IMG/VR virus record: IMGVR_UViG_3300008267_009201
Span: 1 to 55,910 of that record
Strand: one strand, 5' to 3'
DNA from: a virus
DNA length: 55,910 nucleotides
In this document: positions 1 to 55,910 of the stretch, in pieces
Position numbering within the stretch: the first letter of the stretch is position 1
Layout: each line of letters starts with the position of its first letter
The notes under the pieces: model-generated
Seen by the model: the letters and a program-made list of their open reading frames with translations, nothing else
The model's database searches: none
Told to the model about the DNA's origin: nothing
Translations under genes and position numbers: made by a program

Positions 1-1
1 T

Positions 2-289
2 ATTGAAAGAGTAGGTACTTTAGCTGGTCGTTACCAAGTTTATCGTGACCCATACTTCCCAGCAAACCAAGTGTTGATTGGACATAAAGGTACATCTTTA
101 TTGGATACTGGATACATCTACGCTCCATACGTACCACTTCAGTTGACTCCAACTATGTACAACCCATTCAACTTTACACCTATCAAAGGTATCATGACAC
201 GTTACGCTAAGAAGATGGTTAACAACCGTTTCTACGGACGTATCACAGTTGACGGAGTACGTACATTCGACTTACAAGAACTTAGATAA
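2..289 (+). CDS. gp23: Major capsid protein, C-terminal end (gp23-like), partial at left edge
   Basis: The reading frame is open from base 2 to the TAA at 287-289, so the gene begins before the window. The visible 95 residues contain GRYQVYRDPYF, then VLIGHKGTSLLDTGYIYAPYV and later GIMTRYAKK. This matches the order of blocks at the C-terminus of T4 gp23: a GxYKVY-like strand, a GxKG turn, a YxPYVPL strand and a xxTRYA helix. gp23 forms the hexamers of the head shell. The gene ends 20 bases before a strong terminator. Codon use is more GC-rich at third positions (many GTT, CGT and TAC codons) than in the accessory genes that follow, as expected for a highly expressed protein. Confidence in family is high. 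Whether a prohead-protease site exists cannot be seen because the N-terminus is missing. Confidence 0.88.
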   Translation: MERVGTLAGRYQVYRDPYFPANQVLIGHKGTSLLDTGYIYAPYVPLQLTPTMYNPFNFTPIKGIMTRYAKKMVNNRFYGRITVDGVRTFDLQELR

Positions 290-308
290 TCTTATCTAAT
301 GTGAATAT

Positions 309-338
309 AAAAAGGTCAGAGAAATCTGACCTTTTTTA
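309..338 (+). terminator. Rho-independent terminator after the capsid gene
   Basis: The sequence AAAAAGGTCAGA, loop GAAA, then TCTGACCTTTTTT forms a 12-bp perfect stem with a GNRA-type tetraloop and a run of T on the plus strand. It lies 20 bases after the gp23 stop. Confidence 0.9.
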
Positions 339-363
339 TTATACTAAACTCTAACATGAGCAT

Positions 364-386
364 AAAAAAAGGGACAAAAGTCCCTT
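364..386 (-). terminator. Terminator of the minus-strand lysozyme unit
   Basis: AAGGGAC (369-375), loop AAAA, GTCCCTT (380-386) forms a 7-bp stem. On the minus strand it is followed by seven T (plus-strand A run at 364-370). It lies just beyond the stop of the minus-strand gene ending at 407 and may work in both directions. Confidence 0.75.
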
Positions 387-406
387 AAATTTTTTATTTA
401 ATTTTT

Positions 407-1174
407 TTAAGATAAACTATTCATAATACCCTCAATTTTAGATGCACTTCTTGACACCGCACTGTTTCTTCTTGACTGTATCGCAACTTTTTTAAGTTCA
501 GGAATTGATGTATTACCTTGTTCAACTTCTTTATTTATTGCGTTCGCAAATTTTTGAAAAAATCCAGAACCATTCCAAGACGCATATATAAAATGAAATA
601 ATAATCCATTACTTTTTTTGACAATTTTTTGAGATTCAGGAGATAAGTATTTTTCAAATAACTTATTAAAATGCGGCTCCATTATTTTTACAACCAAATC
701 TTTTAGTCTTTGTTCTAAATTTCCTCCTCTAAAATAATGTTTCCAAATTTTTCTATTTTTATTTTTATCAATAGTATCCCAAAACTCAACCCCTGCGGTA
801 CTTGTGTTTAAGGTACCACCATGTTTTCTATCAATTCCAAACATAGTCTCACCTGAGTCTCCCATACCTGATGACTTGTGCCATTGTGGATTATAATATC
901 CTCCTTCTAATTTATCGATAACTAACTCAGTCATTTTTTTAAAATCACCTGAGACGGTACCAAACGAATTATCTAAATTAGGTTCATCTGGGGTGATTGA
1001 AGTGTCTTTACTATCCTTATCGTCTTTTTTTGTAAATTTACCACTTACTCTTTGTTTAACTCTATCTAATATTGCCTTTATAAAACTATCTTGAGTTGGT
1101 TCAATATCTTCTTGCTCGTTAATTTTAGAATTAACAATTTTTTTTAATTGTTCTTCAGTTATTTTTATTTTCAT
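407..1174 (-). CDS. GH108-like lysozyme (N-acetylmuramidase) with N-terminal capsid-targeting-like peptide
   Basis: 255 aa. Residues about 80-120 read LVIDKLEGGYYNP followed by GETMFGIDRKHGG. This is the signature of glycoside hydrolase family 108 muramidases, in which the glutamate of the EGGY motif (here E90) is catalytic. The C-terminal half contains YASWNGSGFFQKFANAIN, which resembles the small peptidoglycan-binding domain usual in this family. It should cleave peptidoglycan glycan chains. Unusually it has an N-terminal extension: residues 1-20 (MKIKITEEQLKKIV...INE) are a short amphipathic segment ending in I-N-E, followed by a polar linker to about residue 70. The gene is one of the few here with a Shine-Dalgarno-like GGAG, about 8 bases before ATG. 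It is the last gene of the minus-strand run 2785 to 407. No holin is visible next to it. Confidence 0.78.
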   Translation of the reverse strand: MKIKITEEQLKKIVNSKINEQEDIEPTQDSFIKAILDRVKQRVSGKFTKKDDKDSKDTSITPDEPNLDNSFGTVSGDFKKMTELVIDKLEGGYYNPQWHKSSGMGDSGETMFGIDRKHGGTLNTSTAGVEFWDTIDKNKNRKIWKHYFRGGNLEQRLKDLVVKIMEPHFNKLFEKYLSPESQKIVKKSNGLLFHFIYASWNGSGFFQKFANAINKEVEQGNTSIPELKKVAIQSRRNSAVSRSASKIEGIMNSLS

Positions 1175-1204
1175 ATCTTATCTCCAAATTTTTCATAAAA
1201 GTAT

Positions 1205-2569
1205 TTAAGAATTGCAAAATTCATATGTGCCAATTAGACCAACTAATTTTAAATTCCCATCTTGAGCATAATTCCAAGTTTCTCTCCCACCTTGTGAAAA
1301 TCCTGCGATTGATGATACTACTCCTCCAAATTTTTCTTTTACGTATTTCTTTACGTTATTTAAATTATTATAATGGTGAGTAATTACAATTATCTTATTA
1401 TTACTGTAAGGTTTTAAATAAGGTATGTATTTCTCCATTGCCGAACGATTTGCAGTACCTTTAGAATATCCTGAAGTGTGAGCTCCACCAAATAAAACGT
1501 GTACTTGATTTCCTTTATATGAATCTGACTTAATAATTACATATTCGTTATCACCAGTTATTTCTGAATTAGTTTGAGATGGTTTGGATTGAACCTTTTT
1601 AGGGTCAAGTAATCTTTCTAATGTTTTATTGTCAACTGATGACGATACGGTTAGTGATTGGTCTTCTTGGAAAGTCTCTAAAGCCTTTTTAGTTTTAGGA
1701 CCAAATAAACCATCAACACCACACTTACCTAAGTCGTAGTTCAATCTGTTAAGAATGTTTTGAATTTCGGTCACTGGTGAACCCATATGACCAATTCTCA
1801 TTACCACATCACCTTTTTTAATTTGTTCTAAAGTCGGAGACTGTGAGTAAGACTTTGTAGGTTGACATCCTGACTTTTTAAATTGTTTAACTGTTTCTTT
1901 TTCAAGTTTAGGGTCAACCTTATCACTCTTATAATAATCATCAATTTTTGAATCAGGAATTTTGTCTTTTACTTGGGTACCTGAAGATTCTCCTCCAACA
2001 TAATATAAATGCCAAGGTTCAGCTTTACGTAAAACCCCATCAGATGGGTATGATACTTTAAATCCAAATTTACCACAGTTGTCAGCAACCCATTTCTTAA
2101 CATCAGAATTTTGGTTCCACCAACTAGGTTCAACACTTATAATATCAAAAGTTTTACCTGTGTGGTGTTGTGAGAATCCAGGTAACGCAGAATATCTTTG
2201 TCTTTTACTAACACCACCATCTCTCACAATTTTACCACCAAAAGTATCAACCTGTTTATCATAACTTCTATATGACGAAACAACACCTTTATTTACATTT
2301 GGGAAAGTCTGTTTGAGTTTACTAATTAATTTATTAATTTGTTTTCTCGCCGTCGAATCTTCACCACCGTTATCTTCGTAATATTGACCTTCTTGTTTTA
2401 ATTCATCATTAACGTTAGAATCAGTAATTGTAACATTGTATTTTGATTCAACACGGGATAAAGCAGATTTTATATCAGAAGGTAAATCTTTGTTAACTTT
2501 TTCAATTAACAAACCATATTTTTTTAAAATATCATTTTTTTCAGATTCAGAAATAATCAACTTTCCCAT
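1205..2569 (-). CDS. VanY-type D,D-carboxypeptidase (M15) + peptidoglycan-binding domain + short hydrolase-like tail
   Basis: 454 aa with three parts. (1) Residues about 75-190 are a peptidase M15B domain with SQHHTGKTFD at 133-142, matching SxHxxGxxxD with zinc ligands H135 and D142, and EPWH at 184-187 giving the catalytic Glu and third ligand. (2) Residues about 255-325 fit a PG_binding_1 module (GSPVTEIQNILNRL, VDGLFGPKTKKALETFQ). (3) Residues about 345-454 contain a G-x-S-x-G elbow (GFSQGG), as in alpha/beta hydrolases, but the protein ends soon after, with no room for the usual Asp and His. Residues 1-23 resemble the capsid-targeting-like peptide of neighbours and end L-I-E. Predicted role: trimming peptidoglycan peptides. 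An ATATTTAT motif ends 5 bases before ATG. Confidence 0.8.
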   Translation of the reverse strand: MGKLIISESEKNDILKKYGLLIEKVNKDLPSDIKSALSRVESKYNVTITDSNVNDELKQEGQYYEDNGGEDSTARKQINKLISKLKQTFPNVNKGVVSSYRSYDKQVDTFGGKIVRDGGVSKRQRYSALPGFSQHHTGKTFDIISVEPSWWNQNSDVKKWVADNCGKFGFKVSYPSDGVLRKAEPWHLYYVGGESSGTQVKDKIPDSKIDDYYKSDKVDPKLEKETVKQFKKSGCQPTKSYSQSPTLEQIKKGDVVMRIGHMGSPVTEIQNILNRLNYDLGKCGVDGLFGPKTKKALETFQEDQSLTVSSSVDNKTLERLLDPKKVQSKPSQTNSEITGDNEYVIIKSDSYKGNQVHVLFGGAHTSGYSKGTANRSAMEKYIPYLKPYSNNKIIVITHHYNNLNNVKKYVKEKFGGVVSSIAGFSQGGRETWNYAQDGNLKLVGLIGTYEFCNS

Positions 2570-2572
2570 TAT

Positions 2573-2785
2573 TTATAAATATCTAATCAGTACAGAAATG
2601 AATTCTGCCTCCGATAAACTATAAATACCTTGTTTATAGGAATAATTTAATATACGTCTAATCAAATCTTTTTTTTGAGTGTCTGATAAATTTGATATTA
2701 ATGGAGATAAATCTTCGTTTGGATTATAATTAATTGTTTCAAAGATAGTTTGATTAAGTATTTTTTCTTCATGAGTATTATCCAT
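2573..2785 (-). CDS. Small hypothetical protein, 70 aa
   Basis: 70 aa, acidic N-terminal half and a helical C-terminal half (DLIRRILNYSYKQGIYSLSEAEFISVLIRYL region). It has no signal peptide or membrane segment and I do not recognise a family. It is first in the minus-strand unit with the VanY and lysozyme genes: its stop lies 3 bases before the VanY-like ATG. It is transcribed divergently from the gene at 2823, with a palindromic AT-rich promoter region between them. Tight packing and a good upstream signal support it as a real gene. Confidence 0.65.
   Translation of the reverse strand: MDNTHEEKILNQTIFETINYNPNEDLSPLISNLSDTQKKDLIRRILNYSYKQGIYSLSEAEFISVLIRYL
2575..2582 (-). promoter_or_regulatory. 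RTATTTAT box before the VanY-like gene
   Basis: The minus strand reads ATATTTAT then AAATA then ATG (gap 5). It is part of the palindrome TATTTATAAATA, so an exact TATAAATA is also present on both strands here. Confidence 0.4.
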
Positions 2786-2790
2786 AGACG

Positions 2791-2810
2791 ATATATTTAT
2801 ATAAATAATA
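2791..2810. promoter_or_regulatory. Divergent palindromic promoter region between 2785(-) and 2823(+)
   Basis: The 37-base divergent gap holds ATATTTATATAAATAATA. It contains ATATTTAT on plus (2793-2800), TATAAATA on plus (2800-2807), TATTTATA at 2794-2801 (TATAAATA on minus) and TTATTTAT on minus. This fits a back-to-back pair of late-type promoters driving both neighbouring genes. Confidence 0.5.
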
Positions 2811-2822
2811 ACATTATTAAAA

Positions 2823-4133
2823 ATGAAAGAAACCCACCTAATAAAAAAAATTAGAGAAATAATTAAAGAGACTAGTTCGGCTTCAGCTTCAGGGTTTTAT
2901 AATATACCATTAAGTCCTGGATTAAGAATATGGAAGAAAAAACAACTTGGTGCGTTTACTGAAAAACTTAATGGGTACGATAATGCGGAATTATATGTTG
3001 ATGCATTAGACGGTAATATTGACACCAAAAATGCAGCAGAAAAAGAAAAAGTATCTGAAAAGATATCTAAGTATTATGAAGAACACCCAACTCAAAATGA
3101 CGATGATGGGGACATATTAAATGATTTTTCAGGAGATATAAAAGAGGCGACTTCCGGATATGGTGGAGAATATAATCCCCCATTAACTTTTGGAAATATG
3201 GAATGGGACGAACATTTAGTTGCACCATTTATAAATCACTCTTCACATGACCATAATGAAAAAGTCATTAAAAAAGAACTACAAGGTAAAATAAAATTTA
3301 AACATAGTGGTCACGTTGAAAAGGACCATCCAAAAAAAGGTAAAATAAAAAAATTAATAACACCCAAAGAAAATAAAGACGTTGTTAGTGAAGATTTAGC
3401 GGTTTGGTTTGGTAAGAAAAAGAAACCAAAAGGTAGTAAACAACCCAAAGGTCCTTGGGTAAATATTTGTAAAAAAGTTGATGGTAAACACCCACCTTGT
3501 GGTAGACCAAAGGCAACAGACCGAGCGTATCCTAAATGTCGAGCTGCGGGAGTTGCAGGTAAAATGTCAGACTCTGCAAAAAGAAATGCGTGTCAACAAA
3601 AAAGAAGAGCTGAAAAAACACACCCTAAATCAGGTACAGGAAACAAACCAAAAATGGTTTCCCATAAAACAAATGAAAATATGTCAAAAAAAATTAAAAT
3701 AACCGAGTCACAATTAAAAAATTTAGTACATTACCTTAACGAAGAAACCACGTTACCAATAACTCTTTCATGTATGGAGCCCGATAACCCAAATTCACCA
3801 GGTATCCAATTTAAAAATTTAAAATTTGTAAATAAATCTACAAATCAGGTTGGAAATAAACAAGAAACAACTTTTGTGTTTGATAAAACGAGTATGGAGG
3901 CGTATCAACAAGAATCGGGACAACAAAAATTTACAACAATTAAAATTGAAAATCCTGAATTATCAAAAGTTCTTGAACAAAGAGGTTTTAAAAACGCATC
4001 AAGTTTTAATTTCTTAAAGACTTATCATTTAAATAGAAAATATTATTGTGGAGTTTCCTTTAATAAAGATAACGATTCATCAGATACTTTTGCAAAAACA
4101 AATAATCTTGTTTCAGTCAAACCAACAAAATAA
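2823..4133 (+). CDS. Fusion protein with two capsid-targeting-like peptides and a Cys/Lys-rich domain
   Basis: 436 aa, function unknown. Residues 1-16 (MKETHLIKKIREIIKE) are a basic amphipathic segment ending I-K-E. The middle is polar and charged. Residues about 200-270 form a basic Cys-containing domain (GPWVNICKKVDGKHPPCG, then YPKCRAAG, then NACQQKRRAEK) of a type I have seen in T4-like and cyanophage proteins, possibly metal-binding through four Cys. At residue 287 (plus 3681) an internal Met begins MSKKIKITESQLKNLVHYLNE, a second copy of the peptide seen at the start of neighbouring proteins, followed by about 130 residues of unknown fold. The gene therefore looks like a fusion of two once-separate genes, or has an internal translation start. 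It converges with the lipoprotein gene and both stops lie in a hairpin. Confidence 0.7.
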   Translation: MKETHLIKKIREIIKETSSASASGFYNIPLSPGLRIWKKKQLGAFTEKLNGYDNAELYVDALDGNIDTKNAAEKEKVSEKISKYYEEHPTQNDDDGDILNDFSGDIKEATSGYGGEYNPPLTFGNMEWDEHLVAPFINHSSHDHNEKVIKKELQGKIKFKHSGHVEKDHPKKGKIKKLITPKENKDVVSEDLAVWFGKKKKPKGSKQPKGPWVNICKKVDGKHPPCGRPKATDRAYPKCRAAGVAGKMSDSAKRNACQQKRRAEKTHPKSGTGNKPKMVSHKTNENMSKKIKITESQLKNLVHYLNEETTLPITLSCMEPDNPNSPGIQFKNLKFVNKSTNQVGNKQETTFVFDKTSMEAYQQESGQQKFTTIKIENPELSKVLEQRGFKNASSFNFLKTYHLNRKYYCGVSFNKDNDSSDTFAKTNNLVSVKPTK

Positions 4134-4146
4134 TACTATTTTGTTG
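4123..4146. terminator. Hairpin at the convergent gene ends
   Basis: CAACAAAATA (4123-4132), loop ATAC, TATTTTGTTG (4137-4146) is a perfect 10-bp inverted repeat. It spans the stop codons of the convergent genes ending at 4133(+) and 4136(-). GC is low and no long T run follows, so it may be a weak bidirectional terminator. Confidence 0.45.
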
Positions 4147-4396
4147 TTAAAGAATCTAATTTTTGTAAATCTTCGTCACTCACAAAGTATAGTCCAACAA
4201 ACTTGTCAAATTCACTTTTAGGTAATGTTTTAAGGTGTCTTGCCAATGTTTGTTGAGAATACCAATCATCGGAGTGTGCCTCTTGTTTTTGAATTACACA
4301 AGTTTTTGTGTTTTTACAACATTTTTTATTTGTAACACAAGAAGATAAAAATATTACTGATAATAGAACAAATAAAAATTTGATAGATGATTTCAT
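4136..4396 (-). CDS. Small lipoprotein, 86 aa
   Basis: Start chosen at the second Met (4396) because an ATATTTAT box ends 4 bases upstream; the Met at 4402 would give two more residues and lies inside the box. The N-terminus is MKSSIKFLFVLLSVIFLSSC: a basic start, a hydrophobic stretch and the lipobox L-S-S-C, so signal peptidase II should cleave before Cys20 and lipidate it. The mature protein is polar and begins with a Cys/Lys-rich segment (KKCCKNTKTC), then contains DDWYSQQTLARHLK. The likely location is the periplasm or outer membrane of the infected cell. Possible roles are an outer spanin or a superinfection-exclusion lipoprotein. No matching inner-membrane spanin is seen beside it, so I do not choose between them. 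Confidence 0.72.
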   Translation of the reverse strand: MKSSIKFLFVLLSVIFLSSCVTNKKCCKNTKTCVIQKQEAHSDDWYSQQTLARHLKTLPKSEFDKFVGLYFVSDEDLQKLDSLTTK

Positions 4397-4400
4397 ATTC

Positions 4401-4408
4401 ATAAATAT
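4401..4408 (-). promoter_or_regulatory. RTATTTAT box before the lipoprotein gene
   Basis: The minus strand reads ATATTTAT-GAAT-ATG, gap 4, relative to the start at 4396. It decides the start choice. Confidence 0.4.
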
Positions 4409-4453
4409 TTAAGTTTATATTGTAAAGTTACATTAAAATTCCCGTTGTACAAA

Positions 4454-4461
4454 ATATTTAT
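4454..4461 (+). promoter_or_regulatory. RTATTTAT box before the HExxH gene
   Basis: ATATTTAT lies 9 bases before the ATG at 4471, with an A-rich spacer (TAAAATAAA). Confidence 0.35.
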
Positions 4462-4470
4462 TAAAATAAA

Positions 4471-4863
4471 ATGAAAGTTTGTTTAAAATACCCCAAAAAG
4501 ACTTTAACTAATAAAGAATTAAAAGTTCTTGGTGAATTTATTACTTTATTACAAAAAATAATGCCACTTTCAGGTGAAATAAATATATCATTATTAAATG
4601 AAAGAATTGGTAAAATGACAACAGGTTCTTATAAAAACAGTGAACACAGAATTAAAGTTTTAATTAAAAATAGATTACTCGCGGATATGTTAAGAACTTT
4701 ATCACACGAATGGGGACATGCGTTTGATAGAGAACACATAAATTTTAAAGATAGAAGAGATGTTGGTGGCGAATCTGAAAATTTTGCAAATGCGATATCA
4801 GGAGCGGTTACTAAACACTTCATCAAAAAAAATCCAAAGATTGAAAAAGTGGTTTTTGAGTAA
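4471..4863 (+). CDS. Small HExxH putative zinc metallopeptidase
   Basis: 130 aa. The motif SHEWGHAFDRE at residues 78-88 gives H79-E80-x-x-H83, the zinc site of metallopeptidases, and GGESENFAN at 99-107 offers a Glu (E101 or E103) as third ligand, as in gluzincins. It has no signal peptide, so it should act in the cytoplasm or in the virion. The length is near the minimum for a peptidase catalytic core. The substrate is unknown. The gene is alone on the plus strand, and its TAA directly abuts the stop of the convergent gene at 4864. Family assignment beyond a zincin fold is not possible from sight. Confidence 0.65.
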   Translation: MKVCLKYPKKTLTNKELKVLGEFITLLQKIMPLSGEINISLLNERIGKMTTGSYKNSEHRIKVLIKNRLLADMLRTLSHEWGHAFDREHINFKDRRDVGGESENFANAISGAVTKHFIKKNPKIEKVVFE

Positions 4864-5262
4864 TTAATTACAAATTTTAGAATAGATAGTCTCTAAAGAA
4901 TGTTTAATTTGAATGTCCAAATCTTTCTCCATTTGTAAAGCTCTTTCCTCCATCTCCTTTTTAAAGAAATCCTTCAATTTTGACCAATCTATGTCAGGTA
5001 ATTTGATAAAGTAACTGTAAGTATGGTTAGTGATTGTTACTTCACCTTCTTCCATAGTGATAAAAATACCATATTGTTCGTTCTTAATGTATTTTTTTCT
5101 TGAGATTGGGGCAATTAACAATTCTGAATTTGGATTATGAATTAATCTTCTACAGATTGCGGTACATTGGTTAATACGTGTTCTTTGTAACTTTCTTAGT
5201 TCGGTTTCACCTACATTTCTAACGAAAATTTTGTAACGAGCAATTAATCTTTTAAGTGACAT
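4864..5262 (-). CDS. Hypothetical protein, 132 aa, with a host-type promoter
   Basis: 132 aa, basic N-terminal third (MSLKRLIARYKIFVRNVGE..., then TRINQCTAICRRLIH) and a charged C-terminal helix (LKDFFKKEMEERALQMEKDLDIQIKH in part). I do not recognise it. It lacks the RTATTTAT box found at most unit starts. It has instead a good Bacteroidota-type promoter 21-51 bases upstream, and its third positions are less AT-rich than those of its neighbours. This suggests expression by unmodified host RNA polymerase, perhaps early in infection, so a host-takeover role is possible but unproven. Confidence 0.65.
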   Translation of the reverse strand: MSLKRLIARYKIFVRNVGETELRKLQRTRINQCTAICRRLIHNPNSELLIAPISRKKYIKNEQYGIFITMEEGEVTITNHTYSYFIKLPDIDWSKLKDFFKKEMEERALQMEKDLDIQIKHSLETIYSKICN

Positions 5263-5282
5263 GGTTTATTTGTTTATGTCTA

Positions 5283-5313
5283 CAAAGATATAACAAAAAT
5301 TTTATTTTAACAA
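5283..5313 (-). promoter_or_regulatory. Bacteroidota-type promoter for the 132-aa gene
   Basis: The minus strand reads TTG (5313-5311), 20 bases, then TATCTTTG (5290-5283). This fits the Bacteroidota pattern of a -33 TTG and a -7 TAnnTTTG exactly. It would start transcription around 5277, giving a leader of about 15 bases. Confidence 0.6.
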
Positions 5314-5810
5314 TAAGGTGGTGAACATTTTTTCTTACCGTCTAATCCTGGCATTCTACCTTTACACACTTGTACTGCGTAACCGTTAGCGTAGGCACTT
5401 GGGTAAACTTTAAACTTTGACTTTGCCGCGGATTTACCACGAGAACATAATTTTGTTCCTGACTTTTTACGACCTTCATTCATTTGGTACATTGACAATG
5501 CTTGGTCAGGATTTTTTTCAGTCATCGCTAAATCATCAATAATATTGTCATCTTCCATAACCTCTTCAGATTTCCACATATCACCACTTTTAGTTTCATT
5601 CATTAAAAAATCAAATACTTGGTCCATATTGTTTTTTGCCTCGGCAATATGGTCCTGAGCCCAATCGTGACCGTTTGATAATATTTCCTCAACCATTTTA
5701 TGGTCTAAATCCAACAATAGTCCACATTGTCTTCTCATCTGTTCTAAATTACTGAAAAACATATATCTTTCAGATTCTTCTTTTAAAATTTTTTTAATTA
5801 ATTTTTCCAT
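5307..5810 (-). CDS. Virion-associated candidate with C-terminal VYPSAYAN (DUF5872-like) domain
   Basis: 167 aa. Residues 1-11 (MEKLIKKILKE) form a basic amphipathic peptide ending L-K-E, like its neighbours. Residues about 115-167 carry LCSRGKSAAKSKFKVYPSAYANGYAVQVCKG split by conserved turns, with Cys residues at each end and a final KKCSPPYC. The KF-x-VYPSAYAN block recurs in phage proteins that I believe belong to the DUF5872 group; function unknown. The middle is acidic and helical. The gene follows the 168-aa gene with a 1-base gap, so the two are probably co-translated. The Cys-rich C-terminus parallels the Cys-containing domain of the 436-aa protein at 2823. Confidence 0.68.
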   Translation of the reverse strand: MEKLIKKILKEESERYMFFSNLEQMRRQCGLLLDLDHKMVEEILSNGHDWAQDHIAEAKNNMDQVFDFLMNETKSGDMWKSEEVMEDDNIIDDLAMTEKNPDQALSMYQMNEGRKKSGTKLCSRGKSAAKSKFKVYPSAYANGYAVQVCKGRMPGLDGKKKCSPPYC

Positions 5811-5811
5811 A

Positions 5812-6318
5812 TTACCCTTTTAATTCTTCTTTTAATTGGTCACAAATTATAGATAAGAAAGATTCAATTTCTCTTTCTAATCCTTCATATTTTTCAAATA
5901 AGTTTTCACCTTCTTCGGATTCAAAATTACATACCGAATAATCCCCATCAGATGTACAGTATATTTCACCGTAAAATTCGTCACTACCTATTGTAAAGTA
6001 TCCTGAATGAATAATCTCATCCAATCTTTGTTCGGTTACTTCATATTTGAATGACATTTTTGGTATTCCTGGTGCTCCGTCAAAATTCCAAACTTCACCT
6101 GTCTGAACTAATTCTTTTGATGATGTTAATTCTTCATCATCTAAAAATTCATTAGTTAATGAATAATGGTCTAAATAGTTTTTTTCTTTGTCTGTTAACG
6201 ATTTCATACCTGAAGAATTAATCTTATCAAGTATTGCGTCAATTTCTTCCATACCCTCATTTAAAAAGTTATCAATTATGAATTTTAATTGAGATTCTTT
6301 TAATATTAACTTCTTCAT
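5812..6318 (-). CDS. DUF6576-like protein with N-terminal capsid-targeting-like peptide
   Basis: 168 aa. Residues 1-21 (MKKLILKESQLKFII...LNE) are a clear copy of the shared N-terminal peptide, ending L-N-E. Next, residues about 25-50 read IDAILDKINSSGMKSLTDKE followed by KNYLDHYS. This matches the short DUF6576 helix-turn-helix-like motif (LDKI-x-x-x-G-x-x-SLT-x-x-E) found mainly in Bacteroidota proteins. The rest is acidic with EIYCTSDGDYSVCNF, and no catalytic motif is seen. Its ATG overlaps the stop of the 497-aa structural gene by 4 bases, so it belongs to the late structural operon. Confidence 0.68.
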   Translation of the reverse strand: MKKLILKESQLKFIIDNFLNEGMEEIDAILDKINSSGMKSLTDKEKNYLDHYSLTNEFLDDEELTSSKELVQTGEVWNFDGAPGIPKMSFKYEVTEQRLDEIIHSGYFTIGSDEFYGEIYCTSDGDYSVCNFESEEGENLFEKYEGLEREIESFLSIICDQLKEELKG

Positions 6319-7808
6319 TTTTTATTAACTATTTGAAACTTTAATGTTCTTTTATAAGTATCCACTTCACCTGATGTTAACACCTTAATATCTACAAAAT
6401 ATTCATTTGGTATCTTATCTCTAGTGTCGAAAATAAAATAATATTCATTTGGAGTTCGGTTAATTTGGGTCCAATCTTGTACTTGAACTTCTGTTTGACC
6501 TTCTCTGACATATATTCTATAATATGCGTTAACTTTTTGTAAAAGTTCGTTCGTTGAATATGCCTTTTTGATTATTACTCCAACTTTTCTTATGTCGGTG
6601 TTTAATATTTTCTCATCTTGTTTAATTCCGTAAAAATCAAATCCAAACAAATCAGGGTCTTTACTCTGTATTCCTACTTGAAAAGATTGCGCAAATGGTA
6701 AGGCAACAAAGTCGTTAGTAATTGAGGGTAGTATATTATTATTGTACTCTAAATTTTTCCAAACATCATTATATGTACATGGGTTGTTAATTGTAATTGA
6801 TGGGATTTCTACTTTATACACTCCTTTTGTAACCAAGCAGGTGGATAAATCTTGAAATAAAACCGTACCTGTATTACTTACAATGTCAACTAATGGGGTG
6901 TTGTCTAAATTTGTAAAATCACCATTAATATATGAGTATAAGTATAAATTGTTTGTGGTATTACCGTAAAAAGAATTTCTATCATCTTCAATTAAATCAT
7001 TATATGTTGTTTCCAAATAAGGTTCGTAAAATGTTTGAGTGTGTCTTGTAAAAAAACCAACCACATAATTTTCAGTTAATCCTGTTAATGTTTCTAAACT
7101 TGGTAAAAATGCAATCCCCCAACCCGCAATTTGAGCACCGTTTAATATTGCATTTATCTCTGAAGTCATATCAAATTCAATATCTTCATTACCAAACTGA
7201 AAATGTTGAGTATCAACAATTGTGATTGCCGAATAATTAATACCATTACCTGTTGCAGAATTAGTATTGTCGTATATTCCTGGAGTTACCCATGGAGTAG
7301 TTGTTGTTAAATTATACCAATTTGAAGGTCTTTCAGAAAATGATTTATCATTTATTTCCTCACTTGGAGTTAAAACTCCTGTTGGAGTATTAGATGTCTT
7401 ATTTGTTGGGTAATAATCGTATCCAACACCTTCATCCCAATTTACAAAATTATTGTTAGTATCGTATGTTGGAGGTATTCTAAATAAAATTAAGTCAAAT
7501 GACGTTGCTCTTTTTACCCCTTCAGAATCCTTCGTATTAAGTAATTCTTCATCAAATGATGAGGTATTAGTCATTCTCAGTGTATGAGTAATTTGTGAGT
7601 TACAATCAGTTGATATTATTCCGTTATTATATTTACCAATTAAATTACTTAAATCTAAACTAAATATAAATCTAGAATAAGACGTGTTTGTAAATGATTC
7701 AGAAGTAGGTCCAAAATAAAGTTGTGTAACAGGATTTCTTCCTGTATTTATATAACTGTTATATAATAATGTATTATTCTTGCTAAAATAAGATTTATGA
7801 ACTGACAT
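6315..7808 (-). CDS. Virion structural protein (tail/baseplate-associated, beta-rich)
   Basis: 497 aa, rich in Asn, Thr, Ser and Tyr with alternating hydrophobics, typical of beta-structured tail proteins. The N-terminus (MSVHKSYFSKNNTLLYNSY, then NTGRNPVTQLYFG) resembles a beta-sandwich of the DNRLRE type, with SRFIFSLDLSNLIG and, later, IEFDMTSEINAIL as core strands. The C-terminal third (YYRIYVREGQTEVQVQDW) may be an Ig-like domain. It has no enzyme motifs. It follows the gp5-like gene with a 24-base gap that holds an ATATTTAT box, and overlaps the 168-aa gene. Role inferred from context: baseplate or short fibre component. The precise T4 counterpart is not clear. Confidence 0.65.
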   Translation of the reverse strand: MSVHKSYFSKNNTLLYNSYINTGRNPVTQLYFGPTSESFTNTSYSRFIFSLDLSNLIGKYNNGIISTDCNSQITHTLRMTNTSSFDEELLNTKDSEGVKRATSFDLILFRIPPTYDTNNNFVNWDEGVGYDYYPTNKTSNTPTGVLTPSEEINDKSFSERPSNWYNLTTTTPWVTPGIYDNTNSATGNGINYSAITIVDTQHFQFGNEDIEFDMTSEINAILNGAQIAGWGIAFLPSLETLTGLTENYVVGFFTRHTQTFYEPYLETTYNDLIEDDRNSFYGNTTNNLYLYSYINGDFTNLDNTPLVDIVSNTGTVLFQDLSTCLVTKGVYKVEIPSITINNPCTYNDVWKNLEYNNNILPSITNDFVALPFAQSFQVGIQSKDPDLFGFDFYGIKQDEKILNTDIRKVGVIIKKAYSTNELLQKVNAYYRIYVREGQTEVQVQDWTQINRTPNEYYFIFDTRDKIPNEYFVDIKVLTSGEVDTYKRTLKFQIVNKK

Positions 7809-7825
7809 TTATAAATGGTTTATTA

Positions 7826-7833
7826 ATAAATAT
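7826..7833 (-). promoter_or_regulatory. RTATTTAT box before the 497-aa structural gene
   Basis: The minus strand reads ATATTTAT with a 17-base gap to the ATG at 7808; it overlaps the final base of the upstream stop codon. Confidence 0.35.
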
Positions 7834-9368
7834 CAATTAATACGAATATTTTGGTTTAAAACAGTATTTCTAGCATCCGCTAATGCGTCTCTTAATTTTT
7901 GCTTTGTTAATTTTCTAGTACCATATGGTCCTTCATCAGGAGACTCATTCGGATTATGCACGTGGTCAGTTACAAAATCAACTATTAAATCAAGTAAATC
8001 TAATAATTTTTCACCTCTAACTGAAGAGTTGGTTTTGTCAACAAATGATTCTAAATCTTGTATATCTAAAGAGTCTATAGTACTATTTAAATTCACCTTT
8101 TCAGTACCTATTGATTGTACATGACTTAATAAAAATATAGTATTCGCCCCAAGTGTTGCGTAAGTCTCATCTATTTTTTCAACTTGTTTTTCATACACAA
8201 CTTCTTTCCTTGGTCTTGGTGGTTGTATTAGTAAATTTTTACCATAGACAATTGAAGATTCAGATGTGGTAAAATATTTAACAAAGTTTTTAAAATCATT
8301 TGAATTTTTACTTATTATAGGATTTGAACTTCTCAACCCACTTGAAATTTTAGGACCAAAACAAAAAAACGATGGATATCTTGGTTCTTTAATTTGGTAA
8401 TTGGGCATTGGTGGGATATTAATTAATCCTAAATCACCAAAAGATTTTTCTAAAAATAAATTTATAAGAGTTGTTGCAGATAAAAGTGTTAACGTATTAA
8501 ATTTATACTCAAATAATGTAGAACCAATTGAGTCTGAAAAATCAGTGTCTTGGGTTATATTATTAGATAAAGTTTTTTCGTTGTCTAATAATTCATATAT
8601 TGTTATACTACCACTAAATGTACCGTTAACTGGTTGATTAGGGTTACTTTCTAAATTATCTACATCATATATAATCAATTTTTTAACAGGAATAGAATCA
8701 GTTTGATTGTATAAAAAAACTGTAGGTTCAAGATTAGTTGTGATTTTTTCTTTAAAATGTGATAAATTTACAAAGGCCCTATTAAAATTTCTTTTAGGTA
8801 TTTGATTGGGTACAAATTCATATACTTTACCCGCTCTTAATAACAAACTATTTTCACCTAAGACTACATCTGAAGTTCCTCTACCCATTACTGCCACCTC
8901 AGAATTCTTTGGAAATACCCCCTCAATATTTTGGTTAATTAATTTTGGAGAACCATAATTAAATTGTTTACCTTTTGTATTAGATGAAGGACCAACTAAC
9001 GCTTTTGACTGTGCTATATTATCCCCTTGACCTGTATTTGATAATGTTTGTTCATATGTTTCACCACCGATGTTTAATATGTTTGACGGTGAAAACTGTA
9101 TCCAATATTGGTCTTGAAAAGTATTTTCAAATGGGTTCGCGTAAAATAATAAAACAGTCTCACCTTCTTTAGGTGCCTGATTGAAAAAAATAGGTAATAA
9201 TGATACAAATACGTATGGGTCATTTTCAGCCCATTTTGTAAACGATGTTGCATTTAATGCCGCCTCATCAATTCCTTGAGGGTACGCTCTTATTTTGAGA
9301 GTACCTGGTTGGGACGAACCATCAACATCTAGTATCTTACCTAATTTTATTATTTTTTTATTTACCAT
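7833..9368 (-). CDS. Baseplate hub/spike protein with gp5-type N-terminal OB domain
   Basis: 511 aa. The first 110 residues resemble the OB-fold of T4 gp5 and other spike proteins: KLGKILDVDGSSQPGTLKIR, then DPYVFVSLLPIFFNQAPKEGE followed by TVLLFYANP and QDQYWIQFSP. This is the usual pattern of LP-x(n)-P-x-x-G-x-x-V-x-x-x-F...x-YWI. The C-terminal part contains LLDLLDLIVDFVTDHVHNPNE, a block common in such proteins. Unlike T4 gp5 there is no lysozyme domain; lysozyme is a separate gene at 407. Expected location is the central baseplate. It overlaps the upstream 71-aa gene by 11 bases. Confidence 0.7.
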   Translation of the reverse strand: MVNKKIIKLGKILDVDGSSQPGTLKIRAYPQGIDEAALNATSFTKWAENDPYVFVSLLPIFFNQAPKEGETVLLFYANPFENTFQDQYWIQFSPSNILNIGGETYEQTLSNTGQGDNIAQSKALVGPSSNTKGKQFNYGSPKLINQNIEGVFPKNSEVAVMGRGTSDVVLGENSLLLRAGKVYEFVPNQIPKRNFNRAFVNLSHFKEKITTNLEPTVFLYNQTDSIPVKKLIIYDVDNLESNPNQPVNGTFSGSITIYELLDNEKTLSNNITQDTDFSDSIGSTLFEYKFNTLTLLSATTLINLFLEKSFGDLGLINIPPMPNYQIKEPRYPSFFCFGPKISSGLRSSNPIISKNSNDFKNFVKYFTTSESSIVYGKNLLIQPPRPRKEVVYEKQVEKIDETYATLGANTIFLLSHVQSIGTEKVNLNSTIDSLDIQDLESFVDKTNSSVRGEKLLDLLDLIVDFVTDHVHNPNESPDEGPYGTRKLTKQKLRDALADARNTVLNQNIRIN

Positions 9369-9573
9369 TTCTATTTTGGTATTCTTCTAAAATTTTATTA
9401 TATAATAATTCTACTTCATCAAAATGATTTGTCATCTTTAAAATAATCTGTTTAGTCGTCTCAAAATTCTCCTGTAAAAAATCCATTGCAACCTCTAAAT
9501 CCTTATTACTTTTATTTTTATAATCTTTAATTATTTCAAGTATTTTTTCTGAATTTTTATCTGTCTGTATCAT
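9358..9573 (-). CDS. Small coiled-coil protein, 71 aa
   Basis: 71 aa, almost entirely helical with heptad-like spacing of hydrophobics (ILEIIKDYKNKSNKDLEVAM, then FLQENFETTKQIILKM, then LLYNKILEEY). No known family. It sits between the 653-aa and gp5-like genes, starting 2 bases after the first and overlapping the second by 11, so it is translationally coupled and very probably real. A small chaperone or assembly factor for the baseplate is a reasonable guess, not shown. Confidence 0.62.
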   Translation of the reverse strand: MIQTDKNSEKILEIIKDYKNKSNKDLEVAMDFLQENFETTKQIILKMTNHFDEVELLYNKILEEYQNRNGK

Positions 9574-9575
9574 AT

Positions 9576-11537
9576 TTAAAACTTTTTACCATATGCTGAT
9601 GAGGGAATTGTAGTACCTCCCCCGAGAGCTGCGACTGCAAGTGCGGGGATGGCTATTTGTACTTTACCATTTGCGGCTTCTTCTTCCGCCATAGATTTCA
9701 TTTGTGCTAATTTTGCTAAAACAAATTTATTTGGTGCCCCACTTGGTAATGAACCTGTAGGTATACCTAATTTTTGTAATTCTTCTAATGTATTTAAAAA
9801 GGCTCTTGTGTAAGAATAACCGTCTAAAGCTTGTGCCGCAAACAATAAAGGTAAAGGTATTGAACTACCCAAACCTGTTGTTGCAATTCTAAATAATTTA
9901 AGTAACTCATCAATTACTGATTTACATTGTCTATAATCAGATATAAAATTGGCGACTACAATTAGTAATTGAACTAATTTTGTAATCATTATTAGTTTTA
10001 CTGAAGCCTTTTCTTTCGCCAAATCCTTTACAATTACTTGTAGTAATTCAAATATGTCTTTTTTAATTTGTTCAAACAATTCTTTAACAAATATTGCAAC
10101 AATTTTTGAAACTAAATTTATTGTAAACTTTTTAAATTTTTTAAAAAAATCCTGAACGTTATCAATTGCATAATCAATATTCTCACCAACACTTTGCGTT
10201 AATGATTTAATCATAATCATTAATGGTAGTATTACTTTTGGAGATAAAATAGACATTACTAAACCTATTGGTAAATTTTTTAAAAAATTAGTATTCAGAC
10301 TTATTTGATATGCCGGTAAATTAGCAGAAAGACGTAAATACTCATCTTTTTCTAAACCACTTAATATTGAGTCAGGTATATTTTGTACCATTTCAATCTC
10401 ATCAGTCTTAGTGGTACCACTTAGTATTTGTTCTAAATTTTGAAATATTAAATCAGTGTTAATCGGTAATTGTACATTATCACAATCAGACAACTCAATA
10501 ACTCCATTTAAAAATTTAGTCCTTTCTTCTTCAATTTGTCTTTGATTTAATGATGTTAATTCAAAAAAATCCTCTTCAATCCCGTCTAATTCTGGAATTT
10601 TTGAAGACCCTTGAACGTCTATTTCAGTTGCGGAATCAAAACATAAACCTAAAATTCGTTTTAAAAACTTGTCCATTTTAAGACTTGCCTCTAATGTTTG
10701 AGTACCTGCCTGTACTGATAATGACCCTGTTAATAAGTCTGTAATTTTACCCGCATATAGGTGAGTTTCAATTATATCAATACTTTTATAATAATCGACT
10801 ACAAAACTTGAAACTCTATTTGCAACTGGTCCTGAGCCATCTTGTAATCTATTAGACAATTCTACTTTAAAAAATTGACCACTATTCCCTTGACCGTCGG
10901 TTTCGACAAACGTAATATTGAACAAATCCTGTCCTGACGCACCTTTATATAATAATCCTTGATTTTCGGGTGAATCTTGAAAAGATTCATTAGGATTTTG
11001 GGTCCTTCTATATAATTCTTTATTTAAACTTTTTTTAGTGTCTGAAGCGTTAAAACTTTTTTTTTCGTAGTAAATTTTACCTTTTTTTGTGTTCGGGTCA
11101 ATTTGTAACTGTTTAAAAAAATCTATTGAATTTATATTAATATAAATTGGTTGATTTGATATAAATTGTTGTTCAGAGTCACAATTAATTGCGTTAACAA
11201 TTTCCTGAATTATAATGTTATTTATTTCAGGTTTCTTTTTTTCAATTGTCTGAATAAATTTATTTTTTAAATAATTTGTGGTGTTTTTTCCTTTACCTTT
11301 AGTTAAGGTATTAATATCAAACAATTGTGATAGTTGATTTTTTGTGTCTTGCCTAATTTTTTCAGCATTTCTTTTCAATTCTTCTAAACTAGTTTGACCT
11401 TGAGATAAAAGGGACTCAAAATTATCTCCTTGATTTTTTAATGACTCTTGCAAAGAAGTTTTGGCCTCCGTGTAAGATTTTACGGCACCAATCTCTGATT
11501 TTAAATTTTCGTAACTATCTTCTAAATCTATAACCAT
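9576..11537 (-). CDS. Large virion structural protein with helical/hydrophobic C-terminal half
   Basis: 653 aa. Residues 1-75 are a coiled coil (KTSLQESLKNQGDNFESLLS, EELKRNAEKIRQDTKNQL). The middle is mixed. Residues about 420-560 form long hydrophobic helices (LPIGLVMSILSPKVILPLMI, VSKIVAIFVKELFEQIKKDI, KLIMITKLVQLLIVVANFIS), and the tail is Ala/Gly-rich (IAIPALAVAALGGGTTIPSS). The hydrophobic stretches could insert in a membrane or pack inside the baseplate hub. I see no enzymatic motif. Context between gp5-like and late sigma genes suggests a baseplate or tail-tip protein, perhaps one that contacts the cell envelope during ejection. It overlaps the upstream gene by 1 base. Confidence 0.6.
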   Translation of the reverse strand: MVIDLEDSYENLKSEIGAVKSYTEAKTSLQESLKNQGDNFESLLSQGQTSLEELKRNAEKIRQDTKNQLSQLFDINTLTKGKGKNTTNYLKNKFIQTIEKKKPEINNIIIQEIVNAINCDSEQQFISNQPIYININSIDFFKQLQIDPNTKKGKIYYEKKSFNASDTKKSLNKELYRRTQNPNESFQDSPENQGLLYKGASGQDLFNITFVETDGQGNSGQFFKVELSNRLQDGSGPVANRVSSFVVDYYKSIDIIETHLYAGKITDLLTGSLSVQAGTQTLEASLKMDKFLKRILGLCFDSATEIDVQGSSKIPELDGIEEDFFELTSLNQRQIEEERTKFLNGVIELSDCDNVQLPINTDLIFQNLEQILSGTTKTDEIEMVQNIPDSILSGLEKDEYLRLSANLPAYQISLNTNFLKNLPIGLVMSILSPKVILPLMIMIKSLTQSVGENIDYAIDNVQDFFKKFKKFTINLVSKIVAIFVKELFEQIKKDIFELLQVIVKDLAKEKASVKLIMITKLVQLLIVVANFISDYRQCKSVIDELLKLFRIATTGLGSSIPLPLLFAAQALDGYSYTRAFLNTLEELQKLGIPTGSLPSGAPNKFVLAKLAQMKSMAEEEAANGKVQIAIPALAVAALGGGTTIPSSAYGKKF

Positions 11538-11899
11538 TACAATTTTAAATTAATATTTGTATCGGAATCAATGTCTTTTTCAATTAAACCTTTTAGTACC
11601 TCGTCATCAAATTCTGATAAACTGAATGATTCTGTTTGAGAATTTTTTTCCCATATATTGGCTTGAAGTTTTGACAGACTTAATTTTTTTTCAACACACT
11701 CATTAATTATTTTTTGTTGTTTTTCAATGACAGGACCAATTAAAGTCATATCTTCAGGTTCTTTCATCATAGAAATCATTTTATTTTGAATCCTAAGTGC
11801 TGTGGACCTTTGTTCTACTAATTCATTATATATTTCTTGCATTAACGCTTGTAATGAATCTTTAGTAAAATTTATTTCTTTTTTTCTTGGTTTTGTCAT
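11537..11899 (-). CDS. Hypothetical helical protein, 120 aa
   Basis: 120 aa, predicted all-helical (LQALMQEIYNELVEQRSTAL, then PVIEKQQKIINECVEKKLSL), with an acidic C-terminus (DEVLKGLIEKDIDSDTNI). No family recognised. Its start follows an ATATTTAT box by 4 bases, so it probably heads the structural unit that continues leftward to 5307. The stop overlaps the next start by 1 base. A structural or chaperone role in tail assembly is inferred from position only. Confidence 0.6.
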   Translation of the reverse strand: MTKPRKKEINFTKDSLQALMQEIYNELVEQRSTALRIQNKMISMMKEPEDMTLIGPVIEKQQKIINECVEKKLSLSKLQANIWEKNSQTESFSLSEFDDEVLKGLIEKDIDSDTNINLKL

Positions 11900-11903
11900 A
11901 TAG

Positions 11904-11911
11904 ATAAATAT
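11904..11911 (-). promoter_or_regulatory. RTATTTAT box heading the baseplate unit
   Basis: The minus strand reads ATATTTAT-CTAT-ATG, gap 4, matching the arrangement at 49851 on the other strand almost base for base. Confidence 0.45.
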
Positions 11912-11927
11912 AAAATCACAAATTTTA

Positions 11928-12674
11928 TTATTCCTCTTCGGTTTTAATTATATTATCATAAAGTATTTTATATTTTTTCATACTTGTTCTGATTTCTTTG
12001 GTTGAGAGATTTGTCATTTCTCTTAAAGACAATAAAATTAGATTTTTATTAAATTTATTATTGTCAGAAGTTTGAAAAATTTGTTTATAATTCTCTAAAA
12101 TATCACACAGAGCAACTCCTAATTTATATTCATTTGTTGTTTCATGGAACTCATTTGATTTTTCTTTAACTATTTCTAATAATTTAATTAAGATATTTTC
12201 TTTATTGTCCTCCTCTTCATCTATATAATAAACCATATTTGGATTATTTTCTAAATCACTTGAAATATCCTCATATGAAATTTTTCTATTTTGTTCTTTT
12301 TGGTCTTTAAGAATTTGTCCCATTAAATAATTCTTACATATTGTCCCAAAATATGAATAAGCCTTTTTTTCTTTAGAAGGACTAAATTTTTCAATTTTAG
12401 TCATCAAAAATGAATGGGTATCTGTATGAATTTCATAAAAATCCATATCCTTACGATAAAGTTTGTACCTTCTAATAATTGAAGATATCATTTTATCTAA
12501 AGGGTGCCTTAAATAATCATTATAAATTTTGTTTTTTTCATCAAAAGTAGAGGCGGTTAAAAACATTCTAACCGCCATCTCTTCTCTTTGGTCAAAGTAA
12601 TTTTCATTTTCAGACTTACTTTTTTTACCCTTTTGAATGATTATTGTTGTTTGTCCTGAATAATCATTAATCAT
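11928..12674 (-). CDS. gp55: Late-transcription sigma factor, T4 gp55-like
   Basis: 248 aa. Residues 97-130 read FSPSKEKKAYSYFGTICKN and then QILKDQKEQNRKISYED. This is the pattern of T4 gp55 and other phage late sigma factors, equivalent to part of sigma region 2, which binds the RNA polymerase clamp and the -10 element. Residues 58-90 (HPLDKMISSIIRRYKLYRKD, then THSFLMTKIEKF) fit the preceding helices. An acidic middle is followed by a helix-turn-helix-like C-terminus (LSLREMTNLSTKEIRTSMKK), which T4 gp55 lacks and which could serve as a small region-4-like DNA-binding segment. It should redirect host RNA polymerase to late phage promoters. The gene shares one base with the upstream glycosyltransferase gene. 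Confidence 0.75.
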   Translation of the reverse strand: MINDYSGQTTIIIQKGKKSKSENENYFDQREEMAVRMFLTASTFDEKNKIYNDYLRHPLDKMISSIIRRYKLYRKDMDFYEIHTDTHSFLMTKIEKFSPSKEKKAYSYFGTICKNYLMGQILKDQKEQNRKISYEDISSDLENNPNMVYYIDEEEDNKENILIKLLEIVKEKSNEFHETTNEYKLGVALCDILENYKQIFQTSDNNKFNKNLILLSLREMTNLSTKEIRTSMKKYKILYDNIIKTEEE

Positions 12675-13480
12675 TAAACTTCTTGTGGTTCGTATTTTAT
12701 GTTCCTATCCTCGACAAAGAAATATTCTTTTTTTGCTGAGTTAATCCAAAACTTGACCTCATCTTCCGATAAAATATTTTCACCATTTTTATAATTCCAA
12801 AAAATACCACCTGGTCTAAGATTCATGTGTTTGTAACCTAATTTAGGTATTGTCATTATTTTAACTGAATTATATGTTAGACGAAGGAATAACTCATACA
12901 CAAAAGTTAATTTCATTGATGGTTTTAATCCTCCAAAATCAATAAATGTGTCTTTTTTAATTACCATTCCAGATGTTTGAAAATTTTGGTAGTTATGTAA
13001 GGTTTCGTTTGTTAAGTAACCCATTTCTTGACTAAAGTTGGCTGCAAAAGTTGCTTCATTCGTAAACCCTGCAAAAACTCCTTTATCATCAACATCAACA
13101 ACTATTGGTAAAAAACAATCAACATCCTCATAAACGTTCGAATATTTTTCAACATTTCTGAACCATATCTTAGAATACTCATCATCAAACTCTAAAATTG
13201 ATACCCATTTTGTTTTAGACTCAGCAACTCCTAAATTAACTTGTTCACAAAAATTTGGGTCTAAATCCCATTGAATTTTTCTAACATTTAATGAACCAAA
13301 GTCAAAAGAGTTTAAGTGGTCAACTAAAATTGTTTCAGGTGTATGTACAATTATTAATTCAGATGGTTGAGTTTCTTGATTTTGTATTGATTGGATGGCT
13401 TTCTCAAAATATTCAGTGAAAAAAGAGGCCACTGCCGATTTAATCGGTAATATTACTGTTAAGTCAAAATTATTTTCCAT
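12674..13480 (-). CDS. Glycosyltransferase, GT-A fold (family 2-like)
   Basis: 268 aa. The N-terminus DLTVILPIKSAVASFFTEYF then SIQNQETQPSELIIVHTPE is the GT2 nucleotide-sugar-binding start. WVSILEFDDEYSKIWFRNV near residues 95-115 carries the D-D-E in place of the DxD metal site. TSGMVIKKDTFIDFGGL matches the later acceptor-side block of GT2 enzymes. It is a cytoplasmic enzyme with no membrane segment. It is the last gene of the glycosylation run before the late sigma gene. Donor and acceptor cannot be told from sequence. Confidence 0.75.
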   Translation of the reverse strand: MENNFDLTVILPIKSAVASFFTEYFEKAIQSIQNQETQPSELIIVHTPETILVDHLNSFDFGSLNVRKIQWDLDPNFCEQVNLGVAESKTKWVSILEFDDEYSKIWFRNVEKYSNVYEDVDCFLPIVVDVDDKGVFAGFTNEATFAANFSQEMGYLTNETLHNYQNFQTSGMVIKKDTFIDFGGLKPSMKLTFVYELFLRLTYNSVKIMTIPKLGYKHMNLRPGGIFWNYKNGENILSEDEVKFWINSAKKEYFFVEDRNIKYEPQEV

Positions 13481-13481
13481 A

Positions 13482-14540
13482 TTATGCTTCTACTTTAAAT
13501 TTATTAATTTGTTGTGAAAAATACTCTTCACGAGATTTTAAATATTTTTCAAAAAGTTCAGTCACTGAATTTTTAAACTTATTCAAATCTTGGTACTGTT
13601 TTGAAGTTTCAACCCCATTTGAGTATAATTTTTCAGAAATATTATCCTCAATCCAATTTTGGATATAGTCTGCAGTATAGTCAATTAATTTATCAGACTC
13701 AGTAACCCAAATACCATTATCTTGATTTAACCACCCTGGAGTTATACTTGGTACAACACCAATAACAGGACAGTTAGATGCCATAGACTCTAATGGGAAT
13801 GTTCCAAATGAGCTTTGGTTATCAATCCAAACTGATACACACGATTCTTTTAAAGTATTTGAAAATTCATCCTCAGATAAACCTCTCATATCTCTAAAAG
13901 TAACCCATCTAAATTGTGGGAATTTTAAATAAAACTTTTTAATGAAATTAATACCATCTCTCTGTTCTCTCGAATGTACGGCTACGATTGGTTTTGATGG
14001 AAATTTTGATTGGTTAAATTTATCAGAAATGACAGGTTCAATAACGTCAAATGACACATTTTTCATAATTGGTGAAACATATTCTTTTAACCACTCACTA
14101 GTTGTTATACACTTAGGAAATCCTAATGACGACCACGATTGTCCTGGAGATAATGTTTCTGTAACCCAATCTGCAGATTGACATAATACAATTTTAGCAC
14201 AGGGTAATTTTGTAATTTGAGGCATAATGTACCCAAAAATTTCAGGAATAATAATAAAATCCTCAGGAGATATTTCAAGTTGTTGACCTTCGACAGAAAC
14301 ATGAGGTAGTTCCATATACTCAGAACCTAACCATTCCGATACTCCGGCATAATCTTTTTGTTCGTGTAATATAATTGGATTAAATCCATTATTTTTTAAA
14401 GTTAACGCCATTTTATAAGTGTACGACACAGATGCTTTAGCATTACCTTTTGTGTCTTGAACAAAGAAATAAATTCTTGATAATTTATTTCTAAGATTCT
14501 CAACAGACGTTTGTAATTTTTCTAAATTTGTTTGTTCCAT
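13482..14540 (-). CDS. Glycosyltransferase, GT-B fold
   Basis: 352 aa. The start SRIYFFVQDTKGNAKASVSY and the segment on residues 60-150 fit the N-terminal Rossmann domain. PIVAVHSREQRDGINFIKKF opens the C-terminal domain and SSFGTFPLESMASNCPVIGV carries the E-x(n)-P-V nucleotide-binding block of GT4-like enzymes. The first 20 residues are coiled-coil-like (LEKLQTSVENLRNKLS). It lies 1 base from the next gene downstream and should act in the cytoplasm on a phage or host glycan. Confidence 0.72.
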   Translation of the reverse strand: MEQTNLEKLQTSVENLRNKLSRIYFFVQDTKGNAKASVSYTYKMALTLKNNGFNPIILHEQKDYAGVSEWLGSEYMELPHVSVEGQQLEISPEDFIIIPEIFGYIMPQITKLPCAKIVLCQSADWVTETLSPGQSWSSLGFPKCITTSEWLKEYVSPIMKNVSFDVIEPVISDKFNQSKFPSKPIVAVHSREQRDGINFIKKFYLKFPQFRWVTFRDMRGLSEDEFSNTLKESCVSVWIDNQSSFGTFPLESMASNCPVIGVVPSITPGWLNQDNGIWVTESDKLIDYTADYIQNWIEDNISEKLYSNGVETSKQYQDLNKFKNSVTELFEKYLKSREEYFSQQINKFKVEA

Positions 14541-14553
14541 ATTTATTTTTTTA

Positions 14554-14820
14554 TTAATATTTTTTTAATATACCTATATTAAGTAATGTATTCCAAGCAA
14601 TTTTATATGGAATACTAACTGCGGTTTTAGGCCCAAGAGCCTCATCCGCTTCGTCTCTTTCAGTAATTAAAACATCAATCATTGTTTTAATCATTTCGTA
14701 TTTTACAACAGAAATATGTTGTTCAGTTTTTCCCGATTCATCAGTAGTCGGGGCTAAATTTACTTGAGACTCAATTTCCTTGATGTCTAAGTAGTAATGT
14801 TCATTAAATAAGGTCAACAT
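14554..14820 (-). CDS. Conserved-looking small protein, 88 aa
   Basis: 88 aa. YYLDIKEIESQVNL and then VVKYEMIKTMIDVLITERDE followed by IPYKIAWNTLLNIGILKKY give a compact helical protein with an acidic middle (TERDEADEALG). I recognise no catalytic motif. Small proteins of this size and style are common beside structural genes in T4-like phages. It overlaps the HAD-like gene by 17 bases, so it is translationally coupled to it. Confidence 0.6.
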   Translation of the reverse strand: MLTLFNEHYYLDIKEIESQVNLAPTTDESGKTEQHISVVKYEMIKTMIDVLITERDEADEALGPKTAVSIPYKIAWNTLLNIGILKKY

Positions 14821-15472
14821 ATTTTATGCTCTCAATATTTTTAATTAAATCTTTTATTGTGTCTATCTCACAGTTTGCAATTACATCTTGGTTGTATGAG
14901 GTTTTAAATTTTACACATTTTTCAGGGTATAATTTAATTATCTCAGGATTTGATGTAATAATTACATCATAATTAGAAAGTTTTTTTTGTAAATTGTTAT
15001 TATTATAAAAAATAACTGAATCAATCAGGCATCCAAATTTTGATATAAAGAAGAGAGATGCGGGTTTTGATTTACCAACCCCTTTTGAAAAAATAGAAAA
15101 TTCATAATTTTCTTTATTACTCTCAATTAAATCATTTAATACTACAAAAGTGTCCATTTCAGTAGACGGGGAATGACCAAAAATTTGCATTACAAAATCT
15201 TCATACAAAAAATTATAAAAATCATCCTCAGTCGGAAATTTAAAATGTTCCTTTAGTTCTAAATTAACTAAAGGAAAAATCATTTCGTATTTAAAATTAT
15301 CTTCAATTTCATTAAGTGAAGTGTTACCTGACTCATCTAAAGTATACGTTTTAATAGGTTCTGAAAATTCATCTGAGTACTCTTCTAAATAATTCTTCTC
15401 ATATATTTGAGAAATTTTTAAAAATGTGTCTCTTAAAACTCCGTCTAAATCAATACCAACTTTAGTTTTCAT
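14804..15472 (-). CDS. HAD-superfamily 5'-nucleotidase-like protein
   Basis: 222 aa. GIDLDGVLRDT at residues 7-17 is HAD motif I (D8 nucleophile, D10 acid/base). FSIFSKGVGKSKPASLFFIS near residue 130 fits motif II (Ser) plus the following Lys of motif III, and DVIITSNPEI near 170 is in the place of motif IV, though it lacks the usual second acidic residue. The closest style is the 5'(3')-deoxyribonucleotidase group (NT5C). The role may be nucleotide or sugar-phosphate dephosphorylation. It overlaps phoH by 11 bases upstream. Confidence 0.66.
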   Translation of the reverse strand: MKTKVGIDLDGVLRDTFLKISQIYEKNYLEEYSDEFSEPIKTYTLDESGNTSLNEIEDNFKYEMIFPLVNLELKEHFKFPTEDDFYNFLYEDFVMQIFGHSPSTEMDTFVVLNDLIESNKENYEFSIFSKGVGKSKPASLFFISKFGCLIDSVIFYNNNNLQKKLSNYDVIITSNPEIIKLYPEKCVKFKTSYNQDVIANCEIDTIKDLIKNIESIKYVDLI

Positions 15473-16199
15473 ATTTTTTCAAAATTTTTGAAATTATTGG
15501 GTTACGAACAATGTCCTCATCACCAAAAACATGAATTGCAATATCATCTACATCTTTAAATTTATCTAACGCATCAAATAATCCTGAGTGTTTTTTATCT
15601 TTGTACCTATCGGTTTGCTCAATGTCACCTGATATGAAAAATTTACTACTAAATCCAATACGTGTTAATAGTAATTTCATCTGACTTGGTGATGAATTCT
15701 GAGCCTCCTCAAATATTAGAATTGAGTTGTCAATATTCATACCTCTCATATATGCTAATGCAAATACCTCTATGACTTCAATTTGCTTTAGTTTTTCTCT
15801 TTGTTCTTTACCAATTATTTTGTTTAATAAATAAAACGATGGGAAAATATACGGGTCCAATTTTTCTTCTAAATTACCGGGTAATGACCCAAGTTTTTCT
15901 TCCGCTTCAACCGCAGGTCTTACTATAATAATTTTTTCATACGGTGTTTTAGGGTCGGATAATAAATCAACTGCACATTTCATAGCAATGTAACTTTTAC
16001 CAACACCTGCGGGACCGGAGCAGATTGTTATTTGATTGTTAACTAATTTATTATAATAGTCTTTTTGCCCCTGAGATAAAAACTTATCTTTTGTTTTATT
16101 TTTTACTATTGTAAGTATTTGTTCTTTTTTAGATACCTTTGGTTTAACCTCAAATGTAGATAATTGAGGTTCCTTATTAATTGTTTTTTTTCTTGTCAT
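15462..16199 (-). CDS. phoH: PhoH-like ATPase
   Basis: 245 aa. Walker A GPAGVGKS at 62-69, Walker B ILIFEEAQ at 160-167, and SGDIEQTDR at 190-198 are the standard PhoH blocks, with VRPAVEAEEKLGSLPG at about 93-108 also conserved. PhoH proteins are P-loop NTPases linked to RNA metabolism and very common in phages; the exact role is unsettled. The first 40 residues are a basic extension. Length is near that of other phage PhoH proteins. It is encoded within the glycosylation run and overlaps the HAD gene by 11 bases. Confidence 0.9.
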   Translation of the reverse strand: MTRKKTINKEPQLSTFEVKPKVSKKEQILTIVKNKTKDKFLSQGQKDYYNKLVNNQITICSGPAGVGKSYIAMKCAVDLLSDPKTPYEKIIIVRPAVEAEEKLGSLPGNLEEKLDPYIFPSFYLLNKIIGKEQREKLKQIEVIEVFALAYMRGMNIDNSILIFEEAQNSSPSQMKLLLTRIGFSSKFFISGDIEQTDRYKDKKHSGLFDALDKFKDVDDIAIHVFGDEDIVRNPIISKILKKYEN

Positions 16200-16206
16200 T
16201 TTATTT

Positions 16207-16644
16207 TTATTTATAATTTAATATAAAATCGCTACAAATACCTGAACATAATGAAACGTCATCATTATTTAATTCCGGTAGTACTGCGATACTATTTTTT
16301 ATTGGTTGTTTTCCTGGATACGACCAAATATACCCTTCACTTGTTAATGTCAATGTATCATTTTCATGCCAAAAATAATTTAATTGTACAATATTTGATT
16401 TCAAATAGGATATAGATTCTATATTTTTACAATGTATCCATAAACAATGGTATCTTTTTCTTAACCATTCAAAACTTACTTTGTATTGTGGATAATCATG
16501 ACCTAAAAACAAATCATTACCAGTCACCCATAAATCAACCTCAACGTCTAATCCCAAATTAATAGCGTCTTGGATATAGTCTAACGAATTTTCTTTACTT
16601 TTGTTAGGTCCTATAATATTACCTCTGTGAGAAATTAAAATCAT
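16207..16644 (-). CDS. Minimal GDPD/PI-PLC-fold phosphodiesterase-like protein
   Basis: 145 aa. HRG at 6-8, EN at 18-19, DVEVDLWV at 33-40 and GHD at 48-50 reproduce the glycerophosphodiester phosphodiesterase active-site series (HRG, E-N, E-x-D, H). WIHCKN and YFWHEND are also in the expected order for later barrel strands. Full enzymes have about 240-300 residues, so this is a compact version. It could release glycerol-phosphate from a diester or act on a phosphodiester-linked glycan. Its start overlaps the upstream methyltransferase stop by 4 bases. Confidence 0.7.
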   Translation of the reverse strand: MILISHRGNIIGPNKSKENSLDYIQDAINLGLDVEVDLWVTGNDLFLGHDYPQYKVSFEWLRKRYHCLWIHCKNIESISYLKSNIVQLNYFWHENDTLTLTSEGYIWSYPGKQPIKNSIAVLPELNNDDVSLCSGICSDFILNYK

Positions 16645-17333
16645 TTTTTATAACATTTAATATAAATCCATTGAGGGTGACCAGAATCCGAAAAAGAATT
16701 TTTAATTTCAGTGGAAATGTTAACAAATCCTATGTTTGATAAATCCTCAACTATCTCATTCTCAGTTTGGACTCTAACATCATATTCTGAATTAGTTTTA
16801 CTTGCATCATATATGTTATCATAATAAGAACTTCTAGGTCGGTTAAAAACATCTTTTAAATCGTTACCGTATCCCATTTGAAAAGAAAATATCCCTCCAC
16901 TTTTTAATACTCTAAGAATTTCTAACATGATGTTTTTTCTAATGTCATAAACTGGAATATGTTGTAAGGCTATTGTTGACATTACGAAATCATAATTATC
17001 TGAAGGGATATCTTGTAAATCAATTCCGTTATTACAGTACCAATTACTATTATATTGTGTATAAGTACTAACACAATAATCAATGTTGGACTGTGAAATA
17101 TCTACTCCGTCAACGTATTCCCACTCACTTAATTTATGAATATTAATTACGTTTCGACCTTTACCACATGCAAAATCTAATGCTCTTTTACCTGACCACC
17201 TATCTTTATTTTTTAAATCACCTAATAAAATATCCCAATAATCAGGATTATCATTGTGTTCCTCATGATTTGTTGTACCCGCAAAATACTCATTTTTTTG
17301 CATTAATGTATATGAGTTGTCAATTTGTATCAT
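16641..17333 (-). CDS. Class I SAM-dependent methyltransferase
   Basis: 230 aa. ALDFACGKGRNVINI (residues about 49-63) is motif I, the SAM-binding loop. VDGVDISQSNIDYC is motif II, DFVMSTIALQHIP motif IV-like, and EILRVLKSGGIFSFQMGYG the post-strand block of small-molecule or sugar methyltransferases. The acceptor is unknown; the position among glycosyltransferases suggests methylation of a sugar. The start is preceded by only 4 bases after the upstream gene. Confidence 0.8.
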   Translation of the reverse strand: MIQIDNSYTLMQKNEYFAGTTNHEEHNDNPDYWDILLGDLKNKDRWSGKRALDFACGKGRNVINIHKLSEWEYVDGVDISQSNIDYCVSTYTQYNSNWYCNNGIDLQDIPSDNYDFVMSTIALQHIPVYDIRKNIMLEILRVLKSGGIFSFQMGYGNDLKDVFNRPRSSYYDNIYDASKTNSEYDVRVQTENEIVEDLSNIGFVNISTEIKNSFSDSGHPQWIYIKCYKK

Positions 17334-17337
17334 AGTA

Positions 17338-18699
17338 TTAATTTTTGTAATTTTCTAAAAAATATTTTAAATCTTCCGGAGTCCCCAACCCCCACATTGA
17401 CTTGACATTAAATGTTCTGATTTTTTTATTGTCATTTATTGCTTGGTTAAATACTGGACATACGTAAAATTCATTATTCACTCGAATATCTTTTTCAATC
17501 ATTTCTTCCGCATATTTTACAAAATCTGAACCGTGTTTCCAATAGTAGTAACCAACAGTTGCAATATCAGATATTGGATTTTTTTCCGCGACCTCCTCAA
17601 CTAAGCCTGTAACTTGATTAACTTTGGCGAATGACCACTTAGGATGTGTCGCAACAAATGTTACAATACCTCCGTCAACCTGTGTTTCTTGCATTTTATA
17701 CATAAATTCGTTAGAGTCCCACTCAACAAATTGGTCTGAGTTTGCAAAAAATAAAGGATTTTCATTATTAATATACTCTTTGGCTAATAATGCGGTACAA
17801 GCGGCGCCCTCAGTAATACCATCAGTCTCAACTATTTTACAATTTGGAGTTATTAGATTTAATAATGAGTCTAAATTGTATTTTTCCCTGTGTTTTTTTT
17901 GCACCACAAAAATATAATTTGCTTCTAAATTTAAGTTTTCAATTACTACTTGTATCATAGGTTTACCATTAACGTCAATTAATGGTTTTGGGAACGTATA
18001 TCCGGCAGATTCAAATCTACTTCCAGCACCTGCCATTGGGATTAATACGTTTAATTTATCGTTTTTCCATTTTGGTTTATTATCCATTTTTAAATTATTA
18101 AGATGTTTATTAATATTGTCAATTGTTACATCATTAGGCGACTCGACTCTCATAATATTTGATTTTGACCTAGTCGCAGCTAAAAGACCAAATGGAGAAT
18201 CCTCAACAATTAAAGTTTCTTCAGGTAAACAATTCATAACTGAAATTGCTTTCCAATACATTTCGGGGTGAGGTTTGCTGTTTTTAACATCTTCATTTGA
18301 TACTATATAGTCAAAAAATTCAATAATACCTAATTTAGATAATACAGTTAATACAGTTTTTCTAATACTGTTACTACAACACGCCAATTTGTACCCTTTA
18401 TTTGAATAATAATTAAGACAATCTATTAGATTATCTGATTTTTTTAAATTTTTTAATTTTAATAATGTCAAACTTTGTTTTTTATCCCAAATTTCAGTAA
18501 ATGAATCTATTGGTAAACCTTTTTCTTGATTTAACATTTTTAATTTTTCACTAGTCTTTAACCCATCATATTTTGACAAATGCTCCGATAATGAAATTTT
18601 ATATTTATCATCTAATGATTCATTTAGAGCATCAAAATGAATTTTTTTAGCATCAACTAATACACCATCTAAATCAAAAATAATTAATTTTATTTTCAT
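17338..18699 (-). CDS. Bifunctional fusion: HAD phosphatase + sugar-phosphate nucleotidyltransferase
   Basis: 453 aa. Residues 1-200 are a HAD phosphatase of the beta-phosphoglucomutase type: IIFDLDGVLVDA (D9, D11), CCSNS near 107-111 (motif II), KNSKPHPEMYW (motif III Lys) and VEDSPFG at 165-171 (motif IV). Residues about 215-453 are a nucleotidyltransferase: LNVLIPMAGAGSRF and FPKPLIDVNGKPMIQ are the NTP-binding signature, with FFANSDQFVEW as the metal-binding block and VNNEFYVCPVFNQAI later. The pair would process a sugar phosphate and make an NDP-sugar for the glycosyltransferases around it. I see no linker suggesting two separate genes. Confidence 0.82.
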   Translation of the reverse strand: MKIKLIIFDLDGVLVDAKKIHFDALNESLDDKYKISLSEHLSKYDGLKTSEKLKMLNQEKGLPIDSFTEIWDKKQSLTLLKLKNLKKSDNLIDCLNYYSNKGYKLACCSNSIRKTVLTVLSKLGIIEFFDYIVSNEDVKNSKPHPEMYWKAISVMNCLPEETLIVEDSPFGLLAATRSKSNIMRVESPNDVTIDNINKHLNNLKMDNKPKWKNDKLNVLIPMAGAGSRFESAGYTFPKPLIDVNGKPMIQVVIENLNLEANYIFVVQKKHREKYNLDSLLNLITPNCKIVETDGITEGAACTALLAKEYINNENPLFFANSDQFVEWDSNEFMYKMQETQVDGGIVTFVATHPKWSFAKVNQVTGLVEEVAEKNPISDIATVGYYYWKHGSDFVKYAEEMIEKDIRVNNEFYVCPVFNQAINDNKKIRTFNVKSMWGLGTPEDLKYFLENYKN

Positions 18700-19418
18700 A
18701 TTACTCCTCTTTTATTTTTATCAATTCCATATTCATTTAAAATATTAGATAATTCTGTACTATACTCCATAAAATTCCATCTACCTTTATTAATTGCGGT
18801 TGCAACATATGGGAAAATATTTGAGTCGTAATGAGCACTACCTCTTTTTATTTCCCCGTCACAAGAACTCATAAACGATTTTGTTAAACCTAAGTCAATA
18901 CAGGTTTTAGATATGTTATATTCAATATCATATATTGAATTAGCATTAACGTTTTCTAAAATTTTTATTAATTTATTACGACTACATAATGTAGGTTGTA
19001 TTGAAAATAAATTGTACTTGGGACTAGCAACTAAGTTAGGGTGTATGTCACACCCACCAAGGTGACCATCGGTTTTAATTAACTTAATAAAATCTACTTT
19101 GTCTTCTAAAATTAAATTTACAAATTCTAAAATTATTTTTTTGTCAATATGGTCATATAAGAACATATCTTCGTGAATAAATAAAATTATTTCAGAATCA
19201 ATTTTATTTAAACAAGAAAGTAATCTTTCTCTGTAAGGTAAATTATTGTCGTAATAAATTTTTGTATAATTTTTAGGTATTAAATTGTTATCCTGATTGA
19301 TGAATATTGTTTTTTCATAATCAGGTACAAATTTCTCCATTTGATTAAAAAAAACTTCACAGACATCCATATAGTCAGTGTGACTATACAAAATCATATT
19401 AAATTTAGTTGTTATCAT
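18696..19418 (-). CDS. Glycosyltransferase-like protein
   Basis: 240 aa from the ATG at 19418, which overlaps the upstream TGA by 4 bases; an in-frame TTG six bases further out is less likely. FNMILYSHTDYMDVCEVFF opens a GT-A-like Rossmann fold, and EIILFIHEDMFLYDHIDKK near residue 80-98 carries H-E-D as the probable metal/nucleotide site. GSAHYDSNIFPYVATAINKG near the end may be the acceptor side. A related organisation (FLCDDYL) is found in the plus-strand gene at 35273, so these may be paralogues. Donor unknown. Confidence 0.62.
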   Translation of the reverse strand: MITTKFNMILYSHTDYMDVCEVFFNQMEKFVPDYEKTIFINQDNNLIPKNYTKIYYDNNLPYRERLLSCLNKIDSEIILFIHEDMFLYDHIDKKIILEFVNLILEDKVDFIKLIKTDGHLGGCDIHPNLVASPKYNLFSIQPTLCSRNKLIKILENVNANSIYDIEYNISKTCIDLGLTKSFMSSCDGEIKRGSAHYDSNIFPYVATAINKGRWNFMEYSTELSNILNEYGIDKNKRGVI

Positions 19419-20140
19419 TCCCAAAAAGTGTCAAGGAGTATTTTATTATCCCATATTTTTTTATAAATCATCCACCATTTTAAAAAGGCGATTGAGTTTG
19501 ATAAATCTCCTTCATTACCCTCAATACTAATTGCGAATTTATGAAAGTCACTATTTAAATAAAATTGATTATCCAAATCCTCAAATATTGTAGTGAAATT
19601 TTCCATCGTATTATAATCGCCATAAAACCACATATCTGGAGGACCCATATGAAAATGTTGCCAATTTGCCATGTATAGTTTATTACTAATTATGTTCTGA
19701 TTAAAATTAATACATTGTACAGGATATGGATTTAGTTTACCGGGTCCTGATGTGTCCCTATTAATTCTACCTAAATCAAACCTTGATTTAATAACTATAT
19801 CGTATTTTTTAGTACTTGAATATAATAAATTAAAAACTTTATTAATACTATAAAAATGAGATAATACATTTTTAGGAGGTCTTGGGGAGTTACGTAAAAA
19901 ATTAATATTCCTACCATTTATTTTTTCAGTAAAATCTACTTGGTCCTCAAAAATAAAATCAATTGGTTTGTAAAGATTAATGATTTCATCATTTTTGTCA
20001 GAATTCCAACTATGTAAATAAATGTCAACATTATGGTTGTTTAATATATTTTTTTTAATGTGGTGGTAACCGTCTAAACCTTTAGATGAACTATCAGTTA
20101 ACGAATCAAAAAGCCCGTGCAAACAAAGAGCAATTCTCAT
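19415..20140 (-). CDS. Probable glycosyltransferase (unclassified)
   Basis: 241 aa. MRIALCLHGLFDSL, then DIYLHSWNSDKNDEIINLY, then YDIVIKSRFDLGRI form the pattern of a bacterial/phage glycan-synthesis family with a conserved HG, HSW and K-x-R-x-D. WQHFHMGPPDMWFYGDYNTM gives a downstream D-x-W-x-x-G block. It has no membrane segment. Assignment as a transferase is based on this pattern and on neighbours; I cannot name the CAZy family. It starts 6 bases after the upstream stop. Confidence 0.58.
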   Translation of the reverse strand: MRIALCLHGLFDSLTDSSSKGLDGYHHIKKNILNNHNVDIYLHSWNSDKNDEIINLYKPIDFIFEDQVDFTEKINGRNINFLRNSPRPPKNVLSHFYSINKVFNLLYSSTKKYDIVIKSRFDLGRINRDTSGPGKLNPYPVQCINFNQNIISNKLYMANWQHFHMGPPDMWFYGDYNTMENFTTIFEDLDNQFYLNSDFHKFAISIEGNEGDLSNSIAFLKWWMIYKKIWDNKILLDTFWE

Positions 20141-20146
20141 TTTGTG

Positions 20147-20830
20147 TTATTTTTTTTTCCATAATTTAATCATATGGGTATTAATTCCGTCACCTTCAGA
20201 ATAAATTTCATTATGAGTTTTTAAAATATGTTCAATTAAAGGTAATTGTTTACCCATTGAGTTAAGAAAATTATGTAACTCCATTGTGATATATTCAATA
20301 TTTGACAAATCTTTTTCAAATAAAAAATCATATTCCGAACCCTCAACATCAACTTTAAGTAAGTCTATTTTACCCCCCGAAATTTTTAAAATTTCATCAA
20401 TGGAAATTGAAACGACCTCTTCATATCCTGTGTTTTCTTTCCATCCGTGATTGTTTGATTCATTGACAAAATGAATAATCCCATAGTTACCGCTGTTAGT
20501 GTCCTCACCATTTTCGTGAGTGTACTTCATTAATTTTAAGTTTAAATTGTCATCATAACTTACGGCTTTATTTATATAAGTTATTTTTTCTTTTAAATCT
20601 TGAGTGTTATTTATCAAACTTTCGTAATTTGATTTAGATGCTTCAATACAGATTATTTTATTAAATTTTTGACCCCAAGTAATTGTGAACGCCCCGACAT
20701 TTGAACCCGCATCGACCAGTATTGAATTTTTGTTAAAATCAATGTTTTGAATTGGGTATGATTGACATTCGGATAATAATAAATCTAACCAATTTGATGG
20801 ATTGGATGGGGTTAACTTTTCAATTTTCAT
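20147..20830 (-). CDS. FkbM-family methyltransferase
   Basis: 227 aa. ILVDAGSNVGAFTITWGQKF (residues about 36-55) is the SAM-binding loop and IICIEASKSNYESLINN the second strand with the ribose-binding Glu. VVSISIDEILKISGGKIDLL followed by KVDVEGSEYDFLFE is the FkbM signature. These enzymes usually O-methylate sugars or polyketides. The start overlaps the aminotransferase stop by 4 bases, so the pair is coupled and may act on the same sugar. Confidence 0.82.
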   Translation of the reverse strand: MKIEKLTPSNPSNWLDLLLSECQSYPIQNIDFNKNSILVDAGSNVGAFTITWGQKFNKIICIEASKSNYESLINNTQDLKEKITYINKAVSYDDNLNLKLMKYTHENGEDTNSGNYGIIHFVNESNNHGWKENTGYEEVVSISIDEILKISGGKIDLLKVDVEGSEYDFLFEKDLSNIEYITMELHNFLNSMGKQLPLIEHILKTHNEIYSEGDGINTHMIKLWKKK

Positions 20831-21468
20831 AGTATTGTTTTACAATTTTTAAACACGCTAAAATCTGTTAAATCTCGATAACCATTATTTTCGTCCAAAT
20901 CAGGGACATTTAATGGGTAATTTTGCATTAATGATAATCCGTGAGATGCTTGTTGCGGAGTCATATACATATTCCAACCTAGCATATCAATATCATCTTC
21001 ATGATACAATTTTTCACTTCTACCCTCATATCTTGCCTTTTTAAACCACTCAACCGCTTCAGGATTATCAGTTAAAATCATTCCACCCTTACCAATCTTT
21101 AAATGTTTTTTTATGTGGAATGACAAACACATAAATGAACCAGGTATGTACATATTTGACGTAAACCTTTTTGCCGAATCATAAATAGGATATGGTTTTA
21201 ATTGATAAACTCCTGACCAATTATTTGTTTTTTCAGACTTATCAAAAATAACTTCTCCGCCTGAATGAATAATTGATTGAGGTACTGAAAGATATGTTTT
21301 AGATGGTATTGTGACCTCTTTAACTTTTAAGTATTTACACACTAAAAATAATGCGTTTGTACAATTGTCAACGGATACCGCATACGGTGACCCTGTATAA
21401 TCGGCAACTTCTTCTTCGAACAAACGAACAACTTTATATGGGTTATGTTTTGGCTTTCTATAATTCAT
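20827..21468 (-). CDS. DegT/DnrJ/EryC1-type sugar aminotransferase, shortened
   Basis: 213 aa against about 370 usual. Present are the substrate/PLP blocks SVDNCTNALFLVCKYL (residues 32-47), IPSKTYLSVPQSIIHSGG, YDSAK with Asp97, which should contact the pyridine ring, and SFHIKKHLKIGKGGM (116-130) with Lys121 in the Schiff-base position. MTPQQASHGLSLMQNYPLN matches the next helix, but the normal C-terminal domain of about 150 residues is replaced by a 25-residue tail. The next gene begins at the stop, so nothing continues in another frame. It may be a minimal enzyme or may need a partner. Confidence 0.75.
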   Translation of the reverse strand: MNYRKPKHNPYKVVRLFEEEVADYTGSPYAVSVDNCTNALFLVCKYLKVKEVTIPSKTYLSVPQSIIHSGGEVIFDKSEKTNNWSGVYQLKPYPIYDSAKRFTSNMYIPGSFMCLSFHIKKHLKIGKGGMILTDNPEAVEWFKKARYEGRSEKLYHEDDIDMLGWNMYMTPQQASHGLSLMQNYPLNVPDLDENNGYRDLTDFSVFKNCKTIL

Positions 21469-21469
21469 T

Positions 21470-21874
21470 TTAAACTAAGTTATAATATTTAAATTTATCA
21501 TCTTTTTTGTATAAAGTAAAACCACATTTTTCAAAAACTTTTTGACTTGGTAAATTATCTATCAAAACTTTTGATGTAACCTCAATACCTTTATTTTTAA
21601 TTTCATTAATCATAAAAGAACCAATACCCATATTTTTATAATTATGGTTAACCGCAAATCTTATATCGGTATCAATTACCCCAATAAACCCAACAGGTAA
21701 ATTGTTCATAAGACATATCCAATAATTTTTTTCGTATTTTTCCATGTATTTTAATTGTTGTTCAGGTGTAATTTCAACCTGTTCTAAAAAACCTGAAGTA
21801 TTATTAGGGTCTGTCCTTAATAAACGAATTACTTCGTAATAATCTTTATTATTTTCAACTAATTTTAATTCCAT
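21470..21874 (-). CDS. GNAT-family N-acetyltransferase
   Basis: 134 aa. NHNYKNMGIGSFMINEIKN (about residues 75-93) is the acetyl-CoA pyrophosphate-binding motif A, here N-M-G-I-G. Strand 4 before it is WICLMNNLPVGFIGVID, and VLIDNLPSQKVFEKCGFTLY is motif B with the typical N-x(n)-K-x-GF-x-x-Y. Next to a sugar aminotransferase gene, a plausible task is N-acetylation of an amino sugar. Gaps of 1 base on both sides place it in the operon. Confidence 0.82.
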   Translation of the reverse strand: MELKLVENNKDYYEVIRLLRTDPNNTSGFLEQVEITPEQQLKYMEKYEKNYWICLMNNLPVGFIGVIDTDIRFAVNHNYKNMGIGSFMINEIKNKGIEVTSKVLIDNLPSQKVFEKCGFTLYKKDDKFKYYNLV

Positions 21875-21875
21875 A

Positions 21876-22661
21876 TTACCACTGACAATTCATATTTAAA
21901 TGATGTTTATGTTCACCTAACCAAAATTCTCTTAAATAAGCTCGGCTACCTTTCCAACCTTCCATTCTCATTAATGGATTTAATGTGCTACCAATATCAA
22001 TAAACGTATTATTTGGATGTTTACTATATAATTGGTGAATGATTAAATTACTTAAACTTGCGGCCGATATTAAAAATACATGATTTTGAATATCATTTTC
22101 GGTAATAAATTTATCAATTTCTGATATTAATGGATAATCATTAATGAAACAGTTGGTACCGACTCTAAAATCTTTAATTATATTAAATTTTAACGGTTCA
22201 ATTTTTGCTGATTTATTAACTACCATTATTACTTTTTTTGTTTTAAATAATGGGAATATTTCATCCATATATCTTTGATAATTGGAATTAATAAATAAAT
22301 TAGACCACGTCATGGTGTCATCATCACCTCCCGCTAAATCTAACTGCCAATTAAAAGTGTCCAAATCAACATCAGGTCTAGTACAGATTCCCCTAAAGTA
22401 ATTTTTTTCTTTATACTTTAACGAATCAATCAATCTCTCTCGATAAAATTGATGTTCATCAGGTAAAAACTTTTTTTGTTCTTCTTCATTATACCATGAA
22501 CCTCCACGACTATCTCCAATAATAAAATGGTCTGAGTTTAATTCAAGGTGTTTATTTTGTAATATGAAAAGTTCTCCGTCCGAAAAACGTAGAAACGCAA
22601 AATTTTCATTAGATAAAAGTTTTTCTTTTATCATTGTAAAGTGTGATTCAAATGTTTTCAT
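21876..22661 (-). CDS. GT-D fold glycosyltransferase (DUF1792-like)
   Basis: 261 aa. NENFAFLRFSDGELFILQNK near residues 18-37 matches the start of DUF1792/GT-D enzymes, which use a D-x-E motif (here D-G-E). Other agreeing parts are HFIIGDSRGGSWY, KKVIMVVNKSAKIEPL and HVFLISAASLSNLIIHQLYS. GT-D enzymes add glucose to a growing O-linked glycan on adhesins. The gene overlaps the upstream gene by 1 base. Specificity is not predictable from sequence. Confidence 0.68.
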   Translation of the reverse strand: MKTFESHFTMIKEKLLSNENFAFLRFSDGELFILQNKHLELNSDHFIIGDSRGGSWYNEEEQKKFLPDEHQFYRERLIDSLKYKEKNYFRGICTRPDVDLDTFNWQLDLAGGDDDTMTWSNLFINSNYQRYMDEIFPLFKTKKVIMVVNKSAKIEPLKFNIIKDFRVGTNCFINDYPLISEIDKFITENDIQNHVFLISAASLSNLIIHQLYSKHPNNTFIDIGSTLNPLMRMEGWKGSRAYLREFWLGEHKHHLNMNCQW

Positions 22662-23407
22662 TATTTAATAACTTGTTTTCTTTTTTCAATAAAAGTTTTA
22701 TATTCTTCTTTGTGTTTTTCTGCGGTAAATAAATAATATGACCCTAACCCATAATTACGATTAAATTCACTTAATCTATCCCCTCTTAATTTTTGTTTTG
22801 GTATAAAGTCATGTAGACCAAGATATTTGTAATGTAACATTTTTAATTTTGGGTCTGAACACATAACAACATCTCCGACAGGATTTGCTATATGACACCC
22901 AAAACTGTAATTAATTTCCTTTATTTTATTACAGTCGAATAACATTAATTTATCGTTACTATTACCTTTAATACCAAATTTTACTTTTTCAAGTAAATTG
23001 TCATCCTTATCAAGAATTAAATCTTCATCACCAATCATATGATATCCTTCAGGTCTAAAAATTGTAAAATTTCTTTGTTTTGATAGTGTTAAAAATTTAA
23101 CCATATCTTCATGATATAAAAACTCATCAGCATCCCCAACAATCACGTAGTCAGATATCCCAATACTTTTTTTCCAAACATTGTTTTTTAAATTTAAGTA
23201 CAAATCATCCCTAACCTCATTGTTTGACTCCCAAGTAATAATCTCAGTATTTGGGAATGAGTTAATTATCATTACAGAATTATCGGTTGATTGATTATCT
23301 AATATATAAATTTTTTCACAAAATGATGAATAGTGTCGTAATAGATGAGGAAGTATATATTCTTCATTAAAACATAAAAAATATGCGTGTACTATTGGTT
23401 TATTCAT
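22661..23407 (-). CDS. Glycosyltransferase, GT2/GT92-like
   Basis: 248 aa. HAYFLCFNEEYILPHLLRHY and KIYILDNQSTDNSVMIINSF fit the opening of GT2_4-type enzymes. YVIVGDADEFLYHEDM near residues 88-103 carries D-A-D-E-F, the metal-binding DxD. KMLHYKYLGLHDFIPKQKLR is the expected later block. It has no membrane helix. The start overlaps the upstream gene by 4 bases. Confidence 0.78.
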   Translation of the reverse strand: MNKPIVHAYFLCFNEEYILPHLLRHYSSFCEKIYILDNQSTDNSVMIINSFPNTEIITWESNNEVRDDLYLNLKNNVWKKSIGISDYVIVGDADEFLYHEDMVKFLTLSKQRNFTIFRPEGYHMIGDEDLILDKDDNLLEKVKFGIKGNSNDKLMLFDCNKIKEINYSFGCHIANPVGDVVMCSDPKLKMLHYKYLGLHDFIPKQKLRGDRLSEFNRNYGLGSYYLFTAEKHKEEYKTFIEKRKQVIK

Positions 23408-24126
23408 GAATTAATAGTTTTAAATCCTTTATTAATATAATCAACATAAATTTTACTCATCTCATTTAAGTGGGACGGGTTCATAGAAATTGCCGCAGAA
23501 TCTTGTCCTATTGACCAAGCGGTTTCAGGAATACTACCCCACATATCCATATTATTTTTTGGATGGGGAGGAACGTAAGTTTTTTTATTTAAATATTTCT
23601 GTAGAGTATATGAAAAATGCATATCTTCACCGACTAACTTGGACTGTCCAATATTAGGTAGTTCTCTCCAAAATGTTGAAAGCCATTCTCGTCTAAAAAA
23701 CCAAGAATGACCAACTATGTCAACTTCTTGTACTGACTCATTGGGTTCGGCCCATCCAATTCTTTGTATCGGTTGATATGAATTTTTAGTTAAAAATTTT
23801 ACTCCAATTGTACCTAATAAACCATCATATTTTTGAATTGTGTCATAGCAATTTTCTAACCATTTCTTTCCTGGAATGGTATCATCGTCAAATACACAAA
23901 CATATTCAGTGTCAGCATTTAATGCGAACGCGAATCTAGCCCAAACCCCAAAATTTTTGTTACTATTGGCGTGAGTCATTTTATTAGTTAATTGTGGGTC
24001 AAAATCTTCTCCTTTGTTTTGCCACAACATTATTTCTTTTGGTCTTAATGTTTGAGTTCTTACTGCCTCATATTGTTTTTCTAATACTCGACCTCTTTTA
24101 TACCCGTTTAATATTACTGTTACCAT
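23404..24126 (-). CDS. Glycosyltransferase family 2
   Basis: 240 aa. MVTVILNGYKRGRVLEKQYE followed by AVRTQTLRPKEIMLWQN is the usual GT2 start. EYVCVFDDDTIPGKKWLENC near residues 74-93 contains the D-D-D metal site. SWFFRREWLSTFWRELP is the acceptor-side block, and GEDMHFSYTLQKY holds the catalytic-base-type E-D. All core features are present and the length is normal for phage GT2 proteins. Confidence 0.84.
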   Translation of the reverse strand: MVTVILNGYKRGRVLEKQYEAVRTQTLRPKEIMLWQNKGEDFDPQLTNKMTHANSNKNFGVWARFAFALNADTEYVCVFDDDTIPGKKWLENCYDTIQKYDGLLGTIGVKFLTKNSYQPIQRIGWAEPNESVQEVDIVGHSWFFRREWLSTFWRELPNIGQSKLVGEDMHFSYTLQKYLNKKTYVPPHPKNNMDMWGSIPETAWSIGQDSAAISMNPSHLNEMSKIYVDYINKGFKTINS

Positions 24127-24127
24127 A

Positions 24128-25117
24128 TTATAAATTTTCTAAAATTTTAATTATTTTTTGAGTTGATTTACCATCGCCATAAGGACACTCATTTAAAATG
24201 ATATAATCATTTTTTATTTTGTAAAATAGTTCTTTTAAATCTGATGGTTTTTCACAAATAAATGAATGGGTACCTATTGATTCAGTTCTTTCTGTTACTT
24301 TACGACAAACGATAACTTTTTTATTTAAAAATGAACCCTCCTCTTGTAATCCCCCACTATCTGTAATACATAATTTACATTTACTTAAATAATCTATTAA
24401 TTCATCGTGAGGTAACGGGTCAACAACTTTAACGTTTTTTAGTAACAATGAATATTTTTTAACATTTGGATTTGGATGAATTGGAAGTAAAAACTCAAGG
24501 TCAGTATTTTCATTGGCTAATTCATCAATTAACTGAAACCACTCTTTAATCATTTCGTGATTTTCTCTTCTATGTAAAGTAACTAATACTTTGTTTTCGT
24601 AAGATGTTGAAATACCATTTAAGTTATCTAAAACTGTATTACCTACCACAAATTTTTTACCTTCAATTTTTTCAGATAATAGATTATTTAAATTATTATT
24701 AGTTGGACATAAGTGAATGTCGGCAATTTTAGAGATTATTTGACGATAGATTTCTTCAGGATATGGATTATCTTTATCGTAAGTTCTAAGACCCGATTCT
24801 AAATGAATTATTTTTATTTTTCTATGATAACAAGATAATGCGATTGATACCGCAGTTGCGGTGTCCCCTTGAACTAATACGTAGTCAAACCCATTATCTA
24901 AAACATTTGAAATTTGATTTGACATTACTGAAGAAAATATAGAATCAAGTCTATTAGATTGTTCAAAAATTTCTAAAGAATAATTGTAATTACCCAATAC
25001 TAAATTTTGATGTTGTTTAACAAATAGGAATTCAAAATTAACGTTACCTGAATAATTGAAAAAATTTTTAATTTTAATATACTCCGGTCTTGTACCATAA
25101 CAAATTAGTATTTTCAT
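24128..25117 (-). CDS. wecB: UDP-N-acetylglucosamine 2-epimerase (non-hydrolysing type)
   Basis: 329 aa. CYGTRPEYIKIK replaces the usual GTRPE-x-IK start. QGDTATAVSIALSCY, IIHLESGLRTYDKDNPYPEE (E-x-G-L-R-T), VGNTVLDNL, VTLHRREN and LPIHPNPNVK follow, and DSGGLQEEG with CRKVTERTE closes the set. All are diagnostic for WecB-type epimerases, which interconvert UDP-GlcNAc and UDP-ManNAc. Length is slightly below the usual 370. It would supply UDP-ManNAc to nearby transferases. Confidence 0.88.
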   Translation of the reverse strand: MKILICYGTRPEYIKIKNFFNYSGNVNFEFLFVKQHQNLVLGNYNYSLEIFEQSNRLDSIFSSVMSNQISNVLDNGFDYVLVQGDTATAVSIALSCYHRKIKIIHLESGLRTYDKDNPYPEEIYRQIISKIADIHLCPTNNNLNNLLSEKIEGKKFVVGNTVLDNLNGISTSYENKVLVTLHRRENHEMIKEWFQLIDELANENTDLEFLLPIHPNPNVKKYSLLLKNVKVVDPLPHDELIDYLSKCKLCITDSGGLQEEGSFLNKKVIVCRKVTERTESIGTHSFICEKPSDLKELFYKIKNDYIILNECPYGDGKSTQKIIKILENL

Positions 25118-26754
25118 ATTTTATTGATTGCGTTCATATAAATTTCTTTTATTTTGTTAACAACATTGATTGAGCCAAACTTATCAGTATCTGAAGGAAC
25201 TTCATTTAGTTTTTTATCTTTAATATTTCCATCACCATCAATGTTATATATCCAACCTGGCTTACCACATAACCAACCTTCAATTGTTGTACGACCAAGT
25301 AATATTCCAGCAGTTTCAGAACACCCCTTTACAAATTTTTCAACATTTTTAGTACTTGGGAAATATTTTACATTTCCATAATATTTGAATTGAGATGCAT
25401 AGTTTGATTTATCTTGCCCAACAATCCATAAATCTTTTCCAATATCGTTAGAGTAGTCAATTAAATCAAAAATTGTATTTTTTCTTAATTCATCAATAGT
25501 ACCAACAAAAAGAATATAGTTATCATCTTTAGTGTTATTAGTATTAAAACGTTCAGTGTCAATTGGATTATAAATCACCTCAATTAAGTCAGAATTGATA
25601 TTGAAATTATTGATTAAATGGTCTTTAATCTCAGGTCTGATTGCAATGTATTTTTCAACCATATCATTCACTACCGGATTTTCCAAATTAATAACTTCAG
25701 AATGGATTGTATATATTTTAGGGACATTTGGATATAAATTATTTAAGATATTAACAACAGGTTGATGTTGGTAATGAATTACATCAAAATTTTCTTCTCC
25801 GACTTTATAAAATTTGTTTTTTTCAGATAATATAGACCCATTTGGTGTATTTAATCTCCATACTCCATCACCTAATTTAAACCCTGGAGAATTAATAATA
25901 TTAAAAACTTTAATTCCTTCAGTTTTTGCAATATTTGCAAGGGGCCCCTCGGTTTCATATGCCACAATACTTACATCAGCATTTTGTTTAACTAAATTTT
26001 TGGCTAATTCATAAACATACATTTCTGAACCTGTAAATTCTCTGAAAAATAAACAACCAATTAAAACTTTAATTTTGTCATTATTAGTTATTTTAATTTT
26101 TGATGGCAAAAAATCTGAATATTTTTCAGAAAAAATTACTCTATTTTTCTCCCATTTTTCATTTGTCATTCCTATTGATTTATGGGTTAATCTAATATTA
26201 GTTATAACCCCAATTTTACACGATTCGATATAATTTTGAAAACAAAAATTAACATCGTAAAAATGAAAACCACTAACTGACTCATCGAAATTCTTTTTAA
26301 TTTTTGTTTTATCTAAACAAATGAAAAGACCATCAACTATTACTACCTCTTTAACATTATTTTGTTGGGAATCCGAATATTTAGATTCCCATTTTTTACC
26401 TTCGTGTTCATGATTGACTATTCCAATCATTTTAGACCTATCTTCCCACCACATACCACTTTTTGGTAAGTATGTTGAACCAGCAACTCCAATAATTGAA
26501 TATTCGGGATTCCTCTCAAATACCTTTTTTAATTTTTCACCCCAATTTTTAGTATCAAAATATATATCATCGTGACACAATACAACAATATCGTTTAATG
26601 ATTCTGAAAGTATCTCATTATAAACCTGAGACAAACTTTTTTCACCATTATTTACCTTTTCAATGACCTGAATTTTAGGATTACCACAAGATTTTTTAAG
26701 GTATTCTATAAAATCAGGATTACTATTTCTTGTACTATATCCAATCGTTATCAT
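25114..26754 (-). CDS. Two-domain glycosyltransferase: GT-A + GT-B fusion
   Basis: 546 aa. Residues 1-225 are a GT2-like domain: MITIGYSTRNSNPDFIEYLK, DIVVLCHDDIYFDTKNWGEK with H-D-D, IGVAGSTYLPKSGMWW and VVIVDGLFICLDKTK. Residues about 230-546 are a GT4-like domain: KVLIGCLFFREFTGSEMYVY followed by ELAKNLVKQ, VIHYQHQPVVNIL, NPIDTERFN, YILFVGTIDELRKNTIF and GRTTIEGWLCGKPGWIYN. Such fusions can add two sugars in sequence. It overlaps both neighbours by 4 bases. Confidence 0.82.
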   Translation of the reverse strand: MITIGYSTRNSNPDFIEYLKKSCGNPKIQVIEKVNNGEKSLSQVYNEILSESLNDIVVLCHDDIYFDTKNWGEKLKKVFERNPEYSIIGVAGSTYLPKSGMWWEDRSKMIGIVNHEHEGKKWESKYSDSQQNNVKEVVIVDGLFICLDKTKIKKNFDESVSGFHFYDVNFCFQNYIESCKIGVITNIRLTHKSIGMTNEKWEKNRVIFSEKYSDFLPSKIKITNNDKIKVLIGCLFFREFTGSEMYVYELAKNLVKQNADVSIVAYETEGPLANIAKTEGIKVFNIINSPGFKLGDGVWRLNTPNGSILSEKNKFYKVGEENFDVIHYQHQPVVNILNNLYPNVPKIYTIHSEVINLENPVVNDMVEKYIAIRPEIKDHLINNFNINSDLIEVIYNPIDTERFNTNNTKDDNYILFVGTIDELRKNTIFDLIDYSNDIGKDLWIVGQDKSNYASQFKYYGNVKYFPSTKNVEKFVKGCSETAGILLGRTTIEGWLCGKPGWIYNIDGDGNIKDKKLNEVPSDTDKFGSINVVNKIKEIYMNAINKI

Positions 26755-27353
26755 ATTCCAGTACTCCCAAACCCGTTTTCTCCACGGTCTTTACTTTCTA
26801 CTTTATTGACTTTAACTAAATTAACATTTCTACCTGGATAACATTTTGATAAAACCGCTTGAGCGATTTTCATTCCTTTATTTATCTTGAATTGTTCTTT
26901 ATTTGTATTAAAAATTATGACTTGAACTTCACCTGTATAACCTTCGTCAACAGTTCCAGGACTATTAAGTACCATTAAACCTTGTTTAAGTGCTAAACCA
27001 CTTTTAGACCTTACTTGAATTTCAAATCCTTCAGGTATTTCAAATCGAATACCTGTTGGTACCAAAGCTCTGCCAAACCCATCAATTAAAATATCTTGGG
27101 TTGAGTATAAGTCAAATCCACTATCTGAAACATAATTATAATTTAAATTTAAATCGTCCTCAGATGAATACGGTAAATCTACTTTACTCATTGATTCCGC
27201 CATCTGAGACTCAAAGTCTTTTAAATCAATACCAAATTCATCGGAAATTTGTTTATACAAATCTAAATCAGATTCTTTTTCAATTGAGGACTGCATTTTT
27301 TTTATTTCCTCGTACAGGTCAAAATCTTCATCATTAATATTATCTAAACTCAT
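26751..27353 (-). CDS. dut: Trimeric dUTP diphosphatase (dUTPase)
   Basis: 200 aa. Motif I DSGFDLYS at 77-84, motif II PTGI at 99-102, motif III RSKSGLALKQGLMVLNSPGT followed by VDEGYTGEV at 115-143 and motif V RGENGFGSTG at 190-199 are all intact. It hydrolyses dUTP to dUMP, limiting uracil in DNA and supplying dTMP synthesis. It has a 70-residue acidic N-terminal extension not present in standard dUTPases (about 150 aa). It is embedded in the glycosylation run with 4-base overlaps on both sides. Confidence 0.93.
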   Translation of the reverse strand: MSLDNINDEDFDLYEEIKKMQSSIEKESDLDLYKQISDEFGIDLKDFESQMAESMSKVDLPYSSEDDLNLNYNYVSDSGFDLYSTQDILIDGFGRALVPTGIRFEIPEGFEIQVRSKSGLALKQGLMVLNSPGTVDEGYTGEVQVIIFNTNKEQFKINKGMKIAQAVLSKCYPGRNVNLVKVNKVESKDRGENGFGSTGI

Positions 27354-28051
27354 TTTAAATTTTTAATTTTTTTAACAACATTTATTAATACTTCAACATC
27401 TTTTTCACAATAATCCTGTATTTCTTGATATTTGTTTTCATTCCAAAAGTAATAATGTACTTTGTTACCCGTGACTTCCATATTTTTAGAAGATTCAACA
27501 CCTAATGAAATACACATTAACTCTAAAGAACTAATCGCTCCAAACTGGCCAAATTGCCAAATATCTTTAGTGTCAACTGCTTTAACTTCCCAAGGTTTAG
27601 TATCTGGCGTTGGTAATATTGATGACGGTAATATACCATTTATTAACATTCGTTTACCTAAAACAGGAATATCAAAATTCTTAATATTATGTCCACAAAG
27701 TACAAAACCTAATTTATCGACACGATTTAGTAATGTGTTTACATCTTTTAGTAGTTGAGTTTCATCTGAATTAAAAAATGTTTGTTTTTTAATTGTGTCA
27801 TCAGGACCAATAAACCCTACCGATACACATATAATTTTTGAAAATTCAGGTACTAAAGCTGCACGGTTTACAAATATCTCTTCTTTTGGTTTATCTAAAT
27901 CCTCAGGAAACCTTTTTTGAAACCAATCTAAGTAATTTTCAAATTGATAACAAAGAGACGGATAATCCCGTTTGAACGATTCGTAATTACTTGAAACTCC
28001 AACAGTTTCAATATCTATAAATAATAATTTGTTTAATGGGTATTGTATCAT
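27350..28051 (-). CDS. PolB-type 3'-5' exonuclease
   Basis: 233 aa. LLFIDIETVGVSSNYESF gives the Exo I D-x-E (D13, E15). FVLCGHNIKNFDIPVLGKRM is Exo II, and YCEKDVEVLINVVKKI at the end is Exo III (Y-C-x-x-D). KAVDTKDIWQFGQFGAISSL is also typical. This is the stand-alone relative of the family-B polymerase proofreading domain found in Bacteroidota. The phage polymerase at 43053 has its own exonuclease domain, so this is an additional nuclease, perhaps for recombination or repair. Confidence 0.8.
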   Translation of the reverse strand: MIQYPLNKLLFIDIETVGVSSNYESFKRDYPSLCYQFENYLDWFQKRFPEDLDKPKEEIFVNRAALVPEFSKIICVSVGFIGPDDTIKKQTFFNSDETQLLKDVNTLLNRVDKLGFVLCGHNIKNFDIPVLGKRMLINGILPSSILPTPDTKPWEVKAVDTKDIWQFGQFGAISSLELMCISLGVESSKNMEVTGNKVHYYFWNENKYQEIQDYCEKDVEVLINVVKKIKNLK

Positions 28052-28054
28052 AAA

Positions 28055-29173
28055 TTATTTTAATAAACTGAAATAAAGTTCTTTTCTATCTTTTTTTGAC
28101 CAATCAGAATGGTTACGAGTCTCCTCAACCAATAAAGCGTTACCATCAACAAATTCACCATTTTTAAGAGCGTGTTTTAAGTCAATCGTGTAAGGTCCAA
28201 CATTAGACGCAATTAATGCTTTTTTATAGAATCCTGCCTCAATGACCTTCAACTGTGACTTAACTCGATTAAAAATATGATTTTTAATTGGGGCTAAAGA
28301 TATATCAAATTTAGAATAATTTTTGGCATAAGATGTTGTAGGTAACGTCCAAACTCTTCGATATCCCTCATTTAATTCGTTATAGTAGGACTCGTCTTTA
28401 AATTTCATAAGATGTGTCTTATACTCTTCGTCAACAATTTTATAATTGTTTGTGAAAATTTCTTCATACTTTACCCAAACTGTTTCGTCAGGTCTAATAG
28501 GTCTTACTTTTTTTTCACCTGTATCTTTATTATATTCGGTCATACTACCACGTGTGTCAAATCCACATACAACATATTGAATTTTATCATTTAAAGTACC
28601 CAATTTACTTACCATTCCGTCTAAAAGATATAAATCATGTAAGTGAGATGAACCTCCAAGCCACCCAACTCTGATTCTGTCCGACTCTAAAGTTTTTTCT
28701 TTAAATTGAGGTTCATTAGGGTCAATAGCATTTGGTAATACGGAAACGTTTTTATTAATTTTGAAAACTTCAGATGCGAATACAGACGTAGTTGTTGTTA
28801 CGTGTTTAGCGGCTTTAATCTGAGCAATAATTTTCTCATTTATTTTTTCTTGAACAATGATTGCATGTAATGGGTGTTCCTTAGTAGGTAACCAATAATC
28901 GTCAATATCACAGATTGTGACAACTCCTTGATTGTTTAGTTTATTAATTAACTCTACTGATTTGTCATAATTTTGTCCAATTAATCTATGAAAATGAACA
29001 ATGTCATATTTTTGCCAAAATTTATCATCTTCATAATCGACATCAAATTCAATATCAACATGAACCTCATTAGGATATAACTTTTGTAAACAAACGTGTG
29101 GGTCTATTGACCTAAATTTACCCACCCCACTTCTATCTGAAGGTAGAACTAAAATATTTATCTTTTTACTCAT
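28055..29173 (-). CDS. Glycosyltransferase, GT-B fold (head of the glycosylation run)
   Basis: 372 aa from the ATG at 29173; a TTG 36 bases upstream is the only longer alternative. INILVLPSDRSGVGKFRSID is the N-terminal glycine loop, YDIVHFHRLIG and VVTICDIDDYWLPT follow, and IRVGWLGGSSHLHDL starts the second domain. YAKNYSKFDISLAPIKNHIF followed by NRVKSQLKVIEAGFYKKALI is the GT4-like nucleotide-sugar block with E. It is the first gene in the long minus-strand run to 12674 and has a host-like promoter. Confidence 0.8.
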   Translation of the reverse strand: MSKKINILVLPSDRSGVGKFRSIDPHVCLQKLYPNEVHVDIEFDVDYEDDKFWQKYDIVHFHRLIGQNYDKSVELINKLNNQGVVTICDIDDYWLPTKEHPLHAIIVQEKINEKIIAQIKAAKHVTTTTSVFASEVFKINKNVSVLPNAIDPNEPQFKEKTLESDRIRVGWLGGSSHLHDLYLLDGMVSKLGTLNDKIQYVVCGFDTRGSMTEYNKDTGEKKVRPIRPDETVWVKYEEIFTNNYKIVDEEYKTHLMKFKDESYYNELNEGYRRVWTLPTTSYAKNYSKFDISLAPIKNHIFNRVKSQLKVIEAGFYKKALIASNVGPYTIDLKHALKNGEFVDGNALLVEETRNHSDWSKKDRKELYFSLLK

Positions 29174-29178
29174 AGAAA

Positions 29179-29209
29179 CAATTATAGTTATTAAACTATA
29201 ATATTTCAA
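29179..29209 (-). promoter_or_regulatory. Host-like promoter for the glycosylation operon
   Basis: The minus strand reads TTG (29209-29207), 20 bases, TATAATTG (29186-29179), one mismatch from TAnnTTTG. It lies between the upstream terminator and the ATG at 29173, so the leader would be only a few bases. Confidence 0.4.
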
Positions 29210-29221
29210 CCCATAGAAATG

Positions 29222-29244
29222 AAAAACCCTACCGAAGTAGGGTT
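29222..29244 (-). terminator. Terminator with TTCG tetraloop after the 193-aa gene
   Basis: On the minus strand, AACCCTAC-TTCG-GTAGGGTT is followed by TTTC. It is an 8-bp stem with the very stable cUUCGg loop, 3 bases past the stop at 29248. It separates the 31829-29248 unit from the glycosylation run. Confidence 0.88.
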
Positions 29245-29247
29245 ATT

Positions 29248-29829
29248 TTATTTTAATTTTTTGATTTTGGTTATCTTACCTTCAAAAATATGGTCACCAA
29301 CTTTTATCTGAACTGATTGTTGTGATTTTTGTTCACTTTCATGGATTATGCCTTTTTCAGTTAGAACTTCAGTAACCACCTCTTTTAACATTCTCCTCAA
29401 ATCTGAATTAACAGGTTGTTGTTGAACAGTTTGTTTTTTTTGAGTAGTAGTCTCAACAATAGTTTCTTTACCTTGATTCATTAACCTTGCCGCTTTTTCT
29501 ATGATTTCGTCAGATATTGTCGGAGTGTTTTGTTGAGGTTGTTGTATTGGGTGCTCAATCATTAACTGTTTAATCGCGTCAGGTAATTTAGAACTTAAAA
29601 TTTTATCTTTAGTGTTAACAAACTGTTTAGTTTGTGATGGTTTATTTTCAACCATTAATTCTTGAGGTAAGTTATATTTGGCCTGTGGGACATTAAACTC
29701 TTCCACACCTATTGGTGATTCTTGAAAATTTGACTCGTTAATAGAACGGACATCACCTCGTTTAATGTTATCACTTTTATCCATGATTTTTTTAGAAATC
29801 ATTAGTTTTTGTATTAAATCTTCTGTCAT
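29248..29829 (-). CDS. Hypothetical protein, 193 aa, Gln-rich
   Basis: 193 aa, hydrophilic, with Gln/Pro-rich segments (HPIQQPQQNTPT, TTTQKKQTVQQQPVN) between helical parts (LPDAIKQLMIEH; SDLRRMLKEVVTEVLTEKGI). The C-terminus VQIKVGDHIFEGKITKIKKL looks like a small beta domain. No family recognised; disordered, scaffold-like composition. It is last in its unit, immediately before a strong terminator, 10 bases after the WYL-like gene. Confidence 0.6.
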   Translation of the reverse strand: MTEDLIQKLMISKKIMDKSDNIKRGDVRSINESNFQESPIGVEEFNVPQAKYNLPQELMVENKPSQTKQFVNTKDKILSSKLPDAIKQLMIEHPIQQPQQNTPTISDEIIEKAARLMNQGKETIVETTTQKKQTVQQQPVNSDLRRMLKEVVTEVLTEKGIIHESEQKSQQSVQIKVGDHIFEGKITKIKKLK

Positions 29830-29839
29830 AGTTTTTATA

Positions 29840-30223
29840 TTAAGTAAAATTCGCTAAAATGTCAATTGATACCATTCTTTTATCTCCATTTGGATTAAAT
29901 CCTGGTCTGACCTCTGAAAACATGTCATCTGTTATACTTACACTTAGAATGTCTTTAACTTTAAAATACCTCCAACCTGGCATAGGTCTTGTCCTTAAAA
30001 ATCCTCTATGTGATGCACCCTCCCTTTCCCAAGCACATAGTACCTGATTACCTTTTTTGTTTACACCTAAACAAACAGGTTCAATTACTCTAATTCCTTT
30101 ACCTCCGGGTTCATCACCATTGTATGTTATATACAATACTTTACGTTGGGATATTGCATCCCTTATATCACGCAAAGTGACAGTTTCCAACAATAGTGAT
30201 TTAAATGACTCTAATAATTTCAT
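29840..30223 (-). CDS. WYL-domain-like protein with N-terminal capsid-targeting-like peptide
   Basis: 127 aa. Residues 1-13 (MKLLESFKSLLLE) end L-L-E. Residues 18-105 follow the WYL pattern: IRDAISQRKVLYITYNGDEP, GIRVIEPVCLGVNKKGNQVL, CAWEREGASHRGFLRTRPMP and GWRYFKVKDILSV. WYL domains bind nucleic-acid-type ligands and act in bacterial transcription regulators and CRISPR or defence proteins. Here there is no helix-turn-helix, only the domain itself. The ATG overlaps the upstream stop by 1 base. Function in the phage unknown. Confidence 0.7.
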   Translation of the reverse strand: MKLLESFKSLLLETVTLRDIRDAISQRKVLYITYNGDEPGGKGIRVIEPVCLGVNKKGNQVLCAWEREGASHRGFLRTRPMPGWRYFKVKDILSVSITDDMFSEVRPGFNPNGDKRMVSIDILANFT

Positions 30224-30525
30224 TATACTGATGGAGTAGTGTATGGGACTTGAGCTTTATAGTAATTGATTGCAACTTCTGCGGCTCTTTCTTGAATGTC
30301 AGTAATGTTACCCGCTGTAAAATTGTAAGCGTTTAATAGTCCGTCAGTTCCTGTACCTTTACCTTGTAAATCACCTGTAGCTAATGCGTCAGGATGAGTT
30401 GCACTGTATTGATTAGTTTGAAAATAATCATTGGTTGGAATTAACGCTCCTCTTTGTTGAACACCAATTTGACCTAATTGGTTTAATTGTTGTTGCTCAA
30501 AATTAATTGGAATGTAACTTGGCAT
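30223..30525 (-). CDS. Hypothetical protein, 100 aa
   Basis: 100 aa, Gln/Gly/Thr-rich (INFEQQQLNQLGQIGVQQRG, then ATGDLQGKGTGTDGLLNAY), ending in a helix (ITDIQERAAEVAINYYKAQV). No charged clusters, no signal. The composition is like a small virion or head-associated protein. It is tightly packed between the 154-aa gene (4-base gap) and the WYL-like gene (1-base overlap). I do not recognise the family. Confidence 0.6.
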   Translation of the reverse strand: MPSYIPINFEQQQLNQLGQIGVQQRGALIPTNDYFQTNQYSATHPDALATGDLQGKGTGTDGLLNAYNFTAGNITDIQERAAEVAINYYKAQVPYTTPSV

Positions 30526-30529
30526 AATT

Positions 30530-30994
30530 TTAAATTATTATTTTTATTATTTCGTTTATTCTTTGTATGTCTTCAAAAATAGAAGACGCATGTTTAAAAC
30601 TTGTTTTTTTATGACTTAGAGATGGTCTAACTCCATTTAAAGGATTCTTGGTATGAGTCCTAATAAATGAATTAGATAACCCCGAATTCATTCTGTGTTT
30701 TTTTGATGTTTTAATAGATTGTCTATCTTGGTTTAATACCATATTAACCCAATTTTTCATTCTATCCCCACCCATTAATTCATATCTTTCTTTACTTAAA
30801 TTACCACTATCAAACTTATTTTTATAATTCTTTAGTAATTGGTAAGATATTTTACCATTATCTCTTAGATTTATATTTTTTTTATATCCTGAAGTATTAT
30901 AAAATCTAGTAGAATGTTCATCAAATCCTTTTTGTAAGGATTCAATAACATCACTTGGTATATCATACTCTTTATTATATAAATCTTTATTCAT
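30530..30994 (-). CDS. Hypothetical basic protein, 154 aa
   Basis: 154 aa, basic overall with many Lys, Asn and Ser. NTSGYKKNINLRDNGKISYQ and ERYELMGGDRMKNWVNMVLN are the most structured parts, and the C-terminus ends in a hydrophobic helix (SSIFEDIQRINEIIKIII). No family recognised. The MGGDRM-x-x-W segment resembles blocks in other phage head proteins but I cannot name one. It overlaps the upstream 280-aa gene by 8 bases. Confidence 0.58.
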   Translation of the reverse strand: MNKDLYNKEYDIPSDVIESLQKGFDEHSTRFYNTSGYKKNINLRDNGKISYQLLKNYKNKFDSGNLSKERYELMGGDRMKNWVNMVLNQDRQSIKTSKKHRMNSGLSNSFIRTHTKNPLNGVRPSLSHKKTSFKHASSIFEDIQRINEIIKIII

Positions 30995-31829
30995 CTTTTT
31001 TTCCTAAACTAATTCCTTCTTTATCGGCCATTTTCTTTAGAGATTTAATATTATTTAAAAAAGTCTTAGACATTTTAGGTTCTTTTTTTGTAATGTCCGA
31101 ATCTCTTTTATTTTTTTGAACTAAAATATCTTCGATAAGTTTTCTCGCGTCCTCATTTCTTTTTTCCTCAATCTTCCTTTTTTCAAATAAATTAAATGTA
31201 CCTACAAAATCTTTTTTACTCTTAATTTTTTTAGGTGTGTTTTTTTCTTTTTTATCTTTAATGTCCTTACCAAATTTTTCAGTCCTATCTTTAGCATCTT
31301 CAGGTTCCATACCCATATTTTTAACTAAATATTTGAATGTTTTTTTACCATCCATATCTTTAGTTTCTTCGTACCCAAACGCTCCTTCCATATCAACCTC
31401 AAGTACAGGGCCGTCCTCAATGGATTCGCCATAATAGACTCTATATCCACGAGTAACGGGATTGTTTGTTTGTCTCGTGGCAACAACTTCCTGGTCAGTA
31501 GTTTTAATTGGGGATAATTTAGGATTTATAATCGGAATTTTTGAACTTAAAAAAGTACCATCGTAATCTACCAATTCCCCAATCTCACCTTTGAAATTTT
31601 TCAGACGAGATTTCAAATCCTCCGTATTTTTTAACTTTTTTTCTTTCTGAATTTTTTTAATTTCTTTTTTGATTTTCTCCACATTTTTCTTTTCAAATAT
31701 CATTATTTCATCATTTTTTCTTGCTTCATTTAATGTGTTTGAAATTGAATAATACAATGCAACATCATCTTCTCTTTCTTTTAAAAAGAAGTAGTAGTTG
31801 TTTGAGAAAGTTTCAATTTTATTATTCAT
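30987..31829 (-). CDS. Hypothetical charged protein, 280 aa, possible packaged protein
   Basis: 280 aa from the ATG at 31829; the longer frame starts at a TTG at 31898 inside the divergent gene and adds hydrophobic residues, so I reject it. It is strongly Lys/Glu-rich (EKIKKEIKKIQKEKKLKN, KDIKDKKEKNTPKKIKSKKD), probably coiled-coil and disordered. One ordered segment (RGYRVYYGESIEDGPVLEVD followed by MEGAFGYEE) lies in the middle. Residues 1-18 end F-F-L-K-E, another (L/I)-x-E. Composition resembles internal head or core proteins of T4-like phages, but that is inference. Confidence 0.58.
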   Translation of the reverse strand: MNNKIETFSNNYYFFLKEREDDVALYYSISNTLNEARKNDEIMIFEKKNVEKIKKEIKKIQKEKKLKNTEDLKSRLKNFKGEIGELVDYDGTFLSSKIPIINPKLSPIKTTDQEVVATRQTNNPVTRGYRVYYGESIEDGPVLEVDMEGAFGYEETKDMDGKKTFKYLVKNMGMEPEDAKDRTEKFGKDIKDKKEKNTPKKIKSKKDFVGTFNLFEKRKIEEKRNEDARKLIEDILVQKNKRDSDITKKEPKMSKTFLNNIKSLKKMADKEGISLGKKDE

Positions 31830-31842
31830 AATGTTTTTACCT

Positions 31843-31850
31843 ATAAATAC
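31843..31850 (-). promoter_or_regulatory. RTATTTAT box before the 280-aa gene
   Basis: The minus strand reads GTATTTAT, 13 bases before ATG at 31829. The same bases give TATAAATA on plus at 31842-31849, so the site may serve the divergent gene as well. Confidence 0.35.
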
Positions 31851-31860
31851 TTTGATTATT

Positions 31861-31868
31861 GTATTTAT
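31861..31868 (+). promoter_or_regulatory. RTATTTAT box before the 706-aa adhesin candidate
   Basis: GTATTTAT-TATAAG-ATG, gap 6, on the plus strand. Confidence 0.4.
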
Positions 31869-31874
31869 TATAAG

Positions 31875-33995
31875 ATGAGTCAACAGAATATTAATCAATA
31901 TGTGTCTAACAACTGGAAATTGAGTCCAAGTTGGAATAATATAGACATGTCTTTATCTTCAGATGAAATAGATTTCAATGAGGAGGTTGTTTTTTCAACA
32001 GAATTAATAGGAATTAATAATGGTAACAGATTACCTATACATTTTGATTTAAATAATCTTAACTCATCACAACAACCAACTTTAAATTATGGTGATTTTT
32101 TGTCAGGGAATACTTTAGTCTCATTAAATTATTATAATCCTAATAATGAAGATTTATCTTGTTTTACTGGTGATAGTTTGTGTGATATTGGTTTAGTTGG
32201 TACTGATAATGGTTTAGTCCCTGAAATGTCAGGTGAAACAATACACTTTAGTATGGGATTGTATACAGGGTCAACTAAATGGGATAGATACCATTTTGAT
32301 AGACGTACAAAATTAATTCAAATAACGGGATATACTAACAATGTTGATAGATTTTCAGGTAATACGAAAGAAACTGTATATAATATTGTTGACAAAGAAT
32401 TATCAAGTTTTGGTTATTATAATCAATTATACGGAGGTTTCTACCAAGGATTTTTTAAATTATTTGGGTATGATTACGAGACATTTCCAAATAGATGTAA
32501 TAAGGGATGGTCTGTTGAAATGTTACTAAGAGCTAGACAAGAAGACCAATTTTCTCCAACATCGGCAGAAACAACATTAAATGAGGTATACCCAAGTAAT
32601 GATAATACTTTTTTTTATTTTGGTACAAGAGCTGAAAACAAATATTACCATCACGCATCAGGTTCCCCATCATCTGATTCAGGATATACTAGAGTTACTG
32701 AAATTTTAAGTGGATGTTTACATACATGTGCATGTTCGGATACTGGAGTAACTATTTCACGTTGTTTAGATGATATATATGAACCTTTAATTTACACCAA
32801 TCAACACAATGTTAATTGTAACTGTGGATGTTCAGAAAATGTTGTTCCTAATGATGATAAAAACCCTCTGCTTGACTCAATGTCAAATACTTTTTCACTT
32901 AGACTTTCAGGAGACCCAAAAAATCCAAAAGTATGTGTTAGAGTTCTTAAATTTACCGGAGGATGTGAAACAACGGGTAGTTGTGAAAATACAGGAATTA
33001 CATATACTACAGGATATACAATAACTAATTATTGTTCAAGTAAAAATATTTTTGATTACTGTTCGTCAACTCAAACTTATTTAGATAAAGAACATTGGTT
33101 TTTAATTGATTGTGTTTGGGAACGTAATTCATATTATGATAACTGTGATTTATTATATCGAGGAGGGTTGGATTCAATAACGACATTTTATTATGTAAAT
33201 TCATTGGCGGGAAATGCGGTTAGTTTAATTACAGTACCCTATACACAATCAGGTGCAACTCCCGCCGAACAAATCGAAGTTGTTAATTTAAATGAAGAAT
33301 GGTTAATTGAAAAAGACCAAAGATTAGGTTCTTTAAAAATATACATTAATGGTAGATTATTTTACGTTATTAATGGGTTTGAAGAGGTAATACCTAGAGG
33401 TTTAAATACCGAGAAAGAAAAACAAATAGGTGTACCATTTAATATTGGTTGGGGTGGAGGTACACAAGGTTTGAGAGAAAGTTTAACTTTTTCCGCATGT
33501 CCCGAATCACTATCAGGTTTAACCTACCAACAAGACCCGGAATGTATGCCAAATGAAACATTATCGGGTACATCTTTATCTTCTTTAACTACAAATATTT
33601 TAATTGAACCAAATTTTGCGGGTTCTTTTGACGGAGCAATATCTCAATTTAGAATGTATACCGAACCTTTAACGTATCCTGAAGTTGTTCATAATTTTGA
33701 CATATTAAAAGGTAATTTTGGATTATTTGATTATAAATGTCCAAGTTGTTCTGATGTTGTTGTTAATGATATTATTGGTGTTACTGTCGGTTCGGATATA
33801 ATATTTTCATCCAATGAATTTTCAGGAATGACATTTAACCTTTATTACTATAAAGATTCTGGGGAACCAAGGTATGTCGTTGTTGAAAATGAAACTTTCC
33901 CATATACTATGGATACTCTTTCTGTACCAAATTGTTGTAGTAATAATTTTTATTTTTATATTATTGAATTAGACCAAACATTCCTTTACACCTAA
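31875..33995 (+). CDS. Large Cys-rich virion protein with C-terminal LamG-like domain (adhesin/fibre candidate)
   Basis: 706 aa. Beta-rich and Asn/Tyr/Gly-rich throughout, with no enzyme motif. Two Cys clusters lie in the middle (CLHTCACSDTG and CNCGCSENV) and one near the end (CPSC). The region around residues 570-620 (FAGSFDGAISQFRMYTEPLT followed by YPEVVHNF) matches the end of concanavalin/LamG-type jelly rolls, as does KSLKIYING-like text before it (GSLKIYINGRLFYVINGFEE). Such proteins often sit on tail fibres or the head surface and bind sugars. It heads the plus-strand block of glycosyltransferase genes, so it could also be a substrate for them. Confidence 0.65.
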   Translation: MSQQNINQYVSNNWKLSPSWNNIDMSLSSDEIDFNEEVVFSTELIGINNGNRLPIHFDLNNLNSSQQPTLNYGDFLSGNTLVSLNYYNPNNEDLSCFTGDSLCDIGLVGTDNGLVPEMSGETIHFSMGLYTGSTKWDRYHFDRRTKLIQITGYTNNVDRFSGNTKETVYNIVDKELSSFGYYNQLYGGFYQGFFKLFGYDYETFPNRCNKGWSVEMLLRARQEDQFSPTSAETTLNEVYPSNDNTFFYFGTRAENKYYHHASGSPSSDSGYTRVTEILSGCLHTCACSDTGVTISRCLDDIYEPLIYTNQHNVNCNCGCSENVVPNDDKNPLLDSMSNTFSLRLSGDPKNPKVCVRVLKFTGGCETTGSCENTGITYTTGYTITNYCSSKNIFDYCSSTQTYLDKEHWFLIDCVWERNSYYDNCDLLYRGGLDSITTFYYVNSLAGNAVSLITVPYTQSGATPAEQIEVVNLNEEWLIEKDQRLGSLKIYINGRLFYVINGFEEVIPRGLNTEKEKQIGVPFNIGWGGGTQGLRESLTFSACPESLSGLTYQQDPECMPNETLSGTSLSSLTTNILIEPNFAGSFDGAISQFRMYTEPLTYPEVVHNFDILKGNFGLFDYKCPSCSDVVVNDIIGVTVGSDIIFSSNEFSGMTFNLYYYKDSGEPRYVVVENETFPYTMDTLSVPNCCSNNFYFYIIELDQTFLYT

Positions 33996-34031
33996 TTTTA
34001 TTTTTATATTTTTTGGTTAAAAGTATTAATA

Positions 34032-35276
34032 ATGAAAATTTTTATCCAAATTGCGTCTTATCGAGACCCACAATTAATCCCAACAATTAAATCCGCAATA
34101 GATAACGCCAAACACCCTGAAAATTTAGTTTTCGCAATTGCAAGACAATTTAATGAGAGTGACGGATTTGATAATTTAGATGAATATCGAAATGATGAAA
34201 GGTTTAGAATTTTAGATATCCCATATCAAGAGTCTAAAGGAGCTTGTTGGGCTAGAAATCAAATACAACAACTTTATCAAAAAGAAGAGTACACACTTCA
34301 AATAGATTCACATATGAGATTTGCTAAAGATTGGGATGTTGAAATGATTGGGATGATTAAACAACTACAAAAGAAAGGGTATAAAAAACCTTTATTAACA
34401 GGATACGTACCATCTTTTGACCCTGATGATGACCCTAACTCAAGAGTAATGGAACCGTGGAGAATGGTTTTTGATAGATTCATACCTGAAGGTGCGGTAT
34501 TTTTCCTACCTGAAGTAATCCCCGGATGGCAAAACATGACGGAGCCAGTACCCGCAAGATTCTATTCCGCACATTATTGTTTCACATTAGGTAAATTTTC
34601 AAAAGAAGTCCAACATGACCCTGAATTTTATTTTCATGGGGAAGAAATATCTATAGCCGCAAGAGCTTATACTCATGGGTATGATTTATTCCATATCCAC
34701 AAAATTTTAATTTGGCATGAATATACCAGAAAAGGCAGAACTAAACAATGGGATGACGATAAAGATTGGGTAAATAAAAATGACTACTGTCATAAAAAGA
34801 ATAGAAGTTTATTTGGAATGGATGGTGAAGAACCAATGAGTCACGGTAAATATGGATTTGGTAAAAAGAGAACATTAAGAGATTATGAAAAATATTCGGG
34901 ATTACTTTTTTCTAAACGAGCCATCCAACAGTGGACAATTGACAAAAACTACCCACCAAATCCATATAACTTTAATACAGAAGAAGAATGGATGAACTCA
35001 TTTTCTTCAATATTTAAACACTGTATTGACATACAATACTCCCAAGTTCCTGAAAAAGATTATGATTTTTGGGTTGTGGCGTTCCATGATGAAAACGATG
35101 AGACACTTTTTAGGAAAGATGCCGACAAATCAGAGATTAGTCGTATGATGAATGACCCTGATGGATATGTTAAAATATGGAGAGAATTTAATATGGTTAG
35201 ACAACCAAAATATTGGGTAGTTTGGCCGCATTCAGAATCAAAAGATTGGTGCGAAAGAATCACAGGAAATTTATGA
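34032..35276 (+). CDS. GT60-like GlcNAc transferase
   Basis: 414 aa. MKIFIQIASYRDPQLIPTIK, FAIARQFNE, SKGACWARNQIQQLYQKEEY and TLQIDSHMRFAKDWDVEM follow the GlcNAc-transferase family (GT60, PF11397) block by block; D-S-H is the metal site. PGWQNMTEPVPARFYSAHYC and FYFHGEEISIAARAYTHGYD give the acceptor side. Eukaryotic members add GlcNAc to hydroxyproline or threonine in proteins, so a protein substrate, for example the Thr-rich stalk at 41438, is an attractive idea. It overlaps the next gene by ATGA. Confidence 0.82.
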   Translation: MKIFIQIASYRDPQLIPTIKSAIDNAKHPENLVFAIARQFNESDGFDNLDEYRNDERFRILDIPYQESKGACWARNQIQQLYQKEEYTLQIDSHMRFAKDWDVEMIGMIKQLQKKGYKKPLLTGYVPSFDPDDDPNSRVMEPWRMVFDRFIPEGAVFFLPEVIPGWQNMTEPVPARFYSAHYCFTLGKFSKEVQHDPEFYFHGEEISIAARAYTHGYDLFHIHKILIWHEYTRKGRTKQWDDDKDWVNKNDYCHKKNRSLFGMDGEEPMSHGKYGFGKKRTLRDYEKYSGLLFSKRAIQQWTIDKNYPPNPYNFNTEEEWMNSFSSIFKHCIDIQYSQVPEKDYDFWVVAFHDENDETLFRKDADKSEISRMMNDPDGYVKIWREFNMVRQPKYWVVWPHSESKDWCERITGNL

Positions 35277-36145
35277 TGGTGAATAATATATCTATTATAA
35301 TTTACACTAATGAAACATATTATGATTTGTTAGAGTTTACTTTACCTTTTTTAATTGAAAATTTTAAAAAAATTAATATTAAAAAATATGTCGTGTCAAA
35401 TAAAATTAAACAAAGTAGTCATTTTGAGGTGTCTGAGCAAATTGATTGTGGGGTTGAATTTTTAAGTAATGGAGGACATTTTGAACAAACAATTAGTTAC
35501 GCTTTAGAAAATATTAAAGAAGATTATATTTTATTTTTATGTGATGATTATTTGATAAAGTCTGAAGTTAAGTACGATATTTTAATGGGGGTTTTTAATT
35601 TTGTAATCGATAATGAAATTGACTATATGTCGTTAGGAACTCAAAAACATATGGAACCATTCATATTTGAGTGGGAAAATTTTAACATTGATTATAAAAA
35701 ATATGGTTTACCCGATAAATGTTTATTTAAAACCGATGTTAACTGCCGTCATTTGTACTCTGTTCAACCTTGTATATGGAAAAAAAAATCTTTGATTGAG
35801 ATTTTAAAAAATAATAAGAATATTACGTTACATGATTTGGATAATACAAACATAAAAGACCTTAATGGTAATTACCGAGAATTGGACGAAGAAAAGAATT
35901 TTATGTTTTATAAAAAAAATGAAAATTACAGAAATTATGATTTTAAAAATGTTTGTATACATTACCCTATAATCTCATACCATGTCGATGAAAAACCAAT
36001 AGACTCTGATTATTTTTTGTTGGACTATATTGAAATTGTACGTCATGGTAAATTTTTAGATGCGGAAGTTAACTCAAAATATATTTTAAATCAAAAATTA
36101 AACGAAAAATTAAATATTAAAAATAAACTTTTAAACTTTTTTTAA
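35273..36145 (+). CDS. Glycosyltransferase-like protein
   Basis: 290 aa from the ATG at 35273, which overlaps the upstream TGA; the longer frame begins at a TTG inside the previous gene. NNISIIIYTNETYYDLLEFT and EDYILFLCDDYLIKSEVKYD (D-D-Y metal site) and YMSLGTQKHMEPFIFEW fit a GT-A-like enzyme related to the gene at 18696-19418. SVQPCIWKKKSLIEILKNN is the acceptor-side helix. It ends directly at the next ATG. Donor unknown. Confidence 0.64.
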   Translation: MMVNNISIIIYTNETYYDLLEFTLPFLIENFKKINIKKYVVSNKIKQSSHFEVSEQIDCGVEFLSNGGHFEQTISYALENIKEDYILFLCDDYLIKSEVKYDILMGVFNFVIDNEIDYMSLGTQKHMEPFIFEWENFNIDYKKYGLPDKCLFKTDVNCRHLYSVQPCIWKKKSLIEILKNNKNITLHDLDNTNIKDLNGNYRELDEEKNFMFYKKNENYRNYDFKNVCIHYPIISYHVDEKPIDSDYFLLDYIEIVRHGKFLDAEVNSKYILNQKLNEKLNIKNKLLNFF

Positions 36146-36691
36146 ATGCCGGGAAATTGGGGTTATTTAGGTGAAGACACAAAGGAATATTTGTGTTCAA
36201 ATTACGACAAAGATTGTACAATTTTAGATGTTGGATGCGGACATGGATTCTATTACAAATTATTAAAAGAGCACTTCAATAAATTTGACGCTGTAGAGAT
36301 ATGGGAACCTTACATTGAAGAATATAAATTAAGAGAAATGTATGATAACGTATATAATGTTAATATCATGGATTTTGATTTTGAGTACTATGACATTATT
36401 ATTATGGGAGATGTTTTAGAACATTTGTCAAGAGAAGACGCCTCAAAATTATTGAATAAAATTAAAGATAAATGTAAAGAATTACTTGTTGTTGTACCGT
36501 ATTATTTACCACAAGATGAGGTTTTTGGTAATAAATATGAGATACATTTACAACCTGATTTAGATGATAAAATAATGTCTGAAAATTATCCGATGCTTGA
36601 ACTAATTAATTTCAATGGTAAAGATTTTAAAATCCCTATTGATATGGGTACCCATTACTATTACTACTGTGCATTCAAAAAGAAAATATGA
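36146..36691 (+). CDS. Class I SAM-dependent methyltransferase
   Basis: 181 aa. CTILDVGCGHGFYYKLLKEH (about residues 24-43) is motif I. FDAVEIWEPYIEEYKLREMY supplies the ribose-binding Glu. YYDIIIMGDVLEHLSREDAS is motif IV, and CKELLVVVPYYLPQDEVFGN the later strand. Starts at the first base after the upstream TAA and overlaps the next gene by ATGA. Substrate probably a sugar in this context. Confidence 0.82.
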   Translation: MPGNWGYLGEDTKEYLCSNYDKDCTILDVGCGHGFYYKLLKEHFNKFDAVEIWEPYIEEYKLREMYDNVYNVNIMDFDFEYYDIIIMGDVLEHLSREDASKLLNKIKDKCKELLVVVPYYLPQDEVFGNKYEIHLQPDLDDKIMSENYPMLELINFNGKDFKIPIDMGTHYYYYCAFKKKI

Positions 36692-37569
36692 AATTACTTT
36701 TTAAATTTGATTTTGCAAATGGATGGGGAGATACTTTTTTAAGTCTATTTGATATTGTAAATTGTATAAATTATGTAAAAGAAAATTACCCAAATTTTTA
36801 TATAATATTTTTGATAAATGACAATAATTCTGTAGATACACTAAAGTTAGTTTTAGATTTTGAATTTTTCAATCAAATTTCTGACGAATTTAATGTTTTG
36901 TCTAAAGATAGTTTATTTAAAAATTTGAATGGTATTGGTTGGTATAAAAACGAAAAATTTAGTAGAATTTATTCAGGTAGAAATGAAGACACTAAAAATA
37001 ATATACCGGGTATATTTGATGTTTTTTGCTTAGAATCTAATTTGAATGAAATAATAAATTTAAATATCCCATTTTTAAACTTCACGTTTAACGATATTGA
37101 TGATAGAGTAGAATATTTCCCAATCTTTAACAAAAATTTAATTAATTTAGCTAATGATTTTATAAAAGATAATTTTAACAGTGGATTTGAATCTATATAT
37201 TTCAGAGCCTTAAATCCTTTAAATTATGAAAATATAGATTCATTTAAAAATAAATTATCTAAATTTGTATCTAAAGAAAAAAAATATTTTATGTGTTCGA
37301 ACTCTTCATTAGTAAAAAAAATAATATTAGATGAAGGGTATAATGTTATATTTTTTAGAAATTTTAAAGACCACAATTTAGACCACATTCCTAATGGATT
37401 TACTGTTTTTGGTCAGACTGTAGAAGATGCGATTTTTCCAGTTACTGAAATGATTATATTAGGAGAATCATCAAAAATAATATACTCTGGAGATATACAA
37501 AATGTAAGTTTATTTAATTGGTACGCAATAAACATAAAAAAAGTTAATTTAGAAAATATAATATTATGA
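36688..37569 (+). CDS. Putative GT-B glycosyltransferase (fucosyltransferase-like), low certainty
   Basis: 293 aa. FKFDFANGWGDTFLSLFDIV has an early G-W-G-D loop, and ESIYFRALNPLNYENIDSFK with KKYFMCSNSSLVKKIILDEG and VTEMIILGESSKIIYSGDIQ NVSLFNW follow the C-terminal order of fucosyltransferase-fold GT-B enzymes (R in strand 1, C-S-N-S, E-M-x-x-L-G-x-S). The match is by pattern only. The gene is very AT-rich and overlaps both neighbours by 4 bases. Confidence 0.5.
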   Translation: MKLLFKFDFANGWGDTFLSLFDIVNCINYVKENYPNFYIIFLINDNNSVDTLKLVLDFEFFNQISDEFNVLSKDSLFKNLNGIGWYKNEKFSRIYSGRNEDTKNNIPGIFDVFCLESNLNEIINLNIPFLNFTFNDIDDRVEYFPIFNKNLINLANDFIKDNFNSGFESIYFRALNPLNYENIDSFKNKLSKFVSKEKKYFMCSNSSLVKKIILDEGYNVIFFRNFKDHNLDHIPNGFTVFGQTVEDAIFPVTEMIILGESSKIIYSGDIQNVSLFNWYAINIKKVNLENIIL

Positions 37570-38426
37570 ATATTTTAATTACAACATTAAGTTTAGGTTA
37601 TAATTACACAAAAGATTATTGTCTACGAATGATTGAGGATGTCTTATCAATGACTGATATTGACATATATATAACTACTGATTTTTCAAATTTAATTTAT
37701 GATAAATTTGGGAAAAATGACAGGATTAAAATAAATGAAATTAATAGGGATGACTTAAAAATTAGAATCCCTATAGGTCCTAATAAAGGTGCGGATGATT
37801 TTAATTTTAATATGAGGTATCTTTGTTTAGAACATGTGTCAAATATTCAAGACTCAGTGGTAATTTTTACAGATTGTGATAATTCATTTGATTGGTGGGA
37901 TAAAGAAGAAGTCATTAAATTTATTGAATTAAATGAACAAAATGGATTTGATTTTTTTGGACCTAGAACTGACTATAAACTAATTGATGTGTTTAAAGTT
38001 TTTAATACGAATTGTGCAATGAATCCATTAATTCATAATTTAGATTATGATAAATGTACTATTATGTGGCACAAATTATTTAATTACGATTTAGTAGATA
38101 TGAATACTTACACTGTAATAGATTTTGAAAATCACATTTGGAAAGATTCTCCATTACCCGCGGAATATTTATTAATTTTTAACAACAAAAATAATAAGTT
38201 ATATAAAATGGTTGAAAAGTGGAAATGGTTTCATGACTATTTGGTTAATAAGGATTATTCATTTGGTACTTGGGCCGAAGGTTTTGAAATTGGAGTCTCA
38301 GCAAATTATGCCGGATTCAAACCAAAAGATATAACATTTACACATCCATTATGGAATAAAATTTTCACACCAAATGGTTATAAGACAGGACCTAGAGGAG
38401 GAGTGGTACATGGGACTGAAAAATAA
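37566..38426 (+). CDS. GT-A glycosyltransferase-like protein
   Basis: 286 aa. MNILITTLSLGYNYTKDYCL and VVIFTDCDNSFDWWDKEEVI (D-C-D metal site) and PLPAEYLLIFNNKNNKLYKM plus GTWAEGFEIGVSANYAGF match a GT-A architecture with a DxD and a later W-x-E-G block. No signal or membrane segment. Its C-terminus overlaps the next gene, whose likely start is at 38410, by 17 bases. Confidence 0.58.
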   Translation: MNILITTLSLGYNYTKDYCLRMIEDVLSMTDIDIYITTDFSNLIYDKFGKNDRIKINEINRDDLKIRIPIGPNKGADDFNFNMRYLCLEHVSNIQDSVVIFTDCDNSFDWWDKEEVIKFIELNEQNGFDFFGPRTDYKLIDVFKVFNTNCAMNPLIHNLDYDKCTIMWHKLFNYDLVDMNTYTVIDFENHIWKDSPLPAEYLLIFNNKNNKLYKMVEKWKWFHDYLVNKDYSFGTWAEGFEIGVSANYAGFKPKDITFTHPLWNKIFTPNGYKTGPRGGVVHGTEK

Positions 38427-39363
38427 AATTGAAGAGATAATTATTTCGTATGACTACGGTTATAATGATTGGTATGTAACTGAATTTTATAAATTTTTTC
38501 ACAAAAAATTAAATGAAATTTTAAATGTTAATATCAAATTTGTCCCATTAAAAGATTTAGCGAAAAATATGGGTAAAGAATTTAATGACCATAGTGATAG
38601 TCTTTTTACTTGGTTTAATTTAATAATTATGAACACTAAAACAGGTAAAATGTTTGTTCATTCATGGTATGATTACGCCTTTACCACCTACTTGTATTGT
38701 GAAAAAAATAATTACAATGTTGTTAAATTTTCGGCATGTTCTAGTATAACTAATGAGTTTATAGAAAATCATAAAAATGTACAACCTTCAATATACTATT
38801 TAGAAAATTGGAGTGACCAAAATTTAATTAATTTTAACCCAAGTGGCTCTAAAAAAAATAATTGTTATTTTGCGGGATGGTCTCATGGAAATCGAGAAAA
38901 TATTTTAAATGAATTTAAAAAATATGATTTTTTTGACATTTTTTTAAAAGGTGGGGACAAACCAAATAAGACTAAAAAAGTTTATTATGACGACTTATCA
39001 AATTATAAATTTGGTCTCAGTTTAGACGGAGCTGCGGGGATATGTTATAGGGACATAGAGTTATTTGCGAGTGGGTCGTTAAATCTTAGACAACCAATTA
39101 AAATTAATACATACTCCCCAATTATTGAAGGAGTTCATTATGTGAATTTTGTAAATGAAGATTTAATATCTTCAATTATAAAAGGGTATAACGTTGAGTC
39201 TGAAATTAAAGAAAATATCGAGAAAATTATAGACTTTTCAAGTACAAGTGAATACAATTTAATTATTGATAACGCTAGAGAATGGTTTGAAAAAAATTGT
39301 TTACCTGATAATCAATTTAAAATTTTGTATTCCTTTTTAGATGAACTTGAAATATTATTTTAA
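38410..39363 (+). CDS. Glycosyltransferase-like protein (exostosin/GT90 style)
   Basis: 317 aa from the ATG at 38410; an ATG 36 bases earlier would add residues overlapping the previous gene further. NNCYFAGWSHGNRENILNEF, then KVYYDDLSNYKFGLSLDGAA followed by GICYRDIELFASGSLNLRQP is the pattern of GT90/exostosin-like enzymes: Y-K-F-x-L-x-x-x-G then R-D-x-E. INTYSPIIEGVHYVNF closes the fold. Probably adds a hexose or xylose to a glycan. It is followed 2 bases later by the next gene. Confidence 0.62.
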   Translation: MGLKNKIEEIIISYDYGYNDWYVTEFYKFFHKKLNEILNVNIKFVPLKDLAKNMGKEFNDHSDSLFTWFNLIIMNTKTGKMFVHSWYDYAFTTYLYCEKNNYNVVKFSACSSITNEFIENHKNVQPSIYYLENWSDQNLINFNPSGSKKNNCYFAGWSHGNRENILNEFKKYDFFDIFLKGGDKPNKTKKVYYDDLSNYKFGLSLDGAAGICYRDIELFASGSLNLRQPIKINTYSPIIEGVHYVNFVNEDLISSIIKGYNVESEIKENIEKIIDFSSTSEYNLIIDNAREWFEKNCLPDNQFKILYSFLDELEILF

Positions 39364-39365
39364 AT

Positions 39366-41042
39366 ATGTCATTAATTACATTAGTTACAGGTCTTTGGGA
39401 TTTAAAAAGAGACACATTGGGTGATGGGTGGGCGAGACCATTTAAATCACATTATTTAGAAAAATTTAAACAATTATTATCTGTTAATAATAACTTAATA
39501 ATATTTGGTGATAGTGAGTTAGAAAAATTTGTTTGGGAACATAGAACCCCTGAAAACACCCAATTCATATTAAGGGAGTTAAATTGGTTTAAAAATGAGT
39601 TTTACACTAAAATTCAAAATATAAGAAAAAATCCTGACTGGTTTAATCAATCAGGGTGGTTACCTGAATCCACCCAATCCAAACTTGAGATGTACAATCC
39701 ATTAGTTATGTCAAAAGTTTTTTTATTAAATGATGCTAAAATTTTAGATAACTTCAATTCTAAAAATTTATTTTGGATTGATGCAGGGATTACTAATACC
39801 GTACATATCGGATATTTTACTCATGATAATGTTTTAGAAAAAATATCTAAAAAAATTCAGAAATTTTCATTTGTTTGTTTTCCTTATGATACCAATAATG
39901 AAATTCATGGATTTACCTACCCTAAAATAAATGAGTGGGCAAATAATGATGTAAAGTTAGTTGCTAGAGGTGGATTTTTTGGGGGACCTAAAGAAACCAT
40001 AGGAGAAATAAATTCAATTTACTATGGATTAATGAATGACACCCTAACCCAAGGATATATGGGGACAGAAGAGTCAATATTTTCAATAATGGTGTATAAA
40101 TACCCAAAACTAATTAACTATTTTGAGATTGAGTCAAACGGTTTATTAGGTACCTTTTTTGAAAATGCTAAAAATGAAACATTAGAAATTAAAAACAAAT
40201 TACCATTAAATTTAACTAATAATTTTGATACAAATAAAACATCATTATACGTAATTGGTTTTAATAGTCCTAATCAATTAGAAACATTAATCAAGTCAAT
40301 GATTAGTTATGATGAGGACTTTATAAATAAACCAAAAAAATATTTATTAAATAACTCTACAGATAGAAGTACAGATGAAAAATATATAGAAATTTGTAAT
40401 CAGTTTAATTTTGAAATTATTTGGCCCAAAGAAAATCTTGGGATATGCGGAGGTAGACAATTTATTGCCGAACATTTTGAGAAAAGTGAAAATGATTACA
40501 TGTTTTTCTTTGAGGACGACATGTTTTTTTACCCTAAAGAGGGTGAAGTTTGTAGAAATGGATTTAACAGACATATTAAAAATTTATATCAAAAATCTTT
40601 AAACATAATTAAAAATTATAATTTTGATTTTTTAAAATTGAATTATAGTGAGTTTTTTGGGGATAACGGAACACAGTGGAGTTGGTATAACGTACCCCAA
40701 TCTTTCAGAGAACAACATTGGCCTGAAAAATCAAAATTACCTGAATTTGGTACTGACCCTAATTCTCCAAAAACTAAGTTCACCTCAATAACTTCATATG
40801 AGGGCATACCTGTTGCTACAGGTGAAATATTTTATTGTAATTGGCCTCAAGTGGTTTCAAAAAATGGGAACGTAAAAATGTTTTTAGAAACAACTTGGAC
40901 TCATCCGTATGAACAAACATGGATGAGTCACATGTTTCAAGAAACAATTAAAGGTAATTTAAATCCTGGATTGTTGTTATTGACTCCAACAGAACATAAT
41001 CGTTTTGAACATTACGATGGAAAACTAAGGAAAGAAAGTTAA
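39366..41042 (+). CDS. Two-domain glycan enzyme: HtrL/YibB-like + GT2
   Basis: 558 aa. Residues 1-280: LITLVTGLWDLKRDTLGDGW, KLEMYNPLVMSKVFLLNDAK, NLFWIDAGITNTVHIGYF and YMGTEESIFSIMVYKYP fit the HtrL/YibB (WlaTC-like) family, a GT-A relative with a W-x-D-A-G site. Residues about 290-558 are GT2-like: SLYVIGFNSPNQLETLIKSM, WPKENLGICGGRQFIAEHF and YMFFFEDDMFFYP with E-D-D. Two transfer steps by one protein are likely. It is the last glycosyltransferase gene of the plus-strand block. Confidence 0.72.
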   Translation: MSLITLVTGLWDLKRDTLGDGWARPFKSHYLEKFKQLLSVNNNLIIFGDSELEKFVWEHRTPENTQFILRELNWFKNEFYTKIQNIRKNPDWFNQSGWLPESTQSKLEMYNPLVMSKVFLLNDAKILDNFNSKNLFWIDAGITNTVHIGYFTHDNVLEKISKKIQKFSFVCFPYDTNNEIHGFTYPKINEWANNDVKLVARGGFFGGPKETIGEINSIYYGLMNDTLTQGYMGTEESIFSIMVYKYPKLINYFEIESNGLLGTFFENAKNETLEIKNKLPLNLTNNFDTNKTSLYVIGFNSPNQLETLIKSMISYDEDFINKPKKYLLNNSTDRSTDEKYIEICNQFNFEIIWPKENLGICGGRQFIAEHFEKSENDYMFFFEDDMFFYPKEGEVCRNGFNRHIKNLYQKSLNIIKNYNFDFLKLNYSEFFGDNGTQWSWYNVPQSFREQHWPEKSKLPEFGTDPNSPKTKFTSITSYEGIPVATGEIFYCNWPQVVSKNGNVKMFLETTWTHPYEQTWMSHMFQETIKGNLNPGLLLLTPTEHNRFEHYDGKLRKES

Positions 41043-41047
41043 TCAGT

Positions 41048-41055
41048 ATATTTAT
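41048..41055 (+). promoter_or_regulatory. RTATTTAT box before the tail-fibre pair
   Basis: ATATTTAT lies 14 bases before the ATG at 41070, just after the stop of the upstream gene. Confidence 0.35.
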
Positions 41056-41069
41056 TGTAAAAACAATAA

Positions 41070-41438
41070 ATGGAATTTTATATTGGTCAAAATAGTAATT
41101 TACCTATTTTAAAAATGCAAGTCATTAAAGATGGTAAACATGATATTGACTCTATGTTACAACTTTTAGAAGAATCTGTTTTATATTTCTCAATGAAAGA
41201 TACTAAAAACGGAAATTATAAAATATTAAATTCTTCGGCAGGTTTTGTGGAAAAAGTTTTTTTAGAACCAAATTCTGATGTCGAGTATTATCTTTATTAT
41301 AAATTTTCAAAAAATGACACTTCTAAATCAGGTAGATTTGAGGGTGAGTTTTTATTAAAGTCTGAGAATGGGACACTTTTGTTACCAATAAGGGATAGAT
41401 TATTCATAAACGTTACTGAATCAACAATTATCACTTAA
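41070..41438 (+). CDS. Single-domain tail protein, BppU_N-like
   Basis: 122 aa: MEFYIGQNSNLPILKMQVIK, KDTKNGNYKILNSSAGFVEK, then SGRFEGEFLLKSENGTLLLP. This is an Ig-like domain in the style of the N-terminal domain of baseplate upper protein (BppU_N), which attaches receptor-binding proteins to the baseplate. It is a clear paralogue of residues 1-125 of the next gene (same start MEF-x-I-x-x-N, same GR-[FY]-E-[GV]-E-[FL] core). The TAA and following ATG overlap as TAATG. Confidence 0.66.
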   Translation: MEFYIGQNSNLPILKMQVIKDGKHDIDSMLQLLEESVLYFSMKDTKNGNYKILNSSAGFVEKVFLEPNSDVEYYLYYKFSKNDTSKSGRFEGEFLLKSENGTLLLPIRDRLFINVTESTIIT

Positions 41439-42961
41439 TGGAATTTTTTATTAAAAAAAATGCGACGTTACCATTGTTAAAGTTTGAAGTATTTCAAGAC
41501 GGAAGAAGTGACTATAACAATTTACAAAATTTAAGTGGAGTTTCATCCACCTATTTAACTTTGGTTGACCCATCAAATTCTGAAATAAAATTTGCCAGCA
41601 GACCGTGTTCAATTGTTACTGGTTATTCTGAATACGATGAAACACAAATAATTTACTTTGTTGAGTACCAATTTAAAAATAGTGAGACTAAAAAATTAGG
41701 TAGATATGAAGTTGAACTATCAGTAATTAATACTAACGGTACCGTAATATTTCCGTTAAAAGAAAAAGTTTTTGTTAATGTTATTGATAGCTTTTCAATA
41801 GACGGGTTTTCTTTTTCAAATAATTATGAGGTTGATTACCCGTGTTGTGAAGGTGCTCAACCCGACCCAACACCATCAAATACCCCAACACAAACTCCAA
41901 CACCGTCAAACACATCAACACCAAACCCATCACTAACCTCAACGCCTACGCAGACTACTACACCTTCCGTAACACCTACTAATACCGTTACACCTACTAA
42001 TACCGTTACACCTACAAAAACTCCGACTCAAACTGTAACCACAACTCCAACAACCACGCCAACAAATACTATAACACCAACAATAACTCCTACTAATAGT
42101 TCAACACCTCCTGTTAGTCCCTCAATGACTCCCACAAAGAGTGTAACTCCGACTATAACTACAACACCGTCAATTACTCCAACTACAACTGTAACCCCGT
42201 CAATAACTCCAACTACAACTATAACACCAACAGTTAGCCCATCTTACGTACCACCATCAGTGATTGTTTACTCTTTTGACAATAGTGGTGTGGTTTATTC
42301 GTACAATTTTGGAACTTCTACAGTTACAGATTTGAATCCTCCTCAAAACCCGTCAATAACTACAAAAAATTGGTTAGCATATGCAGATTCTAATGTTTTT
42401 TATACAAATAATGGTTATTCAGGATTTTACAAACAAAATAATGGAATTTCTAGTTCTACTACTTCAATAGGCATTGGTGGAGTTCCTGACCCTGGCTTTT
42501 GTGTGATACCTGGCCTGTTGTTAGCGTCAAGATATCATTTTTCCACAACACAAAAAACTATAGTTGGGGCACAAACAAGTGGATTTGGTGGGTCATTCAC
42601 ATTTAGAGGAAGACTACCGATAGATAGATATTGTAGTGGAGGTATGATTAGAAGTAATGGTTATAAATTAATAATAATAACAAGTAACTCATTAAATACA
42701 TCATCTTGGATAACTCAATACCCATTCCAAAATACTTCTAATGATTTGGTTCCTGAATTTGAAATTAATTTAACAAATATTATATCAAATCCTAGAGGGT
42801 TATTTGTTGCAAATAGTGAATTATATATTGCATCAAATTCAGGAGAAATTTACCATGTTCAAAAAACTTCACCATATACGATTACTTATGTTACTTCTAT
42901 AGGAAGAACCGTCAATGGAATCGCTCAAAACTCAACAAATTGGACAATGCAATTTAGTTAA
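41438..42961 (+). CDS. Receptor-binding fibre candidate: BppU_N-like domain, Pro/Thr stalk, beta-propeller-like head
   Basis: 507 aa in three parts. Residues 1-130 repeat the attachment domain of the previous gene. Residues about 145-270 are a low-complexity stalk of Thr, Pro and Ser (TPT, TPS and TPTNT units) with Asn and Val, resembling mucin-like linkers and encoded by DNA tandem repeats. Residues about 275-507 are beta-rich with recurring blades (VIVYSFDNSGVVYSYNFG, WLAYADSNVFYTNNG, GLFVANSELYIASNSGEIYH), suggesting a propeller that could bind a surface receptor. The Thr-rich stalk is a natural target for O-glycosylation by the transferases encoded next to it. Confidence 0.7.
   Translation: MEFFIKKNATLPLLKFEVFQDGRSDYNNLQNLSGVSSTYLTLVDPSNSEIKFASRPCSIVTGYSEYDETQIIYFVEYQFKNSETKKLGRYEVELSVINTNGTVIFPLKEKVFVNVIDSFSIDGFSFSNNYEVDYPCCEGAQPDPTPSNTPTQTPTPSNTSTPNPSLTSTPTQTTTPSVTPTNTVTPTNTVTPTKTPTQTVTTTPTTTPTNTITPTITPTNSSTPPVSPSMTPTKSVTPTITTTPSITPTTTVTPSITPTTTITPTVSPSYVPPSVIVYSFDNSGVVYSYNFGTSTVTDLNPPQNPSITTKNWLAYADSNVFYTNNGYSGFYKQNNGISSSTTSIGIGGVPDPGFCVIPGLLLASRYHFSTTQKTIVGAQTSGFGGSFTFRGRLPIDRYCSGGMIRSNGYKLIIITSNSLNTSSWITQYPFQNTSNDLVPEFEINLTNIISNPRGLFVANSELYIASNSGEIYHVQKTSPYTITYVTSIGRTVNGIAQNSTNWTMQFS
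41972..42015 (+). repeat. 18-bp tandem repeats in the fibre stalk
   Basis: ACACCTACTAATACCGTT occurs twice exactly (41972-41989, 41990-42007) and then 8 more bases match (42008-42015). The unit is a multiple of 3, so copy changes keep the frame and only change stalk length by 6 residues. Confidence 0.9.
42167..42226 (+). repeat. 30-bp imperfect tandem repeat in the fibre stalk
   Basis: Two 30-base units (42167-42196 and 42197-42226) differ at only a few bases; both start CCGTCAAT and contain ACTCCAACTACAACT. They encode 10-residue S-I-T-P-T-T-T type units. Confidence 0.8.
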
Positions 42962-42964
42962 CCA

Positions 42965-42996
42965 TTTGACAAATCTTTTTTATTAGATTAAATTTA
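42965..42996 (+). promoter_or_regulatory. Bacteroidota-type promoter for DNA polymerase
   Basis: TTTG (42965-42968), 20 bases, TAAATTTA (42989-42996), one mismatch from TAnnTTTG. It gives a leader of about 50 bases that contains a small hairpin (TCCGA 43011-43015 / TCGGA 43024-43028). No RTATTTAT box is present, in keeping with early or middle expression. Confidence 0.5.
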
Positions 42997-43052
42997 ACAA
43001 CAAGGTAAACTCCGACCTGCGATTCGGAAGCTAATATACCAAAATTTAATTT

Positions 43053-45848
43053 ATGATATCTAACGAAGAAATTGAAAATTTCCTACAAGGAAATGATGAT
43101 GAAAAGTATATAATCGGTGTCGAATACGATTATGTTAAAGATTGTGTTTGGAAAATTATAGAACACCCTCTCCACGGAAAACAAATTAAAAAAGACACGT
43201 TTGTCCCATTTGCATGGGTTGGTGATTTACGTGGATTAAATTTTTACCAGTCCTCGAAAGCATTACAAAAAGAAGCAATGACTAAACATAAGATTGTCAT
43301 TGAAAAATTGCGTACAGATGGTAATGATAGGTTGGAAAGAGGTCTAACTTATATGGTTAAATCTTTAAATGGATACCGTTCTCTTATCCAATTCTTTAGA
43401 GATGGAGGTGTTGACCCTTGGGGTGAAAAAACAAAAGGATTAATTTTAATCTTACCTCCTGTTGAACAGTTTTTGGTCACAAAAGAAAAACGATTGTTCA
43501 AGGGGTTTGATGACTACAATAGTATCACAAGGTTTGTATTTGACTTGGAGACGACCGCATTGGAACCTAAAGACGGTCGTATCTTTATGATTGGAATGAA
43601 AACCAACAAAGGTTTTCGTGAAGTTATTGAATGCTCAACTGAAGAACAAGAAAGAGAAGGAATCATCAGATTCTTCAATGCAATTGATGAAATAAAACCA
43701 AGTATTATCGCATCTTACAATGGATTCAACTTCGACTGGTTTTGGATATTTGAAAGAGCTAAAGCATTAAAGTTGGATATTAAAAAGATTGCAAAAACTT
43801 TAAATCCTGCTAATCCAATTAAACAATCTGAAAGTATGTTGAAGTTGGCAAACGAGGTTGAAAGGTTTAACCAAACCTCAATGTGGGGTTACAATGTTGT
43901 GGATACATTACACGCAGTTAGGAGAGCACAAGCAATTAACTCATCTATTAAATCTGCGGGTTTGAAGTATATAACCCAATATATTAAAGCTGAAGCCCCT
44001 GACCGTGTTTATATTGACCATACAGATATTGGTCCGTTCTATGCGAAGAAAGAAGAGTTTTGGTTGAACATCCAAAATGGTAAGTATAAGAAAGTGGGGA
44101 TAGACCCCACAATTGACGAAGCTTGTTCAAAACACACAAACGTTTATATTAAAACAACAGGTGATGATTTGGTTGAGAGATATCTTGACGATGACTTGGA
44201 GGAAACTCTAACAGTGGATGAAGAATTCAATCAGGGCTCATTTCTACTTGCGTCTTTGGTACCAACGACATACGAAAGGGTTTCAACTATGGGAACGGCT
44301 ACATTGTGGGAAATCCAAATGAGAGCGTGGTCTTACAAACATAAATTGGCAATTCCTGCTAAAAATGAAAAGACAGATTTTGTGGGAGGGTTATCACGAC
44401 TACTTAAAGTAGGATTTTCAACCGATGTATTGAAACTTGACTTTTCGTCACTTTACCCATCAATTCAGTTGGTTCACGATGTATTCCCAACCTGTGATAT
44501 TACAGGTGCGATGAAAGGAATGTTAAATTACTTCCGTAACACTCGTATTAAGTATAAAAACTTGGCAAAGGAATATCAGGATATTGACAAAAAACAAGCA
44601 ACATCTTATGACCGTAAACAATTACCGATTAAGATTTTCATTAACTCAATGTTCGGGGCATTGTCCGCCCCACAAGTATATCACTGGGGTGACATGTATA
44701 TGGGTGAACAGATTACTTGTACAGGACGACAATACTTACGTCAGATGTTACGTTTCTTTATGAAACGAGGTTACACCCCACTTGTATGTGATACGGATGG
44801 TATGAACTTCTCTTTACCTGAAGGTGGTGTGGATGGTAGAACTTATATCGGTAAGGGTAACAATTGGTTGGTTAAAGAAGGTAAGGAATATAAGGGTTAT
44901 GATGCGGATGTTGCTGAGTTTAACGATATGTTTATGAAAGGTGCTATGGGTCTTGACTGTGATGGAACTTGGAAATCCTGTATGAACATTGCTCGTAAGA
45001 ACTATGCAACAATGGAACACAACGGAAAGATTAAACTTACAGGTAACTCAATCAAGAGTAAGAAACTACCTTTGTATATTGAGGATTTCTTGGATAAAGG
45101 AATTAAGATGTTGTTAGAAGGTAATGGACAAGATTTTGTTGAGTGGTATTATGAATACTTGGAAAAGATTTATAATAAACAAATTCCACTTATGAAGATA
45201 GCCCAAAGAGCAAAGGTTAAATTATCTATTGATGATTATAAGAAACGTTCAAAAGAAAAAACCAAAGCTGGTAATGAAATGTCACGTATGGCCCATATGG
45301 AATTGGCTATGAGAGATGGTATTGCGGTTAGTTTGGGGGATGTAATATTCTATGTAAATAATGGTATTAAAGCATCACACGGAGATGTTCAAAAAGTTAA
45401 CCGACCTAAGAAGGGATGGACACAATCTGATTTGGATAATATGATGGAAGGGTATGGTAAAATACCTAATGAAATGGTTGAATCATACGTAAAACTTAAT
45501 TGTTATCGTTTAGACCCAACAGAAGTTGAAAATAATCCAAATATGTTGGGAGAATACAATGTCCCAAGAGCTGTAGTGACATTTAACAAACGTATTGAAC
45601 CTTTATTAATTGTGTTTGGTGAAGAAGTTAGAAATAATCTAATTGTTGATGACCCAAGTAAACGTGGATTATTTACAAAAGAACAATGTAAATTAATCAA
45701 TGGTGTTCCATTTGAACCTGAAGACCAAGATAGTATTGAGGATTTATTAACAATTACTGAACAAGAAAAAATATATTGGGAAAAACGAGGAATTGACCCT
45801 GAGTATATCTATGAATTTGCAGAAGAAGGGTGGGAAGAAATGGTGTGA
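43053..45848 (+). CDS. gp43: DNA polymerase, family B (T4 gp43-like)
   Basis: 931 aa. Exo I FDLETTALEP with D164 and E166; Exo II near IIASYNGFNFDWFWIFERA. Polymerase motif A is KLDFSSLYPSIQ (about 461-472), motif B KIFINSMFGALSAPQVY (about 527), and motif C VCDTDGMNF with D580 and D582. All catalytic residues are in place and the length is close to T4 gp43 (898 aa), so there is no intein. It replicates the phage genome and proofreads. Codon use is less AT-rich than in flanking accessory genes. It stands alone with its own host-type promoter. Confidence 0.95.
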   Translation: MISNEEIENFLQGNDDEKYIIGVEYDYVKDCVWKIIEHPLHGKQIKKDTFVPFAWVGDLRGLNFYQSSKALQKEAMTKHKIVIEKLRTDGNDRLERGLTYMVKSLNGYRSLIQFFRDGGVDPWGEKTKGLILILPPVEQFLVTKEKRLFKGFDDYNSITRFVFDLETTALEPKDGRIFMIGMKTNKGFREVIECSTEEQEREGIIRFFNAIDEIKPSIIASYNGFNFDWFWIFERAKALKLDIKKIAKTLNPANPIKQSESMLKLANEVERFNQTSMWGYNVVDTLHAVRRAQAINSSIKSAGLKYITQYIKAEAPDRVYIDHTDIGPFYAKKEEFWLNIQNGKYKKVGIDPTIDEACSKHTNVYIKTTGDDLVERYLDDDLEETLTVDEEFNQGSFLLASLVPTTYERVSTMGTATLWEIQMRAWSYKHKLAIPAKNEKTDFVGGLSRLLKVGFSTDVLKLDFSSLYPSIQLVHDVFPTCDITGAMKGMLNYFRNTRIKYKNLAKEYQDIDKKQATSYDRKQLPIKIFINSMFGALSAPQVYHWGDMYMGEQITCTGRQYLRQMLRFFMKRGYTPLVCDTDGMNFSLPEGGVDGRTYIGKGNNWLVKEGKEYKGYDADVAEFNDMFMKGAMGLDCDGTWKSCMNIARKNYATMEHNGKIKLTGNSIKSKKLPLYIEDFLDKGIKMLLEGNGQDFVEWYYEYLEKIYNKQIPLMKIAQRAKVKLSIDDYKKRSKEKTKAGNEMSRMAHMELAMRDGIAVSLGDVIFYVNNGIKASHGDVQKVNRPKKGWTQSDLDNMMEGYGKIPNEMVESYVKLNCYRLDPTEVENNPNMLGEYNVPRAVVTFNKRIEPLLIVFGEEVRNNLIVDDPSKRGLFTKEQCKLINGVPFEPEDQDSIEDLLTITEQEKIYWEKRGIDPEYIYEFAEEGWEEMV

Positions 45849-45850
45849 GA

Positions 45851-46183
45851 TTAATCTTTAACACCATCAGATGAAATAATATACCAAGTGTTGAATACAA
45901 AACATAATTCAACACTTGCCCCTTTCCCAATTATCATATCGTCAAACTCCCTGTCTATTTTATATTTATCGGGTAAAATTCTAGTTTCAGTTAACGCTTT
46001 AATAATTACATGGTCACACAAATCCGAATTTAATCTGATAAGTACTTGGTCAGAGTCTGCGGTTATAACTAAAAATTCACCACTAGGGGTATATTCGGGT
46101 TCGCTTGTAATTACTTTTGTTGAGACTAATTTTTCAATTCCGTTAATTATTCTTTTTTCAGGTTGTGTTTTTAATGTTCCCAT
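45851..46183 (-). CDS. Hypothetical virion-type protein, 110 aa
   Basis: 110 aa, beta-rich: RIINGIEKLVSTKVITSEPE, GEFLVITADSDQVLIRLN and IIGKGASVELCFVFNTWYII. The last block resembles the strand-turn-strand near the end of phage head-decoration or fibre domains (G-x-S-V-x-L-x-F-x-x-x-x-W-Y-I). No family named. It follows the neck protein gene with a 3-base gap on the minus strand, so it is probably a head-neck or decoration protein. Confidence 0.6.
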   Translation of the reverse strand: MGTLKTQPEKRIINGIEKLVSTKVITSEPEYTPSGEFLVITADSDQVLIRLNSDLCDHVIIKALTETRILPDKYKIDREFDDMIIGKGASVELCFVFNTWYIISSDGVKD

Positions 46184-46186
46184 AAA

Positions 46187-47308
46187 TTAAATTACATATA
46201 TTTGTCTTGGGAATGCTCTGAATTTCATTTGTTTATTTAAGTTTTCCGCCGTTAAAGCCTCCCTTTCCATAACTTTTTCAGGTTTCAATCTTGTTAAAAT
46301 TCCTTCAGCCCCAATTAATTCTTCAATTAATTTTAGTTTTTCATCTTTACCTTCAGTCGCTAAAGAAGTATAATCCATAGTTAGTTCTGAATCAGGTGTC
46401 TTTAAGTTACCTGAATATTTTCCTCTAACTTTAGATAAAGTTTCTTTACAACTTGCAATAAAGTATCTTCTAACCCATTGTTGTGCCGGATTATTTAAGT
46501 CAACCCAAGACATAGAATCTTGTGGTACATCTGAAGGTAGTCGTATGATATCAGGATTTTGTTTTAGACATTTGTCTCTGTCGGCTGGTCCGACATCGTA
46601 ATACCAATACCAAACTTTACCTTTCATTAAACTTGAGTTACCAAAATCAAATCTACCCCCTGGTGTTTGCATTAAATGTATAGCCTTTTTACCCTCAGGT
46701 AAAGCTGTTATTCTATAAGTTAAATCTCCGGCAATGATTCTTCTTTGGATATTAATCTCTTGCATTCTTAATAACATGTCAAATGCCGGCATCATAAAAT
46801 AGGAACCTGTGTACCCCATCTGAGAATATCCCGCAGGACCTCCTAAACCATAACCACCTAAAGCACCAAAACTCCATGGGTCAAATAATATATTTGTTAA
46901 TTCGGACGGAGTAAACCAAAGTAATTCGTTAATTTCTCTTCCCGCAGGAATTTCATATACCTGTTGGTTTTTAACTAATTGTATATAATCCTTTTTTAAT
47001 ACTTCATCACCTCCAGCTTGTAGACCTACAATTTTAGAATATGCGTATGAGTATCTCTGTTCTAAATTAAAATTTTTAGTTATAAATGCTCTTGATAAGG
47101 ATTCTGTATCCATATTTAATCCCCATAATTGAGCCCATTGAGATTCAATTAAAAAGTTTTGAACATATTGTGAATAATCACCTATTGCAAATTCTAATAG
47201 GGTGTCCATTTGTTCGTCTTCAAGTTCAATAGAACGTAAAGGTGCGCCAAGTACATGACGAACTTTAGTATATAAATCACTTCTTTGTGGTTCTGCGATT
47301 ACTGCCAT
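46187..47308 (-). CDS. Neck protein candidate (gp13-like)
   Basis: 373 aa. The N-terminus RSDLYTKVRHVLGAPLRSIE followed by LEDEQMDTLLEFAIGDYSQY matches the pattern at the start of T4-like neck proteins (a short helix, LG-P-x-x-x-x-EL-x-x-x-Q-x-x-x-x-x-x-AI-x-x-YS). The middle has a Gly/Tyr-rich loop (GALGGYGLGGPAGYSQMGYT). KVWYWYYDVGPADRDKC and WVRRYFIASCKETLSKVRGK follow. T4 gp13 seals the head with gp14 before tail joining. The probable partners gp14-like and gp15-like are on the other strand at 49863 and 50382. Identity is by pattern and place. Confidence 0.6.
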   Translation of the reverse strand: MAVIAEPQRSDLYTKVRHVLGAPLRSIELEDEQMDTLLEFAIGDYSQYVQNFLIESQWAQLWGLNMDTESLSRAFITKNFNLEQRYSYAYSKIVGLQAGGDEVLKKDYIQLVKNQQVYEIPAGREINELLWFTPSELTNILFDPWSFGALGGYGLGGPAGYSQMGYTGSYFMMPAFDMLLRMQEINIQRRIIAGDLTYRITALPEGKKAIHLMQTPGGRFDFGNSSLMKGKVWYWYYDVGPADRDKCLKQNPDIIRLPSDVPQDSMSWVDLNNPAQQWVRRYFIASCKETLSKVRGKYSGNLKTPDSELTMDYTSLATEGKDEKLKLIEELIGAEGILTRLKPEKVMEREALTAENLNKQMKFRAFPRQIYVI

Positions 47309-47319
47309 AGTTTTTATTT

Positions 47320-47327
47320 ATAAATAT
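47320..47327 (-). promoter_or_regulatory. RTATTTAT box before the neck gene
   Basis: The minus strand reads ATATTTATAAATAAAAACT-ATG. The box is 11 bases from ATG, and an overlapping TATAAATA ends 6 bases before ATG. Confidence 0.4.
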
Positions 47328-48037
47328 CAATCTGACTTTTTAGTTTTAGATAAATAAAGTTCATTTATGAACTTCCAATTAATAGCATCCCAAAAATTTG
47401 TAATGTACTCATCTCTTTTGTTTTGATACTTTAAATAATATGCGTGTTCCCATAAATCTAATCCCAATATTGGGAATCCTCCTCTATCAAATATATTCAT
47501 TAAAGGGTTATCTTGATTTTGAGTTGACATTACTTTTAACCTACCACTTTTTGTAATTACTAACCAAACCCATCCTGACCCAAATCTATTTTTTGCAACT
47601 GATTCAAATCTATCTTTAAATTCTCTGTAAGAACCAAAATCTTTTTTTATTTTTTCTAAAACTTCACCAAAAGGTTTTTGTGGGGATGGGGATAACATTT
47701 TCCAAAACAATGCGTGGTTAAATGCCCCTCCTGCGTTATTTCTAATGATTGTATTGTACTTTGAAATTTTTCTAACAATATTTTCCAACTCAACGTCACC
47801 GTAGTCTTTTTTTCTAAGAGCTGAGTTTAATTTTTTTACGTACCCTTTATAATGTTTTTGATAATGAAACTTCATTGTCTCAGGGTCAATAAATCTACGT
47901 AGAGACGCATAACCATATGGTAGTTTATCAATACCTATGGTTCTCATTTCATTAATAAAATACTTAGTTTCAGGTAAAACTACTTCTCCTGTTATTTTTT
48001 TTTGTAAAGATTCTGATAATAAATTAAGTGATTTCAT
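47327..48037 (-). CDS. sodA: Superoxide dismutase, Fe/Mn family, Mn-type, with N-terminal extension
   Basis: 236 aa from the ATG at 48037; upstream GTG-type starts lie inside the helicase gene. Metal ligands are all present: H58 (FHYQKHYKGYV), H108 (NNAGGAFNHALFW), D194 and H198 (GLDLWEHAYYL). The G-G in NAGGAFNH and Gln in STQNQDNPLM are the Mn-type outer-sphere pattern, and Y66 matches the conserved active-site Tyr. It dismutates superoxide. The SOD fold begins near residue 38, leaving an extra 37-residue head that starts MKSLNLLSESLQKKITGE, similar to the peptides on packaged-type proteins here. SOD genes are uncommon in phages. It lies between neck and helicase genes. Confidence 0.9.
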   Translation of the reverse strand: MKSLNLLSESLQKKITGEVVLPETKYFINEMRTIGIDKLPYGYASLRRFIDPETMKFHYQKHYKGYVKKLNSALRKKDYGDVELENIVRKISKYNTIIRNNAGGAFNHALFWKMLSPSPQKPFGEVLEKIKKDFGSYREFKDRFESVAKNRFGSGWVWLVITKSGRLKVMSTQNQDNPLMNIFDRGGFPILGLDLWEHAYYLKYQNKRDEYITNFWDAINWKFINELYLSKTKKSD

Positions 48038-48042
48038 CAATA

Positions 48043-48050
48043 ATAAATAC
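48043..48050 (-). promoter_or_regulatory. RTATTTAT box before the SOD gene
   Basis: The minus strand reads GTATTTAT-TATTG-ATG, gap 5. It lies in the 13 bases between the helicase stop and the SOD start, giving the SOD its own signal. Confidence 0.45.
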
Positions 48051-49808
48051 TTACTTATTATTGATTTCGTTAAGTATTTGTTCGACAATATCTGCAGACG
48101 TACCATCATCACCCATTACGGTACCTATTATTTTTTTCTTACTATCCAATATGTCATATATAACACCCTCAATTGTGTTTTCAAAAATTGGATAATAAAC
48201 GGATACTGAATTTTTTTGACCATATCTATAAGCTCTGTCCTCGGCCTGTGAATGGTCGGCAGGTACAAAAGATAAATCATTCATAATACATGCTTCCGCG
48301 GCGGTTAATGTCAAACCAACACCTGCCGCTTTTATATTACCACAAAAAACTTGAACTTTATCATCAGATTGGAATTTATCTACAGCATCTTGTCTTGCAG
48401 GTTTTGAAGTTGACCCATCTAAATAAACTGATTTTTTACCAAAATGTTCGTGTATTTTTTTTAAAGGTTCTGTAAAATTACTAAATATTATAACTTTTTT
48501 ACCCTGTTCTAAAATATTTTCAGCAAGTTCAATAGTCGTTGGTATTTTTTCTTCGGCAATTACCTGTCTTACTTTCATTAATTTTGTAAACTGAATTGAA
48601 AGTGATTTTGATTCTTCTTGTCGATTATTATACCAATCATAGTATTCACCCATCAGTCCCTCATATAGTCTGGACTTTAACTTTAAATAAACAGGTGTCA
48701 TAATCTTTTCAGGTAAATCTAAAACATCGGTTTTTAATCTTCTTAAAATTTGACGAGAAGTTCTTTCTCTAAGTTCTTCCAAATTTGACGCACCTGTAAC
48801 ATTCCAAACTTTTTTATTTCCCACTCTAAATTGATACCCATTACAATATCTTATAGCATAAGCCATCCAATTTTGACTGACAGGACTATCAATTAATTTT
48901 AAAAGATTATAATAGTTCATAGGTCTTGATGTCATCGGTGTACCCGTTAATAACCAAAGTTTGTTAATACTCTTGGTTAAGTCCATTATAATTTTGGTTC
49001 TTTGAGCTTGGGCATTAGAAACGTAATGTGCTTCATCAATAATAATTAAATCAAAATTGGATTTTAATATTAATGAACTTTCTTTATCTTTTGGGTCGTG
49101 AAAGTTTTTTAGAATATCATAATTTGTAATGATATAATCTGAATCTTCAAATTTTTTACCCTCACAAATATAGACACTTTTTTCAGTGTAATTACGAATT
49201 TCTCGTTCCCAATTTATTTTTAAAGAAGCGGGACAAATAATTAAAACTTTTTTGGCACCACTTTCTAAAGACGCGATAACAGTACTTGTTGTTTTACCTA
49301 GACCCATGTCATCGGCCAAAATGAATTTATCATTTTTTAATAATTTCTCAATTGCCTCTTTTTGATGTGGTAAAGGTGGTCGATTATTATATTTAGAATA
49401 ATCTACGTCAACCACATTTTCCTTATATTGTTTAACTATAGCGGCTTTAGGTACCCAAAAGTCATGAATAGTTTCACCACTATGAACCTTACCCCATATA
49501 TGGTATGACTTATCCTTATCAATTAAAATTTTTTCTACGTAAATTTTATCAGGTTCTTTAATGAAAGGATTATCCTCAACAAGTTTTTTTGAAAAGTAAG
49601 AATCGATATCAACCCATTTTTTTGCAACTTTTGGAGTTGTATTAAAATAATTTATAACATACTCACACTGAGACCTTGTTGGGATATGTTTTTTATTAAC
49701 TTCACACTGTTTTTTTATTTTTAGAATGTAGTTATTTGACCCCTGATAATTTTCTAAAATCTCAAGAGCTTTTTGTTCAATACTAATATTTTGTAAATTG
49801 TTTTCCAA
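48051..49808 (-). CDS. SNF2-type (SMARCAL1/HARP-like) helicase
   Basis: 585 aa. Residues 140-175: PPLPHQKEAIEKLL and ADDMGLGKTT (165-174, Walker A). ICPASLKINWEREI is motif Ia, IIIDEAH (255-261) the DEAH box, LLTGTP motif III. IIFSNFTEPLKKI, YLDGSTSKPARQDAVDKFQ, AAGVGLTLTAA and AEDRAYRYGQ are motifs IV to VI of the SNF2 family. The overall style is that of annealing helicases such as SMARCAL1, so it may take the role of T4 UvsW in fork regression or R-loop removal. The N-terminal 135 residues contain a small beta domain. Confidence 0.88.
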   Translation of the reverse strand: MENNLQNISIEQKALEILENYQGSNNYILKIKKQCEVNKKHIPTRSQCEYVINYFNTTPKVAKKWVDIDSYFSKKLVEDNPFIKEPDKIYVEKILIDKDKSYHIWGKVHSGETIHDFWVPKAAIVKQYKENVVDVDYSKYNNRPPLPHQKEAIEKLLKNDKFILADDMGLGKTTSTVIASLESGAKKVLIICPASLKINWEREIRNYTEKSVYICEGKKFEDSDYIITNYDILKNFHDPKDKESSLILKSNFDLIIIDEAHYVSNAQAQRTKIIMDLTKSINKLWLLTGTPMTSRPMNYYNLLKLIDSPVSQNWMAYAIRYCNGYQFRVGNKKVWNVTGASNLEELRERTSRQILRRLKTDVLDLPEKIMTPVYLKLKSRLYEGLMGEYYDWYNNRQEESKSLSIQFTKLMKVRQVIAEEKIPTTIELAENILEQGKKVIIFSNFTEPLKKIHEHFGKKSVYLDGSTSKPARQDAVDKFQSDDKVQVFCGNIKAAGVGLTLTAAEACIMNDLSFVPADHSQAEDRAYRYGQKNSVSVYYPIFENTIEGVIYDILDSKKKIIGTVMGDDGTSADIVEQILNEINNK

Positions 49809-49850
49809 TTTATTGAGTTCCCATTATCTCTAATAATAAACAAAATAAAG

Positions 49851-49858
49851 ATATTTAT
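49851..49858 (+). promoter_or_regulatory. RTATTTAT box before the neck/tail block
   Basis: ATATTTAT-CAAT-ATG, gap 4, plus strand, heading the unit at 49863. Confidence 0.45.
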
Positions 49859-49862
49859 CAAT

Positions 49863-50378
49863 ATGTCACAGAGAAATGTACCAATAACAAGATTAGGAAA
49901 ATTTTTTGGAGCCGAGGATTTTAGTTTAGATGTCGGTATGGGTAGAGAATGGTTAGAGGGGGATATGAATTTCACTTTAGTATTATATAAAGTTGATAAA
50001 AGAAAAACTGATTTAGACGATGTATATGGTGAGGCTTTAAAAAATGGCATTAAATTTTTTCCTCCCGTTGAGTTCAAAGCTTATGTTCAGGTCATGGCTC
50101 CTGAAAATAGAAATATTGGTAACAGTAAAATTAACCAATTTGAACCAGGTAATATGAGAATATCTGTTTACCAAAAACATTTAGACGAACTTGGTATTGA
50201 TATAGATTACGGAGACTACATTGGATATTACGAAAAAGAAAATAGAGTTAGATACTATGTAATAAATAATGACGGTAGGGTTACCTCCGACAATAAACAC
50301 ACTTATGCAGGTTACAAACCTTTCTATAGAACTATGATGGCATCTGCTGTAGGACCTAACGAATTTAACGGTTTATAA
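49863..50378 (+). CDS. Neck/head-completion protein candidate (gp14 position)
   Basis: 171 aa: RNVPITRLGKFFGAEDFSLD, GREWLEGDMNFTLVLYKVDK, then GIKFFPPVEFKAYVQVMAPE and YGDYIGYYEKENRVRYYVIN. Beta-rich, with acidic surface and no enzyme motif. It is directly followed (3 bases) by the gp15-like gene and then the sheath, which is the place of neck gene 14 in T4. Sequence similarity to T4 gp14 is too weak to see by eye, so the call rests on order. Confidence 0.52.
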   Translation: MSQRNVPITRLGKFFGAEDFSLDVGMGREWLEGDMNFTLVLYKVDKRKTDLDDVYGEALKNGIKFFPPVEFKAYVQVMAPENRNIGNSKINQFEPGNMRISVYQKHLDELGIDIDYGDYIGYYEKENRVRYYVINNDGRVTSDNKHTYAGYKPFYRTMMASAVGPNEFNGL

Positions 50379-50381
50379 AAA

Positions 50382-51419
50382 ATGGGTTTACCAAAAAAAA
50401 TAAAAAAAGATATTAATCTAATCCCTAAAAAAGAAGGATTACCTCGTAGAATAGAAATGCTCGATATGATTAATGAGCATGGTACGTTTTTACCAAAATC
50501 TATATTACATGAAGATTTAGATAGAGGATTTTTAGATTTTGTTAAAAACGATTTAGAAACAGTATCTGAAGGTCTAAAAATTCCTGTTATTGACATAATT
50601 ATGACAACTCAGAATTGGGCGAATTTTACAAAAACGTGGGAGTTCCAAAATCTTGACAAAAATCCTGAGCCACCATTTATTACAACAATTAGAAATCCTG
50701 AAGTAAAATACGGTTCGTTACCTTCTCTTCTATGGACAATTCCAAATAGAAGACAATATTATTATGCTGCAGTTCCTACATGGGACGGGGACCGAAAAGG
50801 GTATGATGTCTACACAATACCACAACCAGTTCCTGTCGATATTACATACTCTGTTAAAATAGTTTGTAATAGAATGAGAGAGTTAAATAAGTTCAATAAA
50901 AAAGTTATTGAAAAATTTTCTTCAAGACAAGCGTACACAAATGTTAAAGGTCATTATATTCCAATTGTAATGAATGAAATTTCTGACGAGTCGGTTATGG
51001 ATATTGAAAAGAGAAGATATTATATCCAAAGTTATGGGTTTACATTAATGGGATTTTTAATTGATGAAGATGAATTTGAAGTTAAACCGGCAATTAACAG
51101 AGTGTTACAGTTAATTGAGACCGACACTAAAAAAGTTAAATCTAAAAAAATTAAACAAGAACCATTACCTTCAAATTATTTAACTTTTAATTTTGACAAT
51201 AATAGCTATTCATCTTCTCAACAGATGAAATACACTGCAAACTTAACTGTTGAGTCATTAATTAATGTTACTACTTATATGGTATATATAAACGGATTAC
51301 TTTATGGGTCAGACACAAGATTAATTCAAATTAATAATGGCGATAATTTACAAATTATTGTACAAAAATTAACTCTTAGTGAACCATCATCAATAAATCT
51401 TGGAATTGAATTAATTTAA
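50382..51419 (+). CDS. gp15: Tail sheath stabiliser/completion protein (gp15-like)
   Basis: 345 aa. The central part YDVYTIPQPVPVDITYSVKI and CNRMRELNKFNKKVIEKFSS reads like gp15 of T4-like phages: a V-x-x-T-Y-x-V strand followed by the N-x-x-x-E-x-N-x-x-x-x-x-x-F helix. Residues 40-75 (DLDRGFLDFVKNDLETVSEG) resemble the start. GHYIPIVMNEISDESVMDIE and RYYIQSYGFTLMGFLIDEDE follow. gp15 caps the contracted or extended sheath and joins tail to head. The C-terminal 110 residues (from about 235) are an extra Ig-like module. It sits two genes before the sheath as in T4. Confidence 0.7.
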   Translation: MGLPKKIKKDINLIPKKEGLPRRIEMLDMINEHGTFLPKSILHEDLDRGFLDFVKNDLETVSEGLKIPVIDIIMTTQNWANFTKTWEFQNLDKNPEPPFITTIRNPEVKYGSLPSLLWTIPNRRQYYYAAVPTWDGDRKGYDVYTIPQPVPVDITYSVKIVCNRMRELNKFNKKVIEKFSSRQAYTNVKGHYIPIVMNEISDESVMDIEKRRYYIQSYGFTLMGFLIDEDEFEVKPAINRVLQLIETDTKKVKSKKIKQEPLPSNYLTFNFDNNSYSSSQQMKYTANLTVESLINVTTYMVYINGLLYGSDTRLIQINNGDNLQIIVQKLTLSEPSSINLGIELI

Positions 51420-51566
51420 TTATTCTCCGTAAATATCGTTTTTATTTGAACAACTTTTTTTAATTAACATTTCAACAAATTTGTTTATTTTTAAACCATT
51501 CTTTTCACAATGTTTTTTTAACAAATCGTGATGATATTCTGATATTTTAAGGTTTTTAAATTTCAT
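51420..51566 (-). CDS. Small ribbon-helix-helix-like protein, 48 aa
   Basis: 48 aa, from ATG at 51566 to TAA at 51420-51422, on the strand opposite the tail genes. The text MKFKNLKISEYHHDLLKKHC, then EKNGLKINKFVEMLIKKSC, has the ribbon-helix-helix pattern: a short beta strand (KNLKISE), helix 1 (HHDLLKKHCEKNG), a turn, then helix 2 (INKFVEMLIKKS). RHH proteins bind DNA as dimers and act as repressors. It fills most of the longest intergenic stretch. Its stop starts 1 base after the gp15-like stop. It may be a regulator, or an antitoxin-like remnant; no toxin is nearby. Confidence 0.62.
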   Translation of the reverse strand: MKFKNLKISEYHHDLLKKHCEKNGLKINKFVEMLIKKSCSNKNDIYGE

Positions 51567-51599
51567 AGGATAAAAAAGTAGAAAAAATTCATACCAAAA

Positions 51600-51651
51600 T
51601 ATAAATAGATTGAAATATGTAAAGTTTTTTGAATTTCCCCTAAGTATTTAT
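51600..51651 (+). promoter_or_regulatory. Sheath gene promoter region: TATAAATA and RTATTTAT boxes
   Basis: An exact T4-type TATAAATA lies at 51600-51607 and GTATTTAT at 51644-51651, 76 and 32 bases before the sheath ATG at 51684. The sheath is a highly made protein, so two late-type elements here are reasonable. The stretch 51567-51683 has no gene. Confidence 0.45.
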
Positions 51652-51683
51652 ATAAAAATAAATTATAAAAAAACTTACATTAA

Positions 51684-54600
51684 ATGGCTAAATCAAACAC
51701 AGTTTTCGTTTCTCCAGGTGTATACACATCTGAAAGAGATTTGAGTTTTGTGTCTCAAAACGTCGGTGTAACTACTTTAGGTATTGTTGGGGAAACGGTA
51801 AAAGGTCCGGCCTTTGAACCGATTTTCATCACAAACTATGATGAATTCCAACTTTACTTTGGTGGGACAACACCTGAAAAATTTGTGAACACACAAATAC
51901 CTAAGTATGAAGCTGCGTATATCGCAAAATCTTACTTACAACAATCTAATCAACTTTTTGTAACTCGTGTATTAGGGTTATCAGGTTACGATGCGGGACC
52001 TTCATGGTCAATTAGCACAGTAGCTAATGTTGATTGTAGTACTGTTGGATTCAACGGCTCACCAACAACATATACTGTTAATTTCACAGGTACTACTGCG
52101 TCAACAAACACGATTAGTTTTACAACAAGTTTCCCGTCAGTTATAAACGCGAACCTTACTGAAAATTATACAACTTTTAATGGTGGAACATCAACAATTT
52201 CAGATGATGTTAAAGCATTGTTATTAGGTATTATGAGAACCCCAGCGTCTTCGGCTTATACTGCAAGTATGTGGGGAACTAATTTAGGTTCTAGTTACAC
52301 TTCATTTGCTAATACATATTCAGCGATAACTAATGAATTTGGCGTTACTAGTTTATCGGCAATTACATGTAATGCAAATAATGACCCATGGTTTTATTCA
52401 AATTTTGATTTAACTACAGGAAATACTTACACAGGTTATTCATTTAATGCTGCAGTAACTACAATGACGGGTACAGCAGGTTCATTCTCAGGGATTATGT
52501 CAGGTACTTACTTTACTCTTACAGGTACTGCATTTTCAAATTACAATAATATTGTTGTAACAACTCTTCGTTCAAGAGGATTGGCAGATTATGCAAATGA
52601 TGCGGGTCCAGTATACCAAGTATCTGCAACAACAGGATTAAGTATGGTTTGTTCAGGAGCTTATTCAGGAGTAACTAAAAATCCGTTCACAACTTTCTTG
52701 TTAACTGGAGTTACAATAGAAAATACTAATTTCACTTATGAAGTTAATCTTTTAGAGACAAGTCCAAATTATATTTCAAAAGTGCTTGGGGTATCAAACT
52801 TTGGTAAACCTAGAACAACTTTCCCATTATTTGTGGAGGAGACTTACTCTACTTTATTAAATTATGCATATAACAAAGGGTATATTCGAGGATTAAATTG
52901 TACATTAGATACAACATCTAAAGCAAGAGATTTAACCGCAGATTCATTAGGTTGGTATTTAGAACAGTACCAAAGTGCTGAGTCTCCTTGGGTTGTTTCT
53001 GAATTACGTGGTAATAAAGTATACGAATTGTTTAAATTCTTCACAATTGCCGATGGTAATAATTCAAATACTCAAGTTAAAGTAACAATTGCAAACATTT
53101 CATTTACTAATGGTACTTTTGATGTGATTGTTAGAGATTTCTACGACACTGACAGTAATCCTGTAGTTGTTGAGAAATTCTCAAATTGTAGTATGGACCC
53201 AGGATTAAACAACTATATCGCTAAAAAAATCGGTACATCTGATGGGGAGTTCCAATTGAATTCTAAATATGTAATGTTAGAAGTTAATGTTGACGCACCG
53301 ATAGATGCATTACCATGTGGTTTTGAAGGTTATATTAATAGAGAGTACCCTTCAGCTACACCGGCATATCCAGTTTATAAGACTAAATATTACATTCCTG
53401 GTGAGACTATTTATGACCCTCCTTTTGGAAACTCTGCAGGTACAAACAATGATACTCAAAGTTCAGGTGACAATGTAAGAAGAAGTTACTTAGGGTTCTC
53501 AAGTCAATTTGGAGTTGACGAATCATTATTAATCTATAAGGGAAAACAAAATCCTGTTAGTGATTTCTGTGATGCGACAACAGGTTCAGATTGGGCTTAT
53601 CTTTCTAAAGGTTTCCATATGGACAGTGGAGCAACTGCTATTACAATATCACAGTTAAATCCTAATTATGGTGGTTTAGTTACTTCAGGAAATCAGGCGT
53701 TTGATTGTGGTGTTGCATCATTTAATAGTGAACCTACATCAGAAACTAACCCTTACTACAGATTATTTTCACGTAAATTCACTATGGTATTACAAGGTGG
53801 ATTTGATGGATGGGATATCTATACTGAAAGAAGAACTAATTCTGACAGATTTGTATTAGGTAGAAGTGGTTATTTGGCAGGAGCGTGTGTTTCTACAACA
53901 TATCCTTTAGCAACTGGAACAGGAATGTTTAAACAAATTACTGTAGGTGAAAATAGTGTCGATTGGGCAAATACCGATTACTACGCATATTTGTTAGGAC
54001 AACAAACTTTCTCAAATCCTGAGGCGGTTAATATAAATGTGTTTGTGACACCTGGTATTGACATTGATAACAACAGTAATCTTGTAGAATCAGCAATTGA
54101 TATGATTGAAAACGATAGAGCGGATTCAATTTATATCACAACCATTCCTGACTTCAATTTGTTACAACCATCAACATCTATGGATAATTTATATTACCCA
54201 CAAGAGGTTGTTGACATTTTAGAAACTTCAGGTATCGATTCAAATTATACGGCAACTTACTATCCTTGGGTGTTGACTCGTGATACAGTTAATAACACAC
54301 AAATTTATCTTCCAGCAACTGCCGAGGTAACAAGAAACTTAGCTTTAACTGATAACATTGCGTTCCCATGGTTCGCAGCCGCGGGTTACACAAGAGGTTT
54401 GGTAAATGCAATTAAAGCACGTAAAAAGTTAACTCAAGAAGATAGAGACACTCTTTACAAGGGAAGAATTAACCCAATTGCAACTTTCAACGATGTTGGA
54501 ACAGTGATTTGGGGTAATAAGACTCTTCAAATTAGAGAATCTGCTTTAGATAGAATTAATGTAAGAAGATTGTTATTACAAGCTCGTAAGTTGATTTCAG

Positions 54601-54860
54601 CAGTGGCTGTAAGGTTATTGTTTGAACAAAACGATGCGGTGGTTAGACAACAATTCTTAGATGCGGTTAACCCTATCTTAGATTCAATTAGAAGAGACAG
54701 AGGTCTATACGATTTCAGAGTGACAGTTCAAAACACACCTGAAGATTTAGATAGAAATCAAATGATTGGTAAAATCTATATTAAACCTACTAAGGCGTTA
54801 GAATTTATCGACATTGAGTTCTTAATCACACCGACAGGTGCGTCTTTTGAGAACATCTAA
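51684..54860 (+). CDS. gp18: Tail sheath protein (gp18-like), enlarged
   Basis: 1058 aa. N-terminus FVSPGVYTSERDLSFVSQNV and GVTTLGIVGETVKGPAFEPI with EFQLYFGG and EAAYIAKSYLQQSNQLFVTR is the sheath signature. C-terminus NTQIYLPATAEVTRNLALTD, FPWFAAAGYTRGL, RINPIATFNDVGTVIWGNKT, RINVRRLLLQARKLISAVAV and FIDIEFLITPTGASFENI is the conserved core that polymerises on the tube. T4 gp18 has 659 aa; here some 400 extra residues lie mostly between about 110 and 340 (Ser/Thr/Gly-rich, TGTAGSFSGIMSGTYFTLTG) and 400-700. They would form outer domains on the sheath surface. Confidence 0.9.
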   Translation: MAKSNTVFVSPGVYTSERDLSFVSQNVGVTTLGIVGETVKGPAFEPIFITNYDEFQLYFGGTTPEKFVNTQIPKYEAAYIAKSYLQQSNQLFVTRVLGLSGYDAGPSWSISTVANVDCSTVGFNGSPTTYTVNFTGTTASTNTISFTTSFPSVINANLTENYTTFNGGTSTISDDVKALLLGIMRTPASSAYTASMWGTNLGSSYTSFANTYSAITNEFGVTSLSAITCNANNDPWFYSNFDLTTGNTYTGYSFNAAVTTMTGTAGSFSGIMSGTYFTLTGTAFSNYNNIVVTTLRSRGLADYANDAGPVYQVSATTGLSMVCSGAYSGVTKNPFTTFLLTGVTIENTNFTYEVNLLETSPNYISKVLGVSNFGKPRTTFPLFVEETYSTLLNYAYNKGYIRGLNCTLDTTSKARDLTADSLGWYLEQYQSAESPWVVSELRGNKVYELFKFFTIADGNNSNTQVKVTIANISFTNGTFDVIVRDFYDTDSNPVVVEKFSNCSMDPGLNNYIAKKIGTSDGEFQLNSKYVMLEVNVDAPIDALPCGFEGYINREYPSATPAYPVYKTKYYIPGETIYDPPFGNSAGTNNDTQSSGDNVRRSYLGFSSQFGVDESLLIYKGKQNPVSDFCDATTGSDWAYLSKGFHMDSGATAITISQLNPNYGGLVTSGNQAFDCGVASFNSEPTSETNPYYRLFSRKFTMVLQGGFDGWDIYTERRTNSDRFVLGRSGYLAGACVSTTYPLATGTGMFKQITVGENSVDWANTDYYAYLLGQQTFSNPEAVNINVFVTPGIDIDNNSNLVESAIDMIENDRADSIYITTIPDFNLLQPSTSMDNLYYPQEVVDILETSGIDSNYTATYYPWVLTRDTVNNTQIYLPATAEVTRNLALTDNIAFPWFAAAGYTRGLVNAIKARKKLTQEDRDTLYKGRINPIATFNDVGTVIWGNKTLQIRESALDRINVRRLLLQARKLISAVAVRLLFEQNDAVVRQQFLDAVNPILDSIRRDRGLYDFRVTVQNTPEDLDRNQMIGKIYIKPTKALEFIDIEFLITPTGASFENI

Positions 54861-54874
54861 AAAAATGATAGTTA

Positions 54875-54908
54875 AAAAGACCCTCACAGTAATGTGGGGG
54901 TTTTTTTA
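54875..54908 (+). terminator. Terminator after the sheath gene
   Basis: AAAAAGACCCTCACA, loop GTAA, TGTGGGGGTTTTTTT: a 9-bp stem with one G-T pair followed by a run of T, about 15 bases past the sheath stop. Confidence 0.88.
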
Positions 54909-54917
54909 TTTTAACCA

Positions 54918-54925
54918 ATATTTAT
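54918..54925 (+). promoter_or_regulatory. RTATTTAT box before the HAD gene
   Basis: ATATTTAT-AAGAT-ATG, gap 5, only 10 bases after the sheath terminator, so this gene must have its own promoter close to here. Confidence 0.5.
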
Positions 54926-54930
54926 AAGAT

Positions 54931-55773
54931 ATGAAAAAAATTTTTGAAGGTTTCACAAAAGAAGGTACTCCTGATTTAAAATACTACGCATTTGATTGGG
55001 ATGATAATATCATGTATATGCCAACTAAGATTATTTTAAAAGATAAAGAAGGTAAAGAGGTTGGAATGGGGACCCATGATTTTGCAAAATATCGTACATT
55101 AATAGGTAAAGAAGATTTTGAATATAATGGTAATACAATTGTAGGATTTTCAGAAGACCCATTTAGATATTTTGGAGAAAAAGGTGACGAAGAGTTTTTA
55201 ATAGGTTGTATGATGGCAAGAAAAGGTCCGGCATGGAGTGATTTTGTGGAAGCAATAAATGGAGGGTCTATTTTTTCAATTATTACTGCGAGAGGTCATC
55301 ATCCTAATACTTTAAAAAAAGCGGTTAAACAATTAATTGAAGGTGAAATTGATGGTATCTCTAAAAGTGAATTGGTTAAAAATTTAAAAAAATATCGTAA
55401 CAAAGTTAAAGGACTCCCAACTGAAAAATTGGATGATAATACACTTATAAATTTATATTTGGAAATGTGTCAGTTTTATCCTGTCACACATGGTGAGGGT
55501 AGTGCGACTAATCCTGAAGATGGTAAAGTTAAAGCGATGAGAAAATTTATATCTTATGTTAGACAACAAGCAAAAATTTTACAACAAGACGTAGAAATGA
55601 TTGACGATGTATCCAACTCTTTCATTCCACAAATAGGTTTTTCAGATGATGACGAAAGAAATTTACAAGCAATGATGAATAAATTATCAGATGAGGAAGA
55701 AAAATCTTTAAAAATGTATACTACTAAAACTGGTGAAAAAAGAAAATTTCAAGGAACTAGTAATGAAGACTAG
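54931..55773 (+). CDS. HAD-superfamily protein between sheath and tube genes
   Basis: 280 aa. YYAFDWDDNIMYMPTKI at residues 17-33 is HAD motif I (D-W-D-D-N; nucleophile and acid/base Asp). FSIITARGHHPNTLKK near 113-128 is motif II with T-A-R-G, and GFSDDDERNLQAM at 245-257 is motif IV with three Asp. The insert between motifs is large and helical. The T-A-R-G and DD-x-x-x-N blocks are like those of HAD proteins in many T4-like phages. N-terminus MKKIFEGFTKEG is faintly like the shared peptide but lacks L/I-x-E. In T4 genes 18 and 19 are adjacent, so this is an insertion. Confidence 0.75.
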   Translation: MKKIFEGFTKEGTPDLKYYAFDWDDNIMYMPTKIILKDKEGKEVGMGTHDFAKYRTLIGKEDFEYNGNTIVGFSEDPFRYFGEKGDEEFLIGCMMARKGPAWSDFVEAINGGSIFSIITARGHHPNTLKKAVKQLIEGEIDGISKSELVKNLKKYRNKVKGLPTEKLDDNTLINLYLEMCQFYPVTHGEGSATNPEDGKVKAMRKFISYVRQQAKILQQDVEMIDDVSNSFIPQIGFSDDDERNLQAMMNKLSDEEEKSLKMYTTKTGEKRKFQGTSNED

Positions 55774-55824
55774 TACAAATATTTTGAAAAAAAAACAAAA
55801 GTAAATAGATTTTTCTTTTGTGAT

Positions 55825-55832
55825 ATATTTAT
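55825..55832 (+). promoter_or_regulatory. RTATTTAT box before the probable tube gene
   Basis: ATATTTAT on plus, 34 bases before the ATG at 55867, followed by AAGAG and an A-rich leader. The spacing is like that of the sheath gene. Confidence 0.4.
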
Positions 55833-55866
55833 AAGAGAATAAAACAGAAAAAAACAAAAAGAAACT

Positions 55867-55910
55867 ATGGCTGATTTGCTGATGAAAATGCCGATTCCCT
55901 ACGAACCGAA
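55867..55910 (+). CDS. Probable tail tube protein, N-terminus only (partial at right edge)
   Basis: Only 14 complete codons are in the window: MADLLMKMPIPYEP. Tube proteins (gp19) of T4-like phages often begin with a short hydrophobic head and then a [FY]-x-Y-E-P-x-[RK] block, so the visible Y-E-P fits. The position after the sheath also matches T4 order. The call is tentative because so little is visible. Confidence 0.5.
   Translation, partial: MADLLMKMPIPYEP

Follow-up and report, generated by a model that had tools for sequence, protein, structure and literature searches.

The window, by which we mean the entire 55,910-nucleotide stretch of DNA analyzed here (IMG/VR record IMGVR_UViG_3300008267_009201), encodes a group of proteins that begin with short peptides ending in L/I-x-E, hereafter called tags (Table 1). 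A T4-like tail sheath, which is untagged, places the phage among T4-like myophages, and a megablast comparison of the window with phage records produced no match. An earlier note on this DNA had singled out five tagged proteins, and their N-termini, gene starts, and L/I-x-E positions were all as claimed when checked against the sequence and its open reading frames (ORFs).

Table 1. Tagged proteins, their tags, and the tail sheath gene in the window.
Feature	Position	Strand	Evidence
255-aa tagged protein; tag is residues 1-20, I-N-E at 18-20	407..1174	-	ORF
Tag of 255-aa protein, MKIKITEEQLKKIVNSKINE	1115..1174	-	ORF and 5 orthologues
VanY D,D-carboxypeptidase and PG_binding_1 protein, 454 aa, class B-like tag	1205..2569	-	Pfam VanY 1e-22, PG_binding_1 6e-13
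Tag of VanY protein, MGKLIISESEKNDILKKYGLLIE, L-I-E at 21-23	2501..2569	-	Like tags on unrelated bodies L057, L074
436-aa basic, Cys-containing protein; two tags, N-terminal (1-16) and internal (287-307)	2823..4133	+	phrog_23735 2e-5
N-terminal tag of 436-aa protein, MKETHLIKKIREIIKE, I-K-E at 14-16	2823..2870	+	ORF
Internal tag copy of 436-aa protein, MSKKIKITESQLKNLVHYLNE	3681..3743	+	Same copy C-terminal in several homologues
167-aa protein, phrog_27331, tag MEKLIKKILKE, L-K-E at 9-11	5307..5810	-	
Tag of 167-aa protein	5778..5810	-	ORF and homologues
DUF6576 (PF20216) protein, tag MKKLILKESQLKFIIDNFLNE, L-N-E at 19-21	5812..6318	-	Pfam 4e-12
Tag of DUF6576 protein	6256..6318	-	ORF and homologues
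WYL-like protein, short tag MKLLESFKSLLLE at 30185-30223	29840..30223	-	Pfam WYL 8e-6; [IL]xE in 4/4 homologues
Fe/Mn superoxide dismutase (SOD), 30-residue N-terminal extension (47948-48037)	47327..48037	-	Pfam Sod_Fe_C 4e-40, Sod_Fe_N 9e-22
T4-like tail sheath, untagged	51684..54860	+	phrog_23 5e-56
280-aa DWDDN protein, weaker candidate; N-terminus very short (MKKIFE|G)	54931..55773	+	

Residues E7, E20, and Q21 of the 255-aa protein are invariant across 5 orthologues. The note had called this protein a GH108 lysozyme; no sequence match was found in Pfam, PHROG, or PDB, and the family could not be confirmed, a conserved LEGGYY..SGETM motif being the only GH108-relevant feature seen. An AlphaFold2 model of moderate confidence predicts a helix at residues 7-19, low-confidence stretches at 18-29 and 40-74, and a domain after residue 75, with no significant match in a PDB fold search. 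Homologues of the 436-aa protein carry tags at the N-terminus and helix tags at the C-terminus, with no clear L/I-x-E ahead of the C-terminal ones. The proposal that several tags share K-I-T-E-x-Q-L holds only loosely: the motif is the exact start of the 255-aa protein and of no other protein, the DUF6576 protein having LKESQL and the VanY protein ISESEK, and in the 436-aa protein KIKITESQLKNLVHYLNE forms a second, internal copy located between residues 287 and 307.

Anchored homologues of the DUF6576 protein have [IL]xE in 8 of 8 cases. Two of the three additional members suggested previously gained support: the WYL-like protein reads LLLE in the window, and the SOD extension reads F-I-N-E followed by M-R-T-I-G, with [IL]xE in all 21 homologues, mostly as (L/I)xE|MKKIG. 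The third, a 280-aa protein at 31829, has FLKE in the window and was dropped because its orthologue in the relative G006 has FMKD. Ahead of the domain of the DWDDN protein, [ILVFM]xE is found in 59/59 homologues and [IL]xE in 44/59.

Taken alone, the L/I-x-E motif occurs in 17 of the window's 56 proteins, versus 12.6 ± 2.6 after shuffling, which is not a significant enrichment; the relative G013, with 44 of 99 versus 24.1 ± 4.3, does show one. A position-specific scoring matrix built solely from the four KITE-type copies in the window and searched in other contigs at a cut-off of at least 14 bits gave 49 matches at protein starts (approximately 18,000 positions) versus 19 internal matches beyond residue 40 (approximately 567,000 positions). 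In a similarity network of N-termini, 38 body families were joined, whereas control regions yielded almost only low-complexity groups; we relied on this network listing, all-against-all scores with one random member per body family being muddied by low complexity and residual homology. The similarity of the shared peptides is significant, as judged by these sequence comparisons, and well over 100 protein families of IMG/VR phages, unrelated to one another, begin with tags of these kinds. The tail-region proteins L041 and L025 start with MK(I/V)xITESQ, yet no L/I-x-E follows. A tblastn search with a 25-residue tag found no match, the query being too short, and genomes from 84,980 species of bacteria and archaea contained only 4 matches, 3 of them in rumen Bacteroidales/Prevotella MAG contigs. 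Phages with these tags probably infect Bacteroidota.

Class A (MKKIIRLTESDLxRIVKRVIxE), which was recovered via its first 12 residues only, comprises 137 non-redundant ORFs, and its 150 bodies form 108 body families. Residues 20-22 read [ILVFM]-x-E in 126 of the 137 versus 1.9% at control positions, and information content falls from 3.8 bits at E22 to 1.2 at residue 23 and to less than 0.5 from residue 26 on. Class B was sought with a pattern independent of gene starts, and an in-frame ATG lies 2-7 codons ahead of every one of the 81 unique matches, which come from 42 body families. The 19 real members of class E all have E after PLI-x. The amphipathic character ascribed to the tags is borne out for the 436-aa and 167-aa proteins and for the class A consensus, but is unclear for the GH108-like, VanY, and DUF6576 tags. 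The majority of cargo bodies have no match to a known family, and the commonest recognizable ones are wall-binding or hydrolase domains; the label “enzyme delivery set” is therefore too narrow.

Class F belongs to a related lineage, one of whose members is the isolated Flavobacterium phage immuto, in which the tagged proteins include immuto26A_188, 189, 191, 192, 194, 195, and 199. The shared class F peptide is approximately 16 residues long, adjoins a protease site, and occurs at N-termini as well as at C-termini. The 58 N-terminal copies, on about 41 body families, are followed by [ILVMF]-x-E in 54 cases; the 56 C-terminal copies are preceded by it in 52, and a single family holds 51/55. The family in question is the scaffold, encoded between the protease and gp23, whose C-terminal end is almost the same peptide as the tag; (I/L)-x-E separates the tag from the body. 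The likeness is confined to class F: classes A and B matched no scaffold, and class A, B, and E peptides sought inside all proteins of the loci were found in none of the scaffolds.

Homologous bodies bear different tags in different phages, most clearly in the pair L396/L205, in which the tag switches at LTE|GL, and also in L324/L260, L293/L328, and L323/L306. Orthologues in the 167-aa family likewise differ in their tags, and [IL]xE precedes the conserved YMFF start in 23/23 homologues. Tags sit at gene starts with A/T-rich DNA upstream in all cases, as might be expected if a promoter or translation-initiation cassette or a recombination arm had been copied without any functional peptide. However, synonymous codons vary freely (the class A Arg18 codons are AGA 51, CGA 31, AGG 14, and CGT 14), the upstream regions resemble one another in A/T richness only, and the class F peptide is also found at scaffold C-termini; on account of the codon variation, we reject this explanation, which retains hardly any credibility. 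The tags instead appear to be terminal, modular peptides that are conserved as protein, exchanged between homologous bodies, and sharply bounded by (L/I)-x-E. Their boundary, swapping, and protein-level conservation fit a removable targeting propeptide and thus support the capsid-targeting role proposed in the earlier note.

That proposal would have been refuted by the lack of a gp21-like protease in the complete genome; the check was made on relatives, and the proposal survived it. The window contains neither the head genes nor an S77 protease, but Pfam S77 (gp21-type) scored above the cut-off in G013, a 90%-identical relative, in G006, and in 12/12 class A contigs of at least 130 kb. S77 was also found in 6/8 class B/E tag-bearing contigs of that size, which brings the count for contigs other than the relative to 18 of 20, and in 7/7 class F contigs. 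Two tag-bearing contigs of at least 130 kb, G047 and G052, have no recognizable S77 protease, perhaps because they are incomplete, and the association lacks a matched background of untagged large phages. In G013, the S77 gene lies beside tagged genes, which directly adjoin gp23. The site in the major capsid protein (MCP, gp23), QAS-x-LINE|(A/S), is invariant (28/28). Since the tags stop where the phage's own head protease would be expected to cut, they very probably load proteins into the head for delivery to the next host cell.

The tags could also serve to dock proteins onto, or assemble them together with, a different late structure, such as the tail, baseplate, or a membrane-associated lysis complex, without ever being cleaved or packed into the head. 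Some tagged genes indeed lie near the tail sheath, and many of the cargo domains that can be recognized are cell-wall hydrolases or binders, which would be expected of endolysins or tail lysins. We nevertheless consider this unlikely, given that tagged genes also cluster by gp20-gp23, that conservation ends at a protease-type site of the same form as that of the MCP, that the class F tag corresponds to the C-terminal peptide of the scaffold, and that SOD, WYL-like, and DUF6576 proteins are among the bodies.

In T4, a 10-residue capsid-targeting sequence (CTS) suffices for head entry, and gp21 cuts after L/I-x-E; changing the P1 Glu to Asp prevents this cleavage in T4 while packaging still takes place (PMC9026906). 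As in the T4 proteins IPI-IPIII and Alt, the propeptides described here are short, terminal, attached to unrelated proteins, and end in L/I-x-E, in phages with an S77-type protease, the same site in the MCP, and T4-like head genes. The likeness is one of logic and is not claimed as sequence homology: only a few T4 proteins have a CTS, with propeptides of 6-10 residues, whereas the present tags, about 6-31 residues long, form several classes, are borne by well over 100 families, and are swapped between homologues; furthermore, one class matches the scaffold C-terminus, whereas T4 gp22 ends VSVYAKVASRF without such a peptide. L/I-x-E sites are also present in gp67, gp68, and gp22 of the T4 core (PMC9026906), and in the class F lineage the scaffold itself bears the class F peptide at its C-terminus, which would suit tagged proteins being minor scaffold or core components consumed in maturation, their peptides serving as assembly domains rather than addresses for host-delivered cargo. 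This seems quite improbable to us in view of the very diverse, phage-specific bodies (108 families among 150 class A bodies), and the catalytic enzymes among them; in an unsystematic look, no internal series of cleavage sites was noticed either.

Other delivery systems are comparable in part. In phiKZ and SPN3US, ejection proteins packed into the head have an N-terminal propeptide that is removed by a cut following x-E (PMC5694885), but there an S80 protease cuts after A/S-x-E, whereas here the protease is Pfam S77 and tags end in I/L-x-E; the tag-bearing phages thus do not show the combination of S80 protease and S/A-x-E. Class F tags seem to be a natural counterpart of the P22 constructs in which fusion to C-terminal residues 238/239-303 of the scaffold leads to encapsulation of the cargo in vivo (PMC9962691), although those fusions are man-made and use a scaffold domain of about 65 residues. 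Polyvalent proteins, conflict proteins injected by phages, are also delivered with the virion (PMC5512222) but are long and multidomain, in contrast to the many small separate proteins with a common address tag considered here. A literature search for the motif text found no phage paper, and no earlier description was found.

We consider it likely that the tags are T4-style capsid-targeting propeptides, greatly expanded, although packaging, cleavage, and injection are inferred without virion proteomics. A tagged protein would be made late in infection and, by inferred docking of its tag, enter the prohead during assembly of the scaffold and shell; as the prohead matures, a gp21-like S77 protease would then cut after (L/I)-x-E, and the freed protein is predicted to stay in the head with the DNA and to enter the next host cell along with it. 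The inferred functions of the cargo are cell-wall hydrolysis, superoxide removal, and countering host defence. A further suggestion, which we hold with no more than even confidence, is that T4-like and jumbo Bacteroidota phages share a general head address system: a cargo gene would be admitted once it had acquired a peptide that imitates the part of the scaffold used for docking but sits at the other end of the protein, separated from the cargo by a protease site.

With this sequence rule, a great many phage proteins that lack annotation can be predicted to be packed into the head and injected, and the apparent scaffold mimicry of one lineage suggests how the address may work. Flavobacterium phage immuto is an isolate at hand for testing. 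The tags would supply natural means of loading proteins into phage heads, and, if the interpretation is true, hundreds of dark-matter families, including cell-wall hydrolases and a superoxide dismutase, would be proteins injected with the genome, among which counter-defence and early takeover functions are to be expected.

Near N-termini, (L/I)-x-E occurs in 17 of the 56 window proteins compared with 12.6 ± 2.6 in shuffles, and taken alone it is weak evidence. The real signal is the likeness among the peptides, not the bare (L/I)-x-E: in proteins of other contigs, the per-position match rate of a matrix of the window's four KITE-type copies (resembling K-I-T-E-x-Q-L) was about 80-fold higher at starts than internally, and an N-terminal network linked 38 families whose bodies (residue 41 onward) lack BLAST similarity. 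Internal segments subjected to the same procedure gave groups that were nearly all low-complexity. The earlier note, which ascribed T4-like capsid-targeting sequences (CTSs) to unrelated window proteins, gave protein starts and tag residues correctly and was right in essence; the phenomenon is far larger than the window, and the amphipathicity it described is not general among the tags.

Class A tags, with the consensus MKK(I/V)(I/V)RLTESDLxRIVKRVIxE, were searched for in IMG/VR using the first 12 residues only, with residues 13-22 outside the pattern, yielding at least 137 non-redundant ORFs and at least 108 families among 150 bodies. Among the matches listed, [ILVFM]-x-E occupies positions 20-22 in 126/137 (control positions, 1.9%), and information content is 3.8 bits at E22, 1.2 at residue 23, and <0.5 from residue 26. 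Members differ in their codons and have no common upstream DNA, so the conserved element is the peptide itself. Across the genomes of 84,980 species of bacteria and archaea, just 4 class A matches appeared, 3 in rumen Bacteroidales/Prevotella MAG contigs and the fourth in an alphaproteobacterial MAG, on a contig of 3 kb; class A is thus a phage feature. For class B, (I)(S/T)E(D/E)EKxRIL(N/G/E)(M/L)H...YLxEQ, the pattern had no start-codon anchor; ATG nevertheless lies 2-7 codons ahead of 81/81 unique matches, which represent 42 body families. Class E, FFNLMESTIGDVKPLI(N/S/T/V)E, has 19 real members, with E present in all.

Six single-linkage families include both class A-tagged and class B-tagged bodies, the two coming from different phages; in pairwise alignments, homology is clear within several of these families, and others share low-complexity stretches only. 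Between loci L396 and L205, whole-body homology is clear, and the tag switches exactly at LTE↓GL (↓, boundary or predicted cut site, here and below). The 167-aa family keeps its YMFFSNLEQ start beside very different tags, with [IL]xE in 23/23, and the same motif precedes the body in homologues of DUF6576 (8/8), SOD (21/21), and WYL (4/4). The SOD extension ends (L/I)xE↓MKKIG and, by inference, was set ahead of a former start Met. SOD is conserved in the phage group, beside a neck gene, often as a protein of ~500 aa with an additional C-terminal part, and is possibly virion-borne.

The window, a virus fragment of 55.9 kb from IMG/VR, encodes a T4-like tail sheath (phrog_23, 5e-56) and no head genes. 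Its closest relative, the 84-kb contig G013 (90% identity in a 511-aa protein), shows the region past the window's left edge, comprising terminase, portal, S77 protease (2e-26), scaffold, and gp23, all but the protease being named from position and resemblance; the window's tagged genes follow gp23 directly, in unchanged order. The head cluster of a larger relative (G006, 203 kb) is the same. These clusters therefore establish that the relatives are T4-like phages with a gp21-type protease, the enzyme for which the earlier note suggested searching. Tag-bearing contigs likewise encode S77 proteases: 12/12 class A contigs ≥130 kb, 6/8 class B/E contigs ≥130 kb (none recognisable in G047 and G052), and, among class F contigs (94-175 kb), 7/7, although these counts lack a matched background of untagged large phages. 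In the window lineage, gp23 carries an invariant ...QASxLINE↓(A/S) site (28/28). T4 gp21 cleaves after L/I-x-E, and ten CTS residues are enough for head entry (PMC9026906). Bacteroidota-type promoter sites (TTG-N18-22-TANNTTTG) reach somewhat less than twice the shuffled frequency in G006 and G013, which fits a Bacteroidota host; the window itself shows no such excess.

Class F, (S/N)E(E/Q)FxRMQKLAG(I/L)I(T/N)E, was first noticed in the isolate Flavobacterium phage immuto (G063). Its unanchored pattern matched 119 unique ORFs, 58 N-terminally, 56 at the extreme C-terminus, and 5 elsewhere; the C-terminal copies are essentially one family, the scaffold between protease and gp23 (for example, ...KKPIVE↓SNDAFLRMQKLAGIIK), and both forms coexist in G061, G063, and G064. 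[ILVMF]-x-E follows 54/58 N-terminal tags and precedes 52/56 C-terminal copies; judged from sequence, address and body flank the predicted cut site in both orientations. The class F matrix also matches scaffold C-termini of the window lineage (..LIE↓SKTYENPQFLRMKDLMGK), in which no cargo tags of this form were found; classes A and B did not match scaffolds. The likeliest class F mechanism is mimicry: the tag would imitate the scaffold's docking end, docking by that C-terminal end being itself inferred. In P22, cargo fused to a C-terminal scaffold piece is encapsulated (PMC9962691).

Exceptions exist. Tail-region proteins, such as that of L041 (MKVVITESQFDNLFLGKK...), carry the motif without a cut site, and the C-terminal helix tag of the 436-aa family lacks a clear preceding L/I-x-E. 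This basic, Cys-containing family (phrog_23735) combines an N-terminal tag with a tag-like C-terminal helix, behind which a further domain is fused in the window member.

Coordinates of tags and associated features (G, relative phage contigs; L, loci from other contigs)
Feature	Window	Other contigs
SOD	47327-48037	L024, L041, L060, others
167-aa protein	5307-5810	
phrog_23735, tag-like C-terminal helix	3681-3743	G006:119310-120290; L332, L340, L387, L401
Two tags in series (class B-like start MKHLLNNISEEEKNxIREQH, then class E peptide)		L452:38-643; L300:3155-3592; G013:8459-8890
gp22-position scaffolds of immuto-like T4-like phages, conserved C-terminal peptide (I)xE..AFxRMQKLAGIIK matching N-terminal tags of unrelated proteins		L491, L503, L508, L534, L551, L498, L613-L619
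Extended block of genes resembling those for glycosyltransferases, methyltransferases, and sugar metabolism	~12674-41042, both strands	

Only a handful of 73 representative tagged families had Pfam matches, the recognisable bodies being VanY + PG-binding, PG_binding_1, LysM, TseH-like, SOD, DUF6576, WYL, and a weak DHH match. The GH108 assignment proposed earlier for the 255-aa protein was not confirmed; in its model, a helix spans residues 7-19 and stops at the I-N-E site, followed by a linker of low confidence and a helical domain. No earlier description of the tag system was found in the searched open-access literature (subscription papers were not covered). The tags meet the sequence-testable defining features of the T4 CTS, and our analysis indicates that the system works like it, with packaging, cutting, and injection inferred and homology not claimed. 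As a guess, the wall-active cargo domains would agree with local digestion at genome entry, and, equally speculatively, SOD could oppose oxidative stress.
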